From the NCBI RefSeq assembly GCF_032854445.1, contig NC_088301.1, positions 48,851,116 to 48,915,115 on the forward strand: DNA of 64,000 nucleotides, given 5' to 3'. This document shows positions 1-64,000 of this stretch, piece by piece. Position numbers and translations under genes: made by a program. Numbering within the stretch: position 1 is the first letter of the stretch; the number at the start of each line of letters is the position of its first letter. The notes beneath the pieces were generated by a model. The model was not told the origin of the DNA. It saw only the letters and a program-made list of their open reading frames with translations, and made no database searches. The stretch comes from Liolophura sinensis (taxonomy: Eukaryota; Mollusca; Polyplacophora; Chitonida; Chitonidae).

Positions 1-2312
1 TACATGTAAAATAAATTATTTTTCTTTGACTTTTTGGTAACAACACTGGGAGTAAGTTAATGACCAATAAACCATATACCGGTAAGGAGATTCTACAACT
101 GGTTAAAAACCGTTATTTTTCCAGAAATAAGCATCAGCAAACCCAAGTGTTCTGTACTCAATATCTGGCGACTTATAAAATACATAAAAAAAAAACCAAA
201 CAAAACAAACCCAAAAAAAAAAACAACAAAGAATAATAGTTCCACTAACTATTCAGGAAGAAAAAAATTTTGCCACTTAAGCAACAATATTCAATTTTGT
301 ATAATAGCCGTCAGTGATACATATAACAGGTGCCTAGAATTCAACACACGTATTCAATTACACCTCAAAACTTACTGCAAGCGTGTGACCTAGAGATATA
401 TGCATGGCTATCTAACATTTCTTGTTACAGAATTACCATACCAATTTCTGCTCACGAAGCTCAGTTCAAGAGAATCACGCAGGGTAAGAAGGGTAAAACA
501 TGGGGTCCACTCATACACAGAAGCACTGAAATTTTTTTTTCCTTATTACAAAAACGCCCAGTGGGATTACCAACTAATGCAGAATTAATTGTAAATTTAT
601 GTACAAAAATAACTAACCATTTCTTTGGCATTTTCCCCAGATATATACACACAACCTGCTAGATATAAGATATAAGCATTTAATATAAGAGCCAATGATT
701 TTTTTTCAACTCATGATTCGAAGTTCTGAGACGAAACCAAAGGCCATTAGTGCTACAATGTAACACTTACACTTTTTGAGACTTGAAACACTAGCTATAG
801 AGTTATAATGCATTACATTATTTCTAAACACTGGAGAAAATATGTAAATTTTGTGATCAGGAAATCACATGTCCCGATAAATGAAACTGTTTGCCTGAAT
901 TTATACACAGCATACTAAAATACAGAATATTTGCCTTGACTGATGATTATTTAAAGCTGTTGGCAAAACACACTGGCACCCAGACATTACAAACAAAGCC
1001 AGCATACATAAAAAGGAAATTCCATGAGATTTCATCAATGAATATTGACTATGAGGAATTTAAATAACTACAGCTGACAAGCTGAAATTGGACCCAAATA
1101 AGCAAAATAATCTAAAATCTTTTACTACCATTCTGTGCTCTGCACATTTTTTAATGAAAAGTATCTCTTAGGTTATAGTCTTAGTTACAAACCCACAGTA
1201 GACCACCTTCAAACACCCAATTTTGGGGTTAAGTGCGTGGGTCCATTTAATACATTTCTCACCAACGGCTTTTTAACCTTGTTAACAATTTAGAATAATG
1301 AAAAAAATAGTACGCAGGCGTCATCGGAGAGTCCTTAAAAAATTATATCCAAAACTAATTTTATTTCTTTTTAGTGTGATGTGCTGGTAAATTCTGGGTT
1401 GCATGGTTGGCCTGATGTACCTCACATGATACTGATAATCTGAGAACAGACAGTGACGTGAAACTGAATTTTCTACTTCTTAGTTTTGACCTCTCAGTTT
1501 CTGATATACTTTGTTACTTATGTATCCATGGATCCTTATTTAGTGTTTGTCTGCTGTTTTCTTTTTCACCTAAACAAGGTTCCAGTTTACTTTTCATAAG
1601 AACGAGAACACCTGGCTTGGTATAATACCGGTACTTTCAACATAAAAAGTCCAACACATACATGTGCTTGTTTGATTATTAAACACATTTCTCCTCATCA
1701 ATGTAATGTAATACTGCACTGTACTATCACAGATCAGTGTTCATGAACACCAAAGACTAAAATTTAAATTGTTACTATAAGTTATTGACCCTTACTAAAT
1801 ATTACAGCATCCCCAAAAAATACCACACCACCTAAGTTTGACGTTTGAAATGTGACTAAATTTTAAGAAAAAATTTGCGCCTACATTATATGAAATTAAG
1901 TGAGTAGAACCGTCTTTAGAGAACATGCATGAATCATTCTCTCATTTTTGTCATTCTTTTTATGTTAATTTTCCACTTTAAAAACACTTTACTTTGAATA
2001 TGTACAAGAAGTTCTGAAGAAAATATACACATTCTGCAGTGAATAGGCCTATACTGGAAAAGGACCTACATGTATCTTTTGTCCCTCCATCTGCAGGAGA
2101 TTTACACAGTCCTCACAGAATGTTTACATGTACGTGTTGTAAGTTGGTACACTAGGGATGTTTGGTAAGACATCATCATGAAATAAATACATGTGATTTT
2201 TGAAGATGAAGATTCCTGAATACTTGAGCTATATGTAAAAATGGAGAAACACAATCACAGTTGACTGTTTAAATGAGGACAGTACAAAGATTATTATCAT
2301 AGACATGTGAGG
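1..2312. other. 3' flank / probable 3' UTR of the SLC37-like gene, otherwise no gene seen
   Basis: This AT-rich stretch has only short chance ORFs and no recognisable protein. It lies downstream of the stop of the minus-strand transporter gene, so its right part is probably 3' UTR. A minus-strand AATAAA (TTTATT on plus) occurs at 1360-1365, about 950 bases past the stop. It is a possible poly(A) signal, but distant enough to be uncertain. Confidence 0.35.
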
Positions 2313-2887
2313 TCATGACACTGGGTCATCCACATCATCCTCTGGGTCTGAATGGTTCACAATCCCTGGCTCTAGTCTTGTGGGCTTCCTCCTAGTGAGA
2401 CCAGTGTACCAGGAATATCTCAGATTGCACGTACAGAGATCTTTACACTCCCTCAGAAAAAGTGGGAAAATGCAAACACCTGTCAGGAACGTCTGTAATT
2501 AAATAAGCAGAAAGTTTTGTTACCAGTACAATGAAAAATCAAGTAATACAGATAATCCTTGTGTGAAAACTTATTACATTATACTTATAATATTATTATT
2601 ATCAATTGCCAATCCTCTTCTTTTAAGTATGGCACTAAACCCCATCCATACATACATTCCTCTTTGCTTCAGTTTCATATCCTACCTTGCCTATAAACCA
2701 TATATTTATTTTAGCATTTTTACACACAAGAAGTTATCAAACTGGTTAAAGTTTCATGTAAATTTGCCAAAAAAACAAAGAACTATACACAGAAAGACAA
2801 TTATTAAAAACATATCTTACCATGATGATGAAAACATAAAACACAGCATGCCAACCTAGATTTAACTGAATAACAGGCACAAGAATC

Positions 2888-2926
<39 letters not shown>

Positions 2927-5900
2927 GGGTCACCAATGAATGTACATGTTTTTTAAAGTAATTACCACTAAATTCTCCTATTCAAAAACGTATCAGCCTT
3001 GAATCTCTCCTGGATATAACATAAATATCTGGAGCATTATTGATTGTTAAAATAAAGCCAATGACAATTTAGAATCAGACAAAAGAGTTATCTTGGGAAA
3101 CACAGGCATCCGGTGAATCAACAAGGGAGATAATCACATACACCGGAAATGCCTGTTGAAATTATTTTTATTTATGTTTTGAAATGAAATTGGGGTTCTT
3201 CCTTAAAAAAGACAAAATGAACCTGTCATAATATGAATGATGACAAGGCCACAGAATGTAAAGTAAATATATTAAAGCGAATCATCAATATTATCTTAAA
3301 TTTGACCCAGATACTGGGTGATGACGGCTAAGAAACAATTTCAGAGTGGCAAATACAACTAAAACAGAAAGGAGAACTTCAGCAACATTAGCTTCTGTAA
3401 AGTCAAGACAAAAATTATACTAAATCAGCCTTGTCACACTTGTGTCATACTTGTGGCAGAGCATTTTTTTTCAAAGATGAATAGATATTATACCTGTAAG
3501 TTGTGCAATTTTAAGAAACCAACATTTATCTATGGTTTCTCACCTGTCCAATGGCCGCCCCAGCACTCCCAGTGCCATCCACAATACCTGTTACAGTGGC
3601 TAGCCCTTCCTTACTTCCTTTTAACTCCTCCTGCCGACCTTCAAAGAAATTACAACACTAACTATGGGCCACATTCAGTTTTGTTCCAAATTCTTACTAA
3701 ACTGCAAGAGCTGAAGACTCGTCTCCATGTATACACTCAACCAATTAAAATGCTGATGCTGTTATGGGAAATAGCATATTGCTATAAATCAAACCTGTAA
3801 TCAAATTAATAACTGTTCACATAGTTATAAAGTAGCTAACAAAAAGGACAATGTTGTAATATATCAGATAATAACAAATGAAACTGTAACAAAACAATAA
3901 CAATGTTTGGATTTACATTGTTATAAATTTAAACAGAGGAGGTGACTGTTAGACAATTTCATGAATTGAAAGTATCCCTTTTTGGAGAATGACCCTTTGT
4001 GAGTTTCAAATATACAGTATAACTTTGTATTTCATGCCTGCACTACCCAAATGAAACAATTGATAGAAACTGTGAGTGGGTTGTGTATGCCCAACCATAC
4101 CTAGATCAGCTGATATAGCCGCACTAACAAGGTTTGCCACGCCCCCAATGAAGAAGCCAACTACTGACATTAGAGCTGCATTTGTCACAGTATCACCAGA
4201 GGAAGCTGAAATGTACAATGCACATGGGGAAAAAATACATCACCTGATCAAAAGTAACTACTACATTCATTTCAAACTAAAGCACAATTTTGGACTCACA
4301 CTACTTTGTACTCAAATGTACATTTCATTTCATTCATACCTTTTGACATCCATAACATTGTCTTTCTGATGACATTTATAATTTACATCAACAACATTCA
4401 CATTAACAACTCAATAGAATAATAAAATAACAGTGTAATTCTACCAATAAAATGAAATGTACCTCAAATATTGTCAACATATACAACAAAATTTTCTAAA
4501 TCTTGAATCAAAATTTCCTTAAAGATATGAGGAAAGTGTTGTGAGAACACAAGAACCTTACCACTGTAAATAAGGAGCGAGGGGATGGCAAGTATCAGCA
4601 TTGGAATAACAACAACTGCCCTCTTCCTTACACAATCCTGAAAGAGTATGGGTAGTACACTTAAATATATTTCACTTATATGACAGTGGCCAACATTACA
4701 GAAAGATAAACACTTTGTACAGTATTTACATTCACACATACAACATAAAAAATTTGTGGTAATTTCACCCCCCGAAAAATACATTTTTAGTGTCAAATTA
4801 TTTAACCTTCTTATGGGAGAGATTTTACTATTTAAGTTTCCTTAATGGTTAAAATGATAAAGAATTTGATGATGTAATGTCAAAGATGAAATTTCTGTTG
4901 CTTCGTTTATGCTGTAATGGCAAAGGTTAAATTTAAGTGAGTTTCTGTTGCAGTGAACGAAGTCACAGTTCAGTGGTAGGGTCAATGTCGTATGGCAGAG
5001 GTGAAATTTCAGTGGGTGAGTTAATGTTGTAACTCCAGAGGTGAAATTTCAGTAGGTGAGTTAATGTTGTAATGGCATAGGTAAAATTTCAGTGGATGAG
5101 TTAATGAGGCTAAGTTAATGTTAAAATGGCAGAGGTGAAATTTCAGAGCCTAAAATAATGTTGTTACCGCAAAGGTCAAAGTTTAGTATTTGATTGAATA
5201 CTGTAATGGCAGAGGTGGAATTTCAGTGGATGAGCTAATGCGGTAATGGATGAGGTCAAATTTCTGCAGCCAAGATAATGTTGTAATAGCAGCGGTGAAA
5301 ATTCAGGGTCTAGGTCAATGTTGTAATGACAGAGGTGAAATTTCAGTGGTTGGGTTGTAATTGCAGAGGTGTAACTTCTGTGACTGTGTTGAACATAGCG
5401 CGAACTACATAGCAAAATTTCACTCATCACTACTTATATTGTACTTACTGAAATAAATCCAGCTATTGTTCCACCTGCAATGTAAAATAACACAATGTAT
5501 TACTCAGGATTGCAATGTTCGTAAAAAAAAAAATGTAGTAATTTTAGGCCATAAAATATTATTTTAGTGCTGAAACTTACATTTTTTCTAGTAGGATATC
5601 ATAAGACCTTCCAAATAAACCATAAAGCACTTTTCTATGAGTTGAACTCAAAGAATGAGACGAACTGACTACTTTACATATAGGCATGGTTAAAGTTATG
5701 AGGCAAATACAGTGTCCACCTTACCTATAATGCCTCCTATATCATACCAAATTGATATCTGATCAGCTTTTGTTTCTTCCCAGTTATAGGCACTACTTAG
5801 GTAAAATGGGAGCCAGAAGAAGAACGAGTAGTTCACGAGCTTGAGACAGGCATAAGACAGGGAGTACTGGAATGAGAGCCAACATAAGAAATGTAGAGAC

Positions 5901-6312
5901 AAAAAAAAAAAACAACAAACACATGTAACATTGCTAAATTCCCCATCAGTATTTTCCATGTCTTCAATCACAATCAGTCATAATTACAGATTTAATGCTG
6001 GATAAAAAATGAGAATATAAGCAAGGAGCTCTTCGGGCAGTAGAATAAAGTGTGAAACAAAAAGTGTTATCATACCAAAGCAACACCGGGAAGACAAACT
6101 GCTGTGAAAAAGCTCACTGCTTTGACAGATTTTGCAGCTGAAGTCTGTACTGTAGTCTCACATTCTTCATTCTCATCATCTAGAAGGGGAGCTGTAAGGA
6201 ACAAACCATATATATCATACCTGGTCAGACAACTTTAGGGTATATACAGGTATATACAAAAAGAAGATGTTTAAAAAGCAGGCAAAAAAACAAACAAACA
6301 AAAAACCAAAAC

Positions 6313-6352
<40 letters not shown>

Positions 6353-9300
6353 CACACACATGTAAAAGGATAGAAGTCACACATGCCTACTATACAGGCT
6401 GTCTGTTGATGCATTACTGGTACACGTAATAACATATACAATCTCTTCAATTCCAGAGAGTCCATAGCAGAAAAATGCATGTGCACAGCTTTTTGTTTAC
6501 CTAGTAAAATATTGCCTGATGGAATAATCTTGTCGAAAACATGTACATGAAAATCTTGCTTGAAATAGATTGTGCATGTTTGTTATCAATTTTTAACCAA
6601 CTAAGCAGAGTTATTTCTATAACTGAAAAACACACCAAAGGTCACCCAAACCCTGTTTTGCCAGTTATGCGCACCGTTAAATTTGCACCTTGCATGGTTT
6701 CATAAGAATTCCAGATTAAAAGTTCATTTACAGAATTACTAAGTTTGTAAGTACAAAATTAACCATCTGACCCAGAGAGAGCCATCCAGTGCACTCCAGA
6801 ACAAATGTGTTTCACTAGATTTAATTTTCAAGTGAAATATTCTCGAGTACGGCATAAAACACCAATCAAATAAATAAATAAATAAATTTTCGACTCTTAC
6901 TATTAAGAATTCGGTATCCACTGAAGCAGCCAAGAATGAAATCAAACTTTTTTTTAAATTTCAGTATGAAACAGATTTTAACAAATGATAATATTACTTG
7001 ATCATCAAGGAACCCTTAAACTGTTAAAAAAACACAAAAAATCTTCGTCAAAAGTTTACCTCTATCAGCATCATTGATGATGCTACATGTTGGTGGATTG
7101 TCGTCATCAGCAACTGGTAATCCTGAAAACAAAATGACCAAATTTCACACGACAATATTCTAAACATAAAAACATCATATTTAAGCATGGTCTCTGTGTG
7201 ACTTCTCAAATGATAAACAATTAATAACAGAGTGTAGACATGGCGTAGATGTAAATGAAACATTAACACAAAACTGGTCAATATGTACAGAATAAAAACA
7301 AAAAGTTAGATATACAATCATAACAGTGCAAGATTTTCTCTTGTAACCCTGCTTTCAGTGAATAAAACTGCCATTACAGGTCACATAATGTTACCTGTAG
7401 TTGGCTATGCACCTCACAAATACAATGAACACCATCCAGCAACTCATTTGCAAAGAGAGGAAGTACCCACCTATATCCTTTGGGGAACTGAGTAGTCCAA
7501 AGAAAATGGCTATTCCACCACAAAAAAGGACGCTAGAGGTCAGCAGAAAGGTGTACTGAAATAGATGAAGGAATCAATCACAATGACAAACTGGGTCAAC
7601 AGGTGTTCCCCATGCCCCTCGCCCACCCCAATGTTTAGACAAAGTAGTAGATGCTTTGTTGGTCATTTATACTACCGATGCTCTAAAAAAACAGCATCCG
7701 TCTGCACATGCATGGAATGCAGATAAAATCACCTGGATAGTGGTTTCTGAATATGTCCTCATTGAATGATCCCATTACTCAACAGTGTTACACTTCTACG
7801 ACCATGGTCAGAAATCCAGATGAATGAAAGTGAACCACTCTGCCAAGTCACAAAGAGAAAACTGATTTATCTGGTGTTTTATGTCAAACACAAGAAAATT
7901 TCACTTGCAAAATGCCAGCCAGGATTATCATGAGAGGAAACCAGGAGGATCCCAAAAGGAAAACCTACAACCATCAGCAGGCTGGAAAACTGATGAGGTA
8001 TAATGGCAGTCTAGCTATGGATTCAGATTTATTCATTTATTTATTTAATTAATTGGTGTTTTACAGCATACATGTAAAAATAATTCACTTAAACAACGGT
8101 AGGGAGTTATGATGGGAGAAAACGAGAGAGTGACAGGGGGAAACCCACGACCATCCGCAGGTTGTTGGCAGACCTTCTCATGTATGGCTGAAGAGGACTA
8201 TAGATTCAGATAATATGGTATAACGAGTATTCCATACTGCATGGCAGATTGTATCATAAGGTTCGCCTTTCATTCATTCATTCATCAACGCTTCCTGACC
8301 TTAACAAATTGCGATAGAATAGGGTATATTACCTCATAGCCGTAGTTTAGGACATTGGCAGCCATCACAGCACCCAAAATATTACCCACAGAGGCACAGG
8401 CACTCCACAAGCCAAAGACTAAACCACGACTGGAAATTCAAATAAACCCAAACAATTAACTCTTTCCATCATGTTTAACAAAAACACCAATTTTAATCCT
8501 CATTTTTCATGCAATCACCCCACCAATACTAAAATATCAGATGTAAGCTGAACAATATACTGAAAACAATGTATGCACGCTAACTATTATTTCTTATTGT
8601 TTTTTTTTTTTTGTTTGATTCTTACCGAAGAGTTTTCCATTTTTTCGATGGTAGTCAGTTTTATGGTGGAGGAGATAATATTAACAAAGGCAAACCTGAC
8701 ATCCTGTGGCAAATTAATGACAAACTTTCTTATGCACGACACAGATTAAACCCACACCTGATGGCTGGAGTAATAAATCTTAACACTCAGCTAAAACATG
8801 CTCCTGTATTTTCTCAGGAGACATCAAAGATAACATTTAATGGGTATCTCACCTTGACCTTTCAAACCAATTTCCCATTACAGCCACAACAGTAGGCCAA
8901 CCAGTCGACTGGAACAGTCCATTCAGTATCCAGGTGGCCATGTATATATATGGATTGTACAGGTGAGTCCATTCTGTGACAACTCCAAACATGAACACCT
9001 GTAAAACAATTAAATTCACAAATGAACCATTCAACTATTTATGTCTATTTTAAATACATGCACATCCTAGTTTAGAAACAAATGAAATATGACACGCAAT
9101 AATTGCACTGAAAACATTAATCTGGTTTTAAACAAATTAAAACTAATTTCTTCAGATGTCAAAAAGTTATCATATCAGCATACATTGTATTATTATAAAT
9201 GCTATAGAAAAAATGAATAGAATTTTTCCTACTCACTGTTAGTGCAGAAGAGCACATCCCAAATGACAGAACCAGTCTCATATTAAATCTAAAAACAAAA

Positions 9301-11322
9301 TAAGAATTTATAAACTACATATACCTTTGAGCAGGTAACTAATAACTAGTGTTTCACAGCAAGAAGCTCAAACTGTCTGTAAGATGTGGTTGTTGTGAGG
9401 CATTACAAATACTTGTGGCAATCAGGACCTGGTGAAATAGATGTTATATGTATGTAGCTATGTTGTTTCAAAACAGTACCATCCCAAAAAATTTTACATA
9501 TATATAGAGAGAGAAGAAATTGAAAGCGGATTTAGCAACAATTGCTTCCAAAACTAATTAGACAATTCTGGAATGTTAATATTTAAAACAATTTGAATTT
9601 TGTAAACATAAATTAATGTGAAAAAGAAAAAAAAAATATAGTTTGGATTATCACTCACCTATCACCCAGCATTCCACTTATATAAAGGCCCTGCAAATGT
9701 GTAAAACAAAATACAGCTGTGTTTACTCAAACATGCATATGTTAACTATAACCATGATCCAATATGTCATCAATTAAGTCAACACGAAAGATTAAGTATA
9801 GAAATCACTATGCTTGTGACTCAAATGGTTACTGAGTTATAGCCATTGTGACAGACATTCACTGTTCAAAAGTAACACTGGTCAAAGGCCTGTGGAATAT
9901 TGTTCTGGAGTTACTCAAGAATGTGTCTGACTGGCCTGTAATTATCAACATTACTTCAGTTTAAAGACAATCATCTGAAAACATGGCTTCTACTGGACAT
10001 TAAACATTGACATGTTTAAACTGTAGAACAGTCTGATCATCTTTTCTTTCATTCAACTTAGGACCAGCTAATGCCAAGTCCAGTAGTCTTCTTTCTCTTG
10101 TCTGTCGGATTTGATGAGAATACATGTACACACTCACAACAGCATAAGAGATGAGAAAGGCAGTGTCAAGTCCCCCAAGGAATGGTTCTGCATCCTTCTC
10201 TGTTGCATACATATGATGTGCATTCCACAACTACAAGAACACGCCATTGTGAACATCGCTTTAATACATGAATCAGAAAATAACAAATCCATGTTTTCTA
10301 TGTCATTAAAACCAATGTGTTCACAATAATACATAAAAGTATAACTTGTACTTTTTATGAATACTTTACTTTTTAAATACTTTATACATGTTTGCTGGAC
10401 AGTATTATTTTCTATCAGTATTTCAAGAAAAAAACCCATTAAAACCAGTATTTATCTACTTAGATGAATATTACAAAAACATAAACATTTATAAATATTG
10501 GTTCCTTATGCCAACTCTTTCGTCAGTAAGATTACTTACATAATCTGGTTTTAATCTTGGTACAGAACTATTCTGAAATGATGGTGTCCACTCAGAGCTG
10601 ACAGTCTTCTTCACATTACTAAATGTCTTTCTTGTTGCGTGAAATAACGCATAACTTGGGGAAAATGAAGAAATACAGACTTAAAATACATTCAATCCAA
10701 AATAAATAGGATGGAATTACAGACCCAATTTTCCTTTTTATTTGAGGCATTTATTAGAAAATTTTATTCTGAAAAAGCTCTAATAACCACCTGTTACAAC
10801 TATCTCTCAGAAGCTATTTAAAACACAGAACCCAATAGTATCAAGGTGAAAAACTTTTGTTCTCCAAAAAAATATGTACATGGAAGTATTTATTTCATTA
10901 ATCTGTATTTGTGTCTTACTATAATCACGGCATGAATCCTGTACAATTTATATGAGTTCAGATATACTGGAGTGAGATCAGCTTTACAGCCTCATTATGT
11001 GACTTTGCGATACTTGTTCAATTCTTGGGCCCATACCCAGATGGTGTTCGTCCTAACTATCCTTCAGCCTATGGCAGAATGCGAGACGCATGGAACCGGT
11101 CCATTAAAATTTACATGTCACTAATCTGTCATCTGTCAGTTAACACAGATGTTAGGCCCAGAATCGCGTCACCAAGGAGGGGGCTTTCAACTTTTCTGCG
11201 CTTTACCGTTCACTATTGCTCATACATTACCTGAAGAATGTCAAGACAAATACGACGCATGAATGAAGCTTGTGAGACAGGCGCGATGGCCTTCCTTCCG
11301 CGTCGTATCTGTTGTTAATCAT
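2313..11322 (-). CDS. SLC37A2-like: SLC37-family sugar-phosphate/phosphate exchanger (SLC37A1/A2-like), 17 exons, complete
   Basis: Predicted 526-residue, roughly 12-pass major-facilitator transporter. Vertebrate SLC37A1/A2 are ER proteins that exchange glucose-6-phosphate or glycerol-3-phosphate for phosphate. Exons in coding order: 11231-11322, 10540-10654, 10138-10230, 9659-9690, 9237-9288, 8853-8998, 8333-8429, 7471-7555, 7060-7122, 6076-6191, 5725-5866, 5449-5474, 4562-4637, 4101-4205, 3544-3638, 2821-2886, 2313-2492. Every junction is AG/GT and in phase. Family signatures: SYALFHATRK after TM1, EPFLGGLDTAFLISYAV (about residues 84-100), LNGLFQSTGWPTVVAVMGNW in the middle, FFFWLPFYLSSAYNWEE with YDIGGIIGG after the central loop, and TVTGIVDGTGSAGAAIG near the end. 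A hydrophilic acidic loop (about 238-280) separates the two six-helix halves. The C-tail is acidic (DPEDDVDDP). Start: the first ATG in frame with a typical short cytosolic N-terminus. The family call is firm; A1 versus A2 is not settled. Confidence 0.93.
2891..2924. repeat. A34 homopolymer (T34 on the coding strand) at a 3' splice site
   Basis: Thirty-four consecutive A on plus. On the minus strand this is a pure T tract ending three bases before the AG acceptor of transporter exon 16 (exon begins 2886). It serves as that exon's polypyrimidine tract and should be length-variable. Confidence 0.95.
4865..5395. repeat. Degenerate tandem repeat, about 43-bp unit, intron of the SLC37-like gene
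   Basis: About 12 diverged units built on GGCAGAGGTGAAATTTCAG followed by a variable GTGGGTGAGTTAATGTTGTAAT block. They fill most of the intron between coding exons 12 (5449-5474) and 13 (4562-4637). Unit lengths vary with small indels, so the array is old. Confidence 0.85.
6316..6349. repeat. (CA)n microsatellite
   Basis: About 17 uninterrupted CA dinucleotides within the intron between transporter exons 9 and 10, flanked by A-rich sequence and further short CA runs. Confidence 0.95.
6825..6895 (+). repeat. SINE-like fragment ending in (AAAT)n
   Basis: Contains GAAATATTCTCGAGTACGGC then ATAAAACACCAATCAAATAAATAAATAAATAAA. This is the reverse complement of the tail of the dispersed element also seen near 8030, 41690 and 45625. 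Orientation is opposite to most copies here. Confidence 0.6.
7860..8200 (-). mobile_element. Two adjacent diverged SINE-like copies
   Basis: Two successive copies (about 7863-8005 and 8023-8200) begin with a T-rich GGTGTTTTA(T/C) tail. They continue through TTTCACTT, an ATTATG/GGGAGAAAA block, AAACCCACGACCATCCGCAGGTT and GGCAGACCTTCTCATGTATGG. The same order recurs at 31530, 41140 and 45625, so this is a dispersed family. Located in the intron between transporter exons 7 and 8. Confidence 0.7.
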
Positions 11323-11720
11323 CTTTAAATAATACGAAATTTGAACACGGTCACTTCGGTTCTTTCGCCATTTTGCACACTGTAGGTCACATGACCCGAA
11401 ATTATCTCCCCTGACCATTTCCAGGCCTTTACAGGCTGGAAACGTAGGCCTACGTGTGACTTGTTTTAATAAACGCACACTTTGACAAAACTGGAGGAAT
11501 TTTTCTCTCTTTGTAATGGGACTTACCGGCACAGCAACCCATGTAAACTCAATAAGTAACTCATTAAAACAATATGCCGATCATCGATGCATGACTTGAC
11601 TTGCCGTGAACTTACGGTGAAGACAAAAAAGTTGAAACTTCCGGGAGTCGTTTCAGTGCTAAACCAAGACATTTTCTCAATCCAACACTTTATTACCAAA
11701 TTTAAAAAAATTTCAACCAC
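11323..11720 (-). promoter_or_regulatory. 5' UTR / promoter region of the SLC37-like gene
   Basis: Lies directly upstream of the transporter ATG and is less AT-rich than its surroundings. It holds the 12-mer GGTCACATGACC at 11385-11396, an E-box with the flanks typical of MITF/TFE-family sites (GTCACATGAC). No TATA box is obvious. Transcription start was not determined. Confidence 0.4.
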
Positions 11721-13189
11721 ATGGTGACATTTAATGCCAAGATATATGACATTCTGTGTTTATTACAGACGATTGATTAATGAAAGATACTGAACATTGA
11801 GAGCATAACTGAAGTCATTATTCCGTTCAAAAAATAGTTCTTCCGCTGGCAATAGAAAAAAAATACCTTCACTGCACTTGCTTCATTTTAAAAATTATTA
11901 TATTATCATATAGGCCAGGGAGAAAAAAGTTCCAGTCACATCATCTCTCTTCGTATGTCAGTATCAGTTGATACGTACAGTTAAACAAAGTAGCACTACA
12001 AAAATACTTACACTCTTTTGTCAACCGACATGAACAAAGTAATGTTTTTAATAGTGAAGTGTTATTATGTACTCCTTTAACGTATATTAAATATTTACCA
12101 AACTATAGGCCTACTGACATTGCACATGCATTTGGAGGAGTTTATAAGCTAATGACGTTAGCAACACCAATCGTAAACCTACTGGCTTACATAATATTGA
12201 GAAGCATAGCACTAATTACATCACAGGCCTATCTTGACAAACAAAGATGTGAAGGCAATGTTGTCTTTCGAAATTAAAGCGTATAGACCATAAATCTTAT
12301 CAGAAGTCTAAAAAAATCATGGTATAAATTCAGGATTATCTAGCAAACTACAAAATGCATGTGATATTTTTAAGATCATGTCTGTCATGTCTGTTTCACT
12401 TCTTATGCTTCATAACTGATTTGGATAATTTGTCTTTGGTTCCAATGCATATCCACAGATTGTGCAAAAGGTGTATTCAAATTTTGATACAACACGAATA
12501 TGCATGTATGGTCTTCAGGTAGCCAATCTAAAGGTTGATTATCACACTTTTACTAGTGTGAGGTAAGTCCTCTGTAAGATCAACAAAGTATATTAATTTA
12601 TGGTACCTTACAGGTAGAGGTACTTGGAGTCTTAACAGAAAACTTAAAATACCAGTGCTCTTATATGTCGAAACATAAACTATGTATGACTGCATTAAAC
12701 ACACTATGCACACAAAAGAAATTAAAATAAAAACACACCTGTGAAGTTAATAAAAATGTTGCGTTTGGCATATATTTCCTGGTCTTAAAGACACAACATA
12801 AATCACCAATGTACATTACATAACTTACTTGTCATTGTGAACTGCAATGTTTTAACACTGAAAGTAGTATAGGCTATGGCAGTTTTACATGGCACTTGAC
12901 TGAATTCCCTGCTCCATGATAAATCCAAGTTATGACTGAAATTCAACCAAAAACACCCAAACAATTGATCCACATCCACATTTAATGATACATACATACA
13001 AAAAAAAAAAAAAAATCCTTTTAAGATATCTATAAAAAAGACATATACATGTACACATACTTCTTTGGACAGAAGATGGTACACGGTACAAAACCTAGAA
13101 AAATATTTCCACATGTGGAGTTTTGCAGATGGGCATGAACACATACAAGGCATTATCACAGACTCAATAACTGTTGTATCACATTCCCT
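11721..13189. other. Intergenic, no gene seen
   Basis: AT-rich sequence between the transporter promoter and the minisatellite. The ORFs (longest about 118 codons at 12803-13159 on minus) show low-complexity, unrecognisable products. Nothing with exon-like splice context was found. Confidence 0.5.
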
Positions 13190-15010
13190 AGAATCTCATC
13201 ACACCCCATGAAATGTCACGTCACACTCCATGAAATGTCACGTCACACCCCCATGAAATGTCACGTAACACCCCCATGAAATGTCACATAACACCCCCAT
13301 GAAATGTCACATCAAACCCTCCATACAATGCCATATCACACCTCCATGAAATGCCACATCACACTCCCATGAAATGCCACATCACACTCCCATGAAATGT
13401 CACATCACACCCCATGAAACGTTATATCACACCCCATGAAATGTCACATCACACCCCATGAAATGTCACATCTCACCCCCATGAAATGTCACATCTCACC
13501 CCCATGAAATGTCACGTCACACACCCCATGAAATGTTACATCACACACCCATGAAATGTCACATCACACTCCCATGAAATGTTACATCACACCCCATGAA
13601 ATGCCAGAGCACACCACCATGAAATGTCACATCACACTCCATGAAATGCCACATCAATCCCTAGATACAATGCCATATCACACCCCCATGAAATGTCACA
13701 TCACAGCCCATGAAATGTCATATTACACCCGCATAAAATGTCATGTCACACACCCCATGAAATGTCACATTACACCCCATGAAATGTCATGTCACACCCC
13801 CATGAAATGCCACATCACACCCCAGGAAATGCCACGTCATACACCCCAGGAAATGTCACGTCACACCCCATGAAATGTCACATCACACCTCCATGAAATG
13901 TCACATCACACCCCCATGAAATGTCACATCACATTCCCATGAAATGCCACATCACACTCCCATACAATGCCACATCACACCCCAGGAAATGTCTCGTCAC
14001 ACCCCCATGAAATGTCACATCACACTCCCATACAATGTCACATCACACCCCATGAAACGTTATATCACACCCCATGAAATGTCACATCACACCCCATGAA
14101 ATGTCACATCTCACCCCCATGAAATGTCACGTCACACACCCCATGAAATGTTACATCACACACCCAAGAAATGTCACATCACACTCCCATGAAATGTTAC
14201 ATCACACCCCATGAAATGCCAGAGCACACCACCATGAAATGTCACATCACACTCCATGAAATGCCACATCAATCCCTAGATACAATGCCATATCACACCC
14301 CCATGAAATGTCACATCACAGCCCATGAAATGTCATATTACACCCGCATAAAATGTCATGTCACACACCCCATGAAATGTCACATTACACCCCATGAAAT
14401 GTCATGTCACACCCCCATGAAATGCCACATCACACCCCAGGAAATGCCACGTCATACACCCCAGGAAATGTCACGTCACACCCCATGAAATGTCACATCA
14501 CACCTCCATGAAATGTCACATCACACCCCCATGAAATGTCACATCACATTCCCATGAAATGCCACATCACACTCCCATACAATGCCACATCACACCCCAG
14601 GAAATGTCTCGTCACACCCCCATGAAATGTCACATCACACTCCCATACAATGCCACATCACACTCTCATACAATGCCACATCACACCCCAATGAAATGCC
14701 ACATCACACTCCCATGAAATGCCACATCACACCCCCATGAAATGCCCATGACATTCATGTCATATCACACCCCATGACATGCATGTCATATCAGACCCCA
14801 TGAAATATCACGATCACAACCCATGAAATGCCATATCACACCCCATGACATTCACGTCACATTACACCCATGCCATTCATGTCATATTACACCCCATGAC
14901 ATTCATGTCACATCACACCAATGACATTCATGTCAAATAAAACGACATGAAATGTCATATCACACCCCGAGAAATGTCATATCACAGCCCATGAAATGTC
15001 ATGACACATC
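13190..15010. repeat. Minisatellite, about 24-bp unit, with a 0.6-kb higher-order duplication
   Basis: About 75 tandem units of the type CCCATGAAATGTCACATCACA with substitutions (ACATCACAC, ACGTCACAC, ATACAATGCC, AGGAAATG). A block of about 640 bases beginning near 13403 is repeated almost exactly from about 14040; over most of it the offset is 615 bases. The left copy has one extra unit near 13480. From about 14735 the unit changes to CATGACATTCATGTCATATCACACC, which contains the near-palindrome TGACATTCATGTCA. It lies between the stop of DENND3 and the start of the SLC37-like gene. Confidence 0.97.
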
Positions 15011-16519
15011 CCATTCACATGCTGAACAAACAGTTCCAAAGCACCTGTTGATTCTTCAGCCTAGAAAGCAATGGACAGACAGGAACCACATAAAATGTGG
15101 TCATGTGCATTTTTGTTGTTGTTTCCAAGATTTGCACTTGTGATGGCCTAGCCAAACGAGTTTTTTCCGGGTGAAAGAACAGATAGGATGTTCTAATACA
15201 TGTTACGTTGTAATCTTTTTCAATCAAAGTGCTAACAACTTGCACGCAGTTCTGACAATGGATCCCATACTAATTAGACAAGATTTCACGTTTAATGGAA
15301 ATATACAGTTCGGATGCTTGAATAAAACATTCTCAATAGTCAAAAGCTTACCTCCTATGCTTACACACCAGACTGTTTTGGCTATGTTGATGTGAGTTAA
15401 TGAATGAAAGATTGGTAGTTTGGGATTTTCCCCCAGACATATATTGTGTTTTACTGCAACAATCAAACCTTTATTTTTTAGTTATTAACTTGACTGACAA
15501 CTTCAACCATCAGTTGATTTCACTTAAATCCACCATTACATGGATTAAGTAAATACTCTCAGTCATTAAAAATAATATCAGTATATCAGTTATATAATAT
15601 AACAGAGGCATACTAACATTACGTTGCCTTGCCATTTTCTCCACAATATGATGATCCTTTCACATGTCAATAAAAACATATGAGACTAAAAAAGGTTAAA
15701 ATATTAGCATTTTCATACTCCAAGTCAACCCTCAATCAACATATTGGCCCTCTACCTTATATGGGGTATGATCTAAATATGCCCAAATTATAATCTTCAA
15801 GTATAGAAAATGTTGTACTGAGTCTCTTTATAATAATATGGAATGATTACTTGAGCAAAATTTCATATCCATACCACACACTTTCATTTTATGTAATTTT
15901 AAACATATAAGAAGAGACATCTATTGAACAATAGCAATTGTTTCTACCTGTACATTAAAATAATTACAGTGTAACAAAACAACATCACATATGCACATTT
16001 GGATTTACAATAAAACCTTACTATTACACAGTACATGGTAAAGAAGATATATATGTCCATGTTTGGACTCATAAAAAAGTAAAATTTTCTTAAAACTATT
16101 ATTTCATGATAAATATGGCATTTTGTGCAAATTGTAGGCTGTCCATATATGTGTGATTTATTTCTGGTCAAACCTTTTAATAGGTATAAATTTCATACGA
16201 TTTAAAATTTTACTGGTAGACAAGACCAATTAAGGCCACCACATTACAGTAAAAATGATCATAGAAAATTCAGACAAACTTTATTTCGAATTTGATTACT
16301 GATGTAAAATATATTGTGAACCATCTCAATATCGTTACCATAGCAACAAGAATGTTTGTATATCTCCTATCCCTTATCAGGTGATAAATTCCTCTGACAA
16401 TTTCAACAACACAATTTTCATTTATCTCAGTTCAGAAAGTGTGATTTCTTTCCAGCTTATGATAGCCTATCATAGAGAACTCTCTGAACGTTATAATGGA
16501 AGATAGATCACTGTGTTAA
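15011..16519. other. 3' flank / probable 3' UTR of DENND3, no other gene seen
   Basis: AT-rich and without recognisable coding sequence. A minus-strand AATAAA (plus TTTATT) at 16280-16285 is 235 bases past the DENND3 stop and is a plausible poly(A) signal. Confidence 0.45.
16280..16285 (-). terminator. Candidate poly(A) signal for DENND3
   Basis: AATAAA on the minus strand, 235 bases downstream of the DENND3 stop. It was chosen as the first canonical hexamer after the stop; cleavage was not verified. Confidence 0.4.
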
Positions 16520-19500
16520 TCAGCAAGCTTCTTCCTCAACCTGTGGCATCATGTCTGCCATGTTGCCATTTTCCTCTGGAGACTGACCTAAACTTGACAA
16601 CGTCTCAGAAAGAGGACTTTCTGACTCTGTGGAAGGTGACACAGGTTTCTCTGATTCAGATGCCCGCCAAATTGCTATTTTTCCGTCACGACTTCCTGCG
16701 CCCGTGATAACATAACGGCTCTGAGCACAGCACATTGAGCGCACAGCATCTTCATGGCCCTGCAGGGTTTTGTCCACTTTGTTTGTGTCAGTGTTCACAA
16801 TAACAATTGTACCATTCTTAGTTGCCACCCAAACCTAAAAAAACACAAAACACAAAAAAATACAGCATCCCTTGTTACCATCCAATCCTAAAGCACAAAA
16901 AGTATAGCATTCCTGGTGGCCACCCAATTCTAAAACACAACAAGAGTTCAGGTGAACACAGCATACGCCTCAACAAATGCATTTGTTTTAAATGTATAAA
17001 AGAACACTAGCAGCATTGTGGTAAGCACAACCCCTGAGGCGAATCTTCATGGATCTTGATGATGGGTCTTGATGATAGGTATGTAGTTACCATGACAACC
17101 ACACAAGTGGACAAATGTCTCCGCCAAAAATGAAAACTTTATGCCGAAAACCGTTGGAGTTGTAGCCCAGACAGGAAATCATGTCTATTTATATAGTATT
17201 TATAAGGAAAATGGCTATGAAGTTACTATGACAACTGCGGAAATGAACAAATGTAAGTTGCGACACACTGCCACCCGTGTGTCTATGTATCCAGCAAAAC
17301 TTAAAACTCTATGTGGAAAACTTCTGTAGCCCGGATACGAAATCATATCTATTTATATAGTACATATAAGGAAAATAGCTATCTGGTTACCATGACAACT
17401 GCGGAAATGGACAAATGTGAGTCGTGACACATCGTCACCTGTGTATCTATGTATTCACCAAAAATTTTAACCTTTTGTGAAAAGCAACTGGAGAAATTGC
17501 TTGACAGAAATACGGGCAGACAGACAGACAGAGTCGCTATAACATAATACGCTCTGCCTAATGGCGGGTGTGAATCAGAAGTATAGCACCCATGGTTGCC
17601 ACCCAATCCTAAAACACAAAACACACAAAGCATAGCATCCTTTGTTCCCACTGACATCAAAATCAGAAGAATACAATAAAAACAGAGCATGTTCCATTCA
17701 AGCTTCAACACAAAAGCACAATTTAAACATCAATCACTCCCATTCTTTGTTGCTATATAAAACACAAAAGCACAACTTTGACATTAATCACATCTGGATC
17801 CAGAAATTTTGAATAAATGATAAGATATTACTTTTGTAAACTGGTCATTATATAAATCTAATGATTCAATCTGGCATATAGCATTATGTTGAGTCACTGA
17901 ATTTTGCTTTACTAATTAGTTATAAAAGGTGTGGGGAGTTCACTCTGAAAGATAAAAACCTTCATATGTAATCAGCAGTTTGTAATATGCACTTAGCAGA
18001 AATAGAGGTGAAACATTAAACTCACCTTGTTGTCCACCTGTACCATTTTGCTGATGCCTCGACAGTCCTCAAAGTCAAACGTCTGAATGATATTCTCACT
18101 ATCTGGATCCCAAACAAGAACCTGCCCTTTTCTGCTGCACCCAGCCATTATCTACAAATTTACACCATACCACCAATTTTAAATCACAATGTACAAAAAC
18201 GAAATTCCAAAATAAAATAAAGCCCTGAATGTGTATACACTGTTCCTTGTTTAACAATGTTTAGCCCTGTTCAAGTTTTAAGATCACAAGAATACAAACA
18301 TAACAATAATATAATGACCAGTGTCAAATCTAATGAAGAAGCACTAAATATTAATACAACAGTGCGCAGGACTTACCTTACAGTTAACAATATATATGTA
18401 CCATACATAACTCACAATGAGAATAAGTGTCAACAGGAAACTATTCTTTAGAAATCTTTATATATCTGTCATTTTTGGAACAAGGTCAATATACTGCTTT
18501 TCTGACAATGTATTTTGGCAGAACTAGCAATTTGAACACATGAACATCACAGCATTTAAAAGTATATTATCTACATTTTTGCTCAAAAAACATTTTTAGA
18601 AGCAAAATACTTAGCCATGGGCAACATTTTAGGTCAAACACACATTATTTATTAAAGACAATAGCCTACATCACTTCTGGATGATGTAGCAATTTCTGGC
18701 ATGCCATGAACTTAAGTACATGTGAAAATGAAAGTGTATGAATAAGTTTGTTTCTATAAAGTTTAAATCAAACACTCACACCTTCATAGCACAATCTACC
18801 TTCTATGAACATACCTCTCCTGTTGGCTGGATCAGAAAACAATCTAATATGATTGGATGTCCTGTCTTGTCGCTGTATGTAAGTTTTTTCATGATTGTTC
18901 CATCATCTGCTAGCTGGCATATATCTCTCTTTGTACCTGGAAGACAAATTGCTATAACCTTATTAACTCAATATATACTTGTTTATAAAGAATTCATAAT
19001 TTTGTAAAGAAAATTTTAAATGTGGATAATTGGATAAAGACTTGGATATAAATAAAAAAGAAAGTAAAGCTTAACAGCTTACAATTTATGCATGTATATG
19101 CAATGTACAAATAAACAAATAATGATGGCATCCAATAATGTTCCGTGGTGTTCAAGGATGGACAAAGAAGTAACTACATTTAAATAACACTTACCCTAAT
19201 TCCTCAACCATTTCGCATGTGAAACAATAACTTTAAGTGCAATTTACGCACATTTTTAATTTGAATTTGGAGACAAAAATACATTGGTTGGATTCAGGGC
19301 TTCACAAAAAGTATAATGTTATCAGCTGACAAAGAACAATATCTTCAGAATATGACTGAACAAACACCTTGCAAACATGAGAAAAGGTTGTCGAATTATA
19401 GTAACAACTGCAACTGTCATATGTGTAGCCATGGAAACCCTAGAAATATTGGAATTGTTCAATTCTAATGTTTAAATCTTTGTATTGAATTTAATTTTGC

Positions 19501-22500
19501 AAATCATTTAAATTTTCAGTATTTTGTTTTCTGCTTTACAAAAAAAAAGTTTTCATAACATACTTACAGCACCAAAGGGTGTCGTTCTGAAGATGAATAC
19601 TGACAAGGGAGGCAACCTTTGGCAACTCTATGTTCTGTACAAGCCGTAGGGTCTCAGTCTCCCACTTACAGATCTCTCCATTCACACTGCATGAGTATAC
19701 ATAGCTGTGATATAGACAGAAAGTAAAGGAATATAATATTACATGGAAGATACACTGTAGGTCAAGACCACGGGTGTTCAACAAGTTATTCAGGATTTAA
19801 TTAGAAAATGATACTCTACCACAGGTAAGAGATTGAGAGTTAATGTAAAAAAGTGAATTAAACTAACGTGAGAATTTTTTTTCATGATCTTGGTATAGCC
19901 TTTCATTGGTCATAAACTTTCAGGTGTGATAAGGCACTTACAGATAATGCGTCCGAAAGTCATACCAAATCACATGTATGCTAAACAGACAACAATGAAA
20001 TCAACAATTTATTCCCTTTGGTAAAGTGTGTTATGGGCTCCAAAACAGTGATATACAGAGTTTGTAAAGGTACATGGAATAACCCATACAACCACCTCCT
20101 GATAACAAATTAAGAGTTCATATTTTCCCAAAATACTTTTTTAAACATGTGTGATAATATTATGGTGGTTTATTGTAAAATGTATGTACTTTATTCAAGG
20201 GCTGGTGCAGTGCTAAGGGTAATAAAACATCTGTTTCATATAAACCATTGCCATAACATGTGATAGTGTATGGAAGAAAACTGCAGATCATACTATGAAA
20301 ATCTTTGCAAGGGATAATCATTTCAACAGTCCACAACCAAATATATCGAAGTAATGTAAATCTTTAACTTTTTCACCTTTAAAGCACTTTTTCCAGTGGA
20401 ATTTATGCATAAAATTATTATGAAAATGACACTAAAAATGATTCATTTTTAAACTAAAGATGTAAGCTTTATAAAAGTTTCATAAACATTGGTTGCAGTT
20501 GGAAAGTTTGAAGAATTAGTTAGGCCAATGGTAGACACACACAAATACTAAAACTCAGTCAGGCAGACACAATACACAAACATTAATTATTTCAATTAAA
20601 TAAATGACTTTTCCTGCATTTGGAAATAGGAATACAAAGGGGAGGGTAAATGCAATGATATTTTGTCCAAAAAATATTAAGATGACCAAAATTTACTTTG
20701 TGGTTTGGCACGCCATAAATGACACTAATAAGCCAAAGCCATGTTATGGTTTTCTTATTAAGGCTTTCATGGGATATATAAAATTCAACCATGTTGATAT
20801 GATTGAAAATTCCAAGTAATTAAATAAAAAGCCAACCTGTTATCCTCTGTTAGAACCATATCAGACACAAGGTCATGGTGTTCCATCAACGTCTTGTCAC
20901 ATGTCACAGACCCCATATCAATGATGTAAATGCAAAACGATCCTGCCCATACCTGGCTGTCTCCGACAGCCAACAGGCATACCTAAGGATGAGGTGAAAT
21001 GCAACATCCCAACATCAACACAACACAAACACCCAAAAAAAAATGTGAAAAGACACAAATCATGCATTTAACAAATATAAAAATACTAATCAAGCAAGGT
21101 AACAGTTAACCAGTGTAACACTATGTGAAATATTGATTTGAAATACTGAAAAATGTGACATAAGACAAGTGATTATGTTCGGTTAGAGGTGATTAGAATA
21201 AACTGTGGTTTATCTCAAACTGACCCCTACATATGGCAGAGTATCTTACTAATGACTATGAAGATTAAATTGCTTCACATGGGCAAGTAACCTTGAAAAG
21301 CATGATTGATGAAAATAAAAAAATGCAGCACCTTCCTTCATATCTGATACATAGATAAGGCCAAAGGTGACTTAGTCTAATTTGTGAATTGCTGTTTCTA
21401 TTACAGTAATTCACATTTAGGAATATTACAATCAACTCTTCCTCCACTTTACCAAAAATGTATTGTGCGCACCACAAATTATAATCATTCAATCAGTGTG
21501 TTAATATATTTGTTCTGCATTGTCAAATAAACACTTACACTATGAATAAAGGATTCAAACCTGTAAATCATACAAAACATACACTGCAATACACTTAAAC
21601 AAGAGATGAATGCATCCAAAACAGGCAACTTTTAACAACAGTAATGTCTAACTGATTAAAGATTAGTTCACTCTTACTAGCACAATTTGAATTTTCACTC
21701 CCATTTTTAGCATGATTTTGAAACACCATGTTGGTTCAAAGATTGGAATGGGGCTGATCAACAGCTTAAAACAGTGATCCAATCTTTCTATCACAACAGA
21801 TTTAAAATTTGGCCAGGAAATGCTGTAATAATTTTAACTGATTTACCACTCTTGTTCTGGCTTCTGTGAAACTGGTATCCAGCTGTAAAGTGCCGGCATC
21901 GTAAACTTTGATCACTCCATTTCCCAGCCCACACCAAAGCTTGGGTCGGCCATCTTCCGAACAGTGGTCTGCAACAAAAACAGATTAATATGAGACATAC
22001 CATTCTGTAATAGTCCTTGGAAAATTATATTTATCCATCTAAACCATATAAATGGACATCTGTTATCTCTATCAGAAAAACAACAAGGCATTTGGCAGGC
22101 CTACTTAGATGCTGCAGATACATTAAATAGAAGTAAAACCTGATGAAGCTTTTAGAAAACTTCCAACAGACAGGAAGTTATGTCCTGTGAGGTATAATGT
22201 TGCTGACTTACATATTTCAAGATGGTTGTCTACTGCATCAGAAAGGTGTTAAAGTACAGAACCTTTAAAAATTTTGACAGTCTCATTAAATTGATTTTTA
22301 ACTGGAACGTAGGATGATATCCTACCAGCAAAATTAAAGTTTCAGCACAAAAACTAACATTTTATGTCATGTATCAGTCTCTATTTTCTCAGAGAATTTT
22401 TAGGTCAAATACATTATGTCAGGAAAACATTATGTGATATACATGTTCGCTGCTCTGTATAAAAATTGATATCAGAATGCAAGATCATTAATAATTCTTA

Positions 22501-25500
22501 CTTCCAGGGATATACAGAAGAGACTCTACTGTTTTCTTTTCTTTCTCTCTCATGTTTGGATCAACACAATGTTGCAAGGTTTCCATGGTTACTTTAGGCA
22601 GTCTGTGGCGACCTTCTTCTCGACAAAGAGTGAAGAAGCAGAGGTTTGTTGCAGCTTTCCCAACATCCAGGTGATGGCATGTATCATCCTCTTGACCACT
22701 GTTAAACCAAGGTCCAAGGACGTCAAGACCAAATGACATGTACATGTACAGGCAATTTGTTGTGTTCTGCATAGTACATTCTTTAGAGCACAATTCAGAC
22801 AAACCCACACCACATCACTAGAAGCATTTGTGATGCACACCATGAATTGTTCAATTACAAATTTTTTCGCTTCCATACCTCCTGTCTGAATATTGCTCAG
22901 GGAATTACACATAATGATCATCTACTAAGCTATGATAATCCATACTGACACACACAGCCGTGATCAAAAACATTCTGAGTATTCATGCTTAATCTAAGAC
23001 CTAGTTTTTGACAGGAAGCAAAACAAACCTTTCTTTCTGGGAAGTCTTTCAAGTCAAAGTAAAGTTTAAAGAAATGAAAAAGGCCAATCACAATCCCTTT
23101 TATACACCTCAGAGAATTCAACAATATTTCAACTGAATCTGAACTATACATATAAGAAAGCTTTACCTTCTGATGACAGCATCAATAAGCAGCACATTTT
23201 GAGCTGCCTGTTGAATAGCGCCAAAGTCCAGGGTTCCATCAGCATACTGCTTCCCAGACCACATTTCTGACAGCAGCATAAACCAACAGTTCCTCTCATC
23301 TTTCAAACAGGCCACAAAGGTTGAGTTGTCTGCAATACAAATAAGAACATACTCCACAAAAATGGGAGAGTGATGCCAAGTGTCATCAAATATTCTTCAT
23401 TTAGTACCTGTAGAAAATGGAAAAATAAGTCAGCTGACACAAAAATAAAATAAAAAAATAATCATTCGTAATGAATTATATTATAATATTACAAACTGGC
23501 CTCCAAAATATTACTTATCATCATCAAGATGTCACTCACCTTTTCCATAAATTCTCAAAGCATCCACATCTGATAGAAGAAATGTTGGCATCTGTACTTT
23601 CTCTATTTGCTCAATTTCTCGCAGTTTGATGATTTCTTGATAGTTGTTGGAAACATCTTTCAGGAAAAACAGTCTGTAAAAATAAAAATTAAAGTGTATA
23701 CTTTTGATAAGTTTTTAAACATTTTCAAAAATACTTGCTAAATAATTTTGCCATTTGGACATCTTTTTTCACATCATGCACCACATCATGTCGACAACTG
23801 AGAATTTTCTGTTCTATTATATTCCTGAAATATTCTGTTGTGAATGTTCTGAACACCTACCTTTTGCAAGTGAGAGCTATTCGTCCATTGCCAAAGTCAG
23901 TTTTGATTAAAGGTGAGACCTTCAGCACACTTTCTTCATGGTCCAGCTTGCCGTCCTGAACCTTTATTCCTTGAGTCTGGGATTTATTTTCCTGCCAGCA
24001 GTCATGGAACACCTCAAAGGTCACAGGGTCAACACCTGGGAATTTAAAGATATGGGAAAGAAATTGCTGTCATTATTTGTTTAAATCTTTCAACATGTTT
24101 AATGTAGTTTTCTTCTGCATTCTGGAAGTATTGTTTTCATGTTCCCTACTGGTCTGAGCCATACATCCAAGTCCATAACATAACAAAAATGTCCATAATT
24201 TTCTTAAAAAAGGATGAAACAGCCTGACACTCAGATATACTCTGTAGCTTGTCATAGGGAATCTACGTATCAAGTTTCAATTCAACAGAAAGAAACATAT
24301 TTAAAAATAATTTCAAAACTGTCAAAGTCTAAAAACAGGATAAAAATGGCCCTAATTTTGTTGAAAATGGACAAAACAGACCAAAAATCAAATTTAATCT
24401 GAAAGTCATGATTGTGAAGCCATGTATGGAGTTCAAATTCAATGAACTGTCTTGAGGAAAGCAATTCCCAATCCAATAAGATGAACCATTTGAAAAAAAA
24501 AACCCAAAGGCCAGAACTTTGTGAAAAATGGAGGTAGAGATCCAAAGCTGATCCATAACTTACTGTGTTGAAGGCATGTACCAAGTCCCAATTCAATATG
24601 ATGACTACAGTTACTTGTATATATTTATGCTTAAATGATTAATCTAATATTCAGTTCTAGTTCACTATAAACTTGTAAATCTTGTGGTAAAGCACACAGG
24701 AACAGTATATCAATTGAAGTACCTGTACTGCAAATCCTCTTAATTTGTTGATACAATCTACTTGGTTAACACTGCTGAACTATTGGCATTAATACTGTTT
24801 GTCTTTTATATAACTGTGGTAGTTACTTACATAGTTTAACACCAAATAAAGTCAAGGATTCAAATAGCCGCTGGATGATGTCATAATCCAAGGCTATCTC
24901 CATGGATACAATGCACTCAGCAAATTTGTCCTTGTCTGAAATGTTAAAGTACCTGTTGGCATTACATGTGAAAATTTTAAAGAAACATTCAGAATTCCTT
25001 GACAAACTTTGTCAAATGCATGTGTATTTACAACATTGTTGGGTATTTACTGATACTGAGTGTAAGTCATCTCATACTGTGAGCATCTCATGATGCAACA
25101 GTTTAAGCTTTTGCTTGCCAAGGTGTGAGGGTTTTAACCACAGCAAATTTTGTCTGATGACCATGTCTTAAACAGCATATCTTTGAGTGTGGAAGGAAAT
25201 GCAGGTATAAGTGTCTGTCCAACAAACACTGATGAGTTGGAAGACACATATGTTTACTCCTTGAACATGAGATACATTCATGACTGACCGACATCCTTGG
25301 AGGGAAGCTGACTTTCACCAATGTCTCTCCAGTCCCTGGCTGCCGGCTCAGGTTTCAGTTCATCAGAGAAAACATCTGTCATCCTGAAATAGGGTCTTTT
25401 CTGAAGCTGTTCAAGCTGAGGTTTACTCAGGTTGCTGTAAAGGCCCATCACTAACCTGAACAGAAAACAACTGTATATTTAGGTATGAACTGCAGGAATT

Positions 25501-28500
25501 GAAAAATACAATTACAGAAGTGTACAATTAAGAGGATGTTCCTATTACATTGTAAGACTTCCGAAATTTTATTTTTGGTCATGTCTTCTGTAACAGCGTC
25601 ATACCTGGTACATACTAGCTGCATTGATTTATCACTTGGCTACATTTCAGCGAGAGCGCCTCTATGTATTTGATTGACTGATGTTTATGACAGGACACTT
25701 CTGGTACAAGTTCAGAACTAAGAATATTACAGCCTACTCTTTAGGGAAGATCCTGGCAGTGCTAGAGATGAGTTGGAAGCAGTCGTCTATGGCATCCACA
25801 GGTCTCCCATCCAGCACCCTGAACATCGCCCGTAGATAGAGGTAAGGTGCTCGTTGGATCACATCACGACATTCCTATGGCATGAAGATGACACAACTCT
25901 TAAGCCTTGATCAATCTGTCCCCAAGTTTTGCTTTTACAGAATAGGCTTTTTGTTTGTTTTTGCTGGGTTCAACATTTCTTAAGTCAGATTACTATTATG
26001 ATATTCTGTACAAAAAGTAAGCCAGTCTGCCCAATGCCGACAAGTTTATTGTGATGCCTCACTAGAATGCTATGCTGAAGACCGGACATCCAACCCAGTC
26101 ACAGAAACTTGATACCAGCATTTTCAGTTATTCAATTCAAACCAATCCTCTTATCTTCCAGGACATAGTATATTAGCATAGTAAATGTGGTCACATCTCT
26201 ACAATTCATGCACTCCGAAATTTTATTTACACTGATTAACTCACATACTTGCTAGGGCTACCACACACATTTACATTTTCCAACTAGTCTCGGATTTAGT
26301 CTCAAGTTAGTTTACATTGTCTTACATGGACAGTTCTGTTAAGCTGATGCAGGCACATCTGAAGATAGGCTCCAAACTCTGTAAGGGTGGGCAGGAAAAA
26401 CCGGACAAACTCCACTGTTATATGAGGGGTCAATATGGCTGGGGTGGAAGCTCGTTTGATTGGCCTAGGCCCTGTTGACATTGATGTTCTACTTCGTCTG
26501 CAGTAACATAATAAAAGTGTTACACAATTACAACTCATCATAATTTTCAAAGCTTGTTATTTATTTGCCTAAAGGATTTTCTCTATTCTCTAAAGGATTT
26601 TCTATATTATGCACCACTGGCTATTACACCCTTTGAAAAAGCCTACACATAAAGTACTAAAAAAAAATACTAATTACAAATGTCTCTCAACATAACAAAG
26701 TAATGTTTAACCAATCAAATAAATAACTAAAGTAATGTTTAGAAATGAGACGACCAGTTTTCTGGGGTTATGCGTTTTCAAGACACAGTTTTTATGTCCT
26801 TTATGACTTCTGAATTGCATCTTCAATGGTAAGGAATAGTTGATACTCACTGGCCGGGTCTACCATACATCCTCGTTGCGATCTCAAGCTCTGACCAATA
26901 ATCTCTCTTTTCATTCAAACGTTCTTGAACAAATTTCTTGAACATGTCTGTCTTAATCACCTGCAAATAAGCACCAACATCCTGCAGAATTGACTCATAT
27001 TCCACTTTTGCTTTTTCGGAAGACATGATAACCAAATTCCCTGATTAAACTATTCAATGTCACAAATTTACCCACTGAACTAAAACCAGTTTTCTCTTGA
27101 TTTTTCAGTGTGACACACTACATGTATGTAGGCCTATACACAGTAACATACATACCACATACATATTATGTATATACAGTAAAATACATTACACTTTCCT
27201 ATCTTTCAGCTATTTAACCTTTACTATTTTACTTGTTTTCAGTCATCTGACAGTGTACAAACCCGCTCATAAAATGGTCGGTCTGCAGAAGATTGAATCT
27301 GGAGGAAGTGATCTTTGTTAAACTTCTTCAAGTCCACTCTCATTTCAGTTATCACACCTCTGCAAAGGTAAATACAAATAACTGGTTTAATGAATTTAGG
27401 CATTTTGAACCACACTGTGGAAAACACTACAACTATTCCCTCTTGATAGGGTCAACCTCTAAAGAAACAAAGTGCACAAAATCCATTCATAAGTATGTGC
27501 AAAACTTAAAGTTTTGTTCATTCATCTATATAAAACAATATCTTGCTAACCTTTAGTTAAATACACCACTTCATTGTAAAATTAATGCTTTTTGTAAAGT
27601 AAAAATGACTCATATCAGAAAATCACTCATATGCTTGACTGACATGACCCTGTGTAAAAAGACACTTGATCAAGAACAACCATTTTACCTGAATAGACTG
27701 ACCATCAAGGCCAGTGCATTGAAGATAATCTCTCGATTGAACTCCCGAATCTTTTTCTCTCTAAATCTTTGGTATTCTCTGATATCACAGTATGAAGGCC
27801 TGAAAAAATTATCACCATTGCATTTCTTCCAAAGGCATATCATATGTAATGCAGAGACATCACATTTCTACAAGAGAATCTAAGGTACACAGAAAGTAAT
27901 CTTTCATTCATACATGTACATCCATATAATGTCACATTTGACAACTTTCATTTTCAAAGGCGGAGTAACATACAAGTCTAATTCAATACTACTTATAGTT
28001 CCTTCAAATATCCATAAAATTTTGCACTCAAATGATCCTGACCGAAAGTTATAAATGTTCCAAATACCTGGAAAATTCCATGAGATCAAAGGTGAACTTA
28101 ATCCTTTCACATGCATTCCTGAAAGGGTCCGAGGCAATCTTGGGCAGATTTAACATGGCCTCTCTCTCCACATCATTGTCTATGGTTTGATTCACTGTCA
28201 CCCTGCCTTGGTCAATGTCTACCATCACAAGCCCATCTATCTGTGCAGGCAAATAAATGTTTCACTAACTTTCCAGTTTACATGATTAATACTATTTGAT
28301 CAAACTTGTTTATGGTCTCTCTGTATGTGTGCATCTGTCAATTATTCACTGGTTTCTTGATAGCCATGTGCCAAAGAACAATGTCTCTTTTTGTGCAACT
28401 AATAGTATCTTTTTTTTGGAACAAATGCACTTTTCATGAAAAATATTTAACAGAGGGCCTAAGTGAAATGCTAATCCTCACCCATGACCAAGTCAAGGTT

Positions 28501-31500
28501 GTTTTTTTTATTTTTGTACTTGTACACGGTAATGGTTGTACCTGGGCTCTGCAAAGTGAATCTCCGCTACTCATAAACCTGGGCAGTCAGGAATATGGTA
28601 CCAAACCCTAATAAACTAAGAAAAACAACTACAAAAAAAATTCATTGCAAGATATATTAATGACTGGTGAATTGAAAGTACCTGTTCAACTTCATGTCTG
28701 AACTGAGAGTGGCAGCCCATCATGAAAGTGCCTGGTGCTTCCAGAAACTCCAAGCTTCGGCTGGAGAGTAAAGGCACATAAGAGTAACGCCATTTGAATG
28801 GCAAGATGAAATGCTGGAAAGACTGAAAAGTAAGATAAAGGGCATCATGTCAGTAAGACTGAAAGAAAAATAAACATTTTATTTTCCACACCATGTAAGT
28901 GTAATCACATAAAAAAAACTGTAGATTTAAGATGGAAAAATACCAATGCGCAGGTAAAATCTAGCAAGAGATTGGTATATACATGCCTTGAGTAAGTAAC
29001 ATACATAAACACATCCACAACTCATGTGTACAGACATAAATCTTCCCAAGAAATTTAAGAACTAAATACATTACATTATAAGTAAAACCTTACTTTTTAA
29101 AAATAATTTAGGTCAGTTTAACAGAAAATAATGAAAAATATATGTCTTCTTTTCTAAATATATCAAAACATACTGGATTTCATCTAAATTTATTACTTAG
29201 AAGTGACACATATTGCTCAATTCTGATGGAGCCGTCCACCATATATCAGACCACTGAAGGGTTTTTGTGAAGTTGGATTAATTTCTTATCAAAAAAACTT
29301 TAGTGCAACAGAAGTATTATTTCAATGCTTTTATGTGCTTTGTAATGAGCATATTTACATAACAAACCTTAGGTGAAATATATAGTAATCTGAAATCTAA
29401 CCTAAAATTTTGCTTCTGAAACCTCATGTTTATTTTATTTCGCAGTAAAAAAAGCTTACTGCTTCTTTAAAGGCAGTTTTCTTACCTCCATGATGTAAGT
29501 TAGCAATGAGTAATCTGAGGAGATGAAGACTATCCTTTCCTCTACAAGAATGTAAGCAATGACTGTGAGTATTTGGTCCAAGGAAAAACATTGGAATAAC
29601 AAGTGAAGGGGGAAATCCACAACAGGTTTGTCTGGGTAGTCTGGAGGCCAAATGGTGAGTGCTCTCTTTTCCAGGCTGAAGCTCTACAGGAAACAAAGCA
29701 AACCATATTACACATACTGATCAATTCGCACATCTGATCACACCAGTTGAAAAAGGTGTATTTGTCTTCCGTAAGTCCCCATTTAGTCACTAAGAGTTGT
29801 TAATTGTTAGCCCACTGAGGAAATATAGACACAGTGTGAAGACAATTTTTTTCATTATGGAAATCCAGAAAAGTTATAGTTTATAATGGACAACACAGCA
29901 TCTTCAAGCATCGACATATGCCCTTTAACATGTTTGATGTACCCCATATATTCTATCAGGGAAACCCATAGGAAATTTGCTGTCAAAAGGACCCCTTCAA
30001 TGACCCGATAATCACAAACATCCTCAAGCAGGGACATGATTCCTATGATTGGCCTCATATATTTGGAGCATCCTCAACTAGTTTCAGGGAACTTAATTAA
30101 GGACCCCCTCGATGAAACAATGAGAGACATCCTCAAGCAGGGACATGATTCCTATGATTGGCCTCATATATTTGGAGCATCCTCAACTAGTTTCAGGGAA
30201 CTTAATTAAGGACCCCCTCGATGAAACAATGAGACATCCTCATGCAGGGGCATGATTTCTATGATCGGCCTCATATATTCGGAGCATCCTCAACTAGTTT
30301 CAGGGAACTTATTTAAGGACCCCCTCAATGAAACAATGAGAGACATCCTCATGCAGGGGCATGATTTGTATGATGGGCCCAAATATTTGGAGCATCCTCA
30401 ACTAGTTTCAGGGAACTTAATTAAGGACCCCCTCGATGAGACAATGGGAGACATCCTCAAGCAGGGACATGATTTCCATGATCGGCCCCATATATTCGGA
30501 GCATCCTCAACTAGTTTCAGGGAACTTAATTAAGGACCCCCTTGATGAAACAATGAGAGACATCCTCAAGCAGGGGCAAGATTTCTATGATCGGCCCCAT
30601 ATATTCGGAGCATCCTCAACTAGTTTCAGGGAACTTAATTAAGGACCTCCTCGATGAAACAATGAGAGACATCCTCAAGCAGGGGCAGGATTTCTATGAT
30701 ATGCCTCATATATTCAGGGGAACTCAAGGGAAATTTACTTAATGAAGGAACCCTTAATGAGACAATGAGAGACATCCTCAAGCAGGGGCAGGATTTCTTT
30801 GACACCACCTATTAGGGACAGCCAGGGAAGAAAACAATAGTGAGACGTCAATGGATAATTTATAATTTTGACTACAATTTACGCGCAAATACAATCATTC
30901 TCAGTAATAGTTAATCACATAAATAAAACTAAACACTCTTCCCAATAACCACCAATAGCACAATAAGGATTTATAACATACAATACTGCTAGTAGTTAGA
31001 CGAAAATTCTAAAGTGAGCAAGATATTCCCTGCATATACATCCTTGAAGTGTAAAAAAGACCTTACAATGCAAACGTTGCCAGCAGGGGGAACTGGTGTC
31101 ATGATAAGCTGGAAAGCACGTTCCTTCACAATGTCATATTCCATATCAGGATCAGTAGTAATATCATGTAGAATGCTGAAACACACACAACAGAGACTGT
31201 GGTATACAAGAAACAAACATGGAAAACCTGAAATTATGAAGTCTTATGATGGCTTAGCTTTTTCACTTGGAATAATGTTTCCTTCAAAGTGTAAGAAAGT
31301 ACCTGAAAGTATATTCCAAAGTCCAGTTTAACCAACAAGAATTCAATCCAAAGATCTTAAGTCTGATCATGTAGCTGTAGTATTCGCTTACCACTTTTTA
31401 AATTTGTTCATGTGGAATAATCTTTTCTTCTAGAACCTTCTTCTTCAGGAATAATTGCAATTTTGTGATGTTATTAAATTTTGTTCTTCTCCCAGCATTT

Positions 31501-34500
31501 CCTCTTTCATTGATGTTTTACACTTTACTCAAGAATATTTCATTTATACAGCTTCGGGCAGCATTATGGTGGGAGGAAACCCATGACCATCTGCACGCTG
31601 CTGGCAGACCTTCCCACATACGACCAGAGAGGAAGCTAGCATGAGCTGTACTTGATCTCACAGGGACGACACTGGTGAGAGGCTCCTGTGTCATTGCACT
31701 GTGCTGGCGTGTTAACATAATCTGAAAGTTTGTCCCAGTGTCAAGTTTAAACAACAAGATTTTCATCTAAAGATTTTAACTAAATGACTTTGACATGGCC
31801 ATCAACAAACTTTACAGACTCACTATGATAAACACTCCTTTAGCACAGTAAAGTATGGGTGTTTGGAGATGAGGACATAGCAGGTGGGCAGAAATCCCTT
31901 GGTCCAGGGTTGTCCTGTAGTGTTAGGGTGTCCATGGGGGATGAGACAGGATCCTAACCCAGCAGACTAGCAACGACAAGAAGAAAAAGTCCATAAACAA
32001 AGAAAGGGCATAAATACTCAATGACTTGTTTGGACTTATTGATCTATGAGGTAAGTTTAATAATCACTTTCAATGGTATTTAAATCATTCTACCAGTAAC
32101 AAAACATTTCCAGTAATACCATACATGTACATGTATGTGGTAAAAATACTGATTCACTGAGTCACCATGCTGAAGTACCAAGTAAAACACCTCAACAAGC
32201 CTGCCAATTGCCAATGGACTGTCCAATACTTGTGCCTGCTTGAACATGCTGCACTCATGGTGCAAATTAATTTTCCACTGATCTATCTGACATGTTTAAT
32301 CCAGATATTTAAAGGGATGCAGACACTCCACCTGTACTCACTGGTTTAAAAGAGTGCAGGCTATTCCAAGACCAAGATGAATGTTAGATATGGCATATTT
32401 ATTCGAGCAAGTCTATTCCTAGACTTTAATTTGAAAATCCCCTCCACTATTAGCCATCCAGTAAAATTCTGTATTAGTTTAAATATTCTCCCTCTGAAAG
32501 CACAAAGACAGTACTTTCAGTAAATCAAGTGACAGTGCCAAATATAATGTATGCATGTATGCCATCTAACCAGTGCATATTTAATCTCACCATATTTATG
32601 GCATACTCCTTGTAGAAAGTGAGACAGACAGCATATGTTTTAACACCATTAACATCTGTCAGAACCAAGTAATGGACCCTTTCTTCCTGATGCTCCTGAT
32701 AAATCTTTGCATTTTCTGGAACAAATTTCCACATTAAAATAGCAGGAAACTTAATTCTAATAATGAATACTGTGGTACAGTAAAAATTTTTCAGATATTT
32801 TGACAGTTTCCATTGAGATTCGTGTATCTTTCATAAATATAAATATGTTACTACCCAAGGGATAACAATTGGTTTAGTGGAAGCAAGTACAAAGTGTTCT
32901 GGAACGATATCACCAGAAAACACCCTAGAAATGCCGCAGCAATTAGGCACAAATGATTTGAAAATGCACCTGCTGAGTTTGCCATCATAGTACCATTTGT
33001 TTATGTGATTGTTGCTTATCGCCATACTTACTTATACACTGGCAGTCATATTTATTGGGCAGCGGTAAAGTGGTGGAAGACAACAAGTCTTGAACACGCG
33101 TTTCGTGAGTCATAGAGACTGAAAGGCAAGCGCCTCTAATACATCACCTCAATGCAAAACAGTTTCCAATGTCACTTTATTGCAATGTAAAGGTCTCAAT
33201 TTCTAAACAAATACACATTGTATGCTGTAATTCTTCAACCTTTTCGCATATTTGCAAGGTGTTTATTCAAGCATATTCAAGGCATTATTCTATGTAGCCT
33301 GACAAAATTGTATTTTTTGTAAAGCCAACCCAATCAAAGTAGTTTTGTTCCCAAAATCAAATTAAAAATGTGCATACATCAATTTTAAAGTTGCCCTTTC
33401 ATACATGAAAAGGTTGAGGAATTAGAATACAAGTACCTGGGAAACAAAAATATGGCAGAGATCTGATGTTTTCATCTGGAACTGGACTGTTCTGATGTAA
33501 GTTTATGGTCCTTCGTGTAAGAGGGCGTGAAGTGGTGCTATGAGGCAGTGGATGCATTGAGCCACGCCTTGCCGGCTTGGGCTGCACTCTGTTACGGCCT
33601 ATCCCATCAGGTACACTGTAACGCTGTGAGCTCGGTTGGTTATGAGCAGGTTTTTCTGTCACGGGTGGGTATGAGGGATCTGTTCCATCACCATTGCAAA
33701 ACTGGAGAGCTTTTGTCTGAGAGATAGCCACAAGAAGATGAGGTTCATACTCCCAATCAAAGAATAAGTCCTCTACCAACTCTTCATGTTTCTGCAAAAT
33801 ACATCATTGTTGCACGATAGACTTATCACATAGATCACCTTTACACCCTTTGATAAGACACTGACCTCAACATTTCACCAGGCCATCTGGTTTCACCATA
33901 CAAGGAGCACCTGTGAAGAATAACTTCCTGTGCTCCGTATTTATGCTATCTGAATGGCATTTGGTAGATTAGAATTGGATGTAATGGAGGGTTAGTCATT
34001 GAAACAAATTTTGTGTGGACTTCGAAACTTGAAAGAAATCTACCCACTGCAGACAAAGTAAATGTAGGAAAAATACATTGTAGAAAAAATAAATGAATAA
34101 AAAAACACCAAAATTGTACAAATTAATATGTTAAAATAAAAATAAGCTATGTCAAATGAACAGACCACCTTTACATAAAGCTGACACCAAACTGTACAAC
34201 TTATGTTAAGTATAAATTAATTTCTGCTACATGTAAGTACAACTTAACTTATGTTAAGTACAATTTAAGTTTAATAAAGCTTTGTTGATGAATAGACCAC
34301 CTGTAAATAAAGTGTACATCATCCAGAAGGCCATTCTGTGCTGATTCCCTGCCCAGATTCCTTCCACCATAATTCAGGCTGTTGTGAAATATTCTTGAAT
34401 ATGGTGTACAATACCAGCCAAATAAATAAATACATTATGTAGATTACAACTATGGTTAACATGAAGTTTTTTATGTTTTTCCTTCTTACTGTGAATAAAA

Positions 34501-35001
34501 TACAAATAACAATTTGAGGTTCTGCAGTGAACCTTTTGGACCATATTTAACAAGCTGATGCCCAGTCACTGGTTGCAGTGATCAAAAGGACTTCAAACTA
34601 CACAATGAAATAACAAATGAAAATTAGCTAGTTCTCCTCATCTTTGCAAATTGTATTATTCACCATGTACATTGTATGCTCAGGGGCCAACTGGAGCAAT
34701 AAGACCATTTATCAAACCAACACAGTTCCCATTAAACCATATCATGTGTTTCAATTTGTTTTGGTTTTTTTTTTTTTTGGGGGGGGGGGGGGGGGTTATA
34801 CATGATCTAGACTATTAAAACAATCCTAAGAATGGTGCACAAGAATTAAGAATTTAACACAATGACATAAATTGTTATGTCATTATGTATACATACAGAG
34901 TCTTCACCTGCTCCAGCCAGTACCAGTCCCGTGTGCTCATCCACACCAACTATCAGCATCAAGTCCACCAACCCATTGAAAAACTTTGAGGATGGATCCA
35001 T
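16520..35001 (-). CDS. DENND3: DENN domain-containing protein 3 (Rab guanine-nucleotide exchange factor), 25 coding exons, complete
   Basis: Predicted 1294-residue protein. Human DENND3 is a GEF for Rab12 acting in endosome-lysosome and autophagy trafficking, with an N-terminal DENN module and C-terminal WD40 repeats; the order here is the same. Exons: 34897-35001, 33437-33791, 32591-32715, 31824-31966, 31067-31175, 29486-29683, 28682-28822, 28068-28240, 27689-27799, 27263-27359, 26851-26960, 26326-26497, 25738-25874, 25289-25455, 24831-24935, 23861-24035, 23540-23673, 23167-23329, 22502-22698, 21847-21968, 20837-20982, 19568-19704, 18815-18936, 18026-18151, 16520-16834. All junctions are GT/AG and phase-consistent. 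uDENN: LPYFCFP and HYLVLTDVNGVKTYAVCLTF. cDENN: FPLHLLFQCFSLDQILTVIA, EERIVFISSDYSLLTYIME. WD40: KLWCGLGNGVIKVYDA, GQVLVWDPDS, GSRDGKIAIWRA. The ATG at 35001 begins MDPSSKFFNGLVDLMLIVGV. The length is close to the human protein (about 1200-1280). Confidence 0.93.
16870..17620 (-). repeat. Degenerate copies of the DENND3 last-exon 3' splice site within its intron
   Basis: The true acceptor region (plus 16817-16845, CCACCCAAACCTAAAAAAACAC) is echoed at 16871-16896 (ACCATCCAATCCTAAAGCAC), 16912-16938 (GGCCACCCAATTCTAAAACA) and 17591-17617 (TTGCCACCCAATCCTAAAAC). On minus each copy reads as a TTTAG acceptor plus the first 20-odd bases of exon 25. Confidence 0.7.
17040..17560. repeat. Interspersed element with about 150-bp internal tandem units
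   Basis: Three related units start near 17079, 17211 and 17375 with GTTACCATGACAAC(T/C) and ACAAATGT(G/A)AG. Two share CTATTTATATAGTA(T/C) upstream. The block ends in ACGGGCAGACAGACAGACAGA, a short GACA run seen at the end of some molluscan dispersed repeats (from memory). Lies in the last DENND3 intron. Confidence 0.65.
24150..24600. repeat. Degenerate tandem repeat, about 150-170-bp unit, DENND3 intron
   Basis: Three diverged units each contain a version of GGCATGTACCAAGTCCCAAT followed by TCAAT(T/A). They start near 24250, 24415 and 24565, with intervening AAAAATGG(C/A) stretches. Lies between DENND3 exons 15 and 16. No coding potential is credited to the overlapping ORFs. Confidence 0.55.
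26326..29683 (-). other. DENND3: DENND3 exons 6-12: cDENN, dDENN and phospho-site linker
   Basis: Exons 6-8 (residues 280-450) encode the cDENN core, including FKWRYSYVPLL and LEFLEAPGTFMMG. Exons 9-11 (450-556) encode the dDENN helices (EYQRFREKKIREFNREII, FNKDHFLQIQSSADRPFYER). Exon 12 (556-613) begins with a basic Ser/Thr-rich stretch, RSRTSMSTGPRPIKRASTPA, then a conserved helix (VEFVRFFLPTLTEFGAYLQM). The exon 12 start resembles the regulatory linker of human DENND3. Confidence 0.85.
29890..30800. repeat. Tandem repeat, 107-109-bp unit, DENND3 intron
   Basis: Seven to eight units contain CCTCAACTAGTTTCAGGGAA, ACTTAATTAAGGACCCCCTC, GATGAAACAATGAGAGACAT and CCTCAAGCAGGG. The CCTCAACTAG core recurs at 30072, 30181, 30288, 30396, 30505 and 30614, a spacing of 107-109 bases. 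Central units are nearly identical; edges are diverged. It fills the intron between exons 5 and 6. Overlapping ORFs of 68-93 codons exist because 108 is a multiple of three. Confidence 0.95.
31067..33791 (-). other. DENND3: DENND3 exons 2-5: linker and uDENN region
   Basis: Exon 2 (residues 36-154) opens with a conserved stretch (EDLFFDWEYEPHLLVAISQT) followed by a Ser/Pro/Arg-rich low-complexity segment (QPKPARRGSMHP). It then enters uDENN at about residue 146. Exon 3 carries the uDENN beta strands, exon 4 carries GFLPTCYVLISKHPYFTVLK, and exon 5 ends in the loop before cDENN. The exon 4 acceptor was set at 31966 because it is the only nearby AG giving phase 0 and an open frame (SAGLGSCLIPHGHPN). 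Confidence 0.85.
31530..31715 (-). mobile_element. tRNA-derived SINE, longest copy in the window
   Basis: Read on minus, the right end gives CACAGTGCAATGACACAGGA and GAGATCAAGTACAGC, which resembles a pol III box B (GTTCAAGTCC-like). The GGTCTGCCAGCAGCGTGCAG body and the AATATTCT tail follow. The other copies at 7860, 41140, 41690 and 45625 cover parts of the same body. Located between DENND3 exons 4 and 5. Confidence 0.7.
34335..34432 (+). repeat. SINE-like fragment, opposite orientation
   Basis: Contains TTCCACCATAATTCAGGCTG, GAAATATTCTTGAATATGGTG and a terminal AAATAAATAAATA, matching the body-to-tail part of the SINE family on the plus strand. It is in the intron between DENND3 exons 1 and 2. 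Confidence 0.6.
34765..34795. repeat. T14-G17 homopolymer junction
   Basis: Fourteen T then seventeen G in a row, within DENND3 intron 1. A G17 run can form a G-quadruplex on the plus (non-template for DENND3 sense) strand and is prone to length error in sequencing. Confidence 0.9.
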
Positions 35002-36673
35002 TTAGCACTGGTCAGCTCTCTGAAAATTGAGATACAATTCCATCAACTACTGTACCCTTATTCTTCAAACATTCCCAAGAACAAAATCACAAGTTTAGAT
35101 GTAATGCAATCAACCAACTAGTTTCACTTCGACCATGAAATTGTGGTGGCTGCTGCAAATAATGGCCCAACCCAGTTAATAGACTGGCCATCTAGCACAT
35201 AACTACCATTCTGGACACAACATCAAAATAGACCTTTGAGAATGCAGAGTGAAACTTGTGACTTACATCACAAACTTCACCGTGTTGGATGTTCTTCTTT
35301 TAAGCAAAACAAAAGCCAGAAATGTAAGAAAACCGTACTCCATTTTCATGCAAGACTACACTCCTAATCTGCCTTACCATTGTTAAAGGGCTTCATTTAT
35401 GAAGGTAATGTCAACTCACGACACATATACACAGCTGTACTTGAATAAACACAGCATGCAAACAATAAGCCATGCTTCATGTATACATATATATCTATTT
35501 AACTTCAGATACATGTAGGGGCATGCTTGCACATGACTTGATATATAATGAATTTACAGAAAGCCGAATCACTTTCACTGACTGCAAGAGTAAGTATGTG
35601 GCCATTGTCTGTTAGGCTGCTATGTTACATCTGCTTTATACCTTAAAATTTTTTGAAAGTAAGTAATGGTTATACATGTGCATTCACAGTCATACAGATT
35701 TTGCAAGAATTGATCTGTAAGGTTTGACCTTGTATTACTTACAAGTTACATCAGTAGTAAAACAATCTTTAGACCACATCATCCTTACGTCATACAAGAA
35801 ATGATTGTTTATCGGTGTCCTCAAAAATATTCAATTATTGTTAGTGGTATTAAAATAATAAGTGTTGATTGAGATGCTATAAAAACTGAAGCAACAAAGT
35901 GCCCACTTTATCACATTTGTATGGAGTACCAACATATAAGTTTAAGCTCAAGCTGTTTTCTACAAACTTTCATCCCTTTGGAATACAGACTACTTGACAT
36001 GGGATGAATATACTACATGCATAAGCATAACATGCAACATGTTACTATGCCCCAAGCTCACATCTAATACTCCTTTGTTTCTGACAGGCAGAGAGCATTT
36101 GAATAACTTAAATGAAGAGCTGGATGAACATAGACCAGTGGTGATGTTCCTTGGCAGAGGTATAGCAGAGATGATGTGCCTCAGTTCAGCAGAGGTGATG
36201 TGCTTCAGCTCAGATTAACGAAGCACTACACACAACTAGGTTGAAAAACTTTCATAGAAAATTTACTAGCAAATAACACATGATGCTGTGTCCATTTTCA
36301 CATGTAGTACCAATCATAGTCTTATCCACCAACACATCTGTGAGAGATATGAAGAGAAACAGGCCCAAAAGTGTCAGATTGACATTAACAAACATTGATT
36401 TATGTTGACATGCACATTAATTCTTCCATAGCATAAATCAATGTCAGCTGCATTTACTACAAATTAACTGACCTGTTCTCTATAACTCATGAGCTGCTAC
36501 GAGGCTATAGAAAATGTGATTATTTTTCATATACAGACCTGATTGCCATGGATCCTTTTGGTTAAACGAGTCTCAAAACAGGTTATAGTGATTTACTGCT
36601 AGAGACCACGCGATTGTCTTTATGCTAGGGCAGATCTAATGCGAATGGTGAACAGCAATAGATGTTCCTTACC
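35002..36673 (-). other. Probable 5' UTR intron and non-coding first exon boundary of DENND3
   Basis: Seventeen bases upstream of the DENND3 ATG lies a 3' splice acceptor on minus (TTTTCAG then AGAGCTGACC, exon from 35019). This implies an upstream non-coding exon. A good donor, ACTAACG then GTAAGG, ends at 36673 on minus and could be its end, giving a 1.65-kb 5' UTR intron. No other gene is seen in this stretch. Confidence 0.45.
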
Positions 36674-37291
36674 GTTAGTCTGACATCTTTGGGGTTGTTT
36701 CTCCCCGTAACTCTCAATAAGAGTAATCACACTGAGCAACTTTACCAATCATCAAACTATTAGTTCAGAAACTTTTCAAGCTTTCATGCAGTATCTGTTG
36801 TGGTCAGGCTGGTAATTATAAATATACATATGCCAACTCTTTAGACTTTCCAAGTTACAAATAAGACCTTAACACACATACAACAGAAGCTTTAAACCTT
36901 CTCAGAATAAAAGTTTCAGTTTTAGTTTCAGTTTAAGGTAACTGTCAGTCTTGACAACGTCTTTCAGTCCTGTGACATCGACCAACAATTAATCTCACAT
37001 TTGAAACTTACTTTTCTCTAGAATGATGGTGTGCATTATTTTACAAGTTACGATATGTTGTATATCTTGACAAATCTTCTAACACTCTGCTGCCATGGTC
37101 AGATCTAAAGCAAGCCATGTGACATCTACAGTCACATGATGTGTGACATAAATGTGTCCCTGCATTGACTAATGAAAATGTAGGACACAAGGTGTGTGGA
37201 CAGTGTTTGTCCAATGAAATATGATGTTGCAAAATCCCGGAAATCCGCGGTAAACACAGATTCGAAAAGGGGTTTTCCGTCATGTCAGTCG
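36674..37291. promoter_or_regulatory. Probable bidirectional promoter between DENND3 (minus) and the CLCC1-like gene (plus)
   Basis: The two genes diverge from this interval. At 37131-37147 is the inverted repeat GTCACATGATGTGTGAC, with another CATGTGAC at 37117-37124. These TCACATG/CATGTGA E-boxes resemble MITF/TFE-type sites. Transcription starts were not determined. Confidence 0.4.
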
Positions 37292-40200
37292 ATGGCTACA
37301 GTTTACAATATTTACCTTGTCATCTTATTGTTTTTGACTTATATAGCAGGGTCTGACTGTGTAAGCATCAGTGACTACATATATAGTTGTTTTGGTAAGT
37401 TAATACCCGTAGAGGCACTTCCCTGCTTTGCATAGTGTCGAAAACTGGGATTCGATCCATGTCAAGACCAGCCTTCCTGTTTAGCTTTTTTTCGGAGTCG
37501 TGAACTAAAGTCAGACTTGCTGTGTGCACCATGTGGCAGAGAGTATGATGCCAGTTCATTGAAGAATCTACAGTAAGATTAAGAAGCGTGTCAACGACAA
37601 ACAATGTAAAGCAGTCTCTCGTTTACTACTCAATTACTGCTAGTAGGCCCGCTTAATTTGTTTCGTGATACTCTTAGCTCCAAAAATTTGGAGTGGGTTA
37701 TAATTGGTACTACATCATACATGTACAAGTTTGAGAAGTGTTAATGCTGTTGTATTGTTTATTAGGCATCCAAGCGTTGCTTGGAAGACTACTGTTATCG
37801 CTACAGATTATTTTTTTTCTTTTCCGACAACTGTTAGATCACAGCTGTTAACGTTTTATTCAAGTTCATCACCAAATTGTTTGGTCTACCTGCTGGAGTA
37901 AAAATCTTTACTCACCTTTGACCCGCTTATCAGCCGTATTAGAGCAGTATGGAAATCTAAAAAAAAACTTCTGCTCCAGGACCACTAATCTGATTACTTT
38001 GAAAGTTGATATGCATGTACAAAACTATCGGGGGTATCAGGATTGAAAATTTTTTGCTAATTGATCAAGAAATGTGGAAGTTCGCTATTGGTTGTTCATT
38101 TCACTTGATGACCGATGGTGGAATTTAAAAAAAAAAACAACATAGCAATTAGATGTAGTTTGATCTGCTGTGGATAACCATGGCTTTAGTTTTTTCCTGC
38201 GATGTCTAATTTTTCTTTAAATTGCCGGTATAGCTCACTTTAGTGTCTTTTTTTTCAAATGTCACTTGACCAGATACCGTAATAGCTATGAAGCTGAAAA
38301 TTGGTCAGTAGATAGGTCAACTACAGATCTTCATTTTGGACAGTAGGACCACAGGGCTATGAGTGTTGGTTCTGCCATTAAAATGCGTTTAAAATCTTGG
38401 GTTTTTCATTCATAATCAGCTTGTAAAATTGCAATACCTCCAAAACCGGTAAAGATAGAAAAAGTAAACCTAGCATTTTAAATAGTGAACTTGTATACCT
38501 GTATAGTGCAAACACTTTTTGCTTGGTATGAAGTAAGTCAAGTCTAAAAACTGCTTAAAATGATTAAATAAACACACTGTCTAGTACTGCTTGGTGTCAG
38601 GATTACAAATCTGTAAGAATTATTTTTGTACTTGGTATAGTTTTCAGGTGCTAAAACTGACAAAACCTCCCATTCAAATAACACAGGATCTTCTTTCTAG
38701 GCTACAGGGGGGCGTGTATTCTAATTCTGTCTGGTAGCAAGAGCAGTAGATCAAAGGAAAAGTCTCTCTATTCATGTGACCCAGCACTGCTATTTGAGAG
38801 CAATTTTTTTGTTTCTTTTTTCACTGTCTTTCACCAAGGCCAAAATGAACATTGTCCCTAGCAGTCAGCGGTTCAAATCCAGTTCATTCCTGCCAATCTT
38901 CGTTCTCTTTTTTCCTTCAATTACTGTGAAATTTAATAGGCACTAGACTACCAGTCCAAGAAGCCGGGGTTCAAATCCAGTCTACTCCTTCCCATTCTAA
39001 CTTTTTTTGAACACGTAATATTTAGTAGTCTCAGGTTCAAAGCTACTACCCCTGCTGAAATAACTCAAAAATAAAATACAGTACCTCATTAACATAATCC
39101 AGAATGACAAATGATATTTAATGTACGATAAAAAGCTGAGGCTTGTTAATGTTGTAATCTTACTGTGACTAAATAAAGCAGGGTGGTGAATATGGGTCAA
39201 ATTTGATCAAATTCATTTCTCATTTAAGAATGAGACTATAGTTCATTTGTGGGAGATTGTGATGCCAAGTATGGCTGAAATAGTTTCGTTTTCGTTGAAA
39301 ATACAAGGTCTGGTTTTGCCAAGGTACATGCAATTCACTTGTTCATAGTCTAACATGGATTACGTCTATTTTTTTGCTTGCATTGAACAAACCTGGGATT
39401 TTTTCAGAAGAACCTAGAACTGATAGATTTGAATGGTCTGTGGTGGAGAAAGTGGAAAGTTTTAGAAAGTGGATGCTTAAATTTGTGTGTACAGATTGTT
39501 AGGAAGCCGTGCAACTGCATGCAGGTCTAGTTTGTAATAGTTTGTGGGCAGTTATAAAGACTAGGTTCATCCTTTTCTTAGTCAGTGAATCCCTTTTCAG
39601 ATGCTCGTTGTGAAAAGCTTTTTTTTTAATGAATTGACATCACTTTACCTCGTGACAAAAACAACTTTCAAATTCCCCTATATGTGTACTATATATGTAT
39701 TTCACTGACTTTAGAAATGAAGACAATGTCCAGATAAATCACTTATCTATGTACTGACATTTTCATGGATTCTGTCCACATTGTGGATACTTTCGACAAA
39801 CTACTGGCTACATGACACTCACAGGACGCCTTCAAGTACAGACGAGCATAAAACTAACAGAGAAATGTCGATAAAACTTTCCCACCGTGTCCCCCTGAAT
39901 ATACAGTACACATATATTAGTTTGACTGGTTCTGTTGGATCGATACAAACAATGATGGTAGGCAGCGAACTTCTGTCAATGGAAGGCTATTCAGGAAGGT
40001 TCGGACATCCAGACATGTACCATTTTTCTTACGCCTACTGTACAGCTTGCTCATGCAGATGATGGTGCTGAAAATATTGTCTACTAAACCTGGAGCTTTC
40101 TACAAAATTCTTCAAGGTGACATAAGTCCCACACTGTACTTTGTTGACATTCACAATTTGTGGATGTGTAGGTTGTTCTGTTGTCTAACACACTATAATG

Positions 40201-42392
40201 TGTGGGTATTATCAGGCATGGTTCTGTTCATCTTACCTTCCCATGTTATCTTTTAGCTCATCTGCCACGTCTGCAGAAAAGTGAAATGCCTGGACGTGTG
40301 CAGTCTGAGCAGAAGAGCAGCGCTCTGGTTATGCAGACTGCAATACTGTTGTTAGGCTGTTCACAAGTAGTTTACTTTCTAACTGATTTTTAACGTGATT
40401 TTTGGTTGGACATTAATTCTCATATGCATACATATTTCTTTATCAGGTTTGTCTAAAACTGAAGAACATGCTTCAGAACAGAACAGAGGTGCTCCCTCAT
40501 GGATGAATTGGATTTTAGTGACCATTGGGTACCACGACGAAAGAAGTCCAAAGGAGTCTGACACATCTTCTGATCGACACTACTGGTCTGACTGTTTCTG
40601 GACCATATATAGTGCTGTGATCAACAGCATAACTTTATTGCTCAATTTCCTCTTTATACCTGTAGCATATGTCATCACAGCTTTTCGTTCCATTTTGGCA
40701 TCATTATACTACACTGTAATACAAGCAGGTAATCTGCTATTCATTGTGCTTTTACTGATAGTGCTAGGCGCGACAGGCTTTCTCATTTATTTCAAATGGA
40801 AAAGCTCCAGTAGACAATACACTAGCGTTACAAGTCGACTTCAAGTGTCTAAACAACGGACTCGCACCTACCAGTCCACTCTGCATCATCACTATGGCTG
40901 GTTTGTGAAGGCTGCTGCATGGATCATAATTGCTGCTGCACTGCTTAGTATTCCATGGGAATTCATTCGCCTGTACCAGAAAGAACAAGCCAAAAGAGCT
41001 GCATTGGTGTATGCTGTAAGTTTTTGTTGGCATGTGATCTTTAGTATTATTTGTTGAAGGCACAAGCTGTGTAAGGTGTAAAATATTAATTATAAGAGGC
41101 TGCAGTCCATATAATTATTTACATGTATTTTTTTATTAGTATATTAAAATATTTCACTCATACGACAGCAACCAGTAATATGGTGGGAGGAAACTGAGAA
41201 GAACCTGGGGGAAACCCAAAACCATCTGCAGGCTGAAAAGTCCATATACATGTGGATTGAATCTAGCTTTTAAATTTTTGTTTTTAATTATACCAGGTAC
41301 CACTAGTGTCGTCAGTGTTGTGAAAAGTTAATGGCTAAAGATAAATATTTTACACTAGTTGCTGAGCAGAGACATTTTTTAATGCCAAAATTGTCTGCTA
41401 ACAAATAATATTTGAAGAAATGTATTTATATATATGTTCAACTATGTTTAAAACATGAACTGTATCCATATATAGGGACTCCCTCCAGACTGTGATCCCT
41501 ACAAGCTGACAGTATGGCAAACCATAAAGACCAGCTTTCTGTGGCACTTTTCTTGGACAGACCATAACCACTGTGAAAAGTATTACCATGCAGTACTTGT
41601 GGACCCCTTATGGGAGGTTACCCCAATGGTGGTGAGTATCTTGTGGGCTAAATGAGCAAAAGTGAGCTGGAAGAATTCTTTCTGAAATCACTTATTTATT
41701 TATTTGATTGGTGTTTTATGCCATATTCCAGAATATTTCACTTATACAACGTATACGCCAGCATTATGGTGATTTATTGAAAGAGCAAGTCTAAATTCAG
41801 TCTATGTTCCAGTATGTATGTATAAGTTTTTTCATACGCATGTAAAAATTGTTCAGTTTTTTGAGCAGGTTTGTCTGATATTGGATATTGGGGTTTGTCT
41901 CCTGTTTGCTTTTCTTCTCCTTCTAACTTAGCTGTGACGGAAATGATAACAATTGTAATAATTTTAAACCACATTTTTGTTTGTAGGCTTTTTTTTTTTT
42001 TTTTTTTCATATTTTGAATTTTTTACTTTCAGGTGCTGTCTTCTGCTCTGGCCAGGTGTGTTCTCCATCCATTGGAAATGATTAGTAATTCCTTGGGACG
42101 GAGTGTTAAGCTGTTTTTCTCTCAGATTCCAAGCCAGTGGCAACCTATTTTTATTGTGGTCATATTGCTCAGTTTCCTGACAATTTTACTAATGACATGT
42201 AGGTATAGAATAAAAATGCCAATGTTCTTACTGATTGAGCCACGCACACCGACAGGTAATTCTGTTCAGTGCAGACGCAAGTATATAAAAAAAGTACCAT
42301 CATACAACCAGGTGACGGAAGAGGAAAATGACCACCTTATAGCAGAAAAACCAAAACAAAGGAACAGAAAACAAAGAGTAGAAAAAATGTGA
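37292..42392 (+). CDS. CLCC1-like: CLCC1-like ER chloride-channel protein (CLIC-like 1)
   Basis: Exons 37292-37394, 40447-41015, 41476-41631 and 42033-42392 join in phase to 395 residues; an optional exon at 39408-39488 would make 422. Human CLCC1 is a multi-pass ER membrane protein linked to chloride conductance and ER homeostasis. Signal peptide: hydrophobic IYLVILLFLTYIAG (residues 6-19). Membrane segments at about 90-114, 131-150, 188-204 and 312-333. Family match is in the third and fourth exons: PPDCDPYKLTVWQTIKTSFL, WTDHNHCEKYYHAVLVDPLW and the following P-rich helix HPLEMISNSLG. These parallel human CLCC1 [20 protein letters not shown] and LLLVNPIWLVPP. The lumenal part is shorter than in the human protein and the C-tail is basic (KQRNRKQRVEKM). 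Start: ATG with G at +4 directly before the signal peptide; an in-frame upstream ATG (37196) would bury it. Confidence 0.75.
39408..39488 (+). CDS. Candidate additional exon of the CLCC1-like gene
   Basis: A TTTTTTCAG acceptor, 81 open bases and a GTACAG donor, phase 1 at both ends, exactly matching the phase 1 junction between coding exons 1 and 2. It would add EPRTDRFEWSVVEKVESF and RKWMLKFV, a charged, tryptophan-bearing segment suited to the lumenal domain. The GTACAG donor is only moderate and I see no direct family match, so it may be alternative or false. Confidence 0.45.
41135..41250 (-). mobile_element. SINE-like copy in a CLCC1-like intron
   Basis: Matches the dispersed family: AATATTTCACTCATACGAC, AATATGGTGGGAGGAAACTG, GGGGGAAACCCAAAACCATC, TGCAGGCTG. 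Truncated at the right end before the tRNA-like part. Confidence 0.65.
41690..41775 (-). mobile_element. SINE-like tail fragment
   Basis: TTATTTATTTATTTGATTGG, TGTTTTATGCCATATTCCAG, AATATTTCACTTATACAACG, CCAGCATTATGGTG. It is one of the cleaner tail copies, in the intron between the third and fourth CLCC1-like exons. Confidence 0.65.
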
Positions 42393-42807
42393 CTTTTACG
42401 TCTAGGTAGTCGTTTTTCTTTTAATGTTACATGTTTTGGGAGAATTGAAGACAGCAGTTCTCATGTTACATACCTGATATTTCTCATACTAAATGCAATG
42501 TCTAAATGGTGAGAGCACCTGCCTCTCCATGCTTCATCCCAGGTGACATGATGCTACAGTCACACAAGACCTAAACTATGTCTCAGTGATCCAAAATACC
42601 AAAGTTTGCAGAACCTAAACCTTGTTTAGAGTTCAAGTAATGATACATTTTCTTGCTGAATAATGGTCAGAACATCTCTCTAGTCAGCTTGAGTCTCAGG
42701 GCTTCAGTTGCCTAGGCACTTCCTGGACCTTCGGCTCATGGACTGCGATAGTTGACGCCCTCTAAAAACATTTCTGGCAACACCGAAGAGACTATTTTGA
42801 AACCAAC

Positions 42808-42813
42808 AATAAA
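42808..42813 (+). terminator. Candidate poly(A) signal for the CLCC1-like gene
   Basis: AATAAA 416 bases after the stop codon and just upstream of the 87-bp repeat array; it is the first canonical hexamer found after the stop. Confidence 0.4.
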
Positions 42814-42899
42814 CAAGAGATGATCTCCCCAACACTCATTGAAGCCAATTTTTGAAGTGTGAGATTTAGGTGTAGAAGGTTGTTATTTCTGTGAAGGTG

Positions 42900-44235
42900 T
42901 GAAGGAACCGTATGACCTCAGTTTCCTCCACCGTGGCACCTCACATTGGTCATGAACACAGCTAGGACGTTTGTAAGGGACAGTGTGGTGCCATATAGGC
43001 ACTGGCCAGTTTCTTCCACCCAGGTACCTGATCTTGGTCTTGAACACAGCTGGAAAGTTTGTAAGAGACGGTGTTGTGCAATATAGGCTCTGTCATATGC
43101 CCTGTATCCAAATGTGTGATCTTGGTCATGAACACCCCTGGGAAGTTTGTAAAAAACTGTGGTGCTGTAATGGCTGTGGCCAATTTCCTCCACTCACGTA
43201 TCTGATCTTGGTCATGAACAGGGCTGGAAAGTTTATAGGAAACAATGTTGTGCCATATAGGCTCGGTGCAGTTTCCTGTATCCCAGAACCTGATTTTGGT
43301 CTTGAACACAGCTGGAAAGTTTGTAAGGGACAGTGTTGTCATATAGGCTCAGTCCAGTTTCCTATATCCAAGTACCTGGCCTTGGTCTTTAGCACAACTG
43401 GAAAGTTCGCATGAGACAGTGTTGTGCCATATATACAGTGTCCAGTTTCCTCCACTCATGTACCTGATCTTGGTCTTGAACAAAGCCGGGGTGTTTGTAA
43501 GAGACAACTTTGTGCCATATAGGCTCTGGCCAATTTCATCCATCCAGGTACCTGATCTTGATCTTGAACACAGCTGGAAAGTTTGTAAGAGACAATTTTG
43601 TACCATACAGGCTCTGGCCAATTTAATCCATCCAGGTACCTGATCTTGGCCTTGAACACAGCTGGAAATTTTGTAAGAGATGGTGTTGTGCCATGTAATC
43701 TCTGTGCAGTGTCCTGTGTCCAAGTACCTGATCTTGGTCATGAACACAGCTGGGAAGTTTGTAAGAGATTGTGGTGCTATATAGGCTGTAGTCAATTTCC
43801 TCCACTCAGTTATCTGATCTTGGTCATGAACAGGGCTGGAAAGTTTATAGGAAACTGTTGTAATTTAGGCTGTGTCCAGTTTCCTGTTTCCAATTACCTC
43901 ACCTTGGTCTTGAACACAGCTGGAAAGTTACAGATACAGTGTTGTGCCATATATGCGCAGTGCAGTTTCCTCCACCCAGGTACCTGATCATGGTCTTTAA
44001 CACAGCTGGAAAGTTTGCACGAGGCAGTGTAGTGTCATGTAAGCTCTGACCAGTTTCCTGTATCCAAGCGTCTGATCTTGGTCTTGAACACAGCTGTAAA
44101 GTTTGCACGAGGCAGTGTTGTGTCGTATAGGCTCTGTCCAGTTTCCTCTATCCAAGTGTCTGATCTTGGTCTTGAACACAGCTGTAAAGTTTGTACGAGG
44201 CAGTGTTGTGCCATTTAGGCACTCTCCAGTTTCAC
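42900..44235. repeat. Tandem repeat, about 87-bp unit, about 15 copies
   Basis: Units of the form GTACCTGATCTTGGTCTTGA, ACACAGCTGGAAAGTTTGTA, AGAGACAGTGTTGTGCCATA, TAGGCTCTGGCCAGTTTCCT. The ATCTTGGTC core recurs about every 87 bases from 42945 to 44163. Units diverge by 10-20 percent. Because 87 is divisible by three and the unit has few stops, it generates overlapping ORFs of up to 148 codons on both strands. Confidence 0.96.
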
Positions 44236-44312
44236 AAATGAAACATCCTATTCAGACCTAGCCCTGACCGACGTTCTGTGCATAGCTAAATATATGGCAC
44301 CTTCCTAAATAA

Positions 44313-44482
44313 AAATTGTGGCCAAATAGTTGCCTTCCACAAAATATTAGCCTCAACTATGCACATATTAACGCTCAAAATCGGTAATAGGTGAAATCTC
44401 CTAAAACATAAAAAGCTGTAGGCTAATGTGTGCATAGACACGGCGAATATTTTGTGAGAGGTAGTTATTTGGACAATTCTAA
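44313..44482. mobile_element. Palindromic MITE-like element
   Basis: The left arm (44313-44375, ATTGTGGCCAAATAGTTGCC then TTCCACAAAATATTAGCC) is the inverted counterpart of the right arm (44420-44482, GGCGAATATTTTGTGAGAGG then TAGTTATTTGGACAATT). The similarity continues inward through CTATGCACA(T/C)ATTA. The loop is about 45 bases. No internal ORF, as expected for a non-autonomous element. Confidence 0.65.
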
Positions 44483-44591
44483 AATAATAGCAAAATTCTG
44501 TTTTGCAATGATCGATTTTTGCCGGCAATCTCCGGTATATCTTCTTTAACACTGTAAGGCGCTCGTGATATGAAGACACCATGCAATGAAC

Positions 44592-44705
44592 ATGCCAGAG
44601 GCTGAACGTTGTAACTATGGGTTACGTAACAATACGTTGGCGCTGGCAACGTCGAAAAGAGACGTCGACATTAATGCTCCAACACCAGAGATACTGTACA
44701 TCTAG
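44592..44705 (+). other. Upstream ORF before the unknown small gene
   Basis: A 38-codon ORF (MPEAERCNYGLRNN...EILYI) ends 47 bases before the ATG of the four-exon gene. If transcription starts upstream of 44592 it would be a uORF; it could also be chance. Confidence 0.3.
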
Positions 44706-44752
44706 TGGCACTGACTCCGGGGAATACGTGGTTGCTTGTCGATCTGGCCAAA

Positions 44753-46749
44753 ATGAGTTTCAGGTTCCTAAGTTCGCATCACAGAGACAAATATAAAGAT
44801 GGTGCAAATGCAGGTAGGCCTATATATGTCAGCTCTTCATGACTAGCCTTTATTTTATAAGTGGATTCGTAAACCTATATTGTATAGTCCTAAATAAGTT
44901 ACTTTCAGCAGTGGAACTGCATGCATCATCAGTCTGTTTAGAATAAATGAATACCTGTCATTTAACATATACGTAAATACCGTGCATGCATCCCAATACT
45001 AATAGTGGCAATTATTATATTTAATTATCTACATAGACTCTAGATGAATACAGTCATTTGTGTCCGATTTGATCAAACTATATATATATATGTTTATACG
45101 CCTACAGTTATGTAATTTGGTAATTCGATAAAGGAAAAATGTGTCTACTTTGTTGCAGAGTCTGCGAAAAGTGAAAGAAAAGTTCAGAAATCATTCGTTG
45201 GCAAAAAGCTGGAGAAAATTTCGCGATTTGTCAGAGAAGGTACATAGCGGTCAAACTGTACAACGTTTTATTATTTATTTATTTATTTATGTATTTATGT
45301 ATTTCAGTTTTTCGATTTTCATGTTCTTTTTTACCACAGTTAGATTTAATTGGTGGAGGAAATCGGTGTGCCCGTAATAATCCACTGCTTTGCATCAGAT
45401 ATCGGACAAACCTAGACTGAAATTAAAGAGACGCAAAATTGTTGATGATTTGCTCATTTGTTAGGCAAGTCATGCAGCTTTAAGATATAGACATAACACC
45501 TTGATTCATTCTTGGCCATGGCTGTCAGGTTTACGCCAGGAAATCGTATCTCCGCTGTCAGCCAATCAGCGTCGATTCTGTATACATTTTGGCGCAGCCG
45601 AACAAGTGAGCTTTCCACCTCATTGGTTTATTTATTTTTTGATTGGCCAAGAATATTTCATTTATAGGACGACTACCATCACTATCATGGGAGGAAACCG
45701 AGTAAACCCACGTCCATTCGCAGGTTACTGGAAGACCTTTCTATGCACGGCTACAAGGGAAAGAACTTTTGGCGGCTGAACCAGCTTTGGCTCTTGAAGC
45801 AAATGTCATTAGTCAGATTTAGTCTTATATATACAGCCATTACTATATGTCAGCGCATGTATGTCCCTTGTGTAATACAAGCATATATATGCAAATCAGG
45901 TAAGTCTTGTGCACTGAGTTTACGGTGCCTCCCTGCATATATATAGATATCGTTATTTGTAACGTTATAGTTAAGAAATAAATGTTCGCCCTTTGTATCA
46001 GTGTTATGCTTCAGTAAAATGCAACATGTGTATTATATGTTTGTTTTTTCTTCTATGTATTCAGTATATACTGCGCCAGCTGACTTTCGACGACAACATA
46101 CCGGTACTAGTACCCAGAAACGTTACGAAGTCGCCGATTCTTACAAGACTTGTGCAAAAAGCGACACTGAAGTGGTATATCCTGTATTTATTTATTTATT
46201 TATTTATTTATTTATTTTTTGCTAACTTACTCCAGTGCGGGTCATTGAAAATGTGACAATTCACACTTTTTGTATCATGATTATTAAGGTAACGTCATGT
46301 CTTTGTACAAATGACCCAAAAATGCTTAAATTCAAATTGACAGTATACAACGATCATATCAAAAGACTTATCATTCTCAGAAACATATATGCGTGTACAT
46401 GTGAATTAATGTTTTTAACGATACAATATTTGTCCCAGTTATAAGTATATACACCTTTCACGTCCAGTTTCATTAAATCTTGCTACACAACACATAACGT
46501 ATTTATATACTCGTATAATATTAAATTATGACAAACTTTTTGCAGGATCCAAAGATGACAAGGAGCACTCTTGAACAAGGACCAGCACCTTTGCAGACAA
46601 ACTCCGCTGGAGCCTTGGACAAGGTCAAGGTCAAGGTCATTAACGTCCGTCCCGCTCCAGTAGACGCCACCATCGGTGATTTGGGAGATTTCGGAGACTC
46701 GAAAAAGGATGTTGGTGACAAAATTACAAAGGCTGGCTCTTTCAGTTGA
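44753..46749 (+). CDS. Small four-exon gene, 151-residue soluble protein of unknown family
   Basis: Exons 44753-44813, 45159-45239, 46065-46174 and 46546-46749 join with consistent phases (1, 1, 0) and GT/AG sites, and a poly(A) signal follows 47 bases after the stop. I do not recognise the product. It has no signal peptide or membrane segment. The N-terminal half is strongly basic (HHRDKYKDGANAESAKSERK, KSFVGKKLEKISRFV). The middle carries TAPADFRRQHTGTSTQKRYE. The C-terminal half contains a beta-like KVKVKVINVRPAPV followed by an acidic Gly-Asp stretch (IGDLGDFGDSKKDVGD). One cysteine. Start: first ATG, context AAAATGA. It sits alone between an 87-bp repeat array and a gene-poor stretch. 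A fast-evolving or lineage-restricted protein is the likeliest reading. Confidence 0.65.
45623..45790 (-). mobile_element. SINE-like copy in an intron of the unknown small gene
   Basis: TTTATTTATTTTTTGATTGG, AATATTTCATTTATAGGACG, ATGGGAGGAAACCGAGTAAA, CCCACGTCCATTCGCAGGTT, ACTGGAAGACCTTTCTATGC: the same order of blocks as the other copies. Confidence 0.65.
46180..46216. repeat. (TTTA)n microsatellite
   Basis: About eight TTTA units immediately after the donor of the third exon of the small gene. A second short TTTA run lies at 45272-45304, also just after a donor (exon 2). Confidence 0.9.
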
Positions 46750-46795
46750 ATGTATTATATCCATCTTATTTACCTATGTGGCTGCAAAAACGTAA

Positions 46796-46801
46796 AATAA
46801 A
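46796..46801 (+). terminator. Poly(A) signal of the unknown small gene
   Basis: AATAAA 47 bases after the stop codon, a normal spacing for a short 3' UTR. Confidence 0.55.
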
Positions 46802-48939
46802 CTATATTAATAGGTAACATACGTTGTCCTGTGTTGAAACGATTCCTATGACTTGGTTGGTAGTTAATCGTTCCAACACGCAGAGATGCAAGAACTATTA
46901 CTAGGCCTACCAAGTGCTTGTAGAGGAGTAAACCACAGTTACATCAACTGCCGCTAGGCCAAGGTATTCCATCACGACACACACTTTGAAGGAAATGTTG
47001 AAAGACACAAATTCTTCCTAAAACTCCGTGTTTAGCTGTATATTCTCGTCACCCTCATGTTAACTGGATAGCAATAAACAGACAAACACAAACACAGAAA
47101 GCAGCGCGTAATGATATTCCTTTACTGTAAGTGGCTTAACTTTTAGATGAAGTATAATTCTGCGGGTTCTGAGTAAATATATAATCCTTGTGCGTCATTT
47201 TTGTATATATGATTCAGGTTTAACACACGGGTTTATAGGACTGCATATGCATTGTGTTGAATGAAATAGCCAAATTCAATAAGTGAAAGGATGCAATCAG
47301 AGTGGAACAAATTCTAAACGAGCATAGTAGGGCTACATACAAGATCTGGACACTGAACAAACCGACGTTTGCATATATGAGAAGGGGCGGGAGGAGCTAT
47401 ATTCAGTGTATATTACTTTATCCCTTTTTCCCGAATTCCTAACGCTTCCATCCAGTTTGACTTTCGTTGTTAACCGTTACGAACTTTCGATTTATACCGA
47501 CATTCTGTCTGAAGTTGCTGAAACATATATATTGTCCCGAAAGCTCTCAGGTTACTGTAATGTATTATGCCTGTTTAGATGACTGGCAAACACCGCGTAT
47601 CTTGGACAATGGTATATAATGTGCATGTCGTCATCAATGTTTTAATATACCCTTGTGGATCAGTTAGATCACAGGACTGACTACATGTAAAGTTACAAAA
47701 CTTTGTTACCTACATATACCTAGAACAATCTAAGTATAATCAAAGAAAAAATTAATTAAAGACGCTACGTCCACAGTTTGGTTGCTGGAATTCGATTTCC
47801 CCAGAAGATAACAAAATGAAACGGTTTATATATAGTGTTGAATAAAACGTGCTGACTTCAAGTACGACAGTTGGTCGCGCTCTGTAAAGCATGCAAGAAC
47901 AGTGACCATCGGGCTACAAGTACAGCCAGATGACCTCGCGCAAGAACATCTAAACATATTATACCGTATATGCCTTCTCATTCAAAATACTGTTAAATAG
48001 TGACTCCGTCCTTGATTGAGACACGTTTGTATTTTTCAAAATATAGGTATGACATTCATACACTTGCCGCCGTTTCTTCTATCCATTACAACCTTTTGAT
48101 ACCACCGTTGGTGTATATATGTGCATGGGGCCTATAGAAATGTGAGAGTCTTACAAAGCTGTTACATGCAAGGTCAATCAAAGACATCAAAATTTGTATG
48201 ACGAAATTATAGTGCCTAGCTAAACTAAACATGGTTAATGAATGGTGTGTATATGGTTAACTTCCCCGAGTTGTTATGTTCCCTAAAAACGTCAGATTGA
48301 GCCTATACGTAATTTACTTGTAGGCCTATATATAGGGGCCTATATCAGGGGCCTGTACTTACAAGTAGGTGTCAATATGTATATAGTACATACAGAATTT
48401 CATGCCTTACATATACATTGTGCACCTAATGCATTAAGGTGTGCCTATATATAACCTTGATCAGCTGATGTGATAAGGATATACAGGCATAATAGGCTTA
48501 TGCGCCAAACAATGATGTGGCTTCAAGTTCATGTGACTAAAATATCTTTAAAGATATCGCTAAACTTCAAACAAACAAAATTCAGACGACGAAATAATTT
48601 CATAAAGTGTAGTAAATTCATACTGATTCATTGCATGCATGCAGGCTTGGACACAAGGTCTCGATGTGTGCTTCAGAAGGACCTTGCAGGTATAACTCAT
48701 AGATGTCGAAATGATGAAATACTGTATCGTATTTTTTATTGACTCTGTTGGACTGTATTGTCTGATTCTTATATTTTCCAAAGCGAGAAACATTATTTTT
48801 GGCTGATTAATGTGTCATTACCAATAGTGTGAGAGTCTTTAACACTGCTCAAAGGCGAGATTATTTTAAAGCCAAGGGCTTATATTTTTTCCTGACATCG
48901 ACGACACAAGGAACTAGGTAATATGTAGTGGGCCTTGCA
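46802..48939. other. Intergenic, no gene seen
   Basis: No recognisable coding exon on either strand; the ORFs are short and isolated. The right end runs into the likely promoter of the C1-domain gene. Confidence 0.5.
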
Positions 48940-49053
48940 GACTAGTTGAAATTTGGCGCGGACTAGGTAACTCTTCACTACGGTTGGGAAAGGAGGTACG
49001 AAAGTGTACATGTGGCGGAAGCTGTTGAGCGATCATTGTACAAAGAGGGATCG
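48940..49053 (+). other. Possible non-coding first exon of the C1-domain gene
   Basis: A slightly GC-richer patch (TTGGCGCGGACTAGG, GTGGCGGAAGCTGTTGAGCG) ends in GGGATCG followed by a strong donor GTGAGT at 49054. It has no ORF leading into the donor, and the coding exon downstream starts with an acceptor, so a 5' UTR exon is expected about here. Start not determined. Confidence 0.35.
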
Positions 49054-50370
49054 GTGAGTATACTTCAGTTCTACTCTCTTTTGTCGCTTAATGAGTCTGC
49101 CATTTACATGTGTTTAGTGGTTTTGAACTTTTAAATCCATGTGCGGTAACGGGGGTCGGGGGATATTCAGCATGTACAATTTCTACCAGGATGTATGAAC
49201 CATGTCATAACTTCAGATTGTCGGGCAGGATTTGTGTTTTTCTTTGCCACATGGTAGTTCCACGGTACGACAGTAGTGTCGTGCAACAGTTTGATTTTTT
49301 CCCGGTATGGAAAATGAGTCATCCTCGCGACAACGTGTTTCTGCTGATGTTGAGAAAGATGTGCTTCTTGTATTGGTGGAAAGTAGAATATGGTATCAAA
49401 CTTGTTCAATGTTGTCACGTTGAACCCTTTCGACACGTCGTTACCAGCATTTCATTGGTGACAGATCTTTCAGAGGATGTCTATGACATTTTAATTATTT
49501 ACCTTTGCGTCTTAAGGTCTTCAGTTTGATACATTTTAATTGGCACCAGATTGATTTGTAATGGGAAATGAAATGATCAGAGACAGGAATAAGCAGTTGT
49601 AAATGACCGTATAGGAGAAGATGAATTTAGTTCCTGTTTTAAAATTCAGTTTTGTTTCCTGCTTGAACTCATTCACTTATATACTAAATGAGTTTGAAGG
49701 AAAAATGACTGAATTGTTACATGTGACCAGTCTGTAGCCAGAAATATATGGACCCCTATGTGTTCCGCATAAATATAGAGCGTTATCATGTGATGCTAAG
49801 GGTTACATAAATATAAATTGGTGATACCTACAGTGGGTTACCATGGAAAATATTCCTTCATACTCCTACAGCAGACTTCTTCCCTATGTTTTCTGAATGA
49901 CCGCCATAAAGCAGTGCTGCTTTGAATAATAGGATGAGCATATAGCAGTCTTAAGTAGAATTCATAACTTGGCGAAAAAAAAAAAACAAGTGTGTAGTGT
50001 ATACTAAACAGTATCTTATCTATGTGCATAATGCATCTGTTGATCTGTTACTGATTTTAGTTTTGGGGACTGTATCTTTAGATTTGTACAGTTAGATAAG
50101 CTTTTTCTTGTGGATGAAATTTATATGTATAACTGTTTCCTAATCTTACCGATTAATATTATAGGTGGTGAAGTGTTGATATAAAATGTGTTGACCAGCT
50201 CAAGTTTATTTCATAATAACATTTTATGTGAATATCTTAAAAAATCTGTTAAAATTGTGGTGAGGATGCCTAAGACCTTTATTATATGTACTTCATCCTG
50301 TGATCAAGAGCATATATATTTCCTTTCAGGAGCTGTATGGGGTGAGAATCTGTCAGCCACACTCCCAGCA

Positions 50371-50421
50371 ATGAGCAAACTACTTGTAGTTGACACTACA
50401 GAAATGTCTGTAGTGCGGTGA
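50371..50421 (+). promoter_or_regulatory. uORF in the leader of the C1-domain gene
   Basis: Seventeen codons including stop (MSKLLVVDTTEMSVVR) lie wholly inside the 5' UTR part of the exon that begins at 50330, ending five bases before the main ATG. A still smaller ATG-GGG-TGA lies at 50338. This layout could lower translation of the main ORF. Confidence 0.5.
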
Positions 50422-50426
50422 CATAG

Positions 50427-50877
50427 ATGGCAAGGGATCTTCTGGAGGATTTCTTATTCGATCAGATGGAGAGGGCTTTTGCAGCAAGTAATAGTGGGTC
50501 GAATTATGTCCAGCCAGAGGAAAAACCCTCATCAAATTTAAACAATGTGGTTGATGTTTTTGACGTTTTGAAAAGAAAATTCAACAGAGTGCAGTCAAAT
50601 ATCGAACAGCATTATCGTAACGTTGTGTACAGTAACTTTGGCCTGCCCAATCCTGGCCCCGTAAAGCGAAAGAGCTCTGGGGAAAACGGGCAGAGTGCAC
50701 ATCTTCTGTCAGGAGAGACCATTGAGATGGCTCAGCTAGGTCAAGGGGACTTCCGAGAAAAACGTGAAATTGGCAAGGGCCATGACTTTATACCTCAGCA
50801 GCTTATCAATCCTACCTGGTGTGACAATTGTGGCGCCTTCATATGGGGAGTTTTAAAGCAGTGTCTACGTTGCCAAT
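50427..50877 (+). CDS. RASSF1-like: N-terminus of a C1-domain protein, RASSF1/5-type (partial; continues beyond the window)
   Basis: The exon spans 50330-50877 (acceptor TCCTTTCAG, donor GTAAGT). Coding starts at 50427 and gives 150 codons plus one base. It opens with an acidic/hydrophobic helix-like start (MARDLLEDFLFDQMERAF), then a helical stretch (VVDVFDVLKRKFNRVQSNIE) and a Ser/Gly-rich linker. From about residue 118 a C1 zinc finger begins: GHDFIPQQLINPTWCDNCGA then FIWGVLKQCLRCQ, with H, CxxC and the next Cys at C1 spacing. TWCDxCGxFIWG is closest to RASSF1 tumour-suppressor scaffolds, which carry C1, Ras-association and SARAH domains and act in Hippo/MST signalling. The rest of C1 and the RA domain would be on later exons, not found here. 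Other C1 proteins cannot be excluded. Confidence 0.6.
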
Positions 50878-53800
50878 GTAAGTACATGTTCTGATATTTT
50901 TTTGTGTATGTTACTTGTTTGTTTCAGATTTGTATTGTCTTTGTCGCATACTTGTAAATCGGAGGCATGAGCAGCGTATGAAATCAGATACAAAAGGATT
51001 TTTACAGATGGAACAAATGTACAATGTTATGGTCAGTGAAAGACAAAATTCCTGCTGATAATTGATTTTGACTATATTGTAACACTTTATACATGACAGA
51101 CCAGAAGAGCACTAACTTTAATATAGCATATTTTATTGTTTTAAGTTTCTTGTTCATTTCTTTCAAATTTTATGGCGTCTCGGTCTGGTAAAGAAAGAAA
51201 CATATCCACTTGGGGAAAAGTTTGAATGCAAACACTGGCCAGCCCATTGTCATATGTAGTCTAAAATTAGCCTTTACTACATGTATGTATGTTCATACAC
51301 TACAGCATATAAATTGAGACTCTTGAGAAAAGATGTGTGCATGTAGCATGCAATATCACATGCTCTATGGATTTGTGTACAGCTGTCATTTATCAGATGA
51401 GGAAGAAATTTGTTGCTCTTATTCACTGACCCTTGTCACCATTGGACTGTTTTTTCCTTGATGGTGAACTTGTATTCATCAGCAATAAATACATGAAAAT
51501 GCCCAAAGGCTGTCTTTTCAGGCTGTTTGAAAACTTAATGTGTCCTAGGCATGCAAAAGAACAGTCATTCATATCACTTTTACTCATGCATCTATTGCTG
51601 TTGGTATTATCATGCTGTTCAAGTACAATACAGGATGCAAACAGTGGTATTTCCTGAATGCTTCACAGTTAACCTGGAGTCAAGGATACAAGCCTGTGTA
51701 ATTTATTATTGTCAGAAAAGTACATGTAGATCCATAAGGATCCTCTGAGCATGCTGGTCAGATTTAAGTAGTAATTAAAATGATGTGAATAGCTTTTGCC
51801 TTGGTTGAGCTTTCAGGCTAATCCTTTATGCACGTCAGCTCCACCTTGATGTGAAGATGCAAAGTGTGCACCTGTATGTAAATGAATGTAGTACCTTTTG
51901 AGTGCCAGACAGAATTGCTTCATTCTGTGTACTGCATCTCTTGGCTAGGGATGATTTCATTCAGAAATCTTTACTTTGTTAAAATATTGTTATAAAATAA
52001 AATACTTCAGTAAATTAAAATATGATAATAAAAGATTTCAAATGTGGCAATTGATAATTTGTCCTCAGTTTGATGTACAAATCTCATTGTTATTATTGTT
52101 CAGTTGTCTTTTAAACTTTTTTAACGAAAAAGTTACATGCAAGAGATCATCAGTTATATGTGAATTTATATATCATGTAGACTTCAAAGCTAAATTGGTG
52201 ATACATTTTATAATATTTAATGTAAACATAAATGGTGTATTAAGTTATTCTGCATTTAAAGTGGGTTGTGTATATTATTTGACAATATAGTAAAACAGAA
52301 AGGTTTTTCTAAGCATGTGGGTAAATTAGGTCAGTTTTTAATACAGTGTATAGGCATGTAGGTCAAACATTTAACTGGATTTTACATATTTATATATTTT
52401 TTGTTAACAGTGGAGCAGTTTTGTCTTGCATAAATTATATAGACTACAATGTGACTAAATGAAAATATCATCTGTTTATCTGTTTTAAAACATGCTTTGA
52501 CTCTTAATGACAAAATACTACATGTATTACTTTACACTGCTTTCTAAGGTACATGCAACTGATCCATCAGAACGCAAATGTTATTACTGACATTCAATGA
52601 ATATTTCTCATTGTTGATTATTACATGTGGTCCCCTACCTGTACCAGGAGGGACAACAGGTTTACACCTCACCTATCAGTCCATCATTAAGCAGTTAGTC
52701 ATAATGAATTTGAAAAATGTTTGGCATATGGTTTCATCATGACAAGTTGCAGATCAAGTGCCCTGTTTTGATCATTTTCATCAATATTATTGCCTTTTTT
52801 TCATGTTATTCAGTGACAGTTTTACAGACTTTTTTTTACAAGATGGTTTCTTTTGGATATCTCATGCTGATCAGCTATCTTTAGCTTGCACAAGAGTAAG
52901 CATTGCAGATCTCAAGATCATCAACTGAGTCTGCCTTTAGATTACCAATGTATGCAATCTTTGCTGAGGTGATGGCTGAAAGTTTTTTGTCACCAAAATA
53001 TATCTCTGAAGATTTTACACTGTTTGAGTGATAAAGCTATTAATGTGTGTTTGTCATTTGTTAAAACTAGTTTTCTTCTTTTGCTATGTCAAGACCAGTA
53101 ACAAACCATTTTGAAGTAAGACAGTACATTTTAGAACAGATACGAGGTATGTATGTATACATGCACATACATGCAGTATGTTTGGGATGAGTAGTAGTTT
53201 AGTAATCAGGATAAATTTCTCATTACAGCAGGTTGAGTGACTGAAAATGTGGTTACATATACTGTACATGCATGTACATTACCATAAATCACACATACAT
53301 ACATGCACATGTAATTTCTGATTATCACTTGCGTATGTGCATGTACCACTGTAGGCCTATTTACTAGTGTTTCACTGTTCTTTGTGTGAAGTGAAAATAC
53401 TGCCAAGTGTAGACTAGGGGAAACACAAACAAAATGTAAGGGTCAGGTAAAAGTGATTGAAATACCATAAAGTGACGAAATAACATTAATTTTTGATCAT
53501 TCTAAGATCACCCCTCAGGTGGGCTAATTTGTGACACCTGATAGGTAAGTAAAACAATATATGCTTGTGACATGAACTAGGCAAGGCCCATTGAATAACT
53601 ACAAGGTATTGGGAGTCACTTGTGTAGGCTATTTACACGTAACCATGGATATATTAACATGTTTGCATCTGATGCACTAAGAGCTGTGTGGACTTGTTAT
53701 TATTTTTCTTGGCATTTGTCTGTGTACTGAAGATGCTGTGCAGCATTGGGCCTTACTCTCTGCCACGTATACATGTAGTTTCTCAGTGGAATTCAAGGTA

Positions 53801-56800
53801 TCCCTTCTCCACGTCTGTCTCTCTCAAGGAATCCACCCTAGGTCAGCTGTTCAGGGCAGTGTGGTTCTAGTATCCATCTCCATCCAGGTGGTTAACCTCA
53901 CAAGCAGGGTGCCTTACCTGCCTATCGTCTGCAGGTACAAGCCTATGAAACTGCTTGTAAAAACAACAGGTGTCAAATTCTTTTTATATCGCAGTGTTGT
54001 GTGGCTGGAAATGAAGATAAGCAAACATGAAAGTGTTATGTGTCTTGCAGGTTGTGTAAGTCAAAAGTATACACATAATGAGCACGTGTACTTAATGTAT
54101 TTGTTATATAATCTCAGATTTAATAAACTTTTACACCTGCAGGTTTATAGAAGACTTGATACTGTGGAAATCTGTGGGAACCCAGTAAAGGGGATTTACA
54201 ACCATTAACCTACTGTGACCACTTTTGTCAGTGAAACAGTTACATGCAATTCACAAAGTCAAAATCTGAAAGATAAGTTTCTTTCTTCAAAGAATGAACC
54301 TGTCTGATATTTTGGGTTCCAAAGTTCTGGTAAAGGTTTCTAGGTTTAGATTCTAGTCCTGAAATAAAGGATGGTTTTAATCTTCTCCACTGTACTTGAC
54401 CTACAGGCTAAATATCTGGTTTTCATTAGGGAACAGATCACAAATGATAGTGCTGCACAGTTCAGACACTGGTAAGCTGGCTGGGATCCTCTGCATCAAA
54501 GTCATTATGAGCATGAAGTCCTCAATTAGCACGGTGTTCTGTGTGCATCAAGGTTATCATAGCTTGCTGCTGTGATTGACCTGAGATCACATTCTTCTTC
54601 TAAGGTTTTATCCAAACACTCAGAGGGGTGATGTAGGTTTAGCTGAAATTCTTCAAGAAAGAACTACTTACAGTAGGTTCTTATTAATGCATGTTTCTTG
54701 GATTTAAAACCAAATTAAAATTTAAAATTTTTTTTTTAATTTTTCCAAATTTTAGTAGAGTAATTCTGAGGTGGGTCAAACCTAGCATAATTTTCACAAT
54801 TACTGAAATATACTAGCACCACTGCCAATATATATATCCTTTGACATGTATACAGGCACAGTATAATGTTTTTGTAGGTAGGATGTTGATTGTGGTTCAG
54901 GCTGGAAGTAGTAAATGTAGATCTCCCCGTTTCAATTAGTTAAGCTAAAATCTGGCTAAGCCATGTCTTTGTGCTGCCGACACTTTCAGAGGTCCCCATT
55001 GATTTTACTTGTCTGCATAATCCATGCTGAGAGGACTACATATGTCACAGCAAATCCCCCTTCGGCCCATAATGCACCAGGTTGTGCAATGGTTGGCTTT
55101 GAACTGATATGAAAGACTTGACCAGGATGTCACCATGTTTTGATTGGGCAGCCAAAGCTCTGTAAATTGAAAGAATAAACAGATTTTGAATTACCCAATT
55201 ACGACATTGGTGACATTCCATTGTGAAATGACTGTGCATGTTTTGAGGTAAGTTTACAGTGGAAAGTAAAAGTAGTTTCATTACCAGATCAGATTGTGAA
55301 GGAGCATAAAAAAAGTAGTTAATAGACCTGTATAAGCATTATTTGGTCCATTTTCCATGATCCCATTATTTTCATGGTTTCTGTGGTAACTTGATACATG
55401 TACCCGTACTTGGGTTTTACAGTCTGTTGTAAGGCTGTTGAAGAAATGGAATATAAATAAATGGAGATCAATCTTAACCCAAATGAGGCTAATGGCCCAT
55501 TTAGTAGGTTAGTATAAAACCTCAACTTCAATAAAAGCTACACTTGAAATTACATGATTAAAGAAAGCAGAAAACTGATTTCAAAGTGATGAAAATTTGT
55601 AATACGTTTTGACAAGAATATGATACATGCACATGACGTACACTGTACTGTATTATTATAAAGTTCAGAAGATATCTGCATAAATCACAATGTATAGGTC
55701 ACATGTCTGAAGCCAACCTGTCATTTTGTAAGAATGACGACTGAGTTTGCTGTTTAATGGGAAACTCTTTGGTTGAAAGATTCGTGTGTATACATGTACT
55801 TCATAAAATAGAGCATCATTTTAACAAGAAGGTAATTGTTGTCTTATTTAGACAGTAATATGTATGATGCTTTCACTTAGTCATTTCAGTATCATAATAT
55901 GATACCGGGAACAAAGCTTCTCATCTTAGGTATATATGTGCCTATGAATATCCAGCTTATAAAATTTATTTCCCTTTGTTTACTTTATGTGTGCCCATGG
56001 GAATATGATATTGTATTTGTGCATGCAGCTTTACACACTTTTGATCAAGGTCATTTAGTCTTTAGCCCTATTTGATGCCCCTTTTGGTGAATTTGTTGTC
56101 ATAGCGACAGTTACTATGGGTACACAGTTGATTACTCTCAGAATCAGACTGTACCAGAGAAGCCATAAAGCGGTTTGTTTTTTGCTCAGAATGGTGATGG
56201 AAGAATTTTTATGATTTGTGTTCATTGTTTTGGATTGGATATTTTAGGAATAAGGATTCCATTCCATTTTCGTGTCAGTTCCCAGTTAAAAATTCACTGA
56301 AATGAAAGTCCATTACCCACAAAAAGGCTTAGCTACTCACTTAGTATTGCTCAGTAAACATTGAGTTAATTGTCTGAAGACTTCAGTTGTGAGTCTTAAA
56401 ATTGTGGCCAAATTGTGACTAGACATTTGTACTTTGTTGCCACGAGTGTTCTCCTGTAAAAATGGATCTTTTTCAATATCACTGTGTACACCAAGTTTGC
56501 AATGCTATCTGCCAAGTTAGAAAGGAAGTAATATAGCCGATGAATTACATGTAAAACATTAAGCCAATCAAGGTCCTGGACAAAGGAAGTAGTAAATCAT
56601 TTGAAATTTGGATTCTGAGAATCGTTTGATTTCAACACTGTTGTTGAAGTTGTATTTAACACATGCTGCATTGTACTCTTTGGGTAGGGGGCATAACTCA
56701 AACTGACAAAGTTTGGAGTACCAAGTCCTCTCCCTTCGTATTTCCATAGTTTGCAGTCAGATACCTCAATCATTCAGTGACAGTTTATGCATTTTAGACC

Positions 56801-57279
56801 AAAAAATTTACAGATTATGATAATTTTTACTGTACAAAGTAAATGAAAATCAGATTTGCAAGAAACACTGAACACCAAAATTTTTTTGATGATATACAAA
56901 TGATACTGAAATTATTGCAGTTAAATCGGTTCCCAAAGCAGAAATTGTTGAGAACCGAAAAAATGTTTCCCAGGTCAAAAATACACGTAGCCGAAAAAGT
57001 GTTTCCTGAAATTCTGAAATCCTCTTGCCTTATATTTGTACCTGTGTGTCCTCCTTAAAATACTCTTTAAAAAAAGTATCTTAGTTTAACATAGATATCC
57101 TCACTAACCAAACTGTATTAAAGTGGGAAAAAAAATTTTGTTACAAATTTCTTGCATTCACAGTCTCAAAGGATCGCAGAAAGTATGTTTTTGAGTTGCA
57201 TTTTATAAAATTTCTTTGTGCACGTTATCAATGTCGCATATAAAATTTGAGGTCAGGATTTTCGTTTATTTACTAGATA
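50878..57279. other. Long intron or flank, no exon recognised
   Basis: AT-rich sequence after the donor at 50878. I looked for the missing half of the C1 domain (Cys, HxxC, Cys) and for RA-domain exons on plus and found none. The 156-codon ORF at 53738-54208 has no recognisable features. Confidence 0.4.
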
Positions 57280-57283
57280 TGGC

Positions 57284-57890
57284 CGTGGTAGTGCATGTAG
57301 CTCACTATGGGGGTGCATGTAGCTCACTATGGTGGTACATGTAGCTCACTATGGTGGTACATGTAGCTCACTATGGTGGTGCATGTAGCTTGCTGTGTAG
57401 CTCACTGCGGTAGTGCATGTAGCTCAGTGTGGTGGTGCATGTAGCTCACTATGGTGGTGCATGTAGCTCACTGTGTAGCTCACTGTAGTAATACATGCAG
57501 CTCAGTGTGGTAGTGCATGTAGCTCACTGCAGTAGTGCATGTATCTCACTAGTAGTGCATGTAGCTCACTATGGTGGTGCATGTAGCTCACTATGGTGGT
57601 GCATGTAGCTCACTGTGGTAGTGCATGTAGCTCACTATAGTAGTGCATGTAGCTCAGTGTGGTTGAGCATGTAGCTCACTATGGATAGTGCATGTAGCTC
57701 ACTGCGGTAGTGCATGGAGCTCACTGCGGTAGTGCATGTAGCTAACTTCGGTAGTGCGTGTAGCTCACCATGGGTAGTTCATGCAGCCTACTATGGGTAG
57801 TTCATGCAGCCCACCATGGGTAGTTCATGTAGCTTTCTATGGGTAGTTCATGTGGCTCACTGTGGTAGTGCTTGTAGCTCACAGTCAAGG
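57284..57890. repeat. Minisatellite, about 22-bp unit
   Basis: About 27 units of GTAGTGCATGTAGCTCACTA with GG(T/A)/TG variants (57284 to about 57890). The last units change to GGGTAGTTCATGCAGCC and then fade. It lies in the putative long intron of the C1-domain gene. Confidence 0.95.
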
Positions 57891-60639
57891 CTGTCAAAAG
57901 CTGAAGGTACATGTACATGTAATTATTTATCAAAACAGACATCTCTACTCTGCTTGTTGCTATACAGGTGTAATATATTATTACTTATATAATATAAGAC
58001 ATAAAATACATGTGTACATCAGTATGTGATATTAAATCAAAAGAACTTTTATCAAGCTGTCAACCAAGTTTTTCTCACCGACAACATGGAATCAATTTGG
58101 ATGACCCCGTTGATGACCTCACCTTTTATGTGGGCTGTTGATTGATATGATTCTTTATAAAATAAATAATAAAAGCATAAGGTCCGAAATTGAATGTAGT
58201 CAGACTTCTCTAGTCAGTATGTTTTGTGTGTGTGTGTGTGTGTGTTTTTCTCCCTCAAAGTCACATGAAGCCACAAGAGGGTCTTCTCATACATGGGATC
58301 AGTGTCTTCAGAAGTAGGTGGAGTCTTGAGGAGGACAGATCTGAATGGTTTGATGCTATGCCTTGTAAAGACTGGGATGCTATGCCCTACATGTACATGT
58401 ACACTGTACTCACTGTGGAGTCGGTTGTCTCTCTATATTTCCGGCCAGCCTTTGGCAGGCAGAGCCTTGCCTCAAGTGGCAGCATTCACACTGGTTTTCT
58501 CTGGTGCTTTTATGTTCAACTATAAACACTGTAATGTGTATATTAAACTTTCTCACACCACCAGATTTTATGGCAGAGTATGTAGGTATGATCTAGTATA
58601 TAAACACGGTAATGAAGTCTCCCAGATGCAGGGCAGTGATCTGTCTTGGAGAATTACAAGTATACATATGACATGACATTAAATTCCCATAGTGTTGTAC
58701 ATTATGGGATACAAACTTTTGTTTTAACTTTTGTTTTCCTATTACATTTCATGGTAGAATAAACACAAATACGCGCATGTAAATGTAATATATGTTATAA
58801 CAAGTTTGACTAGTAAACAAGTACCCCATGACAATGTTTTGAACAGTGTATTGTATATATATAATTAAAATATGTATAACATAACACTGTACATAGTAAA
58901 GTATTTCATGTATAAGTATACATGTATATAGGCTGTTTCTTCATCCATGTTTTGAAGGATTTAAATTTTGGTTTCAGTAATTCACCTGTAACTTTTTACT
59001 TTCATTTCTGTATGCAGTGCGGTACATTCATTTTGATCTTATGCTAATTTTGAGTTAACTTTAGCGTTGTGCAGAATTACAAAAATGTATAAGTGACAAG
59101 GCTATTGTCCCCAGTTTAAGATGCAACATGGCTACTTGCAGCAGGATAGAGAAATGTGTATTAAGAGACAGTGTATCATTGAAGTGTATGTGTGTATCAG
59201 ATAGTAGGGCAAGCCTAACCTGTGCCTAATGTAAGGTTTGTATACAGATGTTGACCAGTATTTTTACTCTGCCTTCAACTAAGTTAGAGTCTGATAAAGT
59301 TGAGGTCAGGTAGATGGGAAGGGTGGTTTTAGGAGGGTGCTGGAGAGAGATAATAATTATGAACGCCTATAAGCCTCCAGGGGTTCACAAGATGTCTGGT
59401 CGCACCTCATACCTAAAGCCTTTATCAACATTGAGGGGATATGGTGTATAAAATTTGTGACAGTGTTAGCAAGGTGCTTTTAGTCTTGATGTATGCTTAA
59501 GCTTAAAACTTAACTGATATTATTCAGGTGATGTCTTACACATGTGCATATTGTTAGTTCAGATCATTGTTAAGATATGCATTAAGAAAATAAAACATAA
59601 AACTTTAAAGTAAAAAAAATAACCCATTTATTTCACAACATTTGCTTGAACATGACAGATTTCCTTTAATTTGAAATGTAGCTGGTACATGTAAATGGCC
59701 ACAGACATACATGCATATGTGTTGCCTGTAGCATGTAACCTTTGTCTAGAAGTGAATTTTTTGCTGAGACTTACATGTACCTGTCTCCCTCAATGACCTC
59801 AAAGAGTTTTGCCAGCCTAATGTCATGATGATTTGATTTACCATGCTCTACTTCTTCATTGTCGTATTATTTCTTTGGTTGTTTGTGTTGGGTTTTGCTG
59901 TTAACAGTACTTTAGGTTTGATCACAATGTTGTCGCCTTGTGCAAATGTGAACATGGTCATTGTGCTGCATCACTAAAATACTGTTGTGAAGTCACTAGA
60001 TTTGACATATCAGCAGGTCATCTTGTACTGATGGATGATGGGCTGGTTGAATAGGTTTGGTATGACTCTTATACATGTTTGTGTATGTATATCCCCATAA
60101 GGTGATTACCTTTGAGTGCAAAAATTTGCCTTTTTGTGTGAGAATGTGAGAAATACACATGTACATAAAATACTTCTTGGAACATAGGATCTTAATTTCT
60201 TATAAACTCACTCAGCTGTATGTATACATGCTATACATTTTCTTTTTTTAACTCATATCTCTGGGCATGTATTCATGGTCTTGATATATGGGGTCTGGTT
60301 ATGATATGTATTCCTGCTGATACATGTATATAAGTTGAGGCCTTTATAGCTCGCAGAATGTTTCCTTTAATAACTGAGAATTACTGTATAGTTCAGTACT
60401 TACAATTTAGTGTGTTTGTATCAGTTTGTATACATAGATGATCATGATTATGATACATGTAGGAAAGTGAGCTCTGTTATGTTCTACCATGTTGCAACCT
60501 ACTCTACTGGGTTATATAAAATATATTTATTATTTATATAAAGGTGAAATGTAGGGATTTCCTTCACTGATGAAGTGTTTCATACAGTTAGATATCACTT
60601 GTGTTATTACATTTTGATATTTCACACCCAGGTGCTGTG
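57891..60639. other. Non-coding, nothing recognised apart from the (TG)n run
   Basis: Only short chance ORFs, such as 58293-58676, which show no family features and no clean splice context. Confidence 0.45.
58225..58244. repeat. (TG)n microsatellite
   Basis: Ten uninterrupted TG dinucleotides followed by T-rich sequence. Confidence 0.9.
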
Positions 60640-60715
60640 GCGTCGAAAAAGGAACTTTTTTCTTTCATGACGTTCCAATCGGAGAAAAGGGGGATGACGT
60701 CATGATACACCTACA
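60640..60715 (+). promoter_or_regulatory. CRE/CCAAT cluster, possible internal promoter
   Basis: TGACGT at 60668-60673, CCAAT at 60675-60679 and a perfect palindromic CRE TGACGTCA at 60695-60702 occur within 35 bases, in a patch with more CG dinucleotides than the surroundings. Confidence 0.35.
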
Positions 60716-60883
60716 TTTTGCTATAATGAGACTCAACATCATACAATACATCCTGTACGTCACAGTATATACTTAAGTCTGTGCAAGCCATTCCATTGTA
60801 CAGCTTAAAAAAATTGCCGAATTTATTCAGATACACAAAATTATGATGTTGTCAATATATAAATAATAAAAAGAATGTTTCAC

Positions 60884-61018
60884 AGTGAAGGTTGAATACC
60901 GCAAATATTTTTCTCGTAAAAGGTGGAAATGATAACTCATTCATCGCTTGGCTTCTTGTGGTTTATCATTTCCACTGTTCACTTAAGAAAATATTTGTAG
61001 TATTCAGCCTTCACTTCA
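60884..61018. mobile_element. Foldback (palindromic) element
   Basis: Left arm 60884-60936 (AGTGAAGGTTGAATACCGCA, AATATTTTTCTCG, GTGGAAATGATAA) pairs with right arm 60963-61018 (TTATCATTTCCACTGTTCAC, AAGAAAATATTTGTAGTATT, CAGCCTTCACTT). The loop is about 26 bases. MITE-like; no internal coding capacity. Confidence 0.65.
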
Positions 61019-61136
61019 GTATCCTTTATAGACATGTCTATTTTCCTGAGCTGCCAGGAATCTGCAGAGTTCACTCCCTTCCTTTGGCCAGTGTAGCCCT
61101 GCAAAACAGTGCTGTCTTGAAAAGTATTTCAAGGAT

Positions 61137-61157
61137 CGGGGGGGCGGGGGGGAGGGG
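61137..61157 (+). other. G-rich tract with quadruplex potential
   Basis: GGGGGGG-C-GGGGGGG-A-GGGG: three long G runs separated by single bases, in otherwise AT-rich sequence. Confidence 0.6.
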
Positions 61158-61159
61158 CT

Positions 61160-64000
61160 AACCTGTGGTTTAAAAGAAAGGTAATAGTTTCACCACAGGA
61201 GTCTTTAAAAGCGAAGAACAAATCATGCACCTGTGCGGGTATAAACCATTATTCTGGATCTTTTAAGCAATGAAAATCCTGCTTATGGCAACGGTTGTAG
61301 TTTGTGTGCACTGGGCTTACGACTGCTGAAGGTTTTGTAAATAAATATGATAACAATGCTTATCTTTGTTATGGTGCATTTTATATATTTTTATATTCTG
61401 TTCCTATGGCTGTTGTGTAATGTTTGTTTGACACCATTTAAGTGTACCTTGTGTAACGACACTGCAATGCCAACACTTTAGGATAGTTGTACAACAGGTT
61501 TCCATGTATTGTTATCACAACTCGAGCTAATACTGAGCTAGCTCATGTCAAATTTGCTCAACCTAATTTAAATTAAATTAAACGTGTGCTTTTGCACCAC
61601 TCAAATTCTAGAAATTACTGGGTTGTCAGAACTCTGGTCTGTTTGTCATGGCAGATATCATTTTCTCACCCTCACCTCATCACCACCAGGCACCAGTCAT
61701 TACCCCAACCACCCCCACACACACACAACAAAAAACCTATCCCAGATTGCATTTTTGGGGCTCCTTTTCAGCGTTCTAGAAGGATTTACTTACATGTGCT
61801 CCATCAATGAATTTCTGGTTAGCCCATTTTAGTAACTGTACAGATACATATTGGTAACCTCATTTATATCTGGGTGCAAATACATGTACATGTATGTACT
61901 ATGGGTATGCTTGATAAAATATAATGGCGTTATACATATATACTATGTTTATTCCAGTTTTTGTTTCTACATGTATATGTCAGTTTCCTTTGCTTAAGGA
62001 ATATGGTGTACAAATGATCACATGAATAATTATATCGACCATTATCTCCTGCAAATCGGATGTGTAAGGCTATCAATGGTACTGTCACAGTGTAGATTTC
62101 ACGAATTAAGTTGCATTAGCACCAGTTTAGCTCTTATTGATCACAAATTCATTTTCTGGTAATTAGAACACATCTCCATCCTGCCAACAAGTGGCCCTTA
62201 CCTTCACACAGTAGACTTTCTGTCTGGCTTACAATAGAGGCTTTCACAAAGGTGAAACTCAAGTGTGAAAACTAAGTGATTATATTCACAATGTTCACTG
62301 TCTGTGCATTATGATGAAGATAAACTATGCAGATGTAGTCCTCTTATCAAATGACTGATGAATGAAATTAATCAGTGCTACATGTACATATATATCAGCA
62401 GCGCATATATATCCATCAGATATAATGTGAATAGATTACTAGAAGTGCACATTGATTGTTTATGAAGGTGTATCCAGTATTTAGTCCAGATTCATGCTTA
62501 TAGGTTCATATACAGACAGATATATCAAGTACTCTTTTACTGGTGTAACGCCTAGTTTAGTACTTCATTGACAGGGCCAAATTCAGCAATGTATTCTGTT
62601 GGCAAAGGTAAGCTCTGATCAAGTAAAATGAATGTCAAAGTATTTGTTTTTATTAGAGTATTGTGATTGATACCTGTCCAGTTTTTTATTACATGTATAC
62701 TTTGAAGCATTGAAACTAAAAGCTGACCATACCTTAATTCTGATTACTGCCCTAGCTCAGAGTGTGTTAATGATGACAAATTAATGATATTATATGTTCA
62801 AGAGGAAACCTTCCCAGTAATATTTTACTATTTAATAAGCCCAGAAAAATTGATAGCTTATTACAATTTACATGTAATTTTAAACAAATAAAAGTCTTAG
62901 AAATTAAGTTTCTGGTAAGTTTTTCTTGGTGGTGAAATACATTTTAAGACAAGATCAGCAGGTACCCAATTTTGACTATATGGAAGTTATTTTATTACAA
63001 AACGTATACTTGTCTTTCAGGCTGAAAGCTGGAAGCCGGTAGTTCTTTAGCTTAAATTAAGTGTAACACTACTAAAACCGCCCTCATCATCAGCCCAACT
63101 TACGTGTACCTCCAGGCTGAAAATTTCACTAATTTTCCCTAAAGCGTAGGGCATATGGACAACATTTGTCGAAATAGTATTTTCAGATCCTATTGTCAAA
63201 TAATCTGGAATATCAGTTATCTGCACACGAGCAACATTTGTTGTCGATTTTTGAAGATTTCAGGAGAGAAAAACCGTTACATGATACGTTCAAGACCATG
63301 TTAAAAAATTGATTGTCATACCACTGGGTGGTTGATATAGACAACAACAATCTCACAAAGTCTAGATTGCACACACACGAGGAAACTTCGTGCCCTGCTC
63401 TTTTGTTTCTGAATTTTGTGTTGCCCAAAATTAAACAGGCTGAATCTTTGGATCAACTGTTCCAGACTCAGGAATTCTTGTTTTGCTTACCTGCACACAT
63501 GTAAATTTGAGAAGTTTTCGATCAAGAAATGTTGTTTTTGTGCACTGGACTTAAGTTATCCATTGTGTAGATATGAATTGTAGTTGAGGCTAAGTATGAT
63601 CAAGTATTATAGGATGTGTCTATTACATATATTGGTTTTTGCTAATAAGAAATTTAGATTATATTGTTCCACTGCACAAAATGAAGTGGAAGCATATGGT
63701 TTGAAATAAATTTTCAATTGCAACCCATTGCAAAAACAATGACATCCATACATACATATCAGAAACAAAAATGATTAATGTTGTATGCAAAGAACTGAAA
63801 CTGTTTAAATTCTGAACATTAAAAATTATATTACACAAAGTAAAGCAGATGTATCCAGCCATTTCACAACAGTGTTAAGACAGACTGAAAGTGTTATCAT
63901 TTAGTTCATGCAGTTGTTACTGAGAAAATCATGTAAGGTTTCATATTTAAAAACAGGATGTGGCAACTTATGTTTCACCATCTCTGAATATGCAAAGGTT
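61160..64000. other. Non-coding, no gene firmly supported
   Basis: AT-rich with short ORFs. The only exon-like item is ATG plus seven codons followed by a GTAAGC donor at 62589-62607. Nothing else recognisable on either strand to the window end. Confidence 0.4.

Follow-up and report, generated by a model that had tools for sequence, protein, structure and literature searches.

We propose that a small gene probably lies on the plus strand of a 64-kb stretch of Liolophura sinensis DNA (the whole stretch analysed, referred to as the window), since the codon signal of its open chain rises above that of the non-coding open chains of the neighbourhood and is strongest in exons 4 and 2 (Table 1). 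The explanation that we favour, to which we give an even chance as a whole, is a small and truly protein-coding gene in which exon 2 and the terminal exon 46546-46749 would be read in the frame of a four-exon model, with a middle part that may be spliced otherwise or alternatively; the four-exon model itself is one of several possible structures. The product would be a small, soluble and basic protein, largely disordered and devoid of membrane segments, and its one likely structured element, a putative basic amphipathic helix at residues 32-49, may serve to dock it on a partner protein or on an acidic surface. The gene would be expressed in particular tissues and not as a housekeeping gene; this is proposed because the locus keeps its CpGs and the surroundings have largely lost theirs.

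Anatomy of the four-exon model

The first-pass annotation had described four exons in a consistent frame, and its coordinates, GT-AG borders and product length were all reproduced: once joined, the exons form a single continuous frame of 151 residues, and an in-frame stop at 44672 lies upstream of the initial ATG. The poly(A) signal that it had called well placed was likewise found at 47 nt 3' of the stop codon, with a GT-rich stretch beyond it (by eye). AATAAA occurs 85 times on the plus strand of the 64 kb, so that by simple arithmetic the chance of meeting one within 47 nt is about 6%. The splice sites, announced as canonical, are so in having GT-AG at all borders, but not in the strength of every donor. 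With generic animal matrices compiled from general knowledge, the three acceptors stand at 5.6, 3.8 and 3.1 bits; the donors give 6.2, 1.2 and -1.3 bits, the third being weak, and GT sites equalling the third donor are found at a density of 10.9 per kb. The donor-like site at 45900 is one of two this strong on the plus strand of the window, and the minus strand has none. The segment preceding it (45725-45898) showed no coding signal when set against local null segments. A second ATG, in another frame, is present inside exon 1 at 44799.

Table 1. Exons of the four-exon model, rival exons and associated signals (positions in the window)
Feature	Position	Strand	Details
Exon 1	44753-44813	+	ATG 44753; donor CAG/gtaggc, 6.2 bits
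Exon 2	45159-45239	+	open in the frame of the four-exon model and in a second frame
Exon 3	46065-46174	+	open in two frames; weak donor GTG/gtatat, -1.3 bits
Exon 4, terminal	46546-46749	+	TGA 46747-46749; exon with the best support
Poly(A) signal AATAAA	46796-46801	+	47 nt past the TGA
Donor-like site CAG/gtaagt	45900-45905	+	8.68 bits, strongest of the region; not used by the four-exon model
Rival internal exon	45465-45605	+	acceptor 2.4 bits; donor CAA/gtgagc, 4.0 bits
Rival terminal exon	45724-45822	+	stop 45820-45822; acceptor 5.1 bits; AATAAA at 45977
111-residue chain	44799-44813, 45159-45239, 45465-45605, 45724-45822	+	best chain with at most three introns; second frame of exon 2

Coding signal and chance tests

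A first codon score, for which the whole, CpG-poor window served as reference, gave misleading results on the CpG-rich block and was superseded by a score with a local background. Codon usage was learned from 450 codons of the two plus-strand neighbours (set A), from 516 codons of nine minus-strand segments (set B) or from both (A+B). Set B had been chosen by an earlier coding score, and among the seven of its nine segments that were scanned against Pfam one gave a clear match (WD40), two gave weak matches (dDENN, E = 0.015; MFS_1, E = 0.044) and four gave none. As the training sets are small and the null segments overlap one another, the coding figures are indicative only.

On the local CpG-rich background, the four-exon chain scores 15.1, 17.0 and 19.6 bits with sets A, B and A+B, respectively, and is matched by 36, 0 and 1 of 20,000 null chains assembled from open segments of nearby non-exon sequence. 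Null segments as high as exon 4 number 5, 0 and 0 of 209 (A, B and A+B, here and below), and those as high as exon 2 number 23, 44 and 26 of 1595 in the frame of the four-exon model and 38, 146 and 67 of 1495 in the second frame. The signal is weak in exon 3 (121, 86 and 87 of 857) and in exon 1 (726, 339 and 360 of 2407). Exon 1 is surpassed by another frame running over it at 44617-44793 (0, 19 and 2 of 281), inside which no donor exceeds the threshold and for which Pfam gave no match. The initial reading of the locus as a coding gene is partly supported: the codon signal of the four-exon chain is above the local null, but rival exon chains equal or exceed it.

Shuffling the dinucleotides exon by exon, with the exon borders fixed, leaves the joined frame open in 24 of 20,000 cases; for exon 4 taken alone, an equally long open frame in the same phase appears in 2,200 of 20,000 exon shuffles. 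When 44600-47000 was shuffled 100 times, the longest chains of at most four exons had 131 and 123 residues under the two splice settings used, short of the 151 of the model, and both the chain length and the total score of the four-exon model lie above all 100 region shuffles. In the real sequence, 151 residues are reached by 9 of the 52 strand-windows of 2.4 kb (10 of 52 without the total-score limit), and 31 of the 88 strand-windows of 2.8 kb, which overlap and span the whole window, equal the total score of the model, both counts taking in the candidate's own region and recognised genes.

Genomic neighbourhood

From 44 to 50 kb, the observed/expected CpG ratio per kb is 0.73, 0.96, 0.93, 0.97, 0.69 and 0.70, against 0.34 for the window; this 6-kb block (44001-50000), situated between two plus-strand genes, retains its CpGs. 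Smaller CpG-rich spots occur at 11-12 kb (0.92) and 37-38 kb (0.61). In mosaically methylated genomes, intergenic DNA would be expected to keep its CpGs, as we infer from PMC4378273, and on that basis the CpG-rich block would be unmethylated in the germ line, whether it is plain intergenic DNA or holds a gene that is not ubiquitously expressed.

The upstream plus-strand gene ends at about 42.4 kb. Three of its segments, once joined, match the MCLC/CLCC1 family PF05934 (E = 1.4e-5; 24.5 bits, the curated cut-off being 25); the match takes in residues 176-254 of the joined sequence, within the second and third segments, and neither 40383-41057 nor 42018-42392 alone gave a PF05934 match. This gene is called CLCC1-like here, a name supported as far as this match just under the cut-off. 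The downstream plus-strand gene, from 50427, carries a C1 domain (PF00130, E = 2.4e-7); in the PDB it best matches chains of protein kinase C (E = 3.1e-9), with RASSF5/Nore1 C1 domains at 6.5e-4 and 1e-3, and it may belong to the RASSF family. The likeness to MCLC/CLCC1 proteins belongs to the upstream neighbour and that to C1-domain proteins to the downstream one, both of which are genes separate from the candidate.

Several other features were observed in the window. The AT skew in 2-kb bins is positive in all bins up to 36 kb and negative in most bins beyond, as if the left genes lay on the minus strand and the right genes on the plus strand, with the CpG-rich spot at 37 kb as a possible shared promoter. 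On the minus strand, 16526-16834 and 26850-27041 matched WD40 and, weakly, dDENN (E = 0.015, below its cut-off), which together suggest a putative DENND3-like gene. A long minisatellite with a 23-bp unit in about 79 copies and a strong skew of C over G occupies 13197-15001. A tandem repeat at 42946-44233, made of about 15 diverged copies of an 88-bp unit, lies between the candidate and the CLCC1-like gene and is crossed on both strands by long open frames, which are probably spurious. Just upstream of the candidate, 44319-44475 forms an imperfect inverted repeat with two 52-nt arms (77% complementary), possibly a MITE. At about 45507-45654, a cluster of CCAAT/ATTGG boxes and an inverted ATTCTTGGCCA, spotted by eye and considered as an intronic promoter or a MITE, was rejected: a pattern search returned the right-hand site exactly and one site with three mismatches elsewhere, which is within chance.

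Rival structures and explanations

The four-exon model is not confirmed as the single structure of the locus. With permissive thresholds, 44400-47200 admits 1,149 chains that run from a start to a stop through two to five exons, and the model ranks 138th among them on the first, CpG-confounded score. It is somewhat unlikely, in our estimate, that the gene is real and built otherwise, running from exon 2 to 45465-45605 and then 45724-45822 (111 residues, start at 44799), or passing through a 26-nt micro-exon at 45340-45365 to end either with these two exons (135 residues) or with exon 4 (170 residues), exon 3 then being intronic or alternative. On the local background, the 111-residue chain scores 36.4 against 21.6 for the four-exon model (best-chain controls: shuffle maximum 15.3, n = 100; opposite strand 13.4), and when five models competed in 500 bootstrap rounds over the training codons, the 170-residue chain, which shares exons 1, 2 and 4 with the four-exon model and has other sequence in place of exon 3, won 203, the 135-residue chain 183, the 111-residue chain 100, the four-exon model 14 and the fifth model none. 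Against the local null, rival chains were equalled by 0, 109 and 5 and by 1, 1 and 0 of 20,000. The lead of the 111-residue chain is reversed under set B (14.3 against 23.5 for the four-exon model), its codon score dropping from 24.0 to 1.9 bits. The signal of 45465-45605 is similarly training-dependent, with null segments as high numbering 0, 85 and 29 of 466 (A, B and A+B); for 45724-45819 they number 2, 19 and 8 of 1091. Moreover, the 135- and 170-residue chains need the micro-exon, and micro-exons of 26 nt are unusual. Neither the 111-residue nor the 135-residue product has a Pfam match at E<=10, and the PDB returned no hit for the former.

The candidate could also be no gene but a set of chance open frames in an intergenic block that is poor in stops, retains its CpGs and is flanked by two methylated genes. 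Such a block would account for the crowding of a short region with overlapping open frames and possible chains, and for the several local frames that score as coding, some of them unrelated to the four-exon model; CpG retention is also what PMC4378273 leads us to expect of intergenic DNA under mosaic methylation. We consider this unlikely, given that the codon signal of the four-exon chain exceeds the local null and that neither its length nor its total score is attained in any of the 100 shuffles. Very improbable is the case of dual coding, in which exons 2 and 3 of one spliced transcript would be read in two overlapping frames to yield unrelated proteins of 151 residues and of 72 residues, the latter basic and starting at ATG 44799. 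The two exons are indeed open in a second phase-consistent frame, which runs from this ATG to a stop four codons into exon 4, and both frames are open together in only 10 of 20,000 shuffles. However, the second-frame chain carries little coding signal (7.9, -0.5 and 5.0 bits with A, B and A+B), the helical moment of its product is ordinary (reached by 413 of 2,000 shuffles) and the product has no significant match in Pfam, where only PF07553 appeared (E = 0.077, below its cut-off), or in the PDB (best E = 1.8).

Predicted protein

For the small plus-strand gene favoured here, the statement that the 151-residue product belongs to no known family is borne out in the collections searched: Pfam gave no family up to E = 10, the PDB gave nothing significant (best E = 0.17, a designed pore) and in one scan of viral contigs eight pattern stretches came up, none of them confirmed as a relative. 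We put the PDB hits to the designed pore and to EspB (E = 0.17-0.55) down to chance. The 95-residue read-through of exon 3 matched PF07553 at E = 0.14, and Pfam gave no match for the exon-4 product taken from an internal Met, for a 114-residue rival or for two 5' frames. At gathering thresholds, Rfam gave no match over the whole window.

The charge segregation reported at first, with a basic first half and an acidic end, turned out to be within chance: the net charge is +9 over residues 1-75, 0 over residues 76-151 and -2 over the last 30 residues, and 4,980 of 20,000 charge shuffles are equally lopsided. Residues 32-49 (SFVGKKLEKISRFVREVY) have a helical moment of 0.64, reached by 44 of 2,000 shuffles, and could form a basic amphipathic helix. 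The 151-residue product lacks a membrane segment (top 19-residue hydropathy of 0.51); disorder-promoting residues make up 67% of the chain, and its charge-hydropathy value (0.408 against a boundary of 0.435) falls on the unfolded side. AlphaFold2, run on exon 4 alone and with no alignment, predicted a chain mostly in coil, its single helix being at exon-4 residues 52-63, at low confidence (mean pLDDT 67, pTM 0.21). A KVKVKV strand, also proposed by the first-pass annotation, was not confirmed by this prediction, in which helix is the only structured element and whose low confidence makes it no refutation.

The candidate resembles the taxonomically restricted (orphan) genes of animals in being short, largely disordered by prediction and devoid of a Pfam-A match at E<=10 or a significant PDB match; its transcription and its restriction to a lineage, the latter suggested by the first-pass annotation, are putative. 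The locus would thus be an ordinary orphan-gene candidate and nothing beyond. It also carries a lesson of method, namely that a CpG-retaining, stop-poor block yields several convincing spliced frames, between which only transcripts or relatives can decide. If real, the gene would be one further small animal gene without recognised relatives.
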